This document shows positions 1 through 64,000 of a stretch of 64,000 bases of DNA, piece after piece. Position numbers and translations under genes: made by a program. Positions within the stretch are counted from its first letter, which is position 1. Each line of letters opens with the position of its first letter. Source of the stretch: Hyaloraphidium curvatum (taxonomy: Eukaryota; Monoblepharomycota; Hyaloraphidiomycetes; Hyaloraphidiales; Hyaloraphidiaceae); assembly GCA_025558095.1 (NCBI GenBank), contig JAIVFI010000016.1, forward strand, positions 558,001 through 622,000, given 5' to 3'. The notes beneath the pieces are model-generated. The model was not told where the DNA came from. It did not search any database and saw only the letters and a program-made list of their open reading frames with translations.

Positions 1-1230
1 GGCGGTACGGTAGCGGAAGCCGAGCTGGTCCTAGCATGGCGAGGTCGTGGTGCCTCCGGTGCGATCTCCTCATTGTTCGCCCCGTCCATGCCCGATTCCG
101 AGGCAACGGTGCCCTGCAACTTGACCTCCGCGACCGGGTAAGGAACAGGAGTGGGTTGCGCTGCGGTGAGAAGCACGGCGGTCCCCTTGGCGCGGTAGGT
201 GATGATGCGCTCGCTCTTCTCAAGGTCCAGATACTGCCGGAAGCCGACCACGGCGTTGCCGCCCATGGCAGCGACCCGCTTTCCCAATTGACGGCGGATG
301 TGGCCCGAGAGCCGGAACAACAAGAGCTGTCGCGACTCGTTGGAGAAACGAGGGGTTCGGAAAGTGTCCCTGGAAAACCACCCCGGTTCAGAAAGTCGTC
401 GAACAGAAGAATGATTCCGAAAACTCACGCCCAATGGTACTCCGGATCATCGTTCCAGTCCAGCAGTTCGACAAATCCGAGGACCTGGCTCACCCGGTAG
501 TAGTAGCCGCCAGGGCCAGCGAACGCCTGGCCGGGATACACCATGATGTCGCCGTGGGTAGGCGACTCGGGCCCGATATCCGACGGCACCCTGATCACGT
601 CCCTCCCGTCGTCGTCCATGGTCCCTCTCCGCTGGACCGGCGGGCCCGGCGGCGGGCAGGCCACCATGCTCGGCGTGCAGAAGTACTGAACGCCCGCCGA
701 CGAGTCCCTGAACGGGTTCGAGTCCCCGAAAAATTGCAGCCTGATCTGCACGTTGATTTCGCCGCGCACGCCCAGCAGCGTGTCGACGATCGGCACCCAG
801 CCCGAGATCTGCCCGGGGGACCCCCGCGCCGCCCCGGCCGTGCCCTCGTCCCACGCGGCCGTCAGCAGCGGGTTCAAATCGAAGAACACGAGGCCGATAA
901 TGTCGTCCGACGTGATGACGTCCGAGTCGACGACGCGCAGTTCCAGCGGCTCGTTCTGGATCACCGAATCGTCCCCGACCTCGAAGCGGAAGTCCTCGTT
1001 CCACACGGGGTTCAGCGTGCGCCGCGCCGTCTCCGTCCGCTTCACGTCAAAGTCCGCCAGCCGCAGCTCGACGTACGCGTCCGTCAGCTCGGTCTGTGCG
1101 CGCAGCAGCAGCCGGGACGCGGGACGGAGTCAGACGCGTCAAGCGGCTCCGCGCGGTCGGGACGTACCCGGACGTCCATGATCGGCAGGTTCCGCGCCGC
1201 CGCGATCCGGACCTTGAGAATGGACGGCAT
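1..1230 (-). CDS. C2CD5: C2CD5-like C2-domain protein, 5' part (runs off the left edge)
   Basis: Three exons on the minus strand: 1168-1230 (ATG at 1230), 429-1093, and 1-369, which continues past the window edge. Introns 1094-1167 and 370-428 have gtacgt/cacag and gtgagt/ccag borders. The spliced protein begins MPSILKVRIAAARNLPIMD, followed by LTDAYVELRL, LNPVWNEDFRFEV, GVQYFCTPS, NDDPEYHWADTFRTPR and GGNAVVGFRQYLDLE. These match in order the N-terminal C2 domain and following conserved block of animal C2CD5 (CDP138), a Ca2+/phospholipid-binding protein implicated in GLUT4 vesicle fusion. The splice choices are supported because they restore continuous alignment. The role in a fungus is unknown; membrane traffic is the family expectation. 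A divergent 211-bp gap separates it from the GST gene. Confidence 0.85.
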
Positions 1231-1441
1231 CTTGGCCGTCCGTCGCCGGCGGCGGTCCGCAGAATCCCACCAACGCGGGGTCGAAGAGTTTGTTTAAACT
1301 CGAATCGGAAGCGGCAACAACTGGATCATCGCGTGGTTAGAACCTTAGCCACACCCGACGTCGGCGAATCGGAGCCGAACTTCCCGCGTTTCCGACCTCG
1401 CGAGCACCTCGTCTCCCCTTTCTTTCGTGAATCGAAACTCG

Positions 1442-2184
1442 ATGGCCCCTTACAAGCTGCTTTGGAGCCCGGGCTCGTGCGCTTCGGTCGTTCAGCTGGT
1501 CAGCAGACTCCAACGAATTGCGCCCTCCCGAGCTCACCGCACGTCTTGCAGTGCCTCGAAACCGTCGGCGCCGAGTACGAGTTCATTCCGAAAGATGAGC
1601 TCGCGAAGCTGTCGCCCTTGAAGCAGGTGGGGCCTGGCTTCGAGCCGTGGGAGACGGACGCTGATGTGCTTTCCCCTCTCCCCAACCGAAACCAGATCCC
1701 TGTCCTCATCCTCCCGGACGGCACGCTGATGACCGAGTCCGTGGCCATGATCCTCCGCCTGGACGATGACTTCCCCGGCAAGCTGCTCCCCGCCCGCGGC
1801 ACCCCCGAGCGCGCGCAGGCCTACCGCTGGCTGCTGTTCACCAACGTGGACCTCCACGAGACCGTGGGCAGGTGGTACTACGCCCAGCGATTCACCACCG
1901 GGGACCCCGCGGGGGTCAAGGAGGCCTGCCTGGCCCGGCTCGCCCAACTCTTCGAAGTCCTGGAGCAGAACGCGTTCCAGGGCGGCCCGTACGTCCTGGG
2001 CAAGGAGAAGTCGGCGTGTGATTGGCACGTTTGCATGACGATCGAGTGGCTCGGGTGGACGGGCACCCGGGACGCCGTGTTTGCAAAGTGCCCCAAGGTC
2101 AAGGCGCTGCGGGAGGAGATGCACAAGGACCCGCTGCTCAACAAGATCTGGGTCCAGAACAAGTTCATCGAGGCGAAGGTGTGA
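1442..2184 (+). CDS. glutathione S-transferase family protein
   Basis: Exons 1442-1498, 1552-1626 and 1696-2184 give 206 residues, normal for a cytosolic GST. The N-terminal thioredoxin fold shows SPGSCASVVQL, then after splicing LSPLKQIPVLILPDG followed by TES, the usual glutathione-binding region with its cis-proline. The C-terminal half is helical with the GST_C-like stretch GPYVLGKEKSACDW. The second intron (69 nt, gtgggg...ccag) is a multiple of three and has no stop, so an unspliced reading carries a 23-residue insert that breaks the KQIPVL motif. Such enzymes conjugate or reduce electrophiles with glutathione; class and substrate cannot be told. Confidence 0.8.
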
Positions 2185-2217
2185 TGCCGCGGTCTTTTCC
2201 TTGATTATGCCAGTACA

Positions 2218-2952
2218 TTACACGGTACCAAAAACTCGAACACAAGGATGTAAGAATACTCTACACAAACACTTGGCTGGCAGGCTTGCGCGTGCAAGCA
2301 CTCTAGGCAGCGTCTGGCTGGCCCCGGTTTTGGGAGATCGACCGGCTTTGGGAAAGCGACCGGCATATGTCACCTTCCCCCTTCCCGGCAGTGCGCGGCA
2401 CTCGAGGCATTTGGCCCCGACCTCCACGAAGAGCTTGGCGCCCGCAGTCTGCACTTCGTCGTACCACATCGCAATGGTCTCCTGCTCCATTTCCATGACC
2501 AGCGGGCGCGGCACGCGCTTTTCCAGCTTGATGCGGCGGACGTCCGCAATCCCCGAAGACACGAGGTCCTTCGCCGTTTCCTCCGACCAGTCCGCGCCGT
2601 CTGGCGGAGGATAGGCCTTGAACAGCCTGATGGTAGCGACGGCGTCCCTGTTGGGCGGCCGGCCCTCCAGCTGCCGCGCGAACGAGTTTGCCAACCAGCT
2701 GCAGTCGCTGGCGTCGCACGCCCGGACAAAGTGCATCGCCATGTCCCTGTAGGCTTCCGGCGGCACGGACGGGTGGGGCGCGGTGGACCGCGCGCCGCAG
2801 CCCGGGCCGGGGAAGCCGCGCGACGCGACGAGCGCCTGCGCGCCGTCGGTCATCCGCTCGAGCAGCGCGGCCGAGCTGGGCAGGCCCGAGACGTCGGGGC
2901 CGGGGAATGTCTGCCGGCGCGACGTCCGCGCGTCGTGCACCACGTACTGCAT
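2218..2952 (-). CDS. hypothetical protein
   Basis: Open frame of about 244 codons from ATG at 2952; the frame stays open upstream to about 3009 but only from a GTG. I do not recognise the family. The protein has a charged helical middle (residues about 95-190, with several Glu/Lys-rich heptad-like stretches), one CLEC pair near the end of the conserved-looking part, and a basic low-complexity tail of about 50 residues that may really be untranslated sequence or a mis-read final exon. No signal peptide or membrane span is visible. It converges with the GST gene (33 bp between stops). Confidence 0.4.
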   Translation of the reverse strand: MQYVVHDARTSRRQTFPGPDVSGLPSSAALLERMTDGAQALVASRGFPGPGCGARSTAPHPSVPPEAYRDMAMHFVRACDASDCSWLANSFARQLEGRPPNRDAVATIRLFKAYPPPDGADWSEETAKDLVSSGIADVRRIKLEKRVPRPLVMEMEQETIAMWYDEVQTAGAKLFVEVGAKCLECRALPGRGKVTYAGRFPKAGRSPKTGASQTLPRVLARASLPAKCLCRVFLHPCVRVFGTV

Positions 2953-3427
2953 CGCGGCAGGAACGGAATTCGCCCACGGCGGTCCTTTTGGAATCTTGGT
3001 GACTACCACCGTCCCCGCGGACTAAACCACAAGTTCCATTCGAAGTTTGACCGTTGGAGAAGTCCGCAATGCATACGGAGAAAGACGTGTATTGCATGTC
3101 TCGCGAGTATGGGGGATTGAGGTGTGATTGAGGAGCAAATGGTATCCACCAAGAACGCGTCGGCAGGCGAGCCGATCGCGGCCGAGCCATGGTTTTCTCA
3201 GTTGTCATCTACCGTGCTTGCTTCTTAGGGATAAGTTACTTCATCGAAGCGGGTGGATGTGCTCGCAGGGATGCATCGAGTCGAGGAAGTCAACAAGCCG
3301 ACGCGTGCCGCGGGAGACAAACGCGTTCCATCTGTTTCGCAGCTGAACTTTCGGAAAGCCGCGCAGCGGACCCACCCACCGTCTCTTCATCAACCTCTTC
3401 AATACCTCATCTGCCCGGAACCCCGCT
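2953..3427. other. intergenic region
   Basis: About 475 bp between two divergently transcribed genes, lower in GC than its neighbours. It presumably holds both promoters. No conserved motif, repeat or credible reading frame was seen. Confidence 0.5.
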
Positions 3428-4665
3428 ATGGCCGCCTCCGTGCCCGCCAAGACCCTCCAGCTCCAGTCCCTCGTCAAGGACGGCTCCGTGGAGCTCTCCC
3501 TCGTCGAGCGCGACGTGCCCGCGCCCGCCGCCGACGAGGTCGTCGTGCGGATCGCCGCGGCGCCCATCAACCCCTCGGACGTGTACACGATCATGAGCGG
3601 GGCCGACGCGACCAAGGCCGCTGCGTCGGGCACCCCCGAGCGGCCCGTGGTCACGGCTCCCATCCCCGCCGCCGCGATGGGCCTAAGCTCCGTCTCCGGG
3701 CGCGTGGGGCAGCCCGTGTTCCCCGGCAACGAGGCCGGCGGCGTCGTCGTGGCCGCGGGTTCGTCGCCCGAGGCTCAGGCCCTACTGGGCAAGGTCGTCG
3801 GCCTGTGGGGCGGCGCAATGTACGCGCAGTACCGCGTCATCAAGGTGTCTGCGTTCCCGATCCCGCCGGCGGTGCCGATGCGCGAGGGGATCACGCCCGA
3901 GCAGGCGGCGGCGTGCTTCGTGAACCCGCTGACGGCGCTCGCCATGGTCGAGGCGATGAAGCTCGAGAAGCACAAGGCGCTGCTGCACACGGCGGCGGCG
4001 TCGAACCTGGGGCAGATGCTGGTCAAGATCTGCAAGGCGGACGGGATCCCGCTGGTCAACGTTGTGCGCAAGCCGGAGCAGGCAGAGCTGCTGAAGAAGA
4101 TCGGGGCGGAATACGTCTGCGACTCGAGCCAGCCGACGTTCGAGGAGGACCTGATCGAGGCGCTCTACAAAACGGGTGCGACGCTCGCCTTTGACGCCGT
4201 CAGCGGCGGCCCGCTGGCCTCCACCATCCTGTCGTGCATGGAGAAGGCGGCCATCAAGCGCGAGGCCGAGGCCGGTGGGGCCTACAACCGCTGTAGGTGT
4301 CCCGGTTGTGATCTTTCCCTGAAGCAACGCTCGATGACATCTCCTGGTGTTTTGCAGACGGGTCGAACACGTTCAAGCAGCTCTACATTTACGGGCGTCT
4401 GGACCAAGGCCCAACCCAAATCTTCCCGACCTTTGGCTTCTCATGGGGCATGGGCGGCTTCCTTCTCATCCCCTTCATGGTCAAGGCCGGCCCTGAAATC
4501 TCGGAGCGCATGATCCGCAGGGTGGTGGACGAGATCGACACGACCTTTGCCAGCGGATACACGGACGAGATCACCCTGCAGCAGGCGCTGTCGCTCGACG
4601 TCCTGCACAAGTATGTCAAGACCGCGACGGGGCAGAAGTATCTCGTGCGTCCGGACAAGAACTGA
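3428..4665 (+). CDS. zinc-binding dehydrogenase / quinone-reductase-type MDR protein
   Basis: Exons 3428-4292 and 4358-4665 give 390 residues; the intron is gtaggt...ttgcag (65 nt). The fold is that of medium-chain dehydrogenases/reductases: a GroES-like N-terminal half (EVVVRIAAAPINPSD, then FPGNEAGGVVVAAG) and a Rossmann half (LLHTAAASNLGQMLVKI, NVVRKPEQAELLKKIGAEYV). The Cys/His ligands for catalytic and structural zinc are absent, so it is probably an NAD(P)H-dependent quinone, enone or enoyl reductase rather than an alcohol dehydrogenase. After the intron the protein reads YGSNTFKQLYIYGRLDQGP, in frame with the end of the catalytic domain. The substrate is unknown. Confidence 0.8.
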
Positions 4666-4836
4666 ACGTGGACGGACGATCAGGGCAGAGTGCTGACAGC
4701 AATCTTGCTTGGGTGTGTGGGCTTGTAAAGCGGAGATCAGAACGATAGAAGCGACAGGTCATGTGCGGTTGCATGCGTCAGTCGCCGCGCGCGCGAGCCT
4801 TGTGCCCGGCCGGCAGAACGCAATCTCCGTGTCCCA

Positions 4837-6083
4837 ATGGCGCCCTCTGACGCGTCCGCCGGCGGCCCTGGTGGCACCGGCGGCGCGAACGGCAATGGCG
4901 AAGTGCCGCGGACCGCGCCGCGAGCCGTGCCGGCCGAGGCGGAACCCCCCGCGGGCCGGGGGAGCGGCCCCACTCCGCCGACGGACGCTGTCGACGACGC
5001 GCTCGAGCTGCACGAGCCGGTGCAGGACGTGTACCTGCCGCCGACGCACTTCTACTACTCGCGATTCGCGCCCAAATCCGACCTGGCAAAGTTCCTCCCC
5101 GCGGTGCCGGAAGCCCTGCGGCCCGCGGTGCTCGCCCTCGCCGCGCACGAACCGCCCGTGGACGACAACGGGTTAACCGACCGCCGTGCCGCCGTCTGCG
5201 TGGCAGTGCACGTCACGGACTCGCCTCCGCACGCCGTGGCACGCGGCGACCCGCCGCAGCGGCTGGAGGTCTGGCTCACCCGCCGCTCGGCGCGGCTGCG
5301 CACCCACTCGGGCGAGGTCGCGCTGCCCGGCGGCCGCGTCGACAAGGAGGACAGGGACGCCGTGCACGCCGCGCTGCGCGAGGCACACGAGGAGATCGGG
5401 CTGCCCCCGATGCTGTGCCTGTACCTGACCCAGCTGCCGCCGACGCTGTCGCGGCAGGGGCTGCTGGTGACCCCCGTGGTGGTGCTGCTGGTGCACAACC
5501 TGGACCCGGCGAGGAAGAGGCGGCCGTTTGCGCCCGTCCCGAACCCGGACGAGGTGGCGAGCGTCTTCTCGGTGCCGCTGGACCTCTTCCTGCGCTCCAG
5601 GGGGCACGGGCACAGGGACATGGACTGGTGGGCTTCCTGCCGTGCTGTCGTGCTTTCCTTTCCATGCTGATTTGCCCCGCGATACAGGCAGGACACGGGC
5701 TGGCGCATGCGCTCGCACTTCTGGGACTACGACGTCGCGGCCCGCGACGGCGCCGAGCCAGCACCCGGCGCCGCCGAGCCCCCTGGATTCCCGCGCAGGA
5801 GCATCGCAGAGGGCGGCGAATTCATCTTTGGTCTAACAGCGGGGATCATGCTCTCGGTGGTGGGTTCCCTGCACAAAGGTTCGGATGACACGCCGGGTTG
5901 CTAACCCCTCCTCCGCTTTTGCAGGCCCGGCTGGCGATGCCCGACTTCACCGTCGAGTTCACGATCGACCGCCCCGGCGCGCCGTCGGAGGAGGAGCGCA
6001 TCGCGTTCCTGCGCAACGGGGGCAAGTTCGCGCCCGTTCCGCCCGTGGTGGTCAAGGAGGACGCGCCGGCGCCGAAGCTGTAG
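4837..6083 (+). CDS. Nudix hydrolase, CoA pyrophosphatase type
   Basis: Exons 4837-5627, 5688-5859 and 5925-6083 give 373 residues. The second intron carries a GCTAAC branch-like site. After a disordered Pro/Gly-rich N-terminus of about 70 residues, the core shows LTRRSARLRTHSGEVALPGG followed by RVDKEDRD and ALREAHEEIGL, the combined UPF0035/Nudix signature of CoA and acyl-CoA diphosphatases (NUDT7/NUDT8/Pcd1 group). Exon 2 supplies the FGLTAGIMLSVARLA helix usual at the end of these proteins. The family hydrolyses CoA to phosphopantetheine and 3',5'-ADP, typically in peroxisomes or mitochondria. The last residues (APKL) resemble a weak peroxisomal-type end but do not settle location. Confidence 0.85.
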
Positions 6084-6180
6084 GCGGTCGCAGGCGGAAG
6101 CGCGGCGGATTCGTGTGCGAGGGTCTTTTGTGGATCACATTCTTTTGTATTGCCGTTACGATTGCGGAGACCGTGGCTCC

Positions 6181-7359
6181 TCACGTGTCCAGGGCAGAGT
6201 GGAACGCTCGCGCCGAGTCCAGGTCGCCGAAAACTATGCAATAAAACTCCATCCCTCCGTTGAAGAAAAAGGGACCATCGAAAACGAGAATTGGGTTCTC
6301 CACGACAATGATTGTGTCGTTGACAGCGTTCTCGCCTCGCCCATCTATACACCGTAGCAGGCCGTCCGAACTGTGGACGGAGCCGGTGAGCCCCCGCGGC
6401 ATGAGCGAGGAGACAAACGACATCGATTGCGGGTCCAAGGTCTCGTCGAGTCGTGTTTGCAGCAGGTGCACGACATCGCCGCAGAAGCTGCGCCCCTTGA
6501 CCACCACGTCGTCCACTTTGGCGGTCCATCCCGGCCTTGCTTCGAGGACGGCCGCGATCCTTCCCAGCAACGCTTCAAGGTGATCGTCTTCCCACGAATG
6601 CAACTTGATCCTGATGTGGCGGTATTCGTAAGCCGGGGTGTTTCTCGGGCGGGCCCCGACCGCGACGCAGAAGCTGGCCAGGCCCACCATCCGCACGCCG
6701 AAGGTGCGCCTCACGAACTCGTCCTCCGAGCCGGGACCGGCCGGAATCTTCAGAGACGCCATGATAACCACGGCATCGGGGTCGTCGTCGTTCAGCACGA
6801 CCAGGAGGGCGCCGGAATCCAGAGCGGCAATGAACCGCGCCGTGTGCGCGAGGTACAGCTCACGACGAATCACTTGACCATGTTCGAGCCAGGAACGGCC
6901 AAAATTGCTCTCCCGGCCTTCCCGGGTGCAAAGGACGCGCTCGAGGTCGGCCTCCTCCTTCGGCTCCTCCAGTTCCTCGGCCAGCGCCTCCAGCCCGTAG
7001 AAAAGCGCGTCGTCCCTCAGCATCGCCCTCTCCGGCGTCCCCGGCGGCGGCAGCCCATCTTTGCCGGGCACGGAGTAGCCCCTGAGCAGCGGGTCGACGT
7101 GCCTGGCGAACAGCTCCGGGTCGCGGTCCAGGAGGAACGAAGACGGAGGGGTGCGACCGGCGTTCAGCGGGTGCGTGGGGGAAAAGTGGGGCGCGAAGAT
7201 GCTGGTGGGAAAGGCGGCGAGCGTCTGGCGCAGGTAGAGGAACTTGGGGCCCTGGACGAAGGAGATGGCGACGATGTCGGGTTCGCGCGACGGGGAGGAT
7301 GCCTGCGATCCGGTTGGCGCGTCCGGGGCCTGGAGGCCGCCGTCGGTATCAATGTCCAT
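6181..7359 (-). CDS. BTB (KCTD/T1-type) domain protein
   Basis: A single open frame of 392 codons. Residues about 30-110 contain FLYLRQTLAAFPTSIF and FLLDRDPELFARHVDPLLRG, the T1-type BTB/POZ signature found in KCTD proteins and voltage-gated K+ channels; there is no channel part. The rest (about 280 residues) has no domain I recognise. KCTD-type proteins usually oligomerise and serve as substrate adaptors for cullin-3 ubiquitin ligases; that role is family knowledge, not visible here. Its stop is about 100 bp from the convergent Nudix stop. Confidence 0.7.
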   Translation of the reverse strand: MDIDTDGGLQAPDAPTGSQASSPSREPDIVAISFVQGPKFLYLRQTLAAFPTSIFAPHFSPTHPLNAGRTPPSSFLLDRDPELFARHVDPLLRGYSVPGKDGLPPPGTPERAMLRDDALFYGLEALAEELEEPKEEADLERVLCTREGRESNFGRSWLEHGQVIRRELYLAHTARFIAALDSGALLVVLNDDDPDAVVIMASLKIPAGPGSEDEFVRRTFGVRMVGLASFCVAVGARPRNTPAYEYRHIRIKLHSWEDDHLEALLGRIAAVLEARPGWTAKVDDVVVKGRSFCGDVVHLLQTRLDETLDPQSMSFVSSLMPRGLTGSVHSSDGLLRCIDGRGENAVNDTIIVVENPILVFDGPFFFNGGMEFYCIVFGDLDSARAFHSALDT

Positions 7360-7613
7360 CGTCGGGACGCGTCGCTTGTGGCCTCGTGGTGGTCCTGATC
7401 AAGGCGACCGCAACGGAGAAGGGCACGCTTTGGGACACAGGCCCCAATCAACCCGGCCGACGCTCGGAGCACTCTCGTAGCGAGTTTCCAACGTGTCAAG
7501 ATTCCAACGTTGGCCCTACATTCGACAAAAACGTGCTTTGTAAAACGATTCCAAGGCCAAGGATCTCAGGCACGACACCCCAGGCCCACCAGTTCAAGCT
7601 GCGCTCTTCAGGC

Positions 7614-8225
7614 TCAGGACGGCCACGCGGCAAACAGCTGGTTCATCCGCTCCACCTCATCCAGCCGCTCCCAGTTCGCATCCACGTTCTCCTTGTCCTC
7701 TGCTTTGTCCTTCTTGGCACAGGAAGCCTTGTGCGCCGGGAAATCCGCCGCCTGGCACTCTCTCGAGCAGTATTTGGCCACCTTGCACAGGCTGCACCGC
7801 TGCGACGCCGGCGCCCCCGACGAGCAACCCACGCGGGCGCACGGGTACTTGACCTGCTTGCGGCACCCCTCGCACACGCACTCGTCGCCCTTTGCCCACG
7901 CGCGGAGCTTCTTGTCGGCGACGGCGCGGCACTTGGCGGCGCGGCAGCTCGGCACCGCGCGCACGATGACGCGGCAATGGTGCGGCGGTTGCGCGCTCAT
8001 GGCGTGGTACGTCGTCAGCGTCGCCGCGGGGTCAGGTGCGCCGCCGCAGCCGAGGCAAGATGTTTCCAGGGAGGGCAGCCGCGAGCGGAGGTCGGCTTCG
8101 GCCAGCGCAACGGGGCGGCTACTGCTCTGCGATTGCAGGTCCTTGAGAACTACCACCGAAATATTCCATGCGTCGACAGCAGTGAACCGCCTTACAACTC
8201 GATCCCGCCACCTCGCCTTTTCCAC
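7614..8225 (-). CDS. MYND-type zinc finger protein
   Basis: The C-terminal part shows a Cys/His-rich MYND pattern: SQRCSLCKVAKYCSREC followed by QAADFPAHKASC. Upstream Cys pairs (CLGCGG, CEGC, GCSS) may form extra zinc sites. The family mediates protein-protein contacts. The start is unresolved: the frame is open to 8225 with only a GTG there, and the first in-frame ATG is at 8000, which would leave the CLGC pair untranslated. An upstream exon is possible; a gtaagg donor followed by an atcgcag acceptor lies just 5' of residues SSSRPVALAEADL. A Lys/Asp-rich linker and a short helix close the protein. Confidence 0.65.
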   Translation of the reverse strand: MEKARWRDRVVRRFTAVDAWNISVVVLKDLQSQSSSRPVALAEADLRSRLPSLETSCLGCGGAPDPAATLTTYHAMSAQPPHHCRVIVRAVPSCRAAKCRAVADKKLRAWAKGDECVCEGCRKQVKYPCARVGCSSGAPASQRCSLCKVAKYCSRECQAADFPAHKASCAKKDKAEDKENVDANWERLDEVERMNQLFAAWPS

Positions 8226-8552
8226 TCGCCTTTTCCATCCGTGCAGTCTCCCTCCCGGCGCATCACCGGTCTCCCATCGATCCCGGCATAGTCCTCTTCG
8301 TGCTGGCGCGTGAAGATAACATCGATCACCTCCGCATCATTTGACCGCCGTAAGAACTTGCAAATTCACTGCATCCATGATTCGAGGGTAGCGCGCGGGC
8401 GGTGATGGGCAGCGGGCATTTCATTTCGAAACGTCTCCCGCGCCAAAAAGTCCATCCCTGCACGAATCCAGGCAGGATTAGCGCGCATCGCACGCCCCCC
8501 CCCCCGCGCCCCTTGATTTTCCGCCCTCGATTAACGCCCCTCCCGCGCCGGC
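8226..8552. other. intergenic region with a poly-C run
   Basis: Divergent spacer of about 330 bp. It contains a run of about ten C residues near 8493 and Pu/Py-rich stretches, but no gene, repeat family or regulatory motif that I can name. Confidence 0.5.
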
Positions 8553-9032
8553 ATGGCCTCCGCCACCGACTCCACGCGCGCCGCCGTCTCGTCCTTCTTC
8601 AACGGCTTCGCCGCGGGCGACATGGGTGCCGTCTTTGGCGCGCTGGCCGACGACGTCGAGTACGTGGTCAACTCGCGCGACACGGCCACCAAGGAGGCCA
8701 TACCCTGGTCGGACACGTTCAGGGGCAAGGACGCCGTGCAGGCGTTCTTTGTCCGCCTGACCGGCGCGTTCGACGTGCTGGCGTTCAAGCTGGACACGGT
8801 GCTGGCCGATGGCGGGGAGGCCGCGGCGTTCGGGTCGTTCCTGTACCGGGCCAAGGCGACGGGCAAGGAGGCGCCGACCGAGTGGGCGGCGCGGATCGCG
8901 GTCGAGGGGGGCAAGATCACCAAGTACCAGTTCTTCGAGGACAGCTACGCGATCGCGAGGGCGTTCGTGACGAAGGGCAAGTGGACGGTGAAGCCGGAAC
9001 CGACCGCGGAGGAGTCCGAGGTTCCCCTGTGA
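8553..9032 (+). CDS. NTF2-like (SnoaL/ketosteroid-isomerase fold) protein
   Basis: Intronless, 159 residues. The pattern is that of the NTF2-like cone fold: an N-terminal helix (VSSFFNGFAAGDMGAVFGAL), then ADDVEYVV, a FRGKDAVQAFF helix and alternating strands ending in KITKYQFFEDSYAIA. Proteins of this type act as small hydrolases or isomerases or as binding domains; catalytic residues vary and none can be assigned. A second NTF2-like gene lies at 58706-59098 but is not a close copy. Confidence 0.7.
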   Translation: MASATDSTRAAVSSFFNGFAAGDMGAVFGALADDVEYVVNSRDTATKEAIPWSDTFRGKDAVQAFFVRLTGAFDVLAFKLDTVLADGGEAAAFGSFLYRAKATGKEAPTEWAARIAVEGGKITKYQFFEDSYAIARAFVTKGKWTVKPEPTAEESEVPL

Positions 9033-9362
9033 GGTGTTGACGGACGCGCGGCCGCGGATTGCCTCGTTGCGGAGCTTAGAGATGATTTGCTGTACGATCA
9101 TGTCTGTGTTTGGCCTTCAGGAGCGCTCGATGTTAGATTGATGCAGCCTTTCCAGATAGCCGATCCTCCCCGGTGCTTGAGCCCATCTGATCCGAGAAAC
9201 TAGCATCTCCCAGGTTCCAACTCTCCTCAAAATGATCAGACAAGTCCATCATTCCATTTGACCCCGGCCCGAGCTCGACCGTTGTCAGCGGCGAACGGCA
9301 TGGGATGTGGCGGTGCGTTGCCGCTGACTCCCTGCGAACTTGCGCACCTTCGACTTCCGACG
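9033..9362. other. intergenic region
   Basis: About 330 bp between two genes on the plus strand. It should include the 3' end of the NTF2-like gene and the promoter of the beta-helix gene. No specific element was recognised. Confidence 0.4.
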
Positions 9363-11396
9363 ATGATCCCGCGGGAGTGCCCGCGGGCCCGCGGCCGACG
9401 CCGCGTTGCCGCCGCGCTGCTCTTTGCGGCGGCGCTGCTGGCCGGGGCGGCGGCGGCGGCGGCGCAGACGGAGGACTTTGCCGTCGACCCGCCGCGCGCC
9501 GCCGTCCGCGTGTGGAGCGCATCGCGCTTCGGCGCGTCGCCGTCCGCCGCCGACAACACCGTCGCGCTCAACGCCGCCGCGCGCAACTGCTCGAACGGCG
9601 GGACGCCGTGCAAAGTCGTGTTCGACGTGCCTGGCACATACCGCTTCCAGAGCACAAACTCGCTGCTCTTCGTGTGGCTCACAGACTTCGAGCTCGACGG
9701 CGGCGGAAATACCTTCCTCTTCTCGCGCACGTCCATCGTCAACCAGGCGTCGGGCCAGTCGCCGCCGCTGTTCTACATAATGGGCTGCCTGCGCTGCCGC
9801 TTCTCCAACTTTGCCGTCCACTGGGACTGGGACCGCTGGGCGCTGGGCTCCGTCGTGACGGTGCTGGCAGCCACGTCGACGCAGTGGACCTTGCGCTTCG
9901 ACGACTACGCGCAGGTCAACACCACCACGCATTTCGACTACCAGGTCCTGACCGAGCTGGACCCCGACACGCTGGCCATGGGCACCCGCAACAGCCGCGA
10001 GTTCTTCATGAGCGGTTCCGCCACGGCCACGTTTCCCGTCAACGCCCCCGTGGCAGACGTGGCCGACGTCATCCCCATCGCCGCGGACGGCGGGCCGTCG
10101 GACACGCTGGTGCTCACCTTCACGCGGTCTTTCAGCCCGCTGCCGAGGGTGGGAGCAAAGCACCTGCTGCGTCATTTGGTGTACGAGGTGCACGGGTTCT
10201 TTGGGCGCTCGTGCAACCACTGCACCTTTTCTGGCATCACCTTCCGCGGCGTGCCGGGCAAGTGCTTCACCCTGGGCGACGACACGTCGTTCCTGCAGTT
10301 TGAGGGCATCAAGGTTGAGAGGCAGCCGTGGAGCACCGCCAACCCGTCGTCGTCGGGCAAGCAGCTCTACCCGGTCTCGTCAACCGCAGACGGCATCTTC
10401 GTCCACAAGACGGGCGGCTACATCAAGATCATCGACTACGAGTTCTCGTGGGGCGGCGACGACGCCGTCAACATCCACAACCCGACCTCGTCCAAGGGCT
10501 TCACCATCCCCGCCGCGCGGCGCATCCGCGTTACCGACTCGCCCACCTGGCGCATCACCTACCGCATCGGCGACGAAGTCGCCTTCTACAACGCCGACTT
10601 CACCCCGACCAACTTCTACGCCCGCGTGACGAACGTGCAGTACGACAACGTGGCCAACTGGGTGCTGGACCTGAACCGCGACCTCCCCTCGCGCTTCTCC
10701 GCCCTCGCCTCGAGCCTTGTCGTCAGCCAGTCGCGCTACCGCGCCGCCAACGTGATCGTGCGCAACGCTTACGTGCACCACTCCCGCGCCCGGGGGATGC
10801 TCATCCAGTCCTCCTCCACCGTCGTCCGCGACTCGCGGTTCGAGCACGTCCACATGGCGTGCCTCGCCGTGCGGGCGTCGGCGTGGTGGGGCGAGGGCAC
10901 GGGGGCGGCCGAGGTGCTGGTGACCAACAACACGTTCGAGCGGTGCGACAAGCAAGGGACGGGGCAGGACCTCGGCGCGCTGCGGATCGACGGGCAGGAG
11001 GCCTCGGGGGATTTCGGCGCGACGTGGAGGCTGCATTCGGACGTCGAGGTTAGCGGGAACCGCTTCCGCAACGTTCCCGGACGGCTGTGGGACGTGTCCT
11101 CGGTCTCGCGCGCCCTGTTTGCCAACAATCTCGTGTACACGGGGCCCTCGGACCTTTCGGTGTCGCCGATCCGGCCCAGCTCCGGCGAGACGTACCGCGC
11201 GGGGCAGGCCGTGGTGTCGATGGCCAAGGACGTGCTGGTGACGGGCAACACGTGGTTCGTGAGGAACCTGACCGAGTGGGACGCGCCGGTCGCCGTGGAT
11301 GCGGACACGACGACCAACGTGGTGCAGGAAGGGAACATGGTGGTGCTGCAGACGACGGGGTACGCGATCGCGGTGGGGGATCTGGTGCCCGAGTGA
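9363..11396 (+). CDS. secreted right-handed beta-helix protein, GH110-like
   Basis: A single frame of 677 residues from ATG at 9363, chosen because it starts a clear signal peptide (basic RGRRR, then an Ala/Leu core ending AAAAQ). The body is a parallel beta-helix. TADGIFVHKTGG at about 343 and FSWGGDDAVNIH at about 366, followed by HHSRARGMLIQSSSTVVRD and VLVTNNTFERC, closely resemble the catalytic coil region of GH110 exo-alpha-galactosidases. Asp343, Asp366 and Asp367 sit with the spacing expected of the family's acidic triad. GH110 enzymes are mostly bacterial and remove alpha-1,3-linked galactose. A non-galactosidase pectin-lyase-fold enzyme is the alternative. It has no introns, unlike most neighbours. 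Confidence 0.65.
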   Translation: MIPRECPRARGRRRVAAALLFAAALLAGAAAAAAQTEDFAVDPPRAAVRVWSASRFGASPSAADNTVALNAAARNCSNGGTPCKVVFDVPGTYRFQSTNSLLFVWLTDFELDGGGNTFLFSRTSIVNQASGQSPPLFYIMGCLRCRFSNFAVHWDWDRWALGSVVTVLAATSTQWTLRFDDYAQVNTTTHFDYQVLTELDPDTLAMGTRNSREFFMSGSATATFPVNAPVADVADVIPIAADGGPSDTLVLTFTRSFSPLPRVGAKHLLRHLVYEVHGFFGRSCNHCTFSGITFRGVPGKCFTLGDDTSFLQFEGIKVERQPWSTANPSSSGKQLYPVSSTADGIFVHKTGGYIKIIDYEFSWGGDDAVNIHNPTSSKGFTIPAARRIRVTDSPTWRITYRIGDEVAFYNADFTPTNFYARVTNVQYDNVANWVLDLNRDLPSRFSALASSLVVSQSRYRAANVIVRNAYVHHSRARGMLIQSSSTVVRDSRFEHVHMACLAVRASAWWGEGTGAAEVLVTNNTFERCDKQGTGQDLGALRIDGQEASGDFGATWRLHSDVEVSGNRFRNVPGRLWDVSSVSRALFANNLVYTGPSDLSVSPIRPSSGETYRAGQAVVSMAKDVLVTGNTWFVRNLTEWDAPVAVDADTTTNVVQEGNMVVLQTTGYAIAVGDLVPE

Positions 11397-11941
11397 GGCG
11401 GCGCGGCGATCGCATCCGGCGATGACTTATGGCCAGCAGGGCTCATACCTATGTCACACGATTGGGAAGCATATCATCTGAATTCTAGCATGTAGAACCC
11501 AGCAAAGCATTTGAAGTTTGAAGCTTGGCCGAGCTTCGTCGCTCGAGTCTCGGGCCGGTTGAAAGCCGAGTGCGGGCAGTTGAGCCGACCCGCACTCGAA
11601 CAAACTCGGCCTCGCAGACATGTCGTCCGCCAACGCCCGCGCCTCCGCCGTCGCTTCGCACCTTGGCGTTCGTGTTTCTTGCCGCCCTGCGGCGCTCCGC
11701 TGCTCGAGACGGCCGCTGACGGGTCCCGTTTCCATCCTTCCCCCGACACCGTCGGTCGTCTACGGACTCGCCCGTAATCGACTGGGCATCCATCGCGCTT
11801 TTCCGACGCGCTCTCTGCCACCGTTGGCGCCCGTACCGTCCCTTTCTTGCACTCCGGCGCTGCCGTGGACGCGGGCCCTCCGACCCCGTTTTTCTGTCAC
11901 GTCGGTCGGGTGACTCCCGCACCTCGAAAACGCGTGCACAG
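11397..11941. other. intergenic region, probably with the 5' exon of the next gene
   Basis: About 545 bp. The SDR gene downstream needs a start codon in this stretch. The best candidate is ATG at 11620 (MSSANARASAVASHLG), spliced to the acceptor at 11940-11941, but no donor is convincing. Nothing else was recognised. Confidence 0.35.
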
Positions 11942-13043
11942 GCCTTCCCCGGCGGTCTCGTCGCCGGCCAGGTTGCCATCATCACCGGCTCGGGGTGAGT
12001 TTTCCTCCCTTTGCTCCAGGGCCGGTTCGCCGAAAGCTCACTCCCCGGCCCGCCGTAGCCAGGGCATCGGCCGCGCCGCCGCGCTCCTCTTTGCCAGGGA
12101 GGGCGCCTCGGTCGTCGTGACCGACATCGACAAGGCCAAGGCGGATGCCGTGGCCGAGGAGATCAAGGCCGAGGGCGGCAAGGCCATCTCGTTCCCGGGT
12201 GACGTGACGGACCCCGCTTTCCCCGAGGGGATCGTCAAGGCCGCCGTCGATGCTTTCGGCAAGATCAACCACATCGGTGAGATTGATTGCCGGATGGGGA
12301 AGAGGCGTGTTTGACGATTCCTTCTTCCGGATCACTCCTGACGCTTTCACTGCTGATCACTCAATACCACGACCATTGCCCCTTCCGAATCTCTGCCGAC
12401 CCTTTCTCTGTTGATCACCGGATGCCAATCATCGATCGCCCGCTCCAGTCAACAACGCCGGCTACACCTGGGACGGCATGATCCACAAGATGACCGACAA
12501 GCAGTGGGACACGATGCAGCTCGTCCACACCACCGCGCCCTTCCGCCTGATCCGCGCCGCGGCCGAGTACATGCGCAAGAACGACGGCGAGCCCCGCGCC
12601 ATCGTCAACATCTCGTCCACCTCGGGCATCCACGGCAACGTCGGCCAGATCAACTACTCCACGGCCAAGATGGCGGGTTTTGTCTTCATTTGGGTGTTTC
12701 TTCCGCTAACCGTCTTCTACAGGGCGTCCTCGGCATGACCAAGACCATCGCCAAGGAGTGGGGCCCGCTGGGCGTCCGCTGCAACTGCATCGCCTTCGGC
12801 CTCATTGACACCCGCCTTACCCGCGCCAAGGAGGCCGGCGAGGCCGTCGTCGTCGACGGCCAGAAGATCGCCATCGGCGTGCCCCAGCGCATGCGCGCCG
12901 AGGGCTCCGGCTACCAGGGCATCCCGCTCCGCAGGCCGGGCAAGCCCGAGGATGCCGCCGGCGGTATCCTCTTCCTGTGCTCGCCCCTTTCGGGCTACGT
13001 CACCGGCCACTGCCTCGAGCTGACCGGCGGTGTCGGCATCTAA
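11942..13043 (+). CDS. short-chain dehydrogenase/reductase (FabG/HSD-like), 5' exon unresolved
   Basis: Supported exons: 11942-11994, 12059-12276, 12449-12676 and 12723-13043. The introns are 64, 172 and 46 nt. Spliced, the protein reads AFPGGLVAGQVAIITGSG-QGIGRAAALLFAREGA, KINHI-VNNAGYTWDGM, IVNISSTSG and NYSTAKMAGVLGMTKTIA. This gives a complete classical SDR set: TGxxxGIG cofactor loop, NNAG, catalytic Ser and YxxxK. The first intron falls inside the cofactor loop, and the 46-nt intron lies between the catalytic Lys and the next helix. Overall it resembles 3-oxoacyl reductase or multifunctional beta-oxidation dehydrogenase domains. The first exon with the ATG lies upstream and could not be fixed. 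Confidence 0.8.
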
Positions 13044-13215
13044 GCTGCTCTGCTTTGTCGGACGATCTTGGGCTCCAATATACGGCCGTTGCTTCTATGC
13101 TCTGCTTTCCCCTTCATGTTGGCTACGGACTGGGATGGGAGGTGATGCCTGGGGACCAAGTCATAGATCTTTTGTCCGTCTCGCTGGCCACATTCCCCAG
13201 ACCGCCCACAGCAGA

Positions 13216-16200
13216 CTACGAAACCGGCCTCCGGACGGGCTTCTGCACCCCGGCCACGTGGGGCATCGGGCACTCGAAGCCCGCCGCGCAAGCACCGGCC
13301 GCGTAGTGCGGGCACACGCCCGGCTGCTGGCTCTGCTCGGGCTGCGGGGCGGCCTGCGCCGCCTGGCGCCCCCCGCGCTGCCTCTGCCGACCTCCGCCGC
13401 CGCCCGCCTGCTCCTTCCCTCCCTGGTTGGCGGGTTTCTTTGCGGCTGCTGCCGCGGTGGTCTTCTGTTGCTCGATCGTCGCCTTGATGTTGTCCAGGGT
13501 GGATTGCAGCAGCGCGGTCGCCTGCTGGGACTGCTTGGCAGATTGAGCCGGCTGCCGCTGGCGGTCTCGTCGCCCCGATTTGCCTTCGGAACCCGATGGC
13601 GGAGAGCTGTTGTCTGGCACAAGGGAGGAAGCGGAGGCGACGGCAGCCGCGGGCGCGTCGCCGGCCTGAGCTTGGATCGGAATCTCTTCTGTTTTGGTCG
13701 CACCCGACGCGAAAACTTTGCTGATGACGAGCGTCGCGGGAGCAGCGGCAGGCGGCCGCGCTGGTGCGGGGGTGGATCTTTCCGGAGCAGGAGGTAGCTG
13801 CACGGCGGGATTCTGCTTGACTACCTGCGCCAGCATCGCCGACGTCGGGATGAAGGACGCAACGGGGGGCCGGTCCACACTGCTCGCGGCGCGGCCCGTC
13901 ATCGCGCCCTGCTGCCGCGAGGGGTTGCCCAGTATGGTGACCTGTCCCCCGAACTGCTGCTGGCCCTGTCCTTGGAAGACAGGCCTCGGTGCCTGGCCCG
14001 CCGACTGCCTCGGACGTTGACCGTACGGCTGCCCGCGTTGCTCCGGCGCAACGAGGCCCTGCCAGACGGTGCCGCGGACGACCTGCTGCCAGCACATACG
14101 AAACACGACCATCTCCGGCTGCCGATCGAGCAGGCTGTCGGTTCCAGAGCCACCAGCGTCGGCAGCCTGGCGCGCCTGGTTGAGACGGCGTTGCCACATG
14201 ACGCCGTCGAAGTACTTCCAGGCCCGGGACACGGAATCGCCGAGCGGGCGGCAGCACGCGTCGTTGAGCATCGACAAGGCAAGCATCGTCCGCAGGAACA
14301 GGTTGCCGAGGTGCACGGTGCGCGGCGAAAGGGGCACGTCCCATGGGTTGGCGGCCGCGGCAGGGCGCCCGCGGTAGCTCGGGGATCGCATCGCCTGGTT
14401 CACGGCCTGCGCGAGCAAGGCTTGGGCCTCGAGCGGCTTGACGCGTGCCGCGAAATTCGGGTTGGAAACCAGGTGCCGCAGAGCAAGGCACACGGCCGTG
14501 AGGACGGGAGGAGTGCCGTAGTTGAGGTGAAAGTCCGAAGGTGCACCAGCACAGAGGTAAAAGGCACGGAGACGCTGGTGCTGCTGCGCTGTGAGCAGGG
14601 AAACAAGGCTGGGCAATGATTGGCCGTTGATCTGGAAAAGCATTTGAAGCAAGGTCAGCGACATTGTGTGCCAAACCGTGCAGTCTTCCCACCTCCAACG
14701 TCGCGCTCGCCTTTTCCGGCTCGGTAAAATGCTTTCCCACGCTCATCACCCACTCGGCAACCTTGCCCTGCTCCAGCAGCTCCTCGGCGTCCGCAATCGT
14801 CGAGAGATCGTCGTCGTCCCCCTCCTCGTCGCCCGATTCGGCGAGCAGCTTCCTCGCCTCCTCTTCCAGATCGTCCTCGACCTCCTCGAGATCGGCATCG
14901 GGCTCCTCGGCAGCGACGGCAGGCTCCCCTGAATCCTCGTCCTCGCCGATCAGCCCCGCGATCCTCGCCACGCTGTCCCTGAACCCGTTCTCGTCGACCT
15001 CGTCGTCTTCGGGCGGGGCCGGGAACGCGTCGGCGGGCTGCGCGGGGGCCCAGGCACCGCTTCCGAAAGCGGATGCGGTAGAAGGTTTGGACGGGACGGC
15101 GGCGACCACGGCGGGGTCGCCGAGCCAGGGAGCGGGGTTGGGGAAAGGTGAGGGAGAGCTTCGCGGCGGCGAAGGAGGAAAGCGCGGTGAGAGGCCGGGA
15201 GGTGGCGCCGGGGAGGAAGGCGGAGAGGGGTTGGCAGCCGAAGACGGCACGACGCCGGAAAGCGGGGGGATGGGTGAGAAAGAGGGTTTGGCTGTTGGGA
15301 GAATGTCCGGCAGCGAATGCGGCGTCGGAGGTGTCGCCGCCGCCGGATGCACTTTCGGTTTGTCCTCGGCGCCGGGGTCGGCAAGAAGAACCCCGTAAAC
15401 CCTTCTGAAAAGCTCCTTGGTAAGCTCCCATGTGCCCGGAAGCGCACCGGGCGCGGTCGGCTTCTGCTCGACCACGACGCCAAAGTTGACGAGCCTCTTC
15501 GCGAGCACGGAAAGGCACTCGTAGTCCAAAACGCCCTCCGTGTGCATCGCAACCACGCGCTCCCACACCCCGGGCGCTCGCAGCGCCGCAGGGACAAGAT
15601 GCGTGTCGACGCCGTCCCTGATCCCGTCGAACGAGTACTGCCGCAGCGACGCGCGCAGCCGCTCCGCCAGCTTCGCCGGCTGCGGCGCCGTGCGCCTGAA
15701 GTCCCTCGGCAGCGTACGGGCGTACGCCGCGATCGCGTTGGCGATGGCATTGGCGTCGTGGGGTCCGATGCCCTTGCCCTGCACGTGCTCCAAGATGAAG
15801 CCGGAGGCGCGGGCAAAGTAGTCGTCGCCGGGCGCGGCCGCGTCGCCCGGGCCGAAGTTGTCGAGAAAGCCGACGCGCCGACCGTAGTCATTGCCGCTCA
15901 GGGTGGCGAGGAGGGGCCAATACTCGGGCAGCAGGCCCGGGAAGATTTTGGCCTTGGCTTCGCGGTCGATGAGGGTCGTCCGCATGCCCCGGAGGTTGCG
16001 CAGCGAGAGCACGCGGGGGATGTCGAATGCCAGGTAGTCCGAATCGTCGGCCAGGACGGCGTAAGCGCCCTTTTCGATGGCGCGGTGGGCGATTTCGCGG
16101 TCGGCTTCTCCGAGGGAAAAGTGCACCTCGCAGCCGGCGTCGCGGAAGGCGTTGGGGATCGCGCGGGTGGTCGAGACCGGCAGGAACCACAGCTTCTTGG

Positions 16201-16667
16201 GCGGCATCTGCTGCGATTCGGGAGGCAGCATCTCCTGCGCCGCGAGGTAGTCCATGATCTGCTCCGCGCGCCGGGCTTCCACAGTGCGGCGCGATACCCA
16301 GACCTGAGGGGGAGAGGACAATGAGACGTCACAAGACAGGAGAATCCACGAATGCAGAACCCACCTTGCGCTTCGTGGCCTCGATTTGGCCGTCGAAGAC
16401 GACCGTGAGCGCCCATCCCGCGCGCGTGAACCGCTCGACGAACGTGCGGACCTCGGCCGCCAGCCGCTCGAACTGCCCCCCGCGCACCCAGTCGATGTGG
16501 GGCGAGTAGAGCCTGCGGAAGAGCCCGTTGCCGTCGACGACGATTTCGTTGGAGGACGCCGCGCCTCCGCCCGCCTTGCGCAGCGCGGCGAGCCGCCGCC
16601 CCTCGGCGATCAGGTCGACGTGCCGCGTGGCACGTTCGACGAACGCCGTCAGGCCCGCGACGCCCAT
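13216..16667 (-). CDS. Asteroid/XPG-like PIN-fold protein with C-terminal CCCH finger
   Basis: Exons 16365-16667, 14693-16303 and 13216-14631 are all in phase 0 (introns of 61 nt each) and give 1109 residues. The N-terminus is a FEN/XPG-type nuclease fold: MGVAGLTAFVERATR, EIVVDGNGLFRRLY, VVFDGQ, then HFSLGEADREIAHRAIEKG and VLADDSDYLAF and LSGNDY, so most metal-binding acids are present. A long disordered Pro/Ser-rich and then Asp/Glu-rich linker follows, then a helical domain (from LPSLVSLLTAQQHQRLRAF), a Gln-rich region and a last CCCH finger (CPHYAAGACAAGFECPMPH, C-x7-C-x5-C-x3-H). The architecture recalls Asteroid, FAM120 and yeast Mkt1, which act in RNA or DNA metabolism and translational control. 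An RNA-binding regulator is the likeliest role. Confidence 0.7.
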
Positions 16668-16804
16668 CCCGCCGCGAGGGACGCGTCCTTGGCGCCGCTT
16701 AGAGATTTGTTTGTTTTGTCGCCGAGCTCAGAGGTTTCCCGTATCTGGCGATCACGCAACTCGCGGACAAGAAAACACGCGCCGAGATCTGGGCCTCGCA
16801 ACCG

Positions 16805-18325
16805 ATGGAGCTGCCCGTCAGGCTCCGCATACCCCTCGCGAGCGCACCGTCTGCTTCCGATGCGGCGCCCCCGGGGCAAACCGCGTGGCTCCCGCTCGTC
16901 GTCGTCGGCGGAGGCGACCGTGCGCTTCGGACCGTCGAGCGGCTGCTCGCGGCGTCGCCCGGCCAGCAATCGCCGCAAAGGGCGCCCATCGTGGAAGTGG
17001 TCTGCTCGGCCAGGCATCTGAAGAGCCCCGGGCTGGCATCGCTCCTGAAAGGCGAGCCCAGGCTCAGGCGGAGACTTGAGAGGCTGGGGGACTTTGCCAC
17101 CCGGATCGCGGCCGCGTTTTCCGGGCCGAGCGGCCCGGGGAGACCGCTGGTTTTCGTCGAGACGGACTACGGGCACCAATTCGACAGGGACGAATGGGAC
17201 GCGGAGGGGACGGCGGGCCACATCGCAGTCGCGCAAGCGTGCCTGAAGGCCGGGCTCATGGTCAGCGTCTGGGGATTCCCGGAGCTGTCCACGTTTGAGC
17301 TGGACGCCGGCGCATTTGCCGCAAAGCAGGACACGCCGGTGGCTGCCCCGGAGTCCGCCTCTGTGTCGACCCGGGACGACGACTCGAGCACCTTGAGATC
17401 ACCATCCCCCGGCATCGCCTCGCCGCCTCCCCACCCCCATCCAGCCCTCCCTCTCCTCTCCCCCGCACCCCCTTCATCCCCACGCGGCACCCTACACCTC
17501 GTCGGCGCCGGCCCCGGCCACCCCAGCCACCTCACCCTCCTCGCCCTCTCGGCCCTTCTCTCCGCCGATGCCGTCGTCACGGACCGCCTCGTCTCCCCCG
17601 CCATCCTCTCCCTCGTGACCCGACTGAGCACCCGCAACCCGCGGATCGTGGTCGCGGGGAAGCACTGCGGGCGCGCGTCGAGGGCGCAGGACGAGATTTA
17701 CGTCGAGGTGCTGGCGGCGCTCGAGGCCGGCGAGACGGTGGTCAGGCTCAAGTCCGGGGACCCGTTCGTTTTCGGTCGCGGGGGCGAGGAGTACGCGCGC
17801 TTCGCGAGGATGGGGTTCGCGGTTCGCGTGGTGCCCGGCCTGTCTTCCGCGCTGGCGGGCCCGGCCGCGGGGTTGGTCCCCGCCACGCACAGGGGCGCGG
17901 CGGACCAGCTGCTCGTCGCGACGGGGGTCAAGGAGGATGGGTCGATGCCCGGGTTCCCGGAGTACAGCGGGAGGAGGACGTGCGTGTTCCTGATGGCCGC
18001 GGGGAGGCTGGGCGAACTCGCCGGCGCGCTGGCGGAGCGCGGGTTCCCGGCGGACGAGCCGGCAGCGGTGGTGGAAAAGGCAACGTGGGGCGAGCACGGG
18101 GAGGGGGACGAGGCGCTGGAGAGGCTGTTTGGGATAGTGCCGGGCTCGGGCAAGGGCGAGTGGGACACGGGTTTCGAGGGCGGGCAGCAGGTGGTCAGGG
18201 GTACGCTGGAGACCATTGCCGCGCTGGCGAGGGACAGGGGGATAACGAACCATGCCGTGCTGGTGGTCGGGAAGGTGGTAGATGTGCTTTCGGGCGGGAC
18301 GGATGAGAGCGGGAAGAGTGCGTGA
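16805..18325 (+). CDS. MET1: uroporphyrinogen-III C-methyltransferase (siroheme synthesis, MET1-like)
   Basis: Intronless, 506 residues. Residues from about 232 carry the SUMT fold: LVGAGPGHPSHLTLLALSAL, then RLKSGDPFVFGRGGEE at about 313, VVPGLSSALAGPAAGLVPAT with HRG, and NHAVLVVGKVV near the end. These are the SAM-binding and dimer motifs of cobA/cysG/Met1 enzymes, which methylate uroporphyrinogen III to precorrin-2 on the way to siroheme, the cofactor of sulfite and nitrite reductases. The first 190 residues (LPLVVVGGGDRALRTVERLL; AGLMVSVWGFPELSTF) look like a degenerate precorrin-2 dehydrogenase/NAD-binding part, as in yeast Met1. A Pro-rich linker joins the halves. An HPP-family gene lies just downstream. 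Confidence 0.85.
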   Translation: MELPVRLRIPLASAPSASDAAPPGQTAWLPLVVVGGGDRALRTVERLLAASPGQQSPQRAPIVEVVCSARHLKSPGLASLLKGEPRLRRRLERLGDFATRIAAAFSGPSGPGRPLVFVETDYGHQFDRDEWDAEGTAGHIAVAQACLKAGLMVSVWGFPELSTFELDAGAFAAKQDTPVAAPESASVSTRDDDSSTLRSPSPGIASPPPHPHPALPLLSPAPPSSPRGTLHLVGAGPGHPSHLTLLALSALLSADAVVTDRLVSPAILSLVTRLSTRNPRIVVAGKHCGRASRAQDEIYVEVLAALEAGETVVRLKSGDPFVFGRGGEEYARFARMGFAVRVVPGLSSALAGPAAGLVPATHRGAADQLLVATGVKEDGSMPGFPEYSGRRTCVFLMAAGRLGELAGALAERGFPADEPAAVVEKATWGEHGEGDEALERLFGIVPGSGKGEWDTGFEGGQQVVRGTLETIAALARDRGITNHAVLVVGKVVDVLSGGTDESGKSA

Positions 18326-18413
18326 TATCGATACAGGCATGATTGACGTCTTCGAACCTTTCCTCCTTATCACCGTGCGCGCCTAGCACCTCGTGCTCCA
18401 CAATGCTTGCCGC

Positions 18414-19067
18414 TCAGCCAGACTTCGTCGGTTTCGGATGATCGTCCTCGTCGCCATCGTCCTCCGTAGGATCCTCCCCGACCGTGAAGCTCCCGTCAAA
18501 GTCCTTGGGCAGCTCCGGCGGGGCCAGGCACGTCGGGCAATCGCTGAACGTGGTCGCCCCAGGCGACGCCTGCAGTTTCTCCCTGTTTGCCGCCACCGCC
18601 GCCGCGGCATCGTAAATCGCCGCCGACGTCGCCCCCTGTCTCCACCTGGCCAGCTCGACCGACGACCCCACCACCACCGCCGTCGCAAGCAGCCCCGCCA
18701 TGCACGCCAGCACGAAGCACAGAGCCCTCTGCGCCCTCCTCGCCGCCGCCGTCTTCTCCGTCCCCGGGGTGACCGCCGACCCGGGGGCCGCATGCGGGGC
18801 ATCGAGCATCGACAGCGACGAGCCCGTCTGCAGCCTGCGCAGCTCCGGCTTCCGATCGGCCATCTTGGACTTGGAGGGCCAGGTAAACTCGACCTCCTTC
18901 TGAGGGGTCGGGGTGGCGAGCAGCTTCTCGATGCCTTGCAGCTCCTCCTCGCTAAGGGCGGCGACAAAGTCGAGCTCGTGCGGCGCGGGGGAGGGCAGGT
19001 GCGCCGCGAGCGGGGGCGGCGGCGGGGCGCGGGTGTGCTGATGAGCGCCTTTGGACGGAGGTGCCAT
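18414..19067 (-). CDS. single-pass membrane protein of unknown function
   Basis: The start was chosen at ATG 19067; the frame continues upstream only from a GTG. The protein is 217 residues. A disordered N-terminus (MAPPSKGAHQHTR, Pro-rich) and a charged segment (ELDFVAALSEEELQGIEKLL) precede one strong hydrophobic span (ALCFVLACMAGLLATAVVV, about residues 115-135). A short domain with a CPTC pair and an acidic tail (EDDGDEDDH) follow. No family was recognised. Basic residues before the span suggest an N-in orientation, as in type II proteins. It is divergent from the HPP gene (200 bp apart). Confidence 0.5.
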   Translation of the reverse strand: MAPPSKGAHQHTRAPPPPPLAAHLPSPAPHELDFVAALSEEELQGIEKLLATPTPQKEVEFTWPSKSKMADRKPELRRLQTGSSLSMLDAPHAAPGSAVTPGTEKTAAARRAQRALCFVLACMAGLLATAVVVGSSVELARWRQGATSAAIYDAAAAVAANREKLQASPGATTFSDCPTCLAPPELPKDFDGSFTVGEDPTEDDGDEDDHPKPTKSG

Positions 19068-19267
19068 TGCGGTGGCTGTTGCGGCGGGGATAATGCGGAG
19101 CTTCGACGTGGGGGTGTTGGGGTCCAGCTTTCCAGAACTCCGCGCCCCGGCCGGACGCCACGCCTCCCCCCGTAAACAAACACCGCTCGCTCCCCCTCCG
19201 GACACCGCACCGCGCCCAAACCCACCGGAGTTATCAGCCTTGATCCTCCCGACGCGCCCGACGCAGC

Positions 19268-20284
19268 ATGTCCTCCCCTCCGCCGCCGCGCCACCCGCTC
19301 TTCGCGGGCCTCATCGCTCCGTCCCACCCTCTCAAGGACGCGCGCGACGCGTTCGCGGACCCGGCGGCGTGGTGGCGGCACTATTGGCGCAAGTGGCTCG
19401 GGTCCGAGATCCCCTCGGTCGGCACGCCGGCGCCCTCGGCGACGGTGCTCATCTTCTCCTTCCTCGGCGCGTTCCTCGGCATCTTTGCCGTGGCCATGAT
19501 AACCTACTCGGCCGGCGTCCCCGCCATGGTGCGTCCCAACTCCCATGCGCCGGGTACAGTGGGCTGACTCCCGTCACAGATCGGCAGCTTCGGCGCCTCG
19601 GCCGTGCTCATCTTCGGCACCATCGAGTCCCCCCTCGCCCAGCCGCGCAACCTCGTCTTCGGCCACCTCCTCTCCGCCTTCTGGGGCGTCTGCACCGCGC
19701 ACATCCTCGAAGCCTCGGGCGTCCCCGCCTCCGAAACGGGGTGGCGCCGCTCCCTTGGCTGCGCTTCTGCGGTCGCCGGCGCGCTCCTGCTGATGCAGAT
19801 CACACGCACCACCCACCCTCCGGGCGGCGCCACCGCGCTGATCGCCGCGTCCTACCCGGCGCCGTGCAGCCCGCAGCCGTGCTACGTCGCCTGGACCTAC
19901 ATCGTGTGGCCGGTGGGGCTGGGGTGCGCGGTGCTCCTGCTGACGGCGCTGGTCGTGGAGAACCTGGGGGGGAGGAGGTACCCCGTGTACTGGTGGGCGC
20001 CGTACAGGAAGCCGCCGGCCGCGGCGGAAGCGGCGCCGGAGAAGGACGGGGGCGCCGCGCGGGTACCCGGGCCGGTGCAGCCAAAGGACGCCGAGGCGGT
20101 GGTCGTCGAGGACCGCACGGACGAGGAGATGCGAGCGCGGCAGCTGGAGCAGGAGGCCGAGGTGGCGGCGGGGGAGGACGTCACCCCCGGTATCGAGTTC
20201 GAGGAGCTGGAGAGGGAGCTGGGGAGCTATGGCGGCGGTGCGGACGGGGTCGAGATGCGGGACGTGGCAAGCGGGAAGGCGTGA
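19268..20284 (+). CDS. HPP family integral membrane protein (nitrite-transporter type)
   Basis: Exons 19268-19528 and 19580-20284 (51-nt intron) give 321 residues. Four hydrophobic spans are visible: SATVLIFSFLGAFLGIFAVA, the GSFGASAVLIFGT stretch, the CASAVAGALLLMQIT span, and the GLGCAVLLLTALVV span. The family name motif is present as RTTHPPGGATALIA at about residue 165, and SFGASAVLIFG and PLAQPRNLVFGH are also typical. HPP proteins in cyanobacteria and plastids transport nitrite. The C-terminal 110 residues are a charged cytosolic tail. Proximity to the siroheme gene supports a nitrite/sulfite assimilation role, but that is inference. Confidence 0.8.
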
Positions 20285-20324
20285 ATCTTCCTGGAATCGA
20301 AGACCTTTGAAGACGCGGGATGGG

Positions 20325-21896
20325 CTACAGCTGGTATGCCCCGTCGAGGTCGATCCCGCCCAGCTCCCCCGCGTACGGATCCCCGCCCAGCGTGTCCGCG
20401 GCCTCGGGCGCCATCGCCCTCCCGTTGAGCTCCAGCAAAAACATGCGCGCGTGCGCCATGCCCCTCTGCGGATCCTGCACCGGCTGCGGCGCGTACTCGG
20501 GGCCCGAGACGTCGACGAGGGACGAGAAGATGGTCCGGGCCTCGGAAAACGCCGCCGAGGCCTCCTCGAGCGCGGCGGGGGGCAGCTTGCGCGCGGTTTC
20601 GGGGTCCGCGAGCACCGCGTCCAGCGTGCCGTGCTTCCGGATCAGCCGTAGCGCGTTGACGGGTCCGATCCCGGGGAGGTTGGGGGCAAAGTCGGTGCCC
20701 AGGAGCAGGCACAGGTCCAGGAACTCCGCCGGGCCAAGGTCCAGCAGCTCCAGCGCCCGGCGCACGTCGACCGTGTCCAGCTCGCCGATGTCCAGGTCGC
20801 GCTCGCGCCCGCGCTTGGCCTGCGGGGGGGCGATCAGCCGGATCCCCGAGGACTGGGTGAGGCCGTACAGGACCGCGTCCGTGTCGGTGGTCATGACCCC
20901 GCCCGCCGCTATGCCGGCCGCGCAGAGCGACGCCGCGAGACACTCCCCTTCGTATCCGGGCGGCGCGGTGTGCACCTGCACGCCCATGATCCGCAGGAGC
21001 TCCTGCAGCGGTTCCACGAGCACCCTGCGGGACGGCAGGTCCACGCGCGTGTTCAGCACCTGGAAGCGCTCGAACTGCTCGTCCGAGATGCGGCGAATTT
21101 CGTCGGCCACGGCGCGGCGGTGCCGCTCGGGCAGCTCTCGGGGGGTTTCGGGGCCGCCGGCGGGGGCCACCCTGTCCGCCAGAAGGGCCAGCTCCCCGAC
21201 GATGTTCGCCGTCGCCTCCTTCAGCGACTTGGACACCGAGCCGTCCGACGCGTGCGTGTACAGCGCCTGGAAGTTGCCCATGGCCCCGGCGAGGTAGTTC
21301 CCCGTGTCGGCGAGCGCGCGGCGCACTTCCGGCCCCGTCCTCGGGTTTTCGGGCAGCACCGGCGGTATGAGCGTCGGGTTGACCAGCGGCGCCACGTCGG
21401 AAATGTCCCTTTCGCGCTCCGCCAGCGCAGCCTGCGCGGTTTTGGAGAGGGCGACGGGCTCGGCGAAGCTCTCGCGCAGCCGCTCCACGGCGGGCGCCCC
21501 CGGGCCGAGGTCGCCGCGCTCGATGCCGTCGGCCACCACGGCCAGCAGCGTTGCGGCCCGCTTCAGCGCCTCGCCGCGGATGTGCTGCCCGTCGCGCTTT
21601 GCGCTCCTCAGCTTGTGCTCGCGCGCCTTCTGCCGCGGGCCCCTCCCGCCGCCCGCGTCGAACGCCACGACCGGCTCGGCGCCCGCCGCACGCAGCGCCG
21701 CCACCAGCCGCACGACGCCTCTCAGGTAGCCGTGCGGGCTGCGCTGCCCGCGGAAGCTGAAGCCGTGGAACAGCCGCCACATCGTCTGGTCGCCGTCGAC
21801 CGCAACGTGCTGCCCCGCGAGCTCCGACGCCGGGATGCGGGACAGCGCGCCAGGCGCGAACCGCCGCAGGAACGGCGTGAGCCCGCGGATTCCCAT
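20325..21896 (-). CDS. FEN/XPG-family structure-specific nuclease
   Basis: Intronless, 523 residues, starting MGIRGLTPFLRRFAPG. The metal-binding motifs of the Rad2/XPG superfamily are recognisable: HVAVDGDQTMWR and VVAFDAGG in the XPG-N part, YEGECLAASLC and GVMTTDTDAVLYG in the XPG-I part, and FLDLCLLLGTDFAPNLPGIG followed by PVNALRLIRKHG as the helix-hairpin-helix region. About 150 residues of helical insert separate the N and I parts, longer than in FEN1. It is not a canonical FEN1 because the C-terminal PCNA-binding tail is missing. It likely cuts flapped or branched DNA; the cellular role is uncertain. Confidence 0.75.
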   Translation of the reverse strand: MGIRGLTPFLRRFAPGALSRIPASELAGQHVAVDGDQTMWRLFHGFSFRGQRSPHGYLRGVVRLVAALRAAGAEPVVAFDAGGGRGPRQKAREHKLRSAKRDGQHIRGEALKRAATLLAVVADGIERGDLGPGAPAVERLRESFAEPVALSKTAQAALAERERDISDVAPLVNPTLIPPVLPENPRTGPEVRRALADTGNYLAGAMGNFQALYTHASDGSVSKSLKEATANIVGELALLADRVAPAGGPETPRELPERHRRAVADEIRRISDEQFERFQVLNTRVDLPSRRVLVEPLQELLRIMGVQVHTAPPGYEGECLAASLCAAGIAAGGVMTTDTDAVLYGLTQSSGIRLIAPPQAKRGRERDLDIGELDTVDVRRALELLDLGPAEFLDLCLLLGTDFAPNLPGIGPVNALRLIRKHGTLDAVLADPETARKLPPAALEEASAAFSEARTIFSSLVDVSGPEYAPQPVQDPQRGMAHARMFLLELNGRAMAPEAADTLGGDPYAGELGGIDLDGAYQL

Positions 21897-22020
21897 CGGC
21901 AGAACCGAGGGCTAAACGGGCCCTAACTGGTCCCGAGGGGTTTAAGAAACGCGCCTGGGACACGAGTCCCGCTCATCGCCCCCGAGTCCACATTTTATTG
22001 GAAGGGACCGCCTTATGCCA

Positions 22021-22836
22021 TCAGAGCTCGATGTCCGCGACGACCGCAAAGTGGTCGCTCGGCCAGCGCCGTTTCCCATCCGGGCCCGCAAACCCCGTAC
22101 GGTCCACCGCCGCCCGCACCACCCGCACCGGCCTGCCCCTCCCTTCCCGCACAAAGATGTAGTCAATGTGCTCGCCCCGCCCACCATCGCGGCCCGTGAA
22201 CCCGTGGAACGTGCCGATGCCGTCCGACGAGGGGTCCGCGGCCAGGAGCGCGTCGGTAAAGTGGGAACGGAGGCACGCGATCGCCGGCTCGGTGGGCGGC
22301 GCGTTCAGGTCCCCCATGAAGACCAGCGGCGCGTCGTCCGGAAGCAGCCTCGCCGTCACCATTTCCGCGCTCCTCCGCCGGATGTCCGCGTTGACGTAGT
22401 CAAAGTGGGTCACGGCGGCGTCGAACGGCGCGCCGTCCTCCCCGACGGCCACGAACCGCGCGCGCATGCAGAAGCGCGGGTGCGCGGCGTTCCACGAGAT
22501 GCTCCCCGGCACGTCCGGCGCGTCGGAATACCAGAACTTCGCCGGCGGGCCGGTGCAGAACAGTTCGTGCCCGCGCCAGACGAACGCCGTCCCCTCACCC
22601 CCCAGTGCCCCGTCGTCCCTCCCCGCAAACATCCCGACCCACCCGTCCCCGAGCAGCCGCAGGATCTCCCCGTACTGCCAGTGCAGCACCTCCTGGAAGC
22701 CCACGAGGAGCGGCGGGCCCCGCGCGTGAGACAGAACCAGCCGCGCCACGTCCCCCGCGCGGTGCGGCCACGCGTCCGGCCCGTCCTTGGCCGTGCCGTA
22801 GCGCACGTTGAACGTGACGAAGCGGACCGCGGGCAT
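22021..22836 (-). CDS. endonuclease/exonuclease/phosphatase (EEP) family hydrolase
   Basis: 271 residues from ATG 22836; the longer frame to 22962 reads only through a non-ATG start. Motifs in order: VRFVTFNVRYG (Asn), LLVGFQEVLHWQYG (catalytic Glu), THFDYVNADIRRRSAEMV, VFMGDLNAPP (Asp, Asn), HIDYIFV and WPSDHFAVVADI (Asp-His). This is the complete EEP active site shared by DNase I, sphingomyelinases, inositol phosphatases and CCR4-type deadenylases. The compact size without extra domains suggests a small phosphodiesterase, but the substrate cannot be told. It is divergent from the quinone-reductase gene, with only 130 bp between the starts, so the promoter is probably shared. Confidence 0.8.
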   Translation of the reverse strand: MPAVRFVTFNVRYGTAKDGPDAWPHRAGDVARLVLSHARGPPLLVGFQEVLHWQYGEILRLLGDGWVGMFAGRDDGALGGEGTAFVWRGHELFCTGPPAKFWYSDAPDVPGSISWNAAHPRFCMRARFVAVGEDGAPFDAAVTHFDYVNADIRRRSAEMVTARLLPDDAPLVFMGDLNAPPTEPAIACLRSHFTDALLAADPSSDGIGTFHGFTGRDGGRGEHIDYIFVREGRGRPVRVVRAAVDRTGFAGPDGKRRWPSDHFAVVADIEL

Positions 22837-22966
22837 CGTGCGCGTCCGGCCGGCGGCGAATGTTTGTTTACGCGTCGGCGTCGAGCTTGCCTCCACCGGC
22901 GATCGCCTCATCGTCTCCCGCCCGCCTCGTCCTCGCGAAACCCGTCGCTCGCCGCGCGACACGAAA

Positions 22967-24546
22967 ATGGACGGGCTCCCGGCGACCTACAAGGCCGTCG
23001 AGATCAAAGGTTCGCCCGTTCGCCCCGCATCGCGGCCGGAACGCGGGTGACACGTCGCCCCGTCCGACACGGCAGAGTTCTCGCCGTCGTTCAGGAAGGC
23101 CGCGCAGGTCGCGACCAAGAAGACGTCGGAGCTGCTGGAGAAGCTGGCCGCGAGGCCGGATGGCGTGCTGGTGCGGGTGCACTACACCACCCCGCGGGCT
23201 TCCGATAGGTGGGTCTCGCCTGCTCCCGGAACACCGCGGTGCTCCGTCGTTGATGAGTTCGGCGTGGCCCACAGGAACGACTCGAACGGGAACTACGGCG
23301 CCATGGACGGGCTGCCCTTCGTCGCCGGGTTCGAGGGCGTCGGGAGGGTGGTCAAGGTCGGCACCGGGGTGCAGGGGTTCAGGGAGGGCGACGCGGTGGG
23401 GATGGTGCTCTCGTGGGTTCCGACGGCGCCGTCAATCTCGTGGCTGAGGCTGACGTAGACTTCTCCCTTCTGCCGGCAACCCACAGGAAGCGCGGCGCGG
23501 CGGCAGAATACAACGTCTTCCCGGCGCACGAGTGCTTCCACCTCCCCGCCGCAATCCCGGAGTTCCTCACCTTCTTCAACGCCGGGTGCGTCCGCCCCGC
23601 GGGCCGATGCCGTCGGTGTGCCGCTGACTCTCCTCCTCCCCCCTCGCGCCTCCTTTCACCCCTTGCCCCCCTTTTAAGCCTGACCGCCCTCGGCGGCCTC
23701 ATCACCCCCGGCGCCGGCGCCATGCGCGTCGCCCCCGGCTCCCCCCTCTCCGCCCTCTTCCCCTCCAACGTCGACGCCGGCACCCCGTACCGCCCCGAAA
23801 CCGTCGTCGTGACCGCCGCCGCGGGCGGCGTTGGGCTGATGGCGTGCCAGCTCGCGCTGGCGGGCGGCAACACCGTCGTCGGGCTCGCCGGCAACGACGA
23901 GAAGCTCGCGGTGCTCAAGGGGCTGGGGGTGCAGCATGCGGTCAACTACAAGTCGTTCGCGACGCCGCAAGAGATGGCGGACAGGATCAAAGAGCTCGCG
24001 GGGGAGGCGGACATCATCTGGGAGACGGTCGGGGGCCAGACCTTGCTCGCGCTGTCCGGGATCGTGGCCAAGGGCGGGCGGCTGGTGATCATCGGGCAGA
24101 TTTCCAACGGCTACGGGGACGAGGAGGCGGCCAAGAAGAAGCAGGAGGCCGCGACGGGGCAGGCCAAGCTCGAGGCGTCGGTGTCGAGGCTGCTGGCGGC
24201 GCCCAACCCCGCGCGCGATAAGGCGATCGCGGAGGTCAAGGCAAGGGGGGGTGACGTGAGGAGCTACCTGGTCACGGCGGGGAAGCAGGACGACTTTTTT
24301 GAAAAGCAGGTGGCGGCGGAGGTGGAGCTGTGGAAGATGGGGAAGCTCAAGGGGATCACGGACGACACGATGGGATTCACTGGGGTGGGTAGTTGCCAGG
24401 GGTCTCAGTGGCGGCGTGACCTAAAGTCTCCTTGGCAGGTCGACAAGTACATCGACGCCGTGGAGTACCTGCATGACGGCAAAAACATCGGCAAAGTCGT
24501 CGTCAAGGTCGCCTCGGACGCGGACACGTCGGCGCCCAAGATGTAG
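22967..24546 (+). CDS. NAD(P)H quinone reductase / prostaglandin-reductase-like MDR protein
   Basis: Six exons: 22967-23009, 23076-23208, 23275-23412, 23487-23585, 23679-24384 and 24439-24546. The introns are 54-93 nt, and the protein is 408 residues. The splices rebuild a zinc-free medium-chain reductase: VLVRVHYTTPRASD, FVAGFEGVGRVVKVGTGV, GDAVGMVLS-KRGAAAEY, VTAAAGGVGLMACQLAL, GLAGNDEKLAVLKGLGVQHA, WETVGGQTL. It resembles zeta-crystallin/ZADH2 (PTGR3) proteins, which reduce quinones or enones with NADPH. The fifth intron (54 nt) is a multiple of three without a stop, so the unspliced frame misleadingly continues. It is one of three MDR genes in the window (also at 3428 and 57363). Confidence 0.8.
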
Positions 24547-24571
24547 TCCCGCCAATAGTCCGGCTATGGAT

Positions 24572-25486
24572 CTAGACGAAGAACTTCTTGAACCACTCGA
24601 TCGTCTCCTCTGCGGCCTCCTCCGGCACATAGTGCCCTGACTGCACGGCAGCGCCTTGCACGGGTTGTCCCGACGCGACGAAACCCTTCCACACCTCAAG
24701 AGGCTGGTACCACTCGTTGACGCGGCCCTTGCGGCCCCACAGGACCAGCAGCGGGCAGTCGATCTTTTGCGCCTGCAGCGTCGCCCGGTCCAGCTCGAGG
24801 TCCACGGTGGCGGCCGCGCGGTAGTCCTCGCACATGCCCCTGATGGCCTCGTCCGAGGCAAAGCACTCGAGGTAGTCCTCCACGGCTTCCTTGTGGAAGA
24901 ACGCCGGCATGGTGTGCCCCTTGCCCCAGGCGCAGTGGTCTAGCCACCAGAACCGGCCCCCGTCCACGGCCGAGATGAGCTTCTCGGGCATGGGAGCCGG
25001 CTGCGCGAGAAACAACCAGTGGTGGTAGCCCATGGCCTCCTTCATCGTCATGGTCTCCCACACGGTGATGGTCGGCACAATGTCCAGCACCGCGGCCTTG
25101 ACCACCACACCCGGGTGGTCGATTATCAGCCGGTGGAGCACCCTTCCGCCGCGGTCGTGCCCAGCAGCGGAGAACCGGTCGAACCCCAGGCTCCGCATCA
25201 GCGCCACCTGGTCCCGCGCCATGTTCCGCTTCGACATCGGGTGCTTTTCCGCATCGGCGCCCGCCGGCGCGTGCGCGGGCTTCGTCGACCGGCCGTACCC
25301 GCGCAGATCGCTGCAGACGACCGTGTGCGTCGCCGAAAGCGCGGCGGCGACGGCGTGCCAGATGTAGAGCGTCTGCGGGTTTCCGTGGAGGAGGAGCAGC
25401 GGCGGGCCGGAACCGCCGACCTTGTAGCGGATCGACGCGCCGTTGACCTCGGCGATGGCCTCGCGGAAGCCGGCAAACAAGAACAT
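24572..25486 (-). CDS. fluoroacetate/haloacetate dehalogenase-like alpha/beta hydrolase
   Basis: 304 residues from ATG 25486, the usual length of the family. The oxyanion loop is LLLLHGNPQT (His34 onward). The nucleophile elbow is SAAGHDRGGRVLHRL with Asp111, Arg112 and Arg115. LDIVPT gives the second Asp (135). YHHWLFLAQPAPMPE gives His156-Trp157, CEDYRAA gives Tyr222, and SGHYVPEE gives the catalytic His285. Each is within a few residues of the defluorinase set Asp110, Arg111, Arg114, Asp134, His155, Trp156, Tyr219 and His280 known from the bacterial enzyme RPA1163. These enzymes hydrolyse the carbon-halogen bond of haloacetates to glycolate. A related epoxide hydrolase is the alternative. 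Confidence 0.75.
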   Translation of the reverse strand: MFLFAGFREAIAEVNGASIRYKVGGSGPPLLLLHGNPQTLYIWHAVAAALSATHTVVCSDLRGYGRSTKPAHAPAGADAEKHPMSKRNMARDQVALMRSLGFDRFSAAGHDRGGRVLHRLIIDHPGVVVKAAVLDIVPTITVWETMTMKEAMGYHHWLFLAQPAPMPEKLISAVDGGRFWWLDHCAWGKGHTMPAFFHKEAVEDYLECFASDEAIRGMCEDYRAAATVDLELDRATLQAQKIDCPLLVLWGRKGRVNEWYQPLEVWKGFVASGQPVQGAAVQSGHYVPEEAAEETIEWFKKFFV

Positions 25487-25813
25487 GATGCGGCTTTGGG
25501 AGGGAAAGAGATCCACCAATCGCCGAGCCGGCGGGAGACGAATCAAAACCGCAACAACTCCTTCAAGTCAGTCGAAAACTCCGTCCAAAGGAGGTACGGA
25601 ACGAACTTATGGTGCAAAAGGCACCAATGTATCCGGTCCGGCCGTTGGATAATGGGATGTTACTTGCAGTCCAGGGTGACGTGGATGTTCATCACGACGA
25701 TCTGCGAAAGGCCTGCTATCGGGCGCCAGGGACCACGGCCTTGCGGAGTGAGGGTGGCCAACAAACAACGTTCCCATTTCCCCAAACTAGCATACAATAA
25801 TCGTTTCCGTTTC
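25487..25813. other. intergenic region
   Basis: About 330 bp with lower GC than the flanks. It separates two minus-strand genes and should contain the 5' leader of the dehalogenase-like gene. No further feature was seen. Confidence 0.4.
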
Positions 25814-28267
25814 CTATAGCCTTCCAACGACATCGTTGATCGTTCCCCGCAGACTACTGAGCTCACCCGCGACGTAGTTAACGGCCTTGACGAACGCAAT
25901 CAGCGTCACCTCCTCCACCGTGGCGCAATCCCGGTCGTCGCCGCCTTCGTCCGCTTCCACCCACTGCTCGCGCGCCTCCGGCATCCGCCTCCCCCCGCGC
26001 ACGGATTCCGCGCACATCCACGAGTCCATCACCATCCCCGCCGTCACGTCGGCGAGGCCCTTGACGTGCGCCAGGTGCTCCCCCTCGGGGTAGGATACGC
26101 CGACCGCCACGAGCCGATCGAGGACGCCGTAGAGCTTCTGCATGACGGTCCTGTAGGCGGCTTCGTCCACGGGCAGGCCGATGGCGATCTCGGCCTTGGC
26201 AAAGGCGAGCTGCTGCTCTTGCGCCAGGAGCACCGTGTAGGCCTCGCCCTCCTTGGCGTCGAGGGCGGGTGCGCCGCCAGCGTCCTTGCCGGCCGCGGCC
26301 GTGTTGAGGAGCGTTCCGATCTCGCCGATGACCTCGAAGACGTGCGCGACGTCCCGCCTGAGCGCCGCCTTGGCCGATCGGGGGAAGATGAGGACGGTGA
26401 AGGCCAGCGCGAAGCCGCAGCCGATGGCCGACGCGACGAGGGTCCGGGTTGCAAAGACGAGCGGCGAGTCCGAGAACACCTGGGGCGGGAGGGTGATGTG
26501 GTTCCAATAATAGCCCAAGACGACTTGCGGATAGGTGATCAGGGTGGTAAGGCCCAAAACCGTGAAGGCTGGCGACAGCTGGATCATCCCGAATCCAAAG
26601 AGGGCGATGGGCGCAAACATGAACGCGAGGCCGGGGCGGTTGTCTGGAAAGGCACACAGCGAAGCCAAGCTCCATGCCCATGCCAGCACCACCCCCCCGA
26701 GCTGCAGCACGGAGCCCAGGAAGGTGCCGCCGGTGGTGTTGCTGAGCAGGATGACGAGCGTGAGCGCGGAGGCGGCCATGTTCCACTGGATGAAGAACTG
26801 CCGGCCGGGGCCGGGGATGAGCATGATCAGGGCGACGAGGGTGACCGCCGTTGCGACCTTAAGACCGTACACCGATGCATCGGAACCGAGAGAATGGAAA
26901 ACCCGTCCGAAACCTGCCCTCACACCGGTTGCAGTTGCTGCAGCTGGTTGCGCCCCGTTGGCGGCGGGAGCAACGTGGAACAGGCGCCGGATGTCGAAGG
27001 CGGCGGGGTTCAACCGCAGCTTGCGCGGACCGGCGAGGTCGGCCACGGCATCCAACAGCGCCGCACAGCGCTTGAGCGTCTCTCTGTTTGCGAAGGTGAT
27101 GCCGACGGCCAAGGCCGAGAACTCGGGGGCGATCGTCTTGACGCATTCGCCCTCGTACTCTTGGAGGAGCGCGCGCAGCGAATCCGCGCCCTCGCGGGCA
27201 ACGGCAGCCAGATCGCGGCCCGGGGGAGGCGAAGCGACGTTGCGGAGAGCGGCCGAGACGGCTGCGACGACCCTGTCGAGGAGCGAGTTGGAGATGGGCA
27301 GGCCAACGGTCACCATCCTGTCCTTGTCCGCGCTGGAAGTCGCCGCCGACACGAAGGAGGCGAAGGAGAGCAGATGAACCTGGAGCGTGCGGGTGGCGGA
27401 CAGGATCGGGCCGAGCGAGCCTGGGGCGAACTCGCCGACAACCACGGGCTCCGAGAGGGCGCCGCCCAAATCAGACTGCAGCCCGGAAATGTCCCTCCTG
27501 ACGGCGCCGACCGCTTGCAGAACGGGCTGGGGATCCTTGGAAAAGTCCCTCGAGGCTGGGATGGCAATCTCCGCGAGGCCGGCCAGATTGACCAGGGCAG
27601 AGTTCCAGGCACGGCGGTAAGCGGCGGCCGCCGAGGCGGGGAAAATCAGGACGGCGCTGAGGGCCGACACGGCGAGGCCGAGGGTGAAGCTGCCCGCAAA
27701 GTCCATCATCTCCCGCGGTACAAAGGCCCCGTTGGTTTGGTACACGGCCGTAAAGATGGCGAAGAAAGTCATAAGTGAGACAAGGAGGGCGAAGCCCATG
27801 AAAGCCATGCTGGTCGCGCGCAACGCATTGGCTGGCCAATAGATCAGGAACAGCAGGACGGCCATGGCGGCCAGAGATCCCTGCGAGATTCCGAGGACGG
27901 CCGTCCACGCAAGGCAGCCGGCGCCCACACCGGCCAGGCCGAAGACGAGCTGTGAGAAGAAGGGTCCGAGCGGCAGCATGGGCGCCATCACCACGACGCC
28001 GACGACGATGTTGCCGCGGTAGGGGAAGCCGAACTGGGTCGCGATTGCCGAGATGAAGGCGAAGATGGCCGCGACCTCGTACGCGAAAGCCGCGCGGAGG
28101 GCGTTGCGGAACCGCGGGGAGACGTAGAGGGAACGCGCACGCGCCGCCACCGGCTGCTTGGAGCCCGCAGACGCGGCCGGCGGCGCGGGGGGCATCTCAA
28201 CGGCGACGGCGCCGGACTTGGCCTCGAGCGCTACGGCGTCCGCCATCTTCTCGCCTGCAGCCTCCAT
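25814..28267 (-). CDS. FUSC/aromatic-acid-exporter-like membrane transporter
   Basis: A single frame of 817 residues. Two hydrophobic blocks flank a long soluble middle: block one at about residues 55-215 (YEVAAIFAFISAIATQFGF, NIVVGVVVMAPMLPLGPFF, MAFMGFALLVSLMTFFAIF) and block two at about 475-645 (LKVATAVTLVALIMLIPGPG, MAASALTLVILLSNTTGGTF, LGLTTLITYPQVVLGYYW, SAIGCGFALAFTVLIFP). This duplicated 6-TM plus cytosolic arrangement is typical of fungal FUSC/ArAE-type proteins (relatives of bacterial fusaric-acid and p-hydroxybenzoate exporters and of the plant malate channel ALMT). An anion or aromatic-acid exporter of plasma or internal membranes is likely; the substrate is unknown. Confidence 0.75.
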   Translation of the reverse strand: MEAAGEKMADAVALEAKSGAVAVEMPPAPPAASAGSKQPVAARARSLYVSPRFRNALRAAFAYEVAAIFAFISAIATQFGFPYRGNIVVGVVVMAPMLPLGPFFSQLVFGLAGVGAGCLAWTAVLGISQGSLAAMAVLLFLIYWPANALRATSMAFMGFALLVSLMTFFAIFTAVYQTNGAFVPREMMDFAGSFTLGLAVSALSAVLIFPASAAAAYRRAWNSALVNLAGLAEIAIPASRDFSKDPQPVLQAVGAVRRDISGLQSDLGGALSEPVVVGEFAPGSLGPILSATRTLQVHLLSFASFVSAATSSADKDRMVTVGLPISNSLLDRVVAAVSAALRNVASPPPGRDLAAVAREGADSLRALLQEYEGECVKTIAPEFSALAVGITFANRETLKRCAALLDAVADLAGPRKLRLNPAAFDIRRLFHVAPAANGAQPAAATATGVRAGFGRVFHSLGSDASVYGLKVATAVTLVALIMLIPGPGRQFFIQWNMAASALTLVILLSNTTGGTFLGSVLQLGGVVLAWAWSLASLCAFPDNRPGLAFMFAPIALFGFGMIQLSPAFTVLGLTTLITYPQVVLGYYWNHITLPPQVFSDSPLVFATRTLVASAIGCGFALAFTVLIFPRSAKAALRRDVAHVFEVIGEIGTLLNTAAAGKDAGGAPALDAKEGEAYTVLLAQEQQLAFAKAEIAIGLPVDEAAYRTVMQKLYGVLDRLVAVGVSYPEGEHLAHVKGLADVTAGMVMDSWMCAESVRGGRRMPEAREQWVEADEGGDDRDCATVEEVTLIAFVKAVNYVAGELSSLRGTINDVVGRL

Positions 28268-28529
28268 TGTCGAGGAGCACTGTCCGTGTCCGTGCGTACG
28301 CGGGTCCCGGGTTCTCGTAGTCGGTTACTGGTCCTTTTATCAAATGGCCGGGCGGCTTCGCGGGCAGGGAGACGTTTGAAAACTGTGGACGGGACCGCGC
28401 CAAGCCAGCCAAGGACCCTCTTACAAATCCGCGCCGATTATCCTGCGTGCCCGATCACTGCAAACGAAGAATCGGAATCCAATTGGTCTAATCCGCGTTA
28501 ACGTGAAGCCGAGGCGCTGGGATGCTGGG

Positions 28530-28810
28530 ATCCCAACGGCGTGGGACCTCATGCCATTTAGCTTCAACGGGCCGTCGATGGGGCCGCTGGAAGGCGCCGT
28601 TATGACATGGTTTTTCTCGACGCAGCGAGCAGCAAAGGAATAGATAGTTCGGCCGTCGCGGCGTTCGGGGCCACTTCGGGATGGGCCTCGTAGCTGACCT
28701 CGTGGTGGACACCCGTCGTCACGATGGCCGCGGAAGCGTGGGCCGGAGCGTGGGCCATTCCCTGGACCATTTTTGTGCTCCATGTTGTCTTCCTCTGGAT
28801 GGTTAGCTGA
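28530..28810 (+). pseudogene. relic of the window's 7-TM family (TM3-TM4 fragment)
   Basis: Bases about 28690-28801 encode WTPVVTMAAEAWAGAW and IPWTIFVLHVVFLWM before a stop. These correspond to WTPIVTVAPEALAGAW and VPWTILMLHIVFFWM of the intact gene at 43573-45109. Bases about 28530-28680 align at the DNA level with the complement of 45222-45345, just upstream of that gene's ATG. The two pieces lie in the same order and orientation as in the intact copy, but everything between them (over 700 bp including TM1-TM2) is missing, and stops interrupt the first piece. It is therefore a deleted, decayed paralogue. Confidence 0.7.
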
Positions 28811-30069
28811 TCAGCTCGCAGGTTTCATCTTTGGAGCCAGCTCGCGGGATTGGGGCCGCCCGACCCGGAGAGGGAGGGTGGGCGGGGGGAGAGAAAGGAG
28901 AAAGAAGATCATGTTCGGGTTGCCCGGGACCTAGTTTTAGTCCTTGGTCGCGTTGGCCGTGACGGGGGCATCCGAAGTGGGAGGGTGTCGTAGAGCTGTC
29001 GTGGACGCTGACGGCTGGAAGGGCGGAAAGCGCCATGAAGCGCGCGGGGCGATCGGGCGCGCGGCGGGCTGCATTCTCGGGCTTCGGCTTGGCGACGGAT
29101 GGGGCGACAGAGCGGAGACAGCCGACTCTGGTGCGATTCGTTTGGAGGCTGGTGGCCGTTACCCGCTTTCCACTTGGCCGGATCGATCATCTTCGGGCGG
29201 GCTCCACCAAAGAACGGGCTTCCCGGCGCCGTCGGGCGGGACACCGCCGCACCGATAACCTGCGTGATATTTTCTGAGGCTAACTGTTAACTCGGAAGCG
29301 CGGTCCGAAGCCGCCGATGCAATTTCTCGCGCGGGTGGCACCGCGCAGGCTCGGGAGAGGTCCCTGTCCAGCCGCCGTTATGTATGCCGACGGCCGCCAA
29401 ACCTTTCCCACGGCCCTGGGCCGGCCGGCCACATCCTCCCGATGTACTGTCCGCTTCTCGCTCCGCCGAGCCGCGTTTAGACGTAGGGATAGTCATCGAA
29501 CGCCACTCCCGCATGGTCATCTCCCCGATTGGCGCTCACGTCGGCAACAACGCAAACGCAGTACATCCCCGGCGATCTGCTCCCCTTTCCAAGTCCGTTT
29601 TTTTGTCTGGGTTGCGGCTACCTGCCAGCGCGGCACTGGGCGGCGGCGCGGCCAAGACTAGGGGACAGGGCGGGGCTGGTGAGGGGTGCCTTCAGGGTCG
29701 CTATGGGGACGGCGGAATAAACGAAGCTGTCCCTTTCTGGACCTTGGCGAGGGTTAGGTTGGGCTGCGGGAAAATGCATCGCCGAGCCCCGCGCCGCAAA
29801 GCCGGGGAGATCCCTTTGCTCAAACCGCACAAGATTGACGTTCCAATCGCTTTCGGAGTGCATGGGGAATCAGGGCGGCGCGATTGTGCGGCTCGGCGGC
29901 AATGGAGCCGCAAGTCGCCGCCAAGTCGCCGTCATGGACCCCTACGCCCAGGCCCGAGGCGGCAAACGTCGGCTGCTAGGGACCGTGTAGTACACAATCC
30001 CACCGCCGTGCCCAAAAAGGCCCATCAGCACTCCCCGGGCTCTCGATCAACCCCCCATCCGGCATCGTC
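28811..30069. other. long intergenic region
   Basis: About 1.26 kb without a credible gene. Several open frames exist (one of 229 codons at 29384-30073), but they lack domain signals, have erratic composition and overlap each other, as expected by chance at this GC content. No repeat or RNA gene was recognised. Confidence 0.5.
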
Positions 30070-31862
30070 ATGATCCGCCGCGCCATCGTAGCCGCGCTCG
30101 CCCTGCTTTGCGCGCTGGTCCTGGCCGCCGCGCCGGCCCGCGTTGCCTCCATCGCCGTCGCCCGCCGCGCCGCCGACGGCGCACTCGGCGCCGCCGCTGA
30201 AGACTTGTACGCCGGCGCTGCCGCCGACGAAGGGCACGTCCTGGCCGCACGCCAGGCCAAGAAGAGTGGGTGCCGCCGCGCTGCGGTGTCCCTTGGTCGT
30301 GCCCGGTGCTGACGTTCCCAATCACCTCCCGCCAGCGTCCACCAAGCGCAAGGCGACGACCAAGAAGGTGATCAAGAAGACGACGACCAAGAAAGTGGTT
30401 AGGAAGACGACCACCAAGCGGAAGGCTACGACCAAGAAGGGCAGCGCCGCCGGGAAAGTGACCACCAAGAAGATCATCAGGACCACTGCTCGCAAGGTCG
30501 CGCAGGTGTGTGGGAGGCAAGGACGGTGCGGCTCCGGGATCGCTCACGCTCGACTGCTTCTCGTCCGATCGAGCAGACCACTGCGCCGCCGGCCCCGCCT
30601 CCGCCGGTGATCACCACATCCCCGCCCGCCCCGCCTCCGCCGGCGCCGACTACCGCCGCTCCCCCGCCCGCGACCACCGCTCCCCCGCCTCCGCCTCCCG
30701 CGACCACGGCGCCTCCCCCGCCGCCGCCCACCAGCACCGCCACACGCACGCGCAGGGTCCAGGTCACGCAATCGGTGAGCGAATCTCCTTTTCCGGTCCA
30801 CATGCAGCAAGCTGACGGCGATCACTCACCCTGCCGCGCAGTACTTCCCCCTAGGCCCCACTGGCACGGTCGCCTACTGCGCACCCAGCAGCGTGTCCGT
30901 CTCCCGCGGTGCGGTGAACACCTACGATGTCGTTGTGAACACTCCCTCCGCCGTCAACCTAGACGACTTCTTCGTGACCATGGACGCCGACATCCAGGGC
31001 GCCAACCTGCTCGTTGTCACCCTTCTTCATCCAACGAAACCCTACGTCGATCTGTTCAAGAACGCAAACTCGCAGACGTGTCTGACCCCCAGATCCGAGC
31101 GCACCTTCTCCGACTCGGCACCCCAGACTTCGGCCGCGAACTGTGCCGCGACCACGCTCAAGCCCGTCACGAACTCGCTTGCCGCGATAAAAAGCGGCTT
31201 TGGGGGCCTCCAGCTCTACCGGTTCGTGGTGAGCATGCCGTCACCCGGCGGCGACCCGACACAAGGCAACGGCACCATCTACAGCCTCTGCATGAGGGCG
31301 GTGTACCCAGCGGTAAGCCAGATCGCGCATGGGCCACGTGCATTCGATCCTGACGACGGACTCCGATCTCCAGGTTACGCCCCCAACGCCCGCCGCCCCG
31401 ACCAGCCAGTGCCTCGACCTGAGCGCGCCCGACAAGGGCGTGATCGACAAGAAGGACGCCGAAGTCCGCTTCCCGCTCACCATCTCGGGCGTGCCCGGCG
31501 CCATCACCAGCTTGATCATCACGCTCCAGTTCTACTCGCCCGACATGCGGAACATCGAGACCTACGTGTACTCCGCATCCTCCGACACCAAGTCCTCCTA
31601 CCCGATCCCCATCACCAATGCCACCGTGGCCAATTGCGCGGCGAGCAACCCCAAATGGACCTTCCGTGACGACGGGTTTTACAAGTACGACGCCTGCGAC
31701 AACACGGACCTCTACCCGGCCTCCGCGCTGGCCGAGCTGCGCGGGTTCCCCGTGAGCGACACGTGGTACATCTCGGCGATAGACTCGAACAAGAACTTCG
31801 GGACCTCTATCGCAAAGGTGAACGAGCTGTGCCTGTACTTCAACGGTGCGACGCCGGCCTAG
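30070..31862 (+). CDS. secreted Lys/Thr- and Pro-rich protein with two P-domain-like modules
   Basis: Exons 30070-30265, 30336-30505, 30577-30774, 30842-31312 and 31374-31862 (introns 61-71 nt) give 507 residues. A signal peptide (IVAALALLCALVLAAAPAR) is followed by a very basic repeat of KKxTTTKK type (about residues 66-122), then a Pro/Thr stalk (TTAPPPPPPATTAPPP). Two beta-rich modules of about 130-160 residues follow. The second ends FRDDGFYKYDAC, ALAELRGFPVSDTWYISAID and VNELCLYF, resembling the P domain of proprotein convertases; the first, ending near YSLCMRAVYPA, looks like a weaker copy. No protease domain is present. It is probably an extracellular or wall-attached adhesive protein. 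The same module ends both giant proteins next door. Confidence 0.65.
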
Positions 31863-32116
31863 GCGTGTGGCAGGCGGGCGGAGGAGCGAGCGAGGGTGGC
31901 AGCAGTTAGAGAAAAAGGCCGAAAGGAAGCCCAGAGATGTTGATATGTGACAGGAAGGGCGAGCTACTTCATAGATTGTATCGCGCAAAGACTGACAAGT
32001 CAGGACATCGCCGGCTGCACCCCGCGCGGAGCCGACTCGGCGCGCCATACGTCCACTCTCGCCGATATCGTGCTTGGGGAGTAAAGGCCGTCAATGAAAC
32101 CATTCGTCTTTTCCGC

Positions 32117-35100
32117 TCACTCGGTCTTGAGCCACAAACACCACTCATAGAACCGGAATGTCCTCGGAGGATCCGTCATCGCCGGGCGGAATGCGAGCGT
32201 CCAGGTGCCCCCCGGCGCCTTGCCGCGGTAAATGCGGAAAGGCTCCCGCGGCTTGACCGTGTTGGACTCGCAGGTGCCGTTCGCAACGTCGCCGGGGTAG
32301 ACGCTCGTGTCGTCGCGGAAGGTGAAGTAGACCCTGCGCTCGCTAAAGTCGCACGACTGCGCTTGGGAGCTCATCAGGTAGTTTGCTGTGCCGTCGGGGT
32401 GGGCGAGGGATGCGTCCGTGCCGTACTCGTGCCTGTACATGAGGCTGACAGACACGTTCGCAATGGTCCCGCCGGGGGGCACGGTGACGTTGCGCAGGTA
32501 CACGACCTCCGCGCCCGAAGACAGCGTGCCTGGTCCTTCGAAGTAGGTCCGGTCGCAATAGGAGGTCATGCCGGGCGCGACGTCGGGGGTCTCGGTGGTG
32601 ACGGTCCGCTGCGTGCACGAGCGAAGCATCAGAAGTTCCGAACAAGACAGTGGCATGGAAGCACCCACCGATGTCGTCGAAGTGCTCGTGCGACTCGCGG
32701 GCATTCTCGTGCTGGAAGCCGACGTGCTGGTGGAAGCGCCTGGCTGCGCGATCGTCCCACCCTCCTGCGGGACGCAACTTCCATCCAGGAGCTCGAGCGT
32801 CGTCATGGCTAGCGCGTACCCCGCCGTGCGCTCCATCGTGATCGAATCGTCTGGCGAGGTGACGGGCCTGTTGGGCGCCGTGGTTCCTGGCCTGAAGATG
32901 CGAAAGCTGAAGCTCGTGTCGGTTGGAGCAAAGGGCACCATGGCGCCGTTGACGAGGGCGTCGGGCGCCGGGCTGGCGTCCACGTCCGCGCGGCCGGCCA
33001 AGGCGGAGTTGATGGCCTCGATGGCGTCGTACGCCTGGCGCGCGGTCGAGAACGGGAGGGAGACGTTGGCGGCGGAACCAAAGTAGTCGTTGAAGGCAGC
33101 CCGCCCGTCGGCGCCGCCCAAGTTCTGCCGGAAGATGACGTTGTACGACTTGCAGCCGATCACGACGTTGTTCAGGACGGATTTAAACGTCGCAGTCTGG
33201 GATCGGATCCACGCTTTAGTGCTACCCAAACTGTGCGCGCTCCGATCGAAACTCACCCCGGAACTGCACGCCAACCCGCTCGACACAACCGGAGCCGGCG
33301 GCGGGCAGGGTCCCTGGGTTATGGTCGGTCCCAGGGTTATGGAGCGGCTGGTCGTCCTCGTAAAGGACGTCGTGGAAGTGAACGAGGTGCTCGAGGTTAA
33401 GGTGGTCGCCGTCCTCGTCGTCGCCGTGCGGCTGGTGCTTGTCGGCGTGCGCGTGGTGGTGCTGCTGGTTGCGGTGCGGGAGCTGCTCGTGGCCGTGAGG
33501 GTGGAGCTGGTAGCTGTCAATGACCTCGTGGCCGTAATGGTAGAGCTCGTGGCCGGGCGGCTGCTTGTGGTCGCGGTCTGCGTCGAAGAAGCCCGTGGGA
33601 GGGTTGTCGACGAAGCCGGCCGCGGCACTGTTGTGGACGATGCGGCTGGCAGCGCAGTGCTGGTCACCGTTCTGCTAGTGCTGCTCGCCGTCCTGCTCGC
33701 CGTTATGCTGGTGCTGCTCGCTGCTACGGTGCTGCTACTTGCTGTCCGGCTGCCAGTGCGCGCCGGCTGCGTCGACGTCGGGAGCACAGCAGTCGTCGAG
33801 CTCGGCCTCGGGGCCGTCATAGTGCCCGAGGCCGACCTTGTACTGCTCGACGCAGTGGCCGTGCCCGAAGCCGACCTTGTGCTGCTCGACACAGTGGCCG
33901 TCATCGAAGCGGTCGGGGACGCGGTCCGCGTGGCCGTCCGCGTTTCGGTCGGCGAGGCTGTCCGAGTGCCCGTGCGCGTGGCTGATGCGGTCGCCGACGC
34001 CGTCTGGGTTGCCGTTGGCGTCCTGGTCGTCGAGGTCGACGGCGTCCTCCTCCAAGCCTACACCGGTGCACGAAACATGTCAGACATGCATGCCGACATC
34101 ATCGCCATCCGAAGCACCCACCGTGGTCTGCCTCGCCGGTCCAAGCCCCAGATTGACCGCGTAGAACGTCCGCTCCTCGTTCTCCGGCCCCGCGAGCCCG
34201 TAAAGCCTCCCGTCCGCGCCCTGCAGCACCCCGCTCAGCGGCAGCACGATTCCGTCGCGGTCCGCCATGGAATAGTTGGCGAATCCCGCCGCCCACCCCC
34301 CGTCACCGGACGAGGGGAAGCGGAAGATCTCGGCCGCCGTGGTGCCGTACAGGTCGCCGCCGATTTGGATCAGCGGCCCGCGGGGCGTGCAACCCCCGAC
34401 ACCAGATGGCCCGCGGAAGACGAAGAGCTGCTCGGAGCCGACGTAGCGCCGCCATCGGTACGCAGAGCCGCAGTTCTCCGGGCCGCCCTCGGAAAGCAGC
34501 CCTGGGCAGAAGGGAAAGGGTGAGCCATGCGATCGCAAAGGCTCCCCGTTCGGTCACCCACCAAACACGTCCGTCCCCACAGCCAACGGCGGATCCAACG
34601 CCATGCTCCCGAACCCGAACTGCGACTCAGACCAACCCCCGTCAGACCACAGCGCGAGCAAGGTCCCGTTGAGCGCCGTCCTCCCGTACAGCGTGGTCAC
34701 GTACACCGTGTCGTTGCCGCCGATCGACACGCCGCCGACGGGGCGGTAGCCCGTACTCGGCCTCGCGAGCTGGTAGAACACTTCCGGGGCAGGCGATCCG
34801 GGGCGGAGGCGGAATATCGCGCCGTCGTTCACCGACCCGCCCTGGTTCAGCGCACCATAGAGCGTGCCGTCCGAGCCCACTGCGAGCCTGCCCATGGGGT
34901 CTGAGCCGGAGGGCAGGGTGGCGATTGCGCGGACGGTGCCGGCGGCGTCGAGCGCCCAGATCTTGGGCGGAGAAGGCGTGCCTTCCTCGCCGTTGCGCCC
35001 GCTGGTGGTGCCGTAGAAGCAGTTGCACTGGCTCGAGTAGACGGGCACGGTCTCGGGGAAGCACCCCGCCCCGTCGTCCTGGAAAAGGTGTACCACGGAG

Positions 35101-37097
35101 AACGCGCCCGACGGGGTGATCGAGAACAGGGTGCCGCACTCGTTAGCTGTCGTCAGTCCTGTGAAGCCCCGCGCGACGCCGAGGAAGTTGCCGTCGGGCG
35201 CCTCGGCGATGCCGGTGACGGTGCCGAGGTCGGCGCTGATGCGGAACAGCACCGTCGGGCTGGCGGCGGGGAAGGTGGCACGAGTGGCCGTCCGCGAGGC
35301 GCTGCGGGTGGCCGTCCGCGTAGCCGTGCGGGAGGTGCTCGTCGCGGTGCGGGTACTCGTCGTGCTTTGGCGCAGCCCGACGTCGAGGGCAAAGAGCGTC
35401 CCCGTCGCCCCCGTCAGCGAGCCCGAGGTGACCCCGTAGAGCAGCCCGTCGTCACCCAGCACCAGCCCGTCCACGGGCTGCCCGCCAAACAGCTCCGGCT
35501 CGCCGTTGCCCGCGGGATAACCCTCGTACCAGGAAAAGGTGAGCACTATCTCGGCCCCCGTGCTCCCGTCCGCCTTGACGCGCATGATCCTGCCGCTCGA
35601 GTAGCTCGTCGAAGTGCCGCCGTAGTAGAGCCAGCCCCCGGCCTCGACCATCCCAGTCGTCCCGCCGCGGTCGCCCTGCATGTGCGCCAGCACGGCGAGC
35701 TCCCCCGAAGGGCGCAGGATCCACGCGGTGCCCCGGTTGTTTGCCCCGCCCTGGCGGCACGTGCCGACAACCGACCCGTCTGCCAGCCGCAGCACGTAGT
35801 CGTACGCCCTGACCCCCGTGGACGCGTTGAAATGCGCCAGCGTGGACAGCAGCCCGGCGGGCGAGATGCGGAAGACAGTGCCCTCCCCGAACCGCCCACC
35901 CTTCGTCGTCGCGCCGTACATCAGCCCGTCCGCGCCGAGGGTGAGCCCGCTGTAGGGCTCGCTGCCCCTCTCCGCCGCGTTGGGCCCGCCGAAGTGGAAA
36001 AGGATGGTCAGGGTGCCGTCCTGCGCGGCGCGGAACACGGTGCCGCCGTCGTAGAGGCCACTGATCGTTGTGGTCCCGTAAATGTTGCCGTCTGGCCCGC
36101 GGACGACGGATCCCATGGGCGAGGAGCCGGTGCTGACGTTGAAGCCCACGAACCCGGAGATGGATCCCGTCGCGGGGCTGTAGCGCGCCACGGTCCCCAG
36201 GCCCGATGGCCCGCCCGACTGCGTGGGGATGTAGTAGGCGCCATCCGCACCCGGCACGGGCCTCCCCTGCGGGTATCCGCCCGTGTTGCGGTCGATGAAA
36301 TAAGCGACGATCCGCGGGCTGTCCCCGGGGATGTACCGCCACACGGCGCCGCAGTCGCCGCACCCGGGGTTAACGTCGTAGTCGCCGCCGGCGTACGAGA
36401 CGCCGTAAATCGTGCCATTGTCGGCGAGCGCAATGCCCCGCGCCCCGTTCAGGTTGTAGTCCAGCTTGGCCAATAGGGTCGGCGTCGCGCGGAACGTCGG
36501 GGTGGCGGTGGTCGAAGTCCGCGTGATTGTGCGCGACGTGGAGGTGCGGGAACGTGTGGTGGAAGCGGACCGGGTCGTGCCGGTCAGCGAGGTCGACGAG
36601 AGGGTTGACGGCGTGCGGGTCGCCGACGCCGTGGGCGAGGTGGACGTGAGCGACGAAGAGGTGGGGGAGGCGGTCGAAGAGGACGCCGTCCTCGACGCCG
36701 AGCGGGTCGTTGAAGCAGTCAACGAGGTCCGCGACGTGGTCGACGAAGTCCGCAAAAGCGTGATCGAAGAAGAAGTCGGCGTCGAAGACGAGAGCGTCCG
36801 CGAGGCCGAGAGGGAGTTGGTCGCGGAGCGCGACGAGGAAGAGGGCGTCGAAGGCGAAAGTGTCCGCGACGCCGAGCGGGTCGCCGACCGCGTGGCCGAC
36901 GACGACGAGCACCCTCCAAAAACCGTCACCGTGCGCTCCGCGGTCACCGTGACCGTAACCGTGCGGAACTCGGTTGCCGCGCAGGTGCCGGTCGGGCCCG
37001 CCTGCCGCGGCTCGATCGCGGCGCCGCCCGCCCCGCCGCACGCGGCCAGCGCGAGCAGCAGCCAGATCGACAGCATCGCCAGCGCCGTGCGGCCCAT
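32117..37097 (-). CDS. giant secreted chimera A: GloVer-type repeats, S/T/R tracts, P-domain-like end
   Basis: Exons 34562-37097, 34122-34501, 33257-34057, 32669-33196 and 32117-32608 (introns 57-64 nt, the last two being stop-free multiples of three) give 1578 residues. In order: signal peptide (MGRTALAMLSIWLLLALAAC); Ser/Thr/Arg tract (about 65-205); GloVer-like repeats (GLGTVARYSPATGSISG, DGGTVFRAAQDGTLTILFHF, LGADGLMYGATTKGG); a short S/T/R hinge; a second repeat block into exon 2; an S/T/R tract of about 250 residues; an unrecognised domain (FKSVLNNVVIGCKSYNVIF onward); an S/T spacer; and a P-domain-like end (VSLMYRHEYGTDASLAHPDG, FRDDTS, GGTWTLAF, FYEWCLWL). It is likely heavily O-glycosylated and extracellular. 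It is the inverted paralogue of 38178-43453. Confidence 0.7.
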
Positions 37098-38177
37098 GAC
37101 CCGGGATGGGCGGCGAAAACGGCCCGCCGGGCGGTTCGGGAGGTGCGGCAACCCCGTCAGCGTCAGCCGCCCCAGCCGCCACTCCGCGACCCCGCGCACT
37201 CGGATCGGGCAAAGTTGGTTTCTCACGGTGATGAGCTTACAAGGCGAAAGGTCGTCCGCCTCATTGGTGAGCTGGAGAAGCCGATGCCCAAACGCTCAAA
37301 TGAGCGCGACACCGCTTCCGCCGGCTCCTGGTCCCACAAATCACTTCTACTCTCACTCGCCCATACCAAACCTCCTCGTTGATCACCCTGTCCTACACCA
37401 TCTTAGTCCATCAAATGAACGCGAGAGAAGCTGGATGCCCTCCGGCATAGGAAGCCGAGCCTGCTTGACGCATTCGCGACGGAGCTCACCCCTCTTGACT
37501 TGGACTTTTCTCCGCAATGCGTTTTGCTACTGCCTACTCTAAATGAGGTGGGTGGCGCTTGCGGCGGGATGGCGCGGGTGCGGGCGAGCTCATGGATTGT
37601 TCGGATGGTTTGGCTCATGAAGGCGAACTTCGAGGCGGTTCAGGGGGCCACGAGGCTACAGATTCTAGTGGCGTGGCGAGAGAGGGATCTTACGGGGCGA
37701 AGCCATGGGACTAGAGAGCGCGAAAAGGAACTTCGCCGCGATCACCAAGGTCAACGAAAGGTTTGCCGTCCTTGAACGGCGCTTCACCTAAACTAGGTAC
37801 TGGAGAACGTCGGGAGCTGGCATTGGCCAAAACGGCCGTGTCATAGCCGGTCTTTTATTTGACTTTGGAAGGGCGCGAGGCGTCAGGAAATCGCGCCAAC
37901 GCCGATGTCTCCAGCCCGGGGGGACCCATTGTCAGGGACGCCGGGACCCATCGCGGGGCTGTAGGTGCGCGGAGCCGGCCCACCGCCCCATCCGTCCGCC
38001 CTTGGCTCCATCCAATTTCTCCGCGACAGGAGCACCCCTCCAGGCACGCCCCCTCGGTCCGATCCGAGTGGGCGGCGGGTCGGCGGTGGTGGCGGCTGGG
38101 TTGGCTGACGCCGCTTTGTCGTGCGCCCTTGCGCCGGTCCGACCGCCCTGCGACGTTCCGGGCGCCCATCCCGGCCG
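37098..38177. other. spacer between the two head-to-head giant genes
   Basis: 1.08 kb that must hold both divergent promoters. The outer 100 bp or so next to each ATG are related to each other in inverted orientation (for example cgcccatcccgg just before each start); the middle is unique. A small frame at 37705-37791 (MGLESAKRNFAAITKVNERF...) looks protein-like but is too short to call a gene. Confidence 0.5.
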
Positions 38178-41100
38178 ATGGGCCGCGCGGCGCTCGCGAT
38201 GCTGCCGATCTGGCTGCTGCTCGCGCTGGCCGCGTGCGGCGGGGCGGCCGGCGCCGCGATCGAGCCGCGGCAGGCGGCGGCGACGACGTGCCCCGCGACC
38301 GCGTTCCGCACGGTCACGGTCACCGTGACGGCGGCGGAGAGGACGGTGACGGTTTTTGGAGGGTGCTCGTCGTCGTCAGCAACCGCGTCGTGGACGTCGT
38401 CGACCCGCTCGGCGTCGCGCACGCCCTCTTCGCGGACACCCTCTTCTACGTCCCTATCCGCGACCACATCTCTCTCGCGGTCGCGGACGGCGTCGTTCTC
38501 CACGACGTTTTCCTCTTCGCTCTCAGCCTTGCGGACGCCGTCGTCGTCGACCCCCTCATCCTCCTCTTTCACCTCTTCATCTCGCAAGTCCACCTCGCCC
38601 ACGGCGTCGGCGACCCGCACTTGGTCAACCCTTTCGTCGACCTCATTGACTGGCAGGCCGACCACCAGCTCGTTCACGGCTTCGCCGAGCCGCACGGCGA
38701 CGAGCTCAACTCGGACGGCTTCATCGACCACCTCACGTTCCCGCACCTCGTCGTCCCGTACAGTTACGCGCACTGCGACCACTGCAACCCCGATGTTCCA
38801 CGCGACGCCGACGCTCCTCGCCAAGCTGGACTACTCGCTCACGGGCGCGCAAGGCATCGCGCTCGCCGACAATGGCACAATCTACGGCGTGTCGTATGCC
38901 GGTGGCGACTACGAACTCGGCCCCGGGTGTGGCGACTGCGGAGTAGTGTGGCGTTACGTCCCGGGTGACACCGCGCGGATAGCCGCATTCTTCAACGACC
39001 GCGACACGGGCGGATACCCGCAGGGGCGGCCCGTGCCTGGCTCGGATGGCGCCTACTACATCCCCACGCAGTCAGGCGGCAGATCGGGTCTGGGGACCGT
39101 GGCGCGCTACAGCCCCGCGACGGGATCCATCTCCGGGTTCGTGAGCTTCAACGTCAGCACCGGCGCCTCACCCATGGGATCCGTCGTCCGCGGGCCGGAC
39201 GGCAACATGTATGGCACCACCTCGTTCGGCGGCCTCTACGACGGCGGCAGCGTGTTCCGCGCCGCGCAGGACGGCACCCTGACTATCCTTTTTCACTTTG
39301 GGGGCCCCAACGTGGCGGAACGGGGCGGCGAGCCCTACGGCGGGCTTACCCTCGGCGCGGACGGGCTGATGTACGGTACGACCTACAAGGGGGGCCGGTT
39401 CGACGGCGGCACCCTGTTCCGCATCTCCCCCGCGGGCCTGCTCTCCACCCTGGCGCACTTCAACGCATCCACGGGGCACAGGCCGGTGAACTACCCGCTC
39501 AGACTGGCCGACGGGTCCGTCGTCGGCACGTGCCGCCAGGGCGGGGCAAACAACCGGGGCACCGCGTGGATCCTGCGCCCGTCGGGGGAGCTCGCCGTGC
39601 TGGCGCACATGCAGGGCGACCGCGGCGGGACGACCGGGATGGTCGAGGCCGGGGGCTGGCTCTACTACGGCGGCACTTCGACGAGCTACTCGAGCGGCAG
39701 GATCATGCGCGTCAAGGCGGACGGGAGCACGGGGGCCGAGATAGTGCTCACGTTTTCCTGGTACGAGGGTTATCCCGCGGGCAACGGCGAGCCGGAGCTG
39801 TTTGGCGGGCAGCCCGTGGACGGGCTGGTGCTGGGTGACGACGGGCTGCTCTACGGGGTCACCTCGGGCTCGCTGACGGGGGCGACGGGGACGCTCTTTG
39901 CCCTCGACGTCGGGCTGCGCCAGAGCACGAGCACCTCCCGCACGTCGGCCACCCGCACGGCGTCGACCAGCGTGGCGCCGACCGCCACAAAGTCAATCAC
40001 CGCGACTCAATCCACCGCATCGAGGACGGCCTCGAGGTCGCAAACCGCAACCGTGCCGACGAGCTCGCGGTCGGCCACGGCCACCCGCCGATCATCCACG
40101 GCCGCGGCGCCGGCGATGCCGTCGACCACCGCGCGCTCCACGACCAGCAGATCCGCCAGCCGCAGCCCGTCGACCACCTCCACCCGATCGTCGAGCACCT
40201 CCCGCACCCGGACCACCACGACGACCCCGCCAATCATCGCCCGCGTGCTGCACCGCTTCGACTGGACCGCTGGCAGCCCCATCGGCATCGCCCAGGCACC
40301 CGACGGGAGCTTCAGGGGGACCAGCTGGGTGGGAGGGCAGGACAGCTGGGGCACCTTCTTTTCGCTGTCTGCGGCGGGAGCGTACAGCACCCTGTTCACG
40401 TTCGACGGGACGACCAGCAACCTCGTCTACGCGTCGGGCCCGCCCTCCTATTCCCCGCAGTGCCAGTGCTTCTACGGCACCACCGAGGGCTCCGAGTTCT
40501 ACATCGGCCCGGACGGCGAGACGAGCTTCTCCGCCGACGGCACTCTGTACTCCGTCGACCTGGCCGGTACCGTATCGGTTCTCGCTCGGTTCTCCCCAAG
40601 GGACGAGCGGCCCAGCGGCGCGCTGGCGATCGGTCCCAACGGCACCGTGTACGGGACACTGTACACCCCCGCGGGGGACGGCGGCCAGGTGGGGAAGGTG
40701 TACAGGTACGACCCTTCCTCCGGCACCGTTTCGACCGTGGTCGACCTCGCCGCGGCCGGGCTGGGCGCGTATCCGGACGGGGTGACCCTGGGCCCGGACG
40801 GCAGGCTGTACGGCGCGGTGGCGATGCTGGACGACTTCGAGGCGGCGGGGTACCTGTACAGCGTGGGCACGGACGGGTCGGGGCTGCTGTCGGGGGCGGT
40901 CGAGCGCAACGTCGGGAAGCCGGTGCTGGGCGCGCATGGGTACGCGTACGGTGGGTGCATCCCGGGCGCAACCTGCCACTGCCGTCGCTGACGCCAGCGC
41001 AGCGATTACGTTGGAGTTCAGAAACTCCTTGTGCTTTGGCAGGATCGTCCGTTGGCAGCCCGGGTCGCCGGTCACGACGCTGTTCACGTTCCCGTCGGAC

Positions 41101-43453
41101 GGCTCCTACGGTTGCAACCCCTCGGCGCCCCTCCTGCGCGTCGGCGACGACTTCTTCGGGACCACGCAGGCCAACATCTTTCGCCTGCGGCCGCCTTACA
41201 CCGAGGTCGAGGTGGTCGTTTGGGCTGGCGGCTCGGCTTTGGAGGCTCCCTTCGGCGGAAGCATGGAGCTCCTGCTGCCCTCCGAGGGCGGCCTCGTGCA
41301 AGCATCCGACGGGCGCATCTTCGGCGTGTCCCGGGCGCCCTGGTGGGCGTCGTCTGAATTCTACGGCGCCTTCTTCGCGATCGACCTCCGCCTGATTCCC
41401 CCCCCCCCACCGACGGCACGCCCGAACTCCGTGGGTGGCCGCGCCGCCTCGTGCGCATTCCGACGCTGATTCGATCCCCACGCAGACGTTCACACAGAGC
41501 ACAAAGACGGCCTCGCGGACACCTTCGCCCCCTGCTTCGGTGACGGCGACTTCGTCCACCAGTTCACGGTCCGTTTCGCGTACTCCGACGACAACGCGGC
41601 CGCGCTCGACGACTGCTGTGCCGCTGACGTCGACGCAACTGGCGGGTACGAGCAGCAGAACGGCGAGCAGCAGCAGCAGGACGGCAAGCAGCGGCACCCG
41701 GACGGCAAGCAGTAGCACCCGGACGGCAAGCAGTAGCACCCGGACGGCAACCAGCAGTACCCAAAAGGGAAGCAGTAGCATCCAGACGGCAAGCAGCAGT
41801 ATCCGGACGGCAAACAGTAGTACCCAAAAGGTAACCAGCAGCAGCAGGACGGCGAGCAGGACGGCCACCACCACTAGCAGAACGGCGACCAGCACTGTGC
41901 TGCCGGCCGCATCGTCCACAACAGTGCGGCGGGCCGCGTCGACAACAGTCGCGGGGCCTTCGTCGACGAACTCCCCGCGGGCTTCGTCGACAAAGACCGC
42001 GCCCACCAGCAGTCGCACAGCAACGAGATCCTCCATCACGGCCACGAGGTCATTGACAGCTTCCAGCTCGACTCTCTCTGCCACAAGCAGCTCCCGCACC
42101 GCAACCAGTAGCACCACCACGCGCACGCCGACGAGCACCAGCCGCACGCCGACGACGAGGACGGCGACCACCTTGACGTCGAGCACCTCGTTCACTTCCA
42201 CGACATCCTTTACGAAGACGACCAGCCGCACCATAACTCTGGGACCGACTATAACCCAGGGACCCTGCCCACCGCCGGCTCCAGTTGTGTCGAGCGGTTT
42301 GGCGTGCAATTCGGGGGTGAGTTTCGAGAGAATCGCGCACCGTTTGCGTGGAACTAAGGCGATCCGATCCCAGACGGCCACATTCAAGTCCGTCCTGAAC
42401 AACGTCGTCATCGGCTGCAAGTCGTACAACGTCATCTTCCGGCAGAACTTGGGCGGCGCCGACGGGCGGGCTGCCTTCAACGACTACTTTGGTTCCTCCG
42501 CCAACGTCTCCCTCCCTTTCTCGACCGCGCGCCAGGCGTACGACGCCATCGAGGCCATCAATTCCGCCTTGGCCGGCCGCGCGGACGTGGACGCTAGCCC
42601 GGCGCCCGACGCCCTCGTCAACGGCGCCATGGTGCCCTTTGCTCCGACCGACACGAGCTTCAGCTTCCGCATCTTCAGGCCCGGGACCACGGCGCCCAAC
42701 AGGCCCGTCACCTCGCCGGACGACTCCATTAAAATGGAGCGGACGACGGGGTACGCGCTAGCCATGACGACGTTCGAGCTCCTGGATGGGAGCTGCGTCC
42801 CGCAGGAGGGTGGGACGATCGCGCAGCCAGGCGGTTCCACCACCACGTCGGCTTCCAGCACGAGAGTGCCCGCGAGTCGCACGAGCACTTCGACGACATC
42901 GGTGGGTGCTTCCATGCCACTGTCTTGTTCGGAACGTCTGACGCTTCGCTCGTGCACGCAGCGGACCATGACCACCCAGACGCCGAACGTCGCACCAGGC
43001 ATGCGCTCGTACTGCGACCGGACCTACTTCGAAGGACCGGGCACGCTGTCCTCGGGCGAGGGGACTCTTTACCTCCGCAATGTCACCGTTCCTCCCGGCG
43101 GGACAGTCGCCAACGTTTCCGTCAGCCTCACGTACTCGCACGAGTACGGCGCGGAAGCGACCCTCTCCCACCCCGATGGCACTGGCAACCGGGTCCTGAC
43201 CCTCCAAGGATTGTCGTGCAATCTCGGCGACCAGGTGACGCAGTTCACCTTCCGGGACGACGCGGCGTCCTATCCAGGCGACATTGAGGGCGGCACCTGC
43301 GAGTCCAAGACGGTCAAGCCCTGGGATCCCTTTAGGGTCTATCGCGGGAAGGGGGCGGCGGGGACCTGGACGCTCGCGTTCCGCCCGTCGAATACCTACC
43401 CGCCTCAGGTGTTCCGGTTCTACGAGTGGTGCCTGTGGCTCTATACCGAATAA
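38178..43453 (+). CDS. giant secreted chimera B: GloVer-type repeats, S/T/R tracts, P-domain-like end
   Basis: Exons 38178-40950, 41003-41430, 41486-42316, 42374-42901 and 42962-43453 (introns 52-60 nt) give 1683 residues. The signal peptide (MGRAALAMLPIWLLLALAAC) and domain order equal those of gene A: S/T/R tract, first GloVer-type repeat block (GTVARYSPATGSISGF, DGGSVFRAAQDGTLTILF), S/T/R hinge, a second and clearly different repeat block (GGQVGKVYRYDPSSGTVS, LGPDGRLYGAV), a long SSTRTA-type tract, the same unrecognised domain, and the P-domain-like end (VSLTYSHEYGAEATLSHPDG, GTWTLAF, FYEWCLWL). GloVer repeats (TIGR03803) are known mainly from bacteria. It is likely a surface or matrix protein; no catalytic residues were recognised. 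Confidence 0.7.
41651..41880 (+). repeat. 21-bp coding minisatellite in the S/T/R tract
   Basis: Tandem copies of a roughly 21-bp unit (agcagtagcacccggacggca and variants with cccaaaag or atccgg) encode repeated SSTRTAS. The copies near 41700-41750 are almost identical, and divergence grows outward, as expected from replication slippage or unequal exchange. Confidence 0.75.
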
Positions 43454-43572
43454 GGAGGAATAGACAATTCTCGCATACGTTATCACTCGACCACAAGAAG
43501 GGCTGGCCTCCATTGGGTAAGCTTCGCCTTCGCCGTCCATTCAAGCAATCCCTCCCTGCTCGCGGCATGCAG

Positions 43573-45109
43573 CTAGTACGACGGACAGATGCTCTCGATG
43601 GTAAAGAACAGTCCCGCGCTCCGCAGAAGGCTCCACAGGCCGATGGCCACCGTAACCATTGTCACGAAGAACGTCCTGAGCACCTGGAACGTGATGGGGA
43701 ACCCCACAAGGGTCGCCTGGAGCGACCCGACGTCCCTGTAGGCGCGCAGCAGCCTGTCCACGAGGCGGATCCGCTCTGCGCGGCGCGGGTCGGGATCCTG
43801 GCCACCTTCCCGGGCCTCCCATTCGCGCAACCGGACCTGTGCGGATTCGTACAGGTTTCCGACGCTGGAGGCCAGCCGGTTGGCGTAGGCGGAGAGGTAG
43901 GCATCGTAGAGGAAAATGCCGAGGACGGCCGCGACGCCGACGATGGTACCCACGGTGATGCACGATCCGACGGCCTGTGCCGCAAGAGTGAGCTCAGCGG
44001 GCATGCAAGCGGCCACGGATGCCACCTACCGCGACGGTGACGATGCTGAAGAAGTAAACGGCGAGCATGATCCCCCATTCTCGCGTGTGCCGGTCCCCAG
44101 CAGCGAGGCGCACCGTGGCGGCCGCGACCAGCTGGCGCCGGAGCTTGACCAGCAGCCGCACATGCGCCTCGTACTCGTCGTCTTGGGGCAGCGGTTCGCG
44201 GCAGCAATCCAAGACAGAGAAGAGGTTCGCCGCCACCGCGCGGTGGAGGAGGCGGAGGGTGGGTCGCAACCCGGCGGGGCACCGCATCATGTTTGCTAGG
44301 GCCGACAACGGCATCCAGAAAAAGACAATATGCAGCATGAGGATAGTCCAGGGAACCACCCAGGCTCCGGCCAAAGCTTCCGGCGCCACTGTCACAATGG
44401 GAGTCCAAAAGGTGGTAATCCATGCGGCCCACCCCGACATGGCACCGTGGGCCGCGATGGCCAGGGAAAGCTGCAGCGCAATTTCCGACCCGAGATTTCC
44501 CAGGCATTCGGAGCACGGGCACTCGGGGTCGTCGGGCCAGTGCTCGACGAGCACGGACGGCTTTTCCGAGTCCTCCTTATTCTCCGGGTCGCGCGATCCC
44601 AATCCTGCAAGCTGGCTCCACCGCACGAAGCCAGTGAGCTGATCACCACCGAAATTCCATGCGGTGGTGCGGTGGCCGCAGCGCATGAGCGCCCTCAGCG
44701 GTGGGGTGAGGAAGGTCAGGTAGAAGGTCGTTCCGAAGGCGACCACCTGCGGGGTGCGGAAACGCCCGTTTGATGCTGTAGCGGTGAGTGCGAGGAGTGC
44801 GCATCCCGAGCCGACGACGAGGAAGAGCTTTGTGGCGACAACAGCGCGGGGTTCCACTACGGTCCGCATGCCCCTGGAGCGCTGGAGCTGCGAGAGCCTT
44901 CGCAGGGAGGGCCACGGCGACAGGGCGCGCGAAAAAGACTCCCAATTCAGGGCGTGGGAGGTGCGGAAGTCGGCCGCGGGGTCGGAGACGCGGTCGTCGC
45001 CCTCGGGAGGCATGCCGCCCTCGCGGGCCTTGGTCGGCCAGGGAAAGAGTGCGGCCCATTCCGCGGGCTCGAAATCCTTCGGTGCGCGGCCATATATGCG
45101 GGTCGCCAT
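43573..45109 (-). CDS. 7-TM membrane protein of a local family, copy 1 (GR-like candidate)
   Basis: Exons 44030-45109 and 43573-43974 (55-nt intron gtaggt...cacag) give 493 residues. ATG 45109 was chosen because FEPAEWAALFP near the start matches FSPAEW and FTPAEW in the two paralogues; the frame stays open upstream. Seven spans are visible: VVATKLFLVVGSGCALLAL, VVAFGTTFYLTFLTPPL, IALQLSLAIAAHGAMSGWAA, VVPWTILMLHIVFFWMPL, GIMLAVYFFSIVTVA plus the following stretch, VGVAAVLGIFLYDAYLSAYA, and LRTFFVTMVTVAIGLWSLL. The TM2-TM3 loop has a CPCSEC cluster. A long helical segment precedes the last span, introduced by LVGFPITFQ, and the protein ends FFTIESICPSY. There is no database family I can name; the layout resembles gustatory-receptor-like proteins. 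Confidence 0.65.
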
Positions 45110-46040
45110 TGGCAGCGCGTCAGAACCCGACGTCATTCGCAATGGACAGCCGAACCCAAGGAGACCAAAAGGATACGGGGCGCCGCTGACAGGCGCCGAG
45201 ATGCTCCCTTCCGCCGAACCGTCTATTCCTTTGCTGCTTATTGCATTGAGAAAGTCATGTCGTACGGTGCCTTTCAGACGGCCCGCATCGACGAACCGAC
45301 CAACCAGCAAAGGATAGTGGCGGATGGCCCACGCCGGGAGCGCCTGAATCGGGCCCGCGAGGCTTCCGCGGTGCCCACGGACCCCGACCTGGGCGACCGC
45401 GGACCCGGCTAGCAGGCCGCGCGGATCAGCCGGCTCGAGGCGGAGCTCGCGGCAGCCGAGAACGGCTGGAGGAAGCAAGGCTGGATACGGAGGAGACTGC
45501 GTGAAAGCTGATGATGCCGAATCGCGGGCCCGGAACCACGAGAAGGTGGTCCGCAAGCTGCGGATCCGCGTCGCCAACCTCGAGGCCAAGGCCGCCAACG
45601 ACGCCTCGCGGCTGGCCTCGCTGTTTGCCGAGGTGGGTCCTTCTGGACGACACTCTGGGCCTGGCCGAGGGTAGAACGGTCGGATTGTCTCCATCCTCTG
45701 CTCCGAGACGAGCGGCTTCGACCCTGCCATCGCCTGCCCGATCGTCGCAGGGGCGGACGGACGGCAGGAAATAGTCGACGAGCTTCGCAGGCGGGTCGCA
45801 GCATTTCGAGCTTGCATCAATGCAGGGGAGTGCATCAGAGTGAAGGAGAGCGAAGAACGGCGCGGGAGGGTGCGGGGATACGGATGTAACGACTATGCGA
45901 CAACAGAAGCAGCTTGCCTGGTGTTGTCGCGTCGGGACAAGCGAGGCATCAAGGGGCGCCAGCTGCTGGGAGCGGCCGGGACGGCCGGGAGACAGACGCC
46001 GATCCAAACATCGTCCCGCAACCCCGCCGAGGCACTCAAG
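45110..46040. other. intergenic region with a possible coiled-coil remnant
   Basis: 0.93 kb. Bases 45222-45345 (complement) are related to the relic at 28.5 kb. On the plus strand, about 45415-45650 encodes in shifted frames RISRLEAELAAAE, RLEEARLDTEETA and HEKVVRKLRIRVANLEAKAA, a tropomyosin-like heptad pattern broken by frame changes. I could not find splice sites that join them, so I do not call a gene. Confidence 0.4.
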
Positions 46041-47047
46041 ATGCCCTTCGCAGACGTCAACGGGCATCAAATTGCTTACGAAGAGCACGGACCGAAAGAT
46101 GGTCGGCCACCGCGCGGGATTCGCCCGCTTTCCGGGCTCATCGCCGCCCAGGTCCCGCCGTCATCTTCCTCCACTCGTTCCTCATGGACAGGCAGATGTT
46201 CGCGCCGCAGGTGGAAAAGCTCAAGTCCAAGTACCGCTGCATCCTGATGGACGAGCGCGGGCACGGCGAGACCCGCGCGGGGGGCAACTTCGACTTCTGG
46301 GACTCGGCGAAAGACACGGTCGGGCTGGCCAAGGCGCTCGGGATCGAGCCCGCCGCGGGCGGAAAAGGCGGGGTCGTGATCGTTGGCATCAGCCAAGGGG
46401 GTTTCGTCGCGCTGCGGTGCGCCCTCCTGGAGCCGGACCTGGTCAACGGGGCGGTTGTCATGGGCTCGTCGCCCGATGACGAGAGCGAGGAGAACAAGGT
46501 GGCCTTTGGCCAGATTTTTGCCGGATGGGAGGCCAACGGGCTCGAGAGCGTCATTGACACGGTCATGTGGGTGTCCTTGGCAGGAGACAAGGGCGTTTTC
46601 AGTGGGTGTTCTGCGGACGTCCATTGGCCTACAAATAGTCGTGGTTCACAACTGGGCCGCACAGAGGGCGACGCCGAGATGACGGGGAAGATCCGGGCGC
46701 GGATGCTCAAGCGTAACTCGGAGGACGACGCCGCGATCTTCAACGCCCTGGTTTCGAGGGACTCGATCTACGAGAAGCTGAAGGAGGTCAAGTGTCCCGT
46801 CATCGGTTGGCTCGTGCTTCTTCTCCTCCCGCGGACCATGCCGCTGACGCGCCTCCGAATAGTGCTCCACGGGACCGACGACCACTCGTACCCCGTCGAA
46901 AAGGGCAAGCGGATCTGCGAGGGGCTGCCCAAGGAGCAGCTCAAAGGCTGGGTCGAGGTGCAGGGCGGGGCGCACTTCCTGTCCATCACGGATCCGGAGG
47001 CGGTGGAGGCGCCGCTGGCCGACTTCCTCGCCAAGTACGCAAAATAG
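46041..47047 (+). CDS. alpha/beta hydrolase fold protein
   Basis: Exons 46041-46101, 46152-46601, 46665-46805 and 46863-47047 (introns 50-63 nt) give 278 residues. Spliced, the start reads MPFADVNGHQIAYEEHGPKD then GPAVIFLHSFLMDRQMFAPQ, the usual first strands and oxyanion loop. The nucleophile elbow is VGISQGGFVALR (Ser), the acid is in LHGTDDHSYP and the His is in GGAHFLS, so the triad is complete. The second intron (63 nt) is a multiple of three without a stop. The proteins nearest in pattern are 3-oxoadipate enol-lactonase or esterase-like hydrolases; the substrate is unknown. Confidence 0.8.
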
Positions 47048-47116
47048 ACGCGCACAGTCGCACAGATTGGATTCTTGCAGCACTCCCGTACAGCTCAAAT
47101 GACTTGGCAACTCAAA

Positions 47117-47902
47117 TCAGGGGAGCCTTCCGTCCGCCTTGAAGTCCTCCACAATCTTGTCGAACGCCTGATAGGTCAGCCGCGCCAACGTACCCCCAAC
47201 GCTGACCCTCCTGACGCCGGCAGCAGCATAGTCGGAGAGCGAGATCGCAGGATCGCTGAGCACCGAGTTCACGAGCGCGTTGATGGGCTTGTCGGTCTCC
47301 CGCACCACCCGCGCCACGTCCTCGATCTTGCGCAGCCCGGGAGCGTACAGCACGTCCGCACCTGCCTCCGAGTACGCCTTGAGCCTTTTGATCACCTCGT
47401 CCATGTCGAGAGGGTTCATGAGGAACGCCTCGCAGCGCCCGACCAGCATGACATCGTGCCCGCTGGCGACGATGGCCTCCTTCGCGGCGCGCACCCTGGC
47501 AACGGCGTCGGCCAGTGGCAGCATCTTCTTGTTCGCGGCATCCTCGATCGACAGGCCCGCAACGCCCGTCTCCACGCACAGCGCGACGTTCTTAGCGACG
47601 CCTTCGGGCGTGTCGGCGAACCCGGCCTCGAAGTCGGCGTTCACGGGCAGGTCCGTCGCCGCGACCAGCAGCCTCAGGTGGTCGAGCACTTCCTCCAGAG
47701 ACATCTCGCCGTCGCTGCGCCCCAGCGCCATCGCGGCGCCGGATGAGGTCGATGCGAGGGCCTTGAAGCCGGCCTTGGCCAGGCGGACCGCCGAGCCCCC
47801 GTCCCACGGGTTGGGGATCGCGAAGCAGCCGGAGGCATGCAGCGCGCGGAATGCGGCGCGTCGGGACGCGATGGAGGCGGAGGACGGCGCAGCGGGTGGC
47901 AT
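47117..47902 (-). CDS. isocitrate lyase / PEP mutase superfamily protein
   Basis: 261 residues from ATG 47902, no intron. The pattern is that of the small ICL/PEPM enzymes: FAIPNPWDGGSAVRLAKAGF, ALASTSSGAAMALGRSDGEM, LPVNADFEAGFADTPEGVAK, GVAGLSIEDA, GHDVMLVGRCEAF, EAGADVLYAPGL, and the late VRRVSVGGTLARLTY. The Asp in NADFEAGF and the SIED Glu-Asp pair supply Mg2+ ligands. Members include carboxyphosphoenolpyruvate mutase, oxaloacetate acetylhydrolase and methylisocitrate lyase. The lyase KKCGH-type loop is replaced here by ANKKMLP, so a true isocitrate lyase is unlikely. Confidence 0.8.
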   Translation of the reverse strand: MPPAAPSSASIASRRAAFRALHASGCFAIPNPWDGGSAVRLAKAGFKALASTSSGAAMALGRSDGEMSLEEVLDHLRLLVAATDLPVNADFEAGFADTPEGVAKNVALCVETGVAGLSIEDAANKKMLPLADAVARVRAAKEAIVASGHDVMLVGRCEAFLMNPLDMDEVIKRLKAYSEAGADVLYAPGLRKIEDVARVVRETDKPINALVNSVLSDPAISLSDYAAAGVRRVSVGGTLARLTYQAFDKIVEDFKADGRLP

Positions 47903-48135
47903 TCTCAACGCTCCGAAGGTCGAAAAGCTAGAAGTCCGAAGTCTGAGCTCGACAGGACTGCTCCACCAGAACGAATAATCGCGGAATCTCCGTTGGGCTC
48001 TGAGAGGTCGGCAAAGCGCGCTCGCCGGAACGCGCCTTCAACGCGTCTTTCCCGGCGTGGAGTCGCGCTTGTAGCGCCGTTTGTTGATCTAAGCGATCCT
48101 GCGTTCCGTGGCCCGGAGAAGCGGGGAGGTTGGCG

Positions 48136-48723
48136 ATGGTGGAGCTCAAGGTCGGCGATACGGTTCCCGACTTTGAGCTCCAGGACCAGGACGGGAAGGC
48201 CGTGAAGCTGAGCGACTTCAAGGGCCGGCCTCTCGTCGTGTTCTTCTACCCGAAAGCCAACACTTTCGGCTGCACTCGCGAGGCGTGCAGCTTCCGCGAC
48301 AACATCGGCCTCTTCCCGGCGGGAACCGCGGTCGTGGGGGTCAGCTCCGACACGCCAGAGGCGCAGAGGGCATTTGCGGACGCGTACAACCTCGGATTCC
48401 CCCTGCTCGCGGACGTGGGCGGCGCGCTGCGGGCCAAATGGGGCGGTAAGACATCTGGACGTCCGCTCCTCAGCGTTTCATCGTTTGACTGCCCTTCTGT
48501 CTTCCCTGCTACCATCGCAGTGCCGAACTCGATGATGGGACTCAGTGAGTTACTTGCTGCAAAGTTGGCCTTGATTGCTCCAACTCGGCAACCATCTCCA
48601 GCTCCCGGCCGAGTCACCTACGTGATCGACAAGGACTTCGTCGTTCGCTCCATTTACAACTCGGGCATGGCGTATTGGGCCCACGTTACGGAGGCTGCCA
48701 AGGCCGTCAAGGCGCTTGCCTAG
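48136..48723 (+). CDS. peroxiredoxin, PrxQ/BCP type
   Basis: Exons 48136-48445, 48521-48544 and 48602-48723 give 151 residues. The middle exon is only 24 nt and is needed to join KWG to VPNSMMGLTPGRVTYVIDK without a gap. The thioredoxin-fold core shows VGDTVPDFELQDQDGK, VVFFYPKANTFGCTREACSF and VVGVSSDTPEAQRAFADAY. The peroxidatic Cys in TFGCTREAC with a second Cys five residues later is the PrxQ/BCP signature (atypical 2-Cys). It reduces hydrogen and alkyl peroxides using thioredoxin. ATG 48136 was chosen over an upstream TTG. Confidence 0.88.
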   Translation: MVELKVGDTVPDFELQDQDGKAVKLSDFKGRPLVVFFYPKANTFGCTREACSFRDNIGLFPAGTAVVGVSSDTPEAQRAFADAYNLGFPLLADVGGALRAKWGGKTSGRPLLSVSSFDCPSVFPATIAVPNSMMGLSELLAAKLALIAPTRQPSPAPGRVTYVIDKDFVVRSIYNSGMAYWAHVTEAAKAVKALA

Positions 48724-48749
48724 TTTTGAAGGTTTTGAAGACGTTTCAT

Positions 48750-49670
48750 CTACTCGGCACCTTCACTCTCGTAGTCCACTCCCTCCTTCCACGCATACTC
48801 ACGCACAAGTTCGTCCAACCCGCTCAATCCGAGCCACTCTACATACTTGCCGAGGATCGGCCCCGCGGTCGACTGGAATGCCCCGAGCTCATTCACATGA
48901 GGGAAAGGTTCGTCCGGTTCGGGCTTCCCCAAGAAGCGGCACAAAGGGCCCCAGCCTTCGGAGGGGCGGAAGACGAGCAGGTTCTCGCGGGGCACGGTGG
49001 CCTTGACGTGCTCGACATAGTGTCGGTGGTATTCGATCGCTCGGGACTGGAATCGGTTGTCAGCCTGGCACTGCCACGCGGGCAACCGCATCGACCATGC
49101 CTTGCTGAACTTGCCACCTTCATTGAGCTGGAACATCTGGCCGAGGTGCAGCCCTGCGTGGTCCACGGCAGTCAGCTCGTGGTCCGGGACCTTCTTCCAC
49201 GAGTCATCCTGCATTCTGAACAAATTGATGAAGGCGACGCCTTGGGAGTACGAGTTCCACCACTTCTCCATGTCGTCGCGGACGGTCAGGACGACCTTGG
49301 CATCTGGCACCTGGGCGAAAATCTCGTCGAAGGAGTAGTTGATGTCGACCAGAGCGTCGTAGTGGCGTCCAAACTCCGCCTCAAAGTCGACGTGCTTCCC
49401 ATTCAGGGCATCGATGAGGAGGCGGCATCCGTGCGGGTACATTTGGCTTCGGATCGAGGGTGCCCGTGGCACGATGCGGTCAGAAAGGAATCGTGCCAAC
49501 GGAAGCAGACAGACGTCTAACCCGACTTCACCGACCCCTTCCAAGATTGTTCCTCGGAAGTATACCGCCGTTAGTGAATGGCAGGGGCGCAGGCCAAGTT
49601 TCTCAAGGGCGACGTGGAGCGATAGAGTCCCCGTCCTGTGCATCCCGGCACCGAGGACCGTGATCGGCAT
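48750..49670 (-). CDS. sulfotransferase-family P-loop protein
   Basis: 306 residues from ATG 49670. The PAPS-binding P-loop-like start is MPITVLGAGMHRTGTLSLHV, followed by LEKLGLRPCHSL, LIDALNGKHVDFEAEFGRHY and AKVVLTVRDDMEKWWNSY, matching the fungal Sulfotransf_4-type family (TVRDxxxWxxS supplies the 3'-phosphate site). Between CHSLTAVYF and LLIDALNGK the protein is about 30 residues longer than usual; the stretch at about 49450-49550 could hide an intron whose borders I cannot fix. The family may transfer sulfuryl groups or be catalytically diverged; the acceptor is unknown. Confidence 0.7.
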   Translation of the reverse strand: MPITVLGAGMHRTGTLSLHVALEKLGLRPCHSLTAVYFRGTILEGVGEVGLDVCLLPLARFLSDRIVPRAPSIRSQMYPHGCRLLIDALNGKHVDFEAEFGRHYDALVDINYSFDEIFAQVPDAKVVLTVRDDMEKWWNSYSQGVAFINLFRMQDDSWKKVPDHELTAVDHAGLHLGQMFQLNEGGKFSKAWSMRLPAWQCQADNRFQSRAIEYHRHYVEHVKATVPRENLLVFRPSEGWGPLCRFLGKPEPDEPFPHVNELGAFQSTAGPILGKYVEWLGLSGLDELVREYAWKEGVDYESEGAE

Positions 49671-49827
49671 ATCAAATCCAAGGAGAAGAAGCGCCACCGA
49701 TTTCGGTCGACTCTGGTCAAAACGACAGGAATAGAGCGTGTGGGAGACAGCTCGGGCATCGAAACTTCGATCGCGAAGAATTGCGCCAGTGACGGCGTTT
49801 CGTCGCCGTTTCCCCCTTCACGCCGAG

Positions 49828-51351
49828 ATGCTGTCACCCGATGGCAGCAAGGAGGCGCAGAACGGACACGCCGAGGGCACCTTCTCGCTGCCGCCCCGGA
49901 TTTCGTTCTCGCCGGCCGAGTGGCTCGCGGCGGTGCCGAGCGCGGCCCCCTGGCCGGACGAGCTCTCCCATTTTGCGGGCAGTGCCGACCCCGCGGCCGA
50001 ACTCCGGGCCTCGTCGCCCCTGACCCCTGCCGCGATGCTTCGGGAGCTGGAAGGGACGGGCGTGGCGCGCTTCCTCGTGCAGGGGCAGTTCGCCGCAGCT
50101 CCGCTTGCGCGCTGGGTGGCTCTCCGGAGCCTTTTTCTTCACGGCATGGTGCCCACGTACGCTGTGGGCCCCTTTGTGCTGGGCGGGAACCTGTTTTCCG
50201 AGCGTGCATTGGTGGGAGGCACCGTGGCCCTCGTACTTGCCTATCCGATTTCGACGACCGCATTCCTCCTTTATTCCTCCTTCTACAACGACATCCGTCG
50301 TCCTGCGACTGCGGCGGGTCCCGCGAGCTCTGAACTAAGCCGACATTCGCTGGCCGGGGTCGTGCGCTGGTTGCAGCTCGTGCGCAGAGGGGAAGCGACC
50401 GCGGAGCTGCTTGACCACTCGGATTCCGACCCTCTGTGCCCCTGTTGCATGTGTGCCGGCTCGGTGGCTACAAAGGCCGGCTCGCTCCATCTCGCGGAGA
50501 TTCTGATCCGAACCCTGTCCGTGTTCTTCTGTCATGTCCTCATCGGTTGGACCTCGGTCGTGACGTTTGCAAACGCGTATTTCTCGACCTGGTGGGGCCC
50601 ACTACAGCTCGTGACCTCGGCTATCGCTTGCGTCCTCTTCATCGGTGTCAATAACCTCCTGCGCTATCCGGGGAACGTGGCCTCGTTGGATCTTTCGCGG
50701 CGAATCGTACGCCGCGCCGTAATGCTCTCGCTGCGCAACCTGCTGGCAAGGTACCAGGCGGTCTTGCACGCTCCTGACGGCATGGACACATCGGATCTGG
50801 TTTCCTCGGGGCAGGAACCATACCAGCAGCTCCACACTGCAATCGCTGCGAGCTGGCGGACGCGCTATAGCATCTTTGTTGGGGTCACACCCGGATTCCT
50901 GGTGTTTACTCTGTCGGTGTTGCTCTTTGGTGCCATACCGAACATCGTCGGTGGCATGTGCATCCCACTGTGGATAGTCATCGGCTTTGTCATCCTCATC
51001 GTCTTGTTCTCCCTGACGGATCTGGTCAACCTGAGCATTTCGAACGACCAGATCGAGGATGTCGTGCAGCTCTACTCTTCCGCGCGTCGCCAGATCCGCG
51101 AGCTCGTGGTGACAACTCGCACCACCGATCCCGCGAAGCGCGAAGCGGTGCAGGCGCTGGTCGCCCATTCCGAGCTGCTGGACAGCTACCTCGAGATCCG
51201 TTCCATCAAGGCCAAGGTGTTCGGGTTCGAGGTCAGCTTCGGGATGGTGCGCAACGTGGTGGTGAGCGGGGCCACGGTGCTGATCGCGCTCTGGACGGTG
51301 CTGCGCGCGGCAGGGGTGACGTTTACCATGCAGACCGTGTGCCCGGTGTGA
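49828..51351 (+). CDS. 7-TM membrane protein of a local family, copy 2 (GR-like candidate)
   Basis: Intronless, 507 residues from ATG 49828. The N-terminal motif ISFSPAEWLAAVP matches the paralogues. Seven spans: WVALRSLFLHGMVPTYAV, VGGTVALVLAYPISTTAFLL, ILIRTLSVFFCHVLIGWTSV, WWGPLQLVTSAIACVLFIGV, IFVGVTPGFLVFTLSVLLFG, IPLWIVIGFVILIVLFSLTD, and NVVVSGATVLIALWTVLRAA. The TM2-TM3 loop has a CPCCMC cluster (CPC..C, as in copy 1). Between TM6 and TM7 lies a long amphipathic helix region (QIEDVVQLYSSARRQIRELV ... LDSYLEIRSIKAKVFGFEVS), and the protein ends FTMQTVCPV. TM7 with its preceding helix is the best-conserved part of the family. Function unknown. Confidence 0.7.
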   Translation: MLSPDGSKEAQNGHAEGTFSLPPRISFSPAEWLAAVPSAAPWPDELSHFAGSADPAAELRASSPLTPAAMLRELEGTGVARFLVQGQFAAAPLARWVALRSLFLHGMVPTYAVGPFVLGGNLFSERALVGGTVALVLAYPISTTAFLLYSSFYNDIRRPATAAGPASSELSRHSLAGVVRWLQLVRRGEATAELLDHSDSDPLCPCCMCAGSVATKAGSLHLAEILIRTLSVFFCHVLIGWTSVVTFANAYFSTWWGPLQLVTSAIACVLFIGVNNLLRYPGNVASLDLSRRIVRRAVMLSLRNLLARYQAVLHAPDGMDTSDLVSSGQEPYQQLHTAIAASWRTRYSIFVGVTPGFLVFTLSVLLFGAIPNIVGGMCIPLWIVIGFVILIVLFSLTDLVNLSISNDQIEDVVQLYSSARRQIRELVVTTRTTDPAKREAVQALVAHSELLDSYLEIRSIKAKVFGFEVSFGMVRNVVVSGATVLIALWTVLRAAGVTFTMQTVCPV

Positions 51352-51760
51352 TTTGCAAAGCGAATCGCTGGTTCTTTGGCGAGTCACCGTACGTGATTGA
51401 ACAAAGTTCTGAGGCGCTCGGTCAATCTCGTTCGTTGCCCGCCGCTCGCCATCGGAATCTGACGATGTCAGCCTCTCTCATTCACGGTCCACTGAGATAC
51501 AAGCTCGAGACGTTGCCCGTCCTTCCTCGCGAGCCTTGTGGCGTTTTGCCACCCAGCTGCTAGCGAGTGACTCGCCGAGACCGCCCGCGCAACACCGCGT
51601 TTAGCCGCGTTTCTCCCTCGCCGTCTGCCGACAGAAATCGGGCCGTTTTCGGCGGGAGGCCGGAGTTCGCCGGACGCTCAGCGCTTTGCCGGCGACCGGA
51701 GCGGCCTCCGCGCCCTGTCGCCGGCCCGGTTAGGGTGGGAACCGCCCTTCGGGCCCGGCG
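51352..51760. other. intergenic region
   Basis: About 410 bp between two plus-strand genes. It is rich in cgccg/ccgga words but shows no gene, relic or motif that I can support. Confidence 0.4.
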
Positions 51761-53682
51761 ATGCCGGGTGGTCCGGAGGAGCCTGCGGCTCCTCAAGCCT
51801 CGGAAATGGGGAATATCGGGCATTCCCAGTCGGTTGTCGATGTTTTGGACCAGGTTTCCGAGAAGGGAGGGGCGGGAGACGTCGGGGACGCGGGGAAACC
51901 TGCGGCGCTGACGAGTGAGGACGGCGAGACCGGCTTCGCGGCCTCCCCGTCTCTGCCGTCGCCGCGACCCATAACGGACGCTGTTGGCGTTGGCGTTCCG
52001 GACGGCGAGGAGCCGGAAGCCGAGGGGCGCCCCGCTGCGGAGGCGGATGCGGACGAGCCGGGCGCGTCGCTGTCGCCGAAATCCGCCGGGCCGCCCTCCA
52101 CCGAAAGCGACGCCGTGACTCTGGACCATCCTACCGGCGAACCGTCCGGCGAACCGCCGGATCCGGCAGCCGGCGGTCCGCCCGACAAGGCCGCCCTCGA
52201 GATCGAGGATCCCTCCGGCAAGCCCGCCGCCGACCCTCGCTTCAAGGGCCTGGCGGCCGACACCCACGAGTACCCCGAGGGCGGCTTCGGCTGGTTCGTC
52301 GTCCTCGGCGCCTTCCTCATCCATTTCGCCGGCATCTCCCTCATCTACATCACCGGCGTCTTCATCCGCCTCTTCTTCTACGAGGACGTCTTCCCCGGCG
52401 CGACGTTTGCCCAGCTGTCGTGGATCAGCGCCGCCATCGGGCTGTGCCTACCCGTGCTCGGCCCGGTGTACGGCTTCGCGATCCCGCGGCTCGGCCCGCG
52501 CGTGGTCTGCGTGTCGGGCGCGCTGGTCCTCGCCCTGGGCTTCGAGCTGGCCAGCCTCGCGCAGACCACGTGGCAGATCGTGCTCACCCTCGGTCTGCTC
52601 ACGGGGATCGGCCAGGCGACCTTCTACATCTCGGCCGTGTCGACGCTGGTGCAGTGGTTTTCGCGCAGGAGGGGGCTGGCCATGGGAATCGTCGCCTCGG
52701 GGACGGGGCTGGGGGCGCTGACCCTCGCGCCGCTGGCGCAGGCGCTGATCGACGCGCTGGGGTGGCGGAGCGCGCTGCGCGTGCTGGGGCTGATCACGGG
52801 GACGCTGCTGGTCACGGGTGGGATGCTGCTGAAGACGAGGATGGGGACGTACGTCGATCTGCGGTTCTGGAGGAAGAAGGAGGAGCCCGCGGCCGACGAG
52901 GCGGGGGCACCGAAGAAGGAGGAGGCCAAGAAGCCGCCGTTCATCGACCGCAACTTCTTCAAGAACGCCAACTACGTGCGGCTGTACATATTCGCCTTCA
53001 TTCAGCCGTGGGTTCGGTCTCGTTAGTGTTGCTCAGTCAAGCTGACGTTCTGCATTTCCAGATTCGCCTTCCTTTTTCCCTACACTTACGTGCCCTCGTA
53101 CGCGGTCAACATCGGCCTCTCGGCCTCCACTGGCGCCCTCGCGCTCGCCCTCATGAACGCCGCCTCGTCGCTGGGCCGGATCGGCGTCGGCTACGCCGCG
53201 GACCGGTTCCTGGGTCAGATCAACTCATACGTTCTTTGCCTCCTGCTGCCACCCATCTTCTGCCTCACGCTGTGGACGACGTGCCATTCCATGGCGCAGC
53301 TATTTGCGTTTGCCGTGCTGTTTGGGTTCTTTGCCGGCGGATTCGTGGGTGGTCGCTCGCCTTTGTGCGCCAAGCTTGGAAGCTAATGGATGTTCCGCAG
53401 ATCGTCGCGTACCCGATCGTGCTGGCGCAGATCTTCGGCCCCGAGAACCTGGCCTCCCGTCTCGGCTTCCAGCAGACCGCGGGGCTGGTTGGCCAGCTTT
53501 GCGGGCCGATCATCGTCGCCACCATTCTCGACAAGAACACCCACCCGGAGGCGGACGGCAGCGTGTGGATCAACTACGTGCCTATGATCTGTTACCTCGC
53601 TGGAATGATGTTGCTGAACGTATCCATCATTGCCTGGGTGAGAATGGATATCACGAGGTGGAAGCTCTGGGTCAAGGTGTGA
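51761..53682 (+). CDS. monocarboxylate-transporter-like MFS protein (SLC16 type)
   Basis: Exons 51761-53007, 53062-53344 and 53401-53682 (introns 54 and 56 nt; the second has a GCTAAT branch-like site) give 603 residues. A disordered acidic, Pro/Gly-rich N-terminus of about 170 residues precedes YPEGGFGWFVVLGAFLIHF, the MCT signature before TM1. Twelve spans follow; TM1-6 end with WRSALRVLGLITGTLLVTGG, a charged central loop (KKEEPAADEAGAPKKEE) comes next, and TM7-12 include QPFAFLFPYTYVPSYAVN across the splice and VAYPIVLAQIFGPENLASRL. Family members move lactate, pyruvate or similar monocarboxylates with protons, though fungal homologues often have other substrates. Confidence 0.85.
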
Positions 53683-53859
53683 CGGGTTGGGGTAGATCTG
53701 CTAGAGCTCTGAGAGACATAGAGCGATAGATGAAGTAGAGCTGTCCGATCGAAGCCATGATGGGAGGAGACGCCGAGGACGGGCGGTTCGGGCGGCAGAA
53801 GGGGGTTTCGGCGGCGGAGGCGGGGTCTGGCGGCCGCCACCGACACCTCACTCCCCAAA

Positions 53860-56738
53860 ATGACTGGCAAGGACAGGGACGACGACGCGGCGTCGGAGGA
53901 CGGCGCTGCGAAGGGCAAGCGCAAGGTCGCCTGCGTGCCTTGTGCCCAGCGGCGGAGGCGGTGCGACGCGGGGAAGCCCGCGTGCGACCGCTGCATCGAG
54001 ACGGGGGATGGGCCGGACTGCCACTATCCCGAGGGCGGCGGCCCGAAGCGCAAGCGGCTGCGGCGCGGGCTGTCGTGTGCGAGCTGCCATTCGGGGAAGA
54101 AGTCGTGCGACGGCAATTCGCCGTGCGGGCGCTGCGTGGAACGGGGCATCGCCGCCGCGTGCCGGCCGCGCGACGAGGACGCGGTTTCCGAACGGCCGGT
54201 TCGCGCGCAGCGCCCCGTCGCGCCGAGGAGCGAGGCCGGCGACCCCGGCTCGCCGTGGGACGGCAGGCAGCCCGGGTATGCCCTGCCGATCCCGCAGCCC
54301 CCGATGGCGGCCCCTCTGCCGGCAACCTACCCGCCTCCCTGGCTGCCTTTCGACGCTCCAATGATGGCAGGCGGATTTCAGGGCATGCAGGGACCGGTCG
54401 GGGCACACGGTATCGTGCCGAACGCGCTCGACAGGCTGCCGGCCCTGGCGCCGCCGGGGATCCCAGCCTTTGCCCCGCAGGCGGCCTGGACGCCGGCGTT
54501 CGCGGCGTTCCCGGACTCCATGGGCTCCATGGGCTTCCCAGGTATCATGGGTTCCATGTCGCCGTCGCCAATGCCGATGTCGGGCCTGTCTGCGCTGGCC
54601 TTTGCTGCCGCCCCGGAGCGGCTTCCGGCCCCGCCGTCGCCGATCCTGCAGCTGCCCGCCGAATATGCCGCGACCCTCTATCCCACCCTGCCTCCCGGCC
54701 TCCTCCCTCCTCCGCTCGTGCTCTTCCGCGCGGTCGACAACTTCTTCCAATATGGCGCGCAGAACCTGCTGCACCGCGCGACCTTCGACGCCCGCGTCTG
54801 CCGGGGCGAGTCTGCGGCCCGCGCCGCCTACCGCGCACGGTTCCGCACGCGACTGGTGGCCCTGTCCAGGGGCACTGCGCGTCCCGCGGGGAAGCTGGTG
54901 CCGGAGCTGCGCCCGAGCGGAGCGCTGGAGGAGAACATGGACGCCGCGCTGCTCGTCTCGGTCCTCTGGGGCGGGGCCAAGCTCGGGGCGCGGCTCGCAT
55001 CCGAGGGCAAGCGGGATGCCGACACCGGCATGGCGCCGGCGGCCATCGACGCGCTCGAGGGGTGGCTGCTGGACGAGATCGACGAGGTGTCGGCGTGGTT
55101 CGCGGCCGTGGGCGGGTCCACCGGGTCCGGGCTGGAAGTGCTTTGGCAGGAGATTTCGAACGGCTGGGGCAGCAGCTTTGCGGCCTCCACCCCGAACGCG
55201 GTGCAAAACAGCCCGCTGGGGTCGCCCAAGTCGGGCACGGCGGGCTCGCTGTCGCCGCCGCCCGCGCCATTCTCCTCGGCCGACCTGCCCCTTGCCGACC
55301 GCGAGGCGCACGAGCTCTTCATGTCGAGCTACCACCGCGACATCTTTGACGCCGTCATCGCCCTCTTCCACACTGGCTGGACCTACCAGTTCATGGGCAA
55401 CGGAAACGAATTCCGCAACGTGCTCGGGACCATTGCCCTGCGCGTCCTGCCCATGTGCCGGTTAGAGGAATGGTTTGCCAGGGGGCCGGACGACCGGCAC
55501 GATCCGCCGCCGGTGTGGATCCGCGCCGAGGAGAAGCTCAGGCTGGTTGCGCTCCTGCGGACGGGCATGTCGCTGTACGTGGAGCTCCGGAGCGGGCCCC
55601 AGTACGTCTCGAGCCCCGACGTCGTGCCGGCCGGGGACTTCGACTACGTGGTGCTCATCGTCGCCAGCACGCGCCGCCTGGCCAACCTGGAAATGCCCTG
55701 CAACGACCTCACGTTCGACAACCTGCCTTCGGCCGTCTGCGCTTTCCCCGGGCGGGATCCGCCGGTGCCCGTCACCTACGCGGGGCACATCGACATCGGC
55801 GTCGGGCGTCGCCTGACTCACGGCGACGCGTCGTGGTGGATGGAGATGACCCTCGGCTCGCCCCAGCGCCATTCGGCCCTCGCGTCCTCCTTCGGCCGCG
55901 TGCTCGCGCTGGGCCCCTACACCTTCCTCACCCTGGTAGGCGAGCTCATGTTCCGGCACATTGCGCTGCGCAACTGGCTCCACGGCCACTCCCTCGAGCC
56001 GCACGACCTCGACCGCGATCGCACCGACGTGCCCCCGGCCGTCCTGGCGGAAGCACGCGCCCGCCGCGCCGCCTTCCTCGCCCTGCTCTCGGACGCCGAA
56101 TCGCACCTCCCCTCCCCGCTCCGCGAGGCCTACGAGTCCGGCGACGGCAACGCCGTGCGCGCGCTGGCCGCGCGGCACTACGGCGAGCGGCACTGCGGCC
56201 GCCTCACCGCCTACCTCGCCTGGATCCACGTGCTCCACATCCTCGTGCGCAGCCCGGGCGACGTCGCGGGCTCCTTGGTACACCCGGACGAGCGGTGGCT
56301 CCGCGGGCCCGAGTTCCTCGAGTGCTCCGCGCACGCCATCGCCGTGTCGAGGCTGACGAAAGCCATCATGGAGGTGGCCGAGGACTCGGTCAGGGTGCCG
56401 CAGCTGCTGCCCTTTGCCGTGCTCCGCGCGGGGTTCGTCCACGCGATGGTGCTGCGCAGGCTGGGGGCGGGAGGGGGGCCGGTGGGACCCGAGGGGGACG
56501 AGGTGGTCAAGAGGCTGGTGGAGAGCACGGCGGCGTGCCTGGACGCGCTCAAGATCGGCGGGTCGGGGTGGTGGGTTGCCCGGTGCGGCGCGTTTCGTGC
56601 TCTCTCCTAACCTCGCTGGCGTTGGACAGGTCCTACACGAAGCAGGCGTACCGGATCTTTGAGAAGATCGTGCTACACGGGCTCGTTCCGACGGAGGAAG
56701 ATCTGGAGGCGCTCCGGGCGGGGCGGACGGTCCGGTGA
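53860..56738 (+). CDS. transcription factor with two tandem Zn2Cys6 clusters
   Basis: Exons 53860-56570 and 56630-56738 (59-nt intron with CTCCTAACC branch-like site) give 939 residues. Two binuclear zinc clusters follow each other: Cys25, 28, 35, 42, 45, 54 and Cys73, 76, 83, 89, 92, 101. The second has the standard C-x2-C-x6-C-x5-C-x2-C-x8-C spacing; the first has x6 in the middle loop. A basic linker (GPKRKRLRRG) separates them. A Pro/Met-rich disordered region (about 120-260) precedes a large helical domain comparable to the regulatory middle domain of GAL4-type factors. The end after the splice reads WSYTKQAYRIFEKIVLHGLV. Its targets are unknown. Confidence 0.8.
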
Positions 56739-57362
56739 TGTCGCCAAGGGCTGGCAAATAAACTTCTTTGGGCACGCATCCCCTCGTGCGACGGGCCGCT
56801 GACGATCCGCCCCAGTGCTCCTCACGTCTCGCCGGACACACCGTCCCCAGGACCAGTACGACCCCGTGCCCCTCAGCACCGTCCACAATCCCGCGCCAGC
56901 GTGAACAGGTTGACGACCACCGCGCGCACCGCGCCGCGATCGATCGGAAACCCGAGGATCTTTTGTTGGTTGCCCGCGAACTGTCTGCGAGACTTGGGAA
57001 ATCGAGGTTCAAAAGAGGATTGATCCTTCCTGGAGACAGATCCAGTGGATTGCTCTCATCCTTGGTCGGTTGGTTTATTGGATCTTGGAGCGGTCGTTCT
57101 GCGCGAGGTGATCCGACAGACGAAGACATGGAGGTGCTTTAGCCGCGGGGACGTGGAGCACTGGATCACAAGCTGGCAGATGGATTTTCCAATGCGATTT
57201 TCTTTGGACTCGAGAGCCTTTAGATCCTTCTGGCCCGCCGCAGTCGAAGGTGCGCTTGACAGGTTCGGTCGGCTCCGGCGGCTTCGGTCGAGCCGACTAC
57301 TACACTCGCGTCCCCGCAAACTTCGTGTTTCCGTCACGTCGTGCCCGTGAAACGCGTCGAAA
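56739..57362. other. intergenic region with a 7-TM family relic
   Basis: About 620 bp. Apart from the relic on the minus strand at 56820-56990, I see no gene. A frame of 124 codons on the plus strand is antisense to that relic and has no domain signal. Confidence 0.45.
56820..56990 (-). pseudogene. relic of the 7-TM family (last membrane span)
   Basis: Read on the minus strand with two frame changes, this stretch gives KILGFPIDRGAVRAVVV, NLFTLA, then LWTVLRGTG and finally GTVCPA. The intact copies read LVGFPITFQVLRTFFV ... LWSLLRSAG ... ESICPSY and VFGFEVSFGMVRNVVV ... LWTVLRAAG ... QTVCPV. The order and spacing are the same. Only the TM7 end survives and the frame is broken, so it is a pseudogene fragment. 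Confidence 0.6.
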
Positions 57363-58643
57363 ATGAAGGCCGCGCTGCTGGTCGAGAACGGGAAGCCGCT
57401 CGTGCTCCGCGATGACCTCGCGACGCCGGAGCCGACAGGCACGCAAGTCCTCGTCGAGACGACGTTCTGCGGCGTCTGCCACAGCGGTGGGTCGTCTTTC
57501 GCCCCATTCGATGTGCTTTTCTGACCGATCGCAAATGCGCTCCTGCCGGAACGACGTGCTTTTCTGGCGAAACGCTTCCAGATTTGCACATCTGGGAAGG
57601 AAAGTACGACCTCGGCGGCGGGAAGGTCCTGGACATGCAAGGCCGCGGGTTGAAGCTCCCTCTTGCCATGGGCCATGAGGTCGTGGGCCGCGTCGCGAAG
57701 CTCGGCCCGGACGCCAAGGGCGTCGAGGTCGGAGCCGAGTACCTGGTCTACCCTTGGGTCGGCTGCGACAACTGCGCGCTCTGCCGCGCCGGGAGCAGCA
57801 ACATGTGCCTGACCCCTCGCTCCATCGGCGTCTACGCCGGCGGCGGGTACGCGACCCACGTGATCGTGCCGAATCCGAGCGTGCTGCTGCCAATCCCGGC
57901 CAACGTCGACAAGGCGGTCGCCGCGACGTACGCGTGCTCGGGGGTAACGGTCTACTCGGCGATCAGCAAAGTGAAGCCGCTGCTCACGGATCCGGAGGAG
58001 CCGCTCGTCCTTGTGGGGGCCGGCGGGCTGGGGCTCAATGCAGTCAGCCTGCTGCAGGCGCTGGGGCACAAGTACACGGTCGTTATGGACATTGACGAAG
58101 GGAGGCTGAAGACGGCGGAGAAGGCGGGGGCGAAAAAGACGGTCGACGGCCGCGGATCGGCAGAGGAGGTCGTCAAGAGGATCGTTGAGGCATGCGGCGG
58201 CACAGCTCCCGTGGCAATCATAGGTCCGTTTCTTTGAGCGCTAGCTTGTCGACGACCTAACCATGTTGGTTTGCAGATCTCGTCAACTCGTCGGCCACTG
58301 CGCAGGCGGCGTTCCTCGCCCTTCGCAAAGGCGGCAAGCTGGTCCAGGTCGGCCTGTTTGGCGGATCGCTCGAGCTGCCGTTGCCGCTGATGCCGATCAG
58401 GGCCTTGACCATCCAAGGTGTGTCTTTCGTCCATCGATTGTTTGCTTCGCTGAGCTTTGGGTCGCGTTCGCAGGTTCCTACGTCGGCAACCTGAAGGAGC
58501 TCAAGGAGCTCCTGGATCTCGCTGCCAAGGGCGGCGTCCAGCCGCTGCCGGTGGTTACGATGAAACATCCGGAGGAGGCGAACGAGGCACTGGAGAAGCT
58601 CAAGTCCGGAGGCGTCACGGGGCGGATAGTGCTCAAGGCGTGA
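57363..58643 (+). CDS. zinc-dependent alcohol dehydrogenase
   Basis: Exons 57363-57486, 57582-58223, 58277-58417 and 58474-58643 (introns 53-95 nt) give 358 residues. The splice at GVCHS-DLHIWEG rebuilds the catalytic-zinc Cys39 motif; the His ligand is in GHEVVGRVAKLG. The structural zinc site GCDNCALCRAGSSNMC has the full four Cys. The Rossmann part has LVLVGAGGLGLNAVSLLQAL and VVMDIDEGRLKTAEKAGAK. It is thus a complete zinc MDR enzyme, NAD(H)- or NADP(H)-dependent; the Asp in VVMDIDEGR favours NAD. The substrate is probably a primary or secondary alcohol or an aldehyde. Confidence 0.88.
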
Positions 58644-58705
58644 TCACATCCATTCCCCACCCCCTTTTCTGTACAGTCTCTCTGTCTACCGAAAAACAAA
58701 GCTCT

Positions 58706-59098
58706 TCAGACCTTCATCGCGTCGGCCGCCCACTTCGTGAACAGCGCGGCGTCAAAGTACTCTTCTCCGACCAGGATCCTGTCGCCGGCCTCGTTCAGCG
58801 AGCACACCAGGGCAATGTCCACCTCTGCTTTGGCCCCATTCTTGGCCTCCAGCGTCATCACGTGCTGCAGCACGAACCCGTTGTCCAGCTCCCTGATCCG
58901 CGGGTTCGCAAACAGCACCGATTTGGTTGCGCCCGAGAGCCACTTAATTCCGGCGATGTTCTCCTCCAGGTTCTGCCACTTGCGGTCGCTGCAGTGCCAA
59001 ATCTTCACGTCGGGGTCGTAGACGGACGAGCGCACCGCCTCGACGTCGCCGGATTCGATGGCGGCGATGAATCGCTTCGCGACTTCGGTCGGGCTCAT
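58706..59098 (-). CDS. NTF2-like (SnoaL fold) protein
   Basis: 130 residues, no intron. The NTF2-like pattern is clear: VAKRFIAAIESGDVEAVRSS, VYDPDVKIWHCSD, the IAGIKWLSGATKSVLFA helix, then long strands (GFVLQHVMTLEAKN, VDIALVCSLNEAGDRI) and a C-terminal EEYFDAALF. Single-domain members are often small isomerases, dehydratases or ligand-binding proteins. It converges with the Zn-ADH gene, with stops 60 bp apart. Confidence 0.7.
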   Translation of the reverse strand: MSPTEVAKRFIAAIESGDVEAVRSSVYDPDVKIWHCSDRKWQNLEENIAGIKWLSGATKSVLFANPRIRELDNGFVLQHVMTLEAKNGAKAEVDIALVCSLNEAGDRILVGEEYFDAALFTKWAADAMKV

Positions 59099-59517
59099 TG
59101 GCGACGCGTTCGCGCGAACACGGGACTCCTCCGCTCGTTCAAGCTCGTGCGTCTTTCCCGCAAAGTAGGGAGGGCAACGCTTCTATCGAGGTTGCGGGCC
59201 GGGAGTGTTGGCTGCGGGGAAAGTGTGGCGGGTGGGAGACAGACTCACGGCCGGGTCCAGTCAGCAATCAGCTCCTTGCCGTTTCGTGTCGACTCGTCTG
59301 TCCATCAGCATCAAGGACAAGATCAATGGAAATAAAGGGCCGACCTGCGCCCTCGCCCACCCATGGGCACCTTCCTGCGCACCGCTTACAAGAGCAGAGC
59401 GCTTCCCGCTCGCAGCCGGTGGGTTCCGCGATTCAAAAGACAATATCGGTGGGTTCCATGCGATGTGATCAATCATGTTCGAACTCTGATACACTCCAAT
59501 ACGATCGCGGCTAGCGC
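59099..59517. other. intergenic region
   Basis: About 420 bp with lower GC than average, between two minus-strand units. It includes the presumed promoter of the NTF2-like gene and the 3' flank of the decayed 7-TM gene. No motif was recognised. Confidence 0.4.
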
Positions 59518-60723
59518 CTAAACGGATGGACAGAAGCTCTCGACCGTGAAGAATATGCCCAGGCCCCTCAACACGCTCCACAGCCCGACGCAGAGCGTCA
59601 CCAGAGTCACCAGCAACCCCCTGGCGGTTCCGTACGTCACCTCGAACCCCAGAACCCTCCCCCGCAACTCCGACACCTCAAGGAACGACGCCAGCACGGC
59701 TTCGTGCCGCCTCAAGGGCCCGGAGGGGTCGTTGGCGGTGAGCACGCGGATCTCGCGGAGGGCGTCGTGGTACAGGGCAACGACGGAGGGGATGGCCGCG
59801 TTGCGGGCGGGGAGGTTGAATATGTTCACGAACATGTAGACGAGGTAGAGGAGGAAGGTGATGGTGTACCAAGCGAGAATGCACCGGCCGGTTGACTGCA
59901 GAGGAGGGCGGTGAGCTGGAATACCACAAGGCGGTCGAGGCCTGGCCAGAAGCACGTACAATAGTAGGGATGGCGCATAGAAAAAGGAAGGGGAAAACGG
60001 TGAATATGATGAGCTGGCTGGCAAATGCAAGGTCCTGGTTCGCGCGTGCTTTCCATTGTCGCATCAGCAGGTAATGCAGGCGGACACAGAGCTCCGAGGA
60101 TGCGACTGGCTGCACGACCACAGGCTCGGCATGCGGTTTCATATCGGCATCCTTGTTCAGTGCGTGCCGTAGCGCGATGCGCATAGTTTGCCTCTGTAGA
60201 CGTTCCTCCAGCCCATAGTACGCCATGTTGCCAATCGCAGGCATCCTTCCGAATACCAAGAAAACGTTGTATAGCACTTTGACGGCAACCCATGCGGCAA
60301 AGAGGAGTCAGCCCCACCACGCAGAGAAGAGGCGCGGAGCGAAAGTTGCGCACGTCGTGTAGCAAATCAACAGCTCGGACGTGAGCGCAGGAGCCAAATA
60401 TGCAATTGCTGCACTTCGCGCCCTACGCGTCACGACCAACTCGCTAACGATGTGGCCTGCGAGTGAGGGAAGCTGAGGTCCTGAAAATTGTGCGCCAACC
60501 GGCCCCGATCGTGTCCGTGACCGGGGCCGGCGGGGTCCTCAGCCGTGCGGCCGCTGCGCGCCTCGGCGTCGGTGAAGCAGTCGAGAGGCGGCGGCGGCGT
60601 CGGGAATAGCACCGTCCACTCCGCAGGCGTGAAATCGTCCGGGAGGCTCTTCCCCGCGTCTGCGGCCCCGTCTTCCATCTCGACCGCAGACGCGTCTCGC
60701 ACATCAAGGAGATTGTCGGCCAT
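59518..60723 (-). pseudogene. decayed 7-TM family copy 3
   Basis: The 5' exon begins MADNLLDVRDASAVEMEDGA at 60723 and carries FTPAEWTVLFP as in the paralogues. A likely intron ends at a ctcgcag acceptor near 60464. The sequence then enters directly at TM3 (AAIAYLAPALTSELLICY), so TM1, TM2 and the Cys cluster are missing. TM4 contains an in-frame TGA (FSAWWG then stop then LLFAAWVAVKVLYNVFLV; copy 2 reads FSTWWGPLQL). Downstream parts are intact: intron 59896-59959 (gtacgt...ctgcag), CILAWYTITFLLYLVYMFV, RGRVLGFEVTYGTARGLLV and the end FFTVESFCPSV. A sequencing error or programmed readthrough could explain the stop but not the deletion. Confidence 0.65.
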
Positions 60724-60986
60724 TGTCGTCTCGTAAGGGATCGAGACTATCTCCGGCCCGCAGGGGGTAGCTTTGGGGGACGGGCGGCGATGGAATAGGC
60801 CCGGAACGTTCGATTCGACGCGTCTCCGGCGCCAACCAGTCCGAAAAGTCGCCTTGTAACGTAACCTCGCAAGTTTTTCATCGTGCGTTTGGGAGATAGT
60901 AAAATCGAAGCACCTATGGCGATGCATTTTCGGGCAGGCCGCACGCAGCGGGATAACCTGCGAAGCTCGCATCCACACCGAACGAC

Positions 60987-62151
60987 CTAGAGCTTGAGCA
61001 GCGCCTCGTCCCACCCCCCGAACCCCTTCTCCCTGATCCACCCCTCCGTCAGCTTCCACAGCCTCTCGGCATCCGCCGCCGCCATGCGCTCCGGGGGCTT
61101 GGTCGCGCTCACGCTGCAGTCCTCGAGGTACGCACCGCCTTTGGCGTCCAGGGGCTTGTGCAGCGCGGCGTAGATGGTCGTCGAGGCGCCCTCGGAGGTG
61201 GTCTTGAAGCCGTCCCTGGGGGTCACACCGTCCCTGACACGACCAGCTCCAAGTCAGCGGGAATCCGACCGCGCGACGCGGGACGACGCACTCCTTGAAC
61301 CACCCCATGGCAACCTGCTCCTCGTGCTTCAGGTGCTTCTGCAGCCCGGTCATGATCCCGCCCGGGTGAAGCGAGTAGGCATGGATCCCGCGGTCGGCGA
61401 GCAACCGGTCCAGCTGCACGGCCATGAGGATGTTGGCGCTCTTGGACTGCCCGTACGAGGTCCACCTCTGCAAAATCGGATGGGCATCAGCCGTAGAAAG
61501 CGAGAGGGCGTGAAAGGGCCCACGTCGTACGACTTCTTGAGCATGGGATCGTCCCACACGATCCCGGAGCGCATGTGCCCGATGGACGAGACGGCAACGA
61601 TCCGTCCGCCCTTCTTGACGTGGCTGGCCAGCAACATTGTCAGGTACTGGTGCGCGACGTGGTTGGTCCCGAGCTGGGCCTGCCGCGGAGTTCAGCGAAC
61701 GCGCCGGCTGGACGCGGCGGTGTTCACCGACCTCGAACCCGTCGGCGGTCTCCTCCCGCTCGCGCAAAGCCATGATCCCGGCGTTCAAGATCAGGTAATC
61801 GATCCCGCCGTGCTCCTTGACCAGCGGCTCGACGTCCTTTGCAAACTCCCTGACCGCCGCGAGCGAGTTGAGGTCCAGCTTCCGGAACTCTGCCCCGCCC
61901 TTGCTCCCGGCCTTCTTGCAGTCCGCGTTGACCTCGTCGACCACCTTGCCCGCGGCCTCGGCGTTGCGCGCAGCCACGACGACGTGCGAGCCGTGCACCG
62001 CCAGCGCGCGGACCGTTTCCACACCGATCCCGGAGGCGCCGCCCGTGACGATCGAGAGCGTGTTTTCGAGGCCCGAGTTCTCGGAGCCGAGCTCGCCGGT
62101 GGCGACGACGGACGCGTCGGTCTTGGCAGGGAACGAGCGGATCTCGGCCAT
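60987..62151 (-). CDS. short-chain dehydrogenase/reductase, retinol-dehydrogenase/WWOX-like
   Basis: Exons 61732-62151, 61524-61679, 61292-61467 and 60987-61233 (introns 52-58 nt) give 332 residues. Motifs: LSIVTGGASGIGVETVRALA (cofactor loop), IDYLILNAGIM, the DGFE-AQLGTNHVAHQYL splice, RIVAVSSIGHMRSG (catalytic Ser), SYD-RWTSYGQSKSANI (Tyr and Lys) and FKE-DGVTPRDGFKTTSEGAST. The whole order matches the extended retinol dehydrogenase/WWOX/protochlorophyllide-reductase-like SDRs. It probably acts on a lipid or secondary-metabolite carbonyl with NADP(H); the substrate is unknown. Each splice restores a conserved motif. Confidence 0.85.
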
Positions 62152-62420
62152 CTTGTGGAGATGAAGAGGTGTGGAAAGCGGTCCGAGGGCGCTGTTTCGA
62201 GAGAACCAGAGTTAAGGAAGTCGGAGCAGAGAGATTCGTAACTCCTACCGGTTCAGGCGGCCGGGGGAGACAGAGGGAGGGGAGGCGGCCCAACCGATTC
62301 TTGCGTGGCGTCACGGTAAACAAACAGCTCGTCGGCCATCGCGCGCCCATCGCTTCGTCCAGCGACGTCTCCGGCACCCGATCAACCTTATTTCATCTAT
62401 TTCAGACGGCGCCCCACGCG

Positions 62421-63765
62421 ATGACGCGCCCCGAACCCCCGCTCGGCCACCCGCCGCTCTCCGCGGTCGCCCCCGACGCGTCCGCCACGCTCGCCCGCCT
62501 GCGCGACACCTTCTACGCCGCATGCGACCGCCATCTCGCCCGCACCTTTCTCATCTCTCAGGGCGCCGCGAGCTCGCTCCCCGCGGAGCTGCACGCGCTC
62601 GTTTCGAGCCTGCCGGACTTCAGCCTGCCGTTCCACCCCTTCTCGCGGCCGGGGCAGGCCACCATCGGCCTCTGGACCGCGCTGTGCGATCCGCCGATGC
62701 TGAAGCAGTTCGGGCGGGCGGCGATGGATGCCGCCGGGCGGGCGCGGGAGGCGGCCCGGGGGGCCGAAGGCGCGGTGGTCGAGGCCGCGGAGGGGGTCGG
62801 CAGGCGGAGGGCGGATCTGTGGGCGGTGGCGATGATGTGTGCGCGGGTGGACGCGTGGGGTGTGTGGAAGGAGTGGAGGTGGTGGACCGTGGCGGTGGCC
62901 GATTTCGGTGGGCCTCTTCGGCGTCTCGTTCCCCGGCGTTGCTGATTCTTTGCCCCGCATTCAAAGCATTCGCGGTCTCACAACACCCCGAATCCCATCC
63001 CGCCGCCATGCTCCTGTACCCCCTTGTGTTTGACTTCTACCTCCTCGACCCGCTCGGCCTGGACCGGTCTCCGGCGCACGTGCCGACCTACCGCGCGGGC
63101 CTGGCGTCGTTCGCCAGGGGTGTGTGCCAGGTACTCGCGGTGAGGGGGACGGAGGGGGACGAGGCGCCGTGGAAGGAGATGGTCGACGTTGGTTGCCCGC
63201 CCTGCTCCACATGGGGCTGCCTGACCGCCCTTGCCTCCCAACCAGGCATCCATCACCCGCCTCCTCTCGGACAGTATCGCACCCTCGGATCTGCCCGCGA
63301 CCACCGTCCCCCTCCTCCGCTTGGATTTCGCCCGCGCCCTCGCGCGTCTCGGCGACGCCCCCGCAGCTCTGGCGCAGCTCGACCTTGTATCCGGCGACGC
63401 GGGGCTGGAAGCGCGGGCGGCGGAGATGAAGGGGAAGATCGAGGCGGGGGAGGATCTCGGGGGGCTGGGAGCGGCAGAGGGCGTGGGGCAGGATGGGGAG
63501 CTGGTTGAAGTGGACCGGGAGGCGGCGAAGGAGTTGCAGGCCGCTGCGGCGGAGGAACCGCTTTGCGGTTGGTCTCGTTCGATTTCGTTCGGACCTCGGC
63601 CGCTCACCCCCAATCCGTCCAGCCTGCCCCTCGTGCGACACCCCGAACCGCGGGGCTGGAACCCCCCTTCTCCGCTGCTCGAGGTGCAAGAAGGCCCGGT
63701 ACTGCTCGCAGAAGTGCCAACAGGCGCATTGGAAGGCGCACAAGGGCGGGTGCAGGGCCGAGTGA
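62421..63765 (+). CDS. protein with C-terminal MYND zinc finger
   Basis: Exons 62421-62907, 62967-63187, 63246-63567 and 63623-63765 (introns 55-59 nt) give 390 residues. The first 340 residues are helical and unrecognised (ATLARLRDTFYAACDRHLAR; AAMLLYPLVFDFYLLDPLG; LARLGDAPAALAQLDLVSGD, the last resembling a TPR helix pair). The last exon restores a full MYND finger: ACPSCDTPNRG, LLRCSRCKKARYCSQKC, QQAHWKAHKGGC. The overall plan (helical body, terminal MYND) is common in fungal orphan proteins that bind Pro-rich partners. It has no SET domain. Confidence 0.75.
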
Positions 63766-64000
63766 TGGCTGGCTGTGCCGGGGGTCCGAAGTGGTGGGGA
63801 GGGGGGGCGGGGGCGGAGAAGGCCGGGGCCTGGCAGGGGTGTCGCACGGGAGGTGATGCGAGCGGGAGAGGGTGTGCCGAATGCCCTATAGGGAGTGAAG
63901 CTGTTGGCCGGCTGCTTGGCGATCCCAAATATGGAGTCCGTATCGGACCCTACTCCGGAAAGCACCGCATCCGACGCTCTGAGCGGGACGATCGATCCGG
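63766..64000. other. intergenic region at the right edge
   Basis: 235 bp with a G-rich stretch near 63795-63815. No gene was recognised; the next gene lies outside the window. Confidence 0.4.

Follow-up and report, generated by a model that had tools for sequence, protein, structure and literature searches.

A head-to-head pair of predicted GloVer propeller proteins with orphan P-like domains in Hyaloraphidium curvatum

The window, i.e. the whole 64,000-nucleotide stretch of Hyaloraphidium curvatum DNA that was analyzed, harbors two head-to-head five-exon gene models at 32117-43453, the outer limits being exactly the two stop codons. The right model (38178..43453, plus strand; exons 38178-40950, 41003-41430, 41486-42316, 42374-42901, and 42962-43453) encodes 1683 aa, and the left one (32117..37097, minus strand; exons 37097-34562, 34501-34122, 34057-33257, 33196-32669, and 32608-32117) encodes 1578 aa, matching the 1.6-1.7k residues of the original prediction. 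Its five-exon structure was recovered as a phase-consistent prediction in both arms: phases in the right model are consistent and its sole stop is the terminal one, the spliced frames run open for 1578 (left) and 1683 (right) codons, and splice sites are retained in both copies. Introns are of the GT..AG type (52-64 nt), exon phases match between the arms at all four of them, and exons 4 and 5 are equally long on both sides (528 and 492 nt). For right intron A, a second choice of donor and acceptor exists, with the acceptor before 41022. The genes diverge from an intergenic region of 1080 bp (37098..38177), the putative shared promoter, in which a scan for bacterial promoters, which has no meaning in a fungus, found none. 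Elsewhere in the window, a Zn2Cys6 domain, a fungal mark, is encoded in 53761-56607.

Between 31000 and 45000, 13 pairs of inverted repeats reach 40 nt or more, the longest covering 1216 nt at 89% and the next 870 nt at 90%. The proposed head-to-head duplication is borne out. By blastn, nucleotide likeness starts 119 and 111 bp ahead of the start codons and runs on for 12 and 11 bp after the stops. The arms are mirror images of uneven likeness, and for propeller 2 blastn finds no match between them at 1e-5.

Both predicted proteins share one order of parts: a signal-like N-terminus, a Ser/Thr/Arg stalk, a GloVer propeller, a stalk, a second GloVer propeller, a long stalk, a domain denoted here as domain X, a short stalk, and a C-terminal P-like domain. 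The first 27 residues (38178..38258, plus strand; left counterpart 37097-37017) are signal-peptide-like by inspection, in line with the secreted character proposed earlier, and the Ser/Thr/Arg tracts of that proposal were found as stalks in both proteins. On the plus strand, stalk 1 (aa 60-213) spans 38355..38816, stalk 2 (aa 578-693) 39909..40256, and stalk 3 (aa 1054-1322) 41389..42250, with intron B (41431-41485) inside; the minus-strand stalks lie at 36462..36920 (aa 60-212), 35232..35384 (aa 572-622), and 33323..34148 (aa 964-1217; intron B, 34121-34058, inside). Picked by composition, they hold 68 K/R and no D/E in 580 residues on the right, and 53 K/R and 4 D/E in 500 on the left. Since such a choice favors R and K, the stalks were counted anew in two ways. 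Delimited by the neighboring domains, they hold 57 R, 7 K, and no D/E in 575 between-domain residues on the right, and 50 R, no K, and 3 D/E in 487 on the left; delimited only by S+T content, they hold 69 K/R and 4 D/E in 617 residues on the right, and 55 K/R and 6 D/E in 533 on the left. The reading of the predicted stalks as cationic and nearly devoid of acidic residues stands after the recount. In all four propellers, D/E outnumber K/R. A GPI-type C-terminal hydrophobic tail was not seen by eye in either protein, the ends being formed by the P-like domain (WCLWLYTE / WCLWLKTE), nor was a wall-anchoring signal of known kind; the surface location proposed earlier is an inference.

The GloVer repeats of the original prediction are well supported in exon 1, whose frames score 207 (left) and 215 bits (right) against TIGR03803 (E 1.6e-62 and 4.4e-65; curated cut-off 44 bits). 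The exon 2 frames alone reach 27.7 and 18.5 bits (left and right), under the cut-off. Units of about 50 residues were counted with a lenient unit profile. Propeller 1 comprises seven units, one of them below zero bits, in either arm (right 38805..39923, plus; left 35367..36485, minus). In propeller 2, six units were found on the right (40233..41388, plus; intron A, 40951-41002, inside) and seven, two of them below zero bits, on the left (34149..35231, minus; intron A, 34561-34502, inside). With six to seven units, each of the two predicted GloVer blocks per protein fits one propeller. A seven-member propeller profile matched the designed propeller Cake10 among solved structures (E 1.7e-11); a four-member profile reached Cake at E 0.007 only. 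The Cake designs are described as eight- and nine-bladed propellers (PMC8458387). Further GloVer genes of the genome are located on C35, C32, and C17, with GloVer on five contigs altogether. A glycosidase barrel considered for the end of the C32 gene was dropped, the matches being at chance level (Pfam 0.076, none in a second Pfam search; solved structures 0.23). In the paper library searched, no paper was found under three names for the repeat, so its function looks undescribed there.

Domain X is encoded by exon 4 (right 42374..42814, plus; left 32759..33196, minus). It corresponds to the conserved domain originally called unrecognised, and no family was recognised here either: the right copy matched no Pfam family at E<=10 and no solved structure above chance, the best structural match being phycocyanin at E 0.17. 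Profiles of P-like, kexin P, and GloVer sequences gave no significant match. Its conservation is confined within the own genome to these two genes; three other matches are at chance level (E 0.385, 0.58, and 1.87) and sit in seemingly unrelated stretches.

The C-terminal domains (right 42998..43450, plus; left 32120..32572, minus) had been described as P-domain-like. A direct search with PF01483 (gathering score 21 bits) was empty, with no match at E<=1 for either domain and none at E<=10 for the right one, and neither arm is among the 22 matches at E<=1 across the genome. The resemblance nevertheless holds through intermediates. With the right domain as query, 13 other places of the own genome matched at E<=10, nine of which also pass the PF01483 cut-off. 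Of 21 domains extracted, one was dropped for a stop (C7) and two were omitted (C12, C1b), leaving a full profile of 18; without the kexins and C26, this becomes a 13-member orphan profile, which gives the window domains 61-64 bits, against at most 8.4 in 2000 shuffles. Some members of this profile came from searches with the window domain, which makes it partly circular; an independent profile was therefore built from six domains that are on the PF01483 list and absent from the window-query matches (two of the six over the PF01483 cut-off). It still yields 35.6 bits (left) and 28.1 bits (right), the best of 2000 shuffles being 6.8. A profile built from two kexin P domains of the genome left the window domains unmatched (5.8 bits, equal to the best shuffle). 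The P-like alignment profile further matches residues 450-505 of the 'extracellular serine protease' 3hjr/3wqb (E 2.8e-4), which we take to be the P domain of that protease; against solved structures, the right domain alone gave nothing above chance (best E 0.098), and one orphan P domain alone gave no match at E<=0.1. The same-genome intermediates, the shuffle-controlled profiles, and this one solved protease link the terminal domain to the PF01483 P domain as a predicted homologue. In viral contigs, three stretches fit patterns of the right P-like domain and none was confirmed. The absence of a protease, as originally claimed, is upheld, with none of the genome's 15 peptidase S8 (PF00082) matches in the window.

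Between the two proteins, propeller 1 is 90% and propeller 2 is 31% identical. In all five exons, the per-site frequency of amino-acid changes is below that of silent ones (one-sided Fisher P ranging between 0.046, in exon 2, and 1e-10, in exon 1). The dN/dS ratio is 0.50 over the whole alignment and 0.10 for exon 4, a pairwise measure that cannot tell which arm is constrained. The former value and the poorly kept propeller 2 could point to one arm as a decaying pseudogene; with both frames open, the splice sites kept, and the low ratio of exon 4, this is highly improbable. An old duplication kept alike by selection alone, with a fast-evolving propeller 2 and no gene conversion, would agree with the excess of silent changes in each exon and with the decay of the flanks and of introns A and B. 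It is nonetheless judged unlikely, as differences at 4-fold sites are unevenly spread over the copies (chi2 P 1e-10), falling to 4/91 in right residues 451-600 between windows of 14/29 and 7/14, and intron D is identical at 58 of 60 positions against the poorly aligning introns A and B. Unchanged 4-fold sites form runs of up to 42, a length reached in 1 of 5000 permutations, and a tract of 170 identical bases (39753..39922, plus; left 35537-35368) is a candidate for recent gene conversion. Gene conversion between the inverted copies is suggested from two copies, and selection or cassette exchange could be an added cause of the mosaic pattern. New here are this mosaic of the arms, with ends alike and a strongly diverged middle propeller, and the cationic nature of the predicted stalks.

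Two further explanations concern the proteins themselves. Propellers and P domains are found in enzymes, including several propeller hydrolases. The products might be secreted enzymes or enzyme-bearing scaffolds, with a catalytic propeller or domain X and a P-like domain aiding folding as in kexins, and the propeller profile does weakly match periplasmic gluconolactonase (E 0.0036). Direct Pfam searches stand against this, empty on six pieces of both genes at E<=1 as on right domain X, as does the missing peptidase S8, and the explanation appears doubtful. That the repeat part and the P-like part are separate, abutting genes instead of one chimeric protein gains some ground from the four predicted introns needed to join them. 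It is improbable given the fit of phases at all four introns of both arms, the exon 3-5 frames, in which no Met plus signal peptide ahead of the tract is seen by inspection, and a pair on C26 predicted to fuse the same two domain types over an intron, in the other order.

In the best explanation, given a probability of about 0.5 as a whole, both genes are functional paralogues and belong to a family of modular, secreted proteins in the fungus. The products are most likely wall-associated binding proteins, to judge from their predicted parts. After secretion, their stalks would be O-glycosylated, and stalk charge and P-like domain would retain the protein in an acidic cell wall or matrix; held in this manner, the slightly acidic propellers would project as heads that bind ligands. 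Gene conversion and purifying selection may keep propeller 1, domain X, and their surroundings alike. Given how far propeller 2 has diverged, the ligands of the two proteins are probably not the same. A broader reading is offered tentatively: bacterial GloVer propellers may have been incorporated by the fungus into secreted proteins of its own, with introns and cationic stalks, and may be diversified in inverted pairs, where conversion keeps the anchor parts alike and the middle propeller serves as a variable recognition cassette. With GloVer on several contigs, in part fused to P-like domains that lack a protease and borne on polycationic stalks, this fungus provides a eukaryotic setting in which to test what propellers bind, what orphan P domains do, and how conversion shapes the divergence of gene pairs.

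Fungal wall adhesins of the FLO/ALS type present heads on long S/T-rich stalks, and their paralogues swap sequence. The window proteins differ from them in having no such ligand domain by Pfam, no GPI-type tail by eye, and Arg-rich stalks; fungal low-complexity regions are said to be poor in Arg and Lys (PMC11878562). With kexin/furin-type convertases (PF01483), the terminal domain is linked via the same-genome orphan domains and 3hjr/3wqb. Those convertases carry a subtilase domain before the P domain, whereas the window genes are without subtilase; among the matches listed, S8 and PF01483 occur together in the genome only on C17, C21, and C33. The unit of about 50 residues is common to the window genes and the TIGR03803 GloVer proteins ('choice-of-anchor tandem repeat') of Verrucomicrobia, Acidobacteriaceae, and Segetibacter. 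A scan for such loci, made with four members because a first alignment of seven was too diverse for a genome scan, confirmed 7 bacterial loci out of 72 pattern matches (32-38% identity, best segment). In two profile scans, no P-like match of significance was obtained for these seven (best E 0.2); predicted introns, cationic stalks, domain X, and P-like domains are found on the fungal side. The original statement that no described protein has this order of parts requires amendment, since the combination of P-like domain and GloVer is not unique: the second head-to-head pair, on C26 (L073, L074), is predicted to join both in one gene, although in reverse order. The C26 pair differs from the window pair in placing the P-like domain first, in its single propeller, in having no domain X found, and in other long open frames between the copies. 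Like the window pair, it combines a head-to-head arrangement with a TVTVT-type N-terminal segment, P-like domains, an S/T/R tract, and one block of seven GloVer units.

The window (bases 558001-622000 of the 741,507-base contig C16; assembly of 31.9 Mb in 55 contigs) carries a fungal Zn2Cys6 domain in frame 53761-56607 (E 4.3e-12), which indicates a fungal source, and a head-to-head pair of genes, the left arm at 32117..37097 (-) and the right arm at 38178..43453 (+). The outer limits of the original prediction, 32117..43453, coincide exactly with the stop codons of the two arms. Its five-exon structure is borne out in each arm by consistent phases and by introns of 52-64 nt starting with GTGGGT or GTGAGT, the models themselves being drawn by eye and thus predicted; an alternative pair of splice sites is present for right intron A. 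The predicted right protein (1683 aa) has the proposed size of 1.6-1.7k residues, and the left one is slightly shorter (1578 aa). In all five exons, the two arms differ by more silent than amino-acid changes per site (one-sided Fisher P: 1e-10, 0.046, 2e-8, 2e-8, and 1e-7 for exons 1 to 5). The signal-like segments (37097-37017 (-) and 38178-38258 (+)) both contain LAAC, which we liken to a bacterial lipobox; the host being a fungus, this is probably chance.

GloVer-type repeats are confirmed: with the TIGR03803 model (cut-off 44) the exon 1 frames reach 207 and 215 bits, while the exon 2 frames taken alone stay below the cut-off (27.7 and 18.5 bits). With a unit profile of 49 units from seven bacterial relatives, run leniently, propeller 1 comprises seven units in each arm (one per arm below zero bits) and propeller 2 six units on the right and seven on the left (two of the latter below zero bits). 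Blocks on two other contigs, C35 (n=2) and C26, show seven units each. A beta-propeller fold of these blocks is supported at sequence level: a profile of seven fungal propellers matches the designed Cake propellers at E 1.7e-11, although a four-member profile reaches them at E 0.007 only, and one fungal copy used by itself (from contig C17) finds nothing above chance (best E 0.041). Cake proteins are described as eight- and nine-bladed propellers in passages of PMC8458387. In each of the four propellers, acidic residues outnumber basic ones.

For the P-domain-like terminal part, the direct PF01483 search found nothing, and the likeness stands through intermediates and shuffle-controlled profiles. 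Pfam yields nothing for the right terminal domain at E<=10. Across the genome, PF01483 lists 22 places at E<=1, of which 15 pass the cut-off, and both arms are missing from that list. Searched against its own genome (E<=10), the right terminal domain picks up the left one plus another 13 places (best of the 13, E 2.6e-10), and nine of the 13 coincide with PF01483 matches over cut-off. When 13 orphan domains are combined into a profile, the window domains reach 61-64 bits vs at most 8.4 for 2000 shuffles. Because some of its members were originally found through the window domain, an independent profile was made from six domains listed by PF01483 and absent from the window-query list (two of six over cut-off); it yields 35.6 and 28.1 bits, the best of 2000 shuffles reaching 6.8. 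An alignment profile reaches an extracellular serine protease (3hjr/3wqb, residues 450-505, E 2.8e-4) in what we take to be its P domain. Single-sequence searches of solved structures with P-like domains gave nothing above chance, and a two-member kexin-P profile did not find the window domains. As predicted, no protease accompanies the terminal domain: none of the 15 genome matches to the subtilase family S8 falls in the window, and S8 and PF01483 matches occur together on C17, C21, and C33. Tail-to-tail to the left arm lies a secreted-looking gene (30071-31862 (+)) with Lys/Thr and Pro-rich tracts followed by a tandem pair of orphan P-like domains. The own-genome profile matches these at E 3e-7 and 6e-10, the independent profile at 2e-4 and 2.5e-11.

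The preceding domain X (exon 4) is indeed unrecognised, with no match above chance in Pfam, solved structures, or the P-like, kexin-P, and GloVer profiles. Its conservation between the arms (dN/dS 0.10) is in part youth, since the stretch is also low in silent divergence (dS 0.17; intron D 58/60 identical), and the genome holds only two copies besides three chance-level matches.

Divergence between the arms is patchy. Blastn aligns 38059 to 39943 at 82% and 41803 to 43465 at 85%, with a weaker piece of 223 bases (41534-41756) and no match for propeller 2 at 1e-5; protein identity is 90% in propeller 1 and 31% in propeller 2. Four-fold-site differences are uneven over 33 windows (chi2 P 1e-10), with 4/91 sites differing at right residues 451-600 vs 14/29 and 7/14 in neighbouring windows. 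The unchanged sites form a longest run of 42, a length reached in 1 of 5000 permutations, and an exact 170-base run stops at the propeller's edge. From these two copies we infer probable gene conversion between the inverted copies, plus a middle propeller that diverged or was exchanged.

The order of parts, for which no described counterpart was originally known, is one of several shufflings, because related genes are arranged otherwise. GloVer gives at least 47 matches at E<=0.001 on C16, C17, C26, C32, and C35, and none in 14 control genomes. C26 carries a second head-to-head pair (L073, 2503-6762 (-); L074, 3088-6848 (+)), a predicted fusion with P-like domains first, and one GloVer block beyond a predicted intron; further long open frames separate the two copies. 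On C35 (L075, 3495-6311 (-)), a whole seven-unit propeller stands in tandem in one frame, the copies 91% alike and separated by a Ser/Thr/Arg stalk. The C32 gene (L076, 2224-3000 (-)) continues into a stretch of ~260 residues without a match above chance in Pfam or solved structures. The compact C17 gene (L077, 2868-4118 (+)), a single open frame, resembles bacterial proteins more closely than it does the genome's other copies (at E<=1e-5, itself only in its own genome and 7/7 bacterial genomes matched) and is possibly a separate acquisition. A bacterial origin of GloVer is likely, since its relatives are bacterial (7 loci; 7/7 genomes) in collections whose only eukaryote is this genome.

Parts, coding state, mosaic, and charge are demonstrated at the level of sequence. 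The predicted exons would be spliced and the proteins secreted, glycosylated, and retained in the wall through charge and the P-like domain; the propellers may bind ligands, and the left and right middle propellers different ones. Literature searches under three names of the GloVer repeat found nothing, and among the papers listed on P domains without a catalytic domain or on propellers transferred to fungi, titles and abstract openings show nothing on such proteins. Counted by domain limits, the right stalks contain 57 Arg, 7 Lys, and no Asp/Glu in 575 residues, the left 50 Arg, no Lys, and 3 Asp/Glu in 487; picked by S+T content alone, the figures are 69 K/R and 4 D/E of 617 (right) and 55 K/R and 6 D/E of 533 (left). 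Since Arg and Lys are said to be depleted in low-complexity regions of fungi, in passages of PMC11878562, the stalks run counter to that trend.
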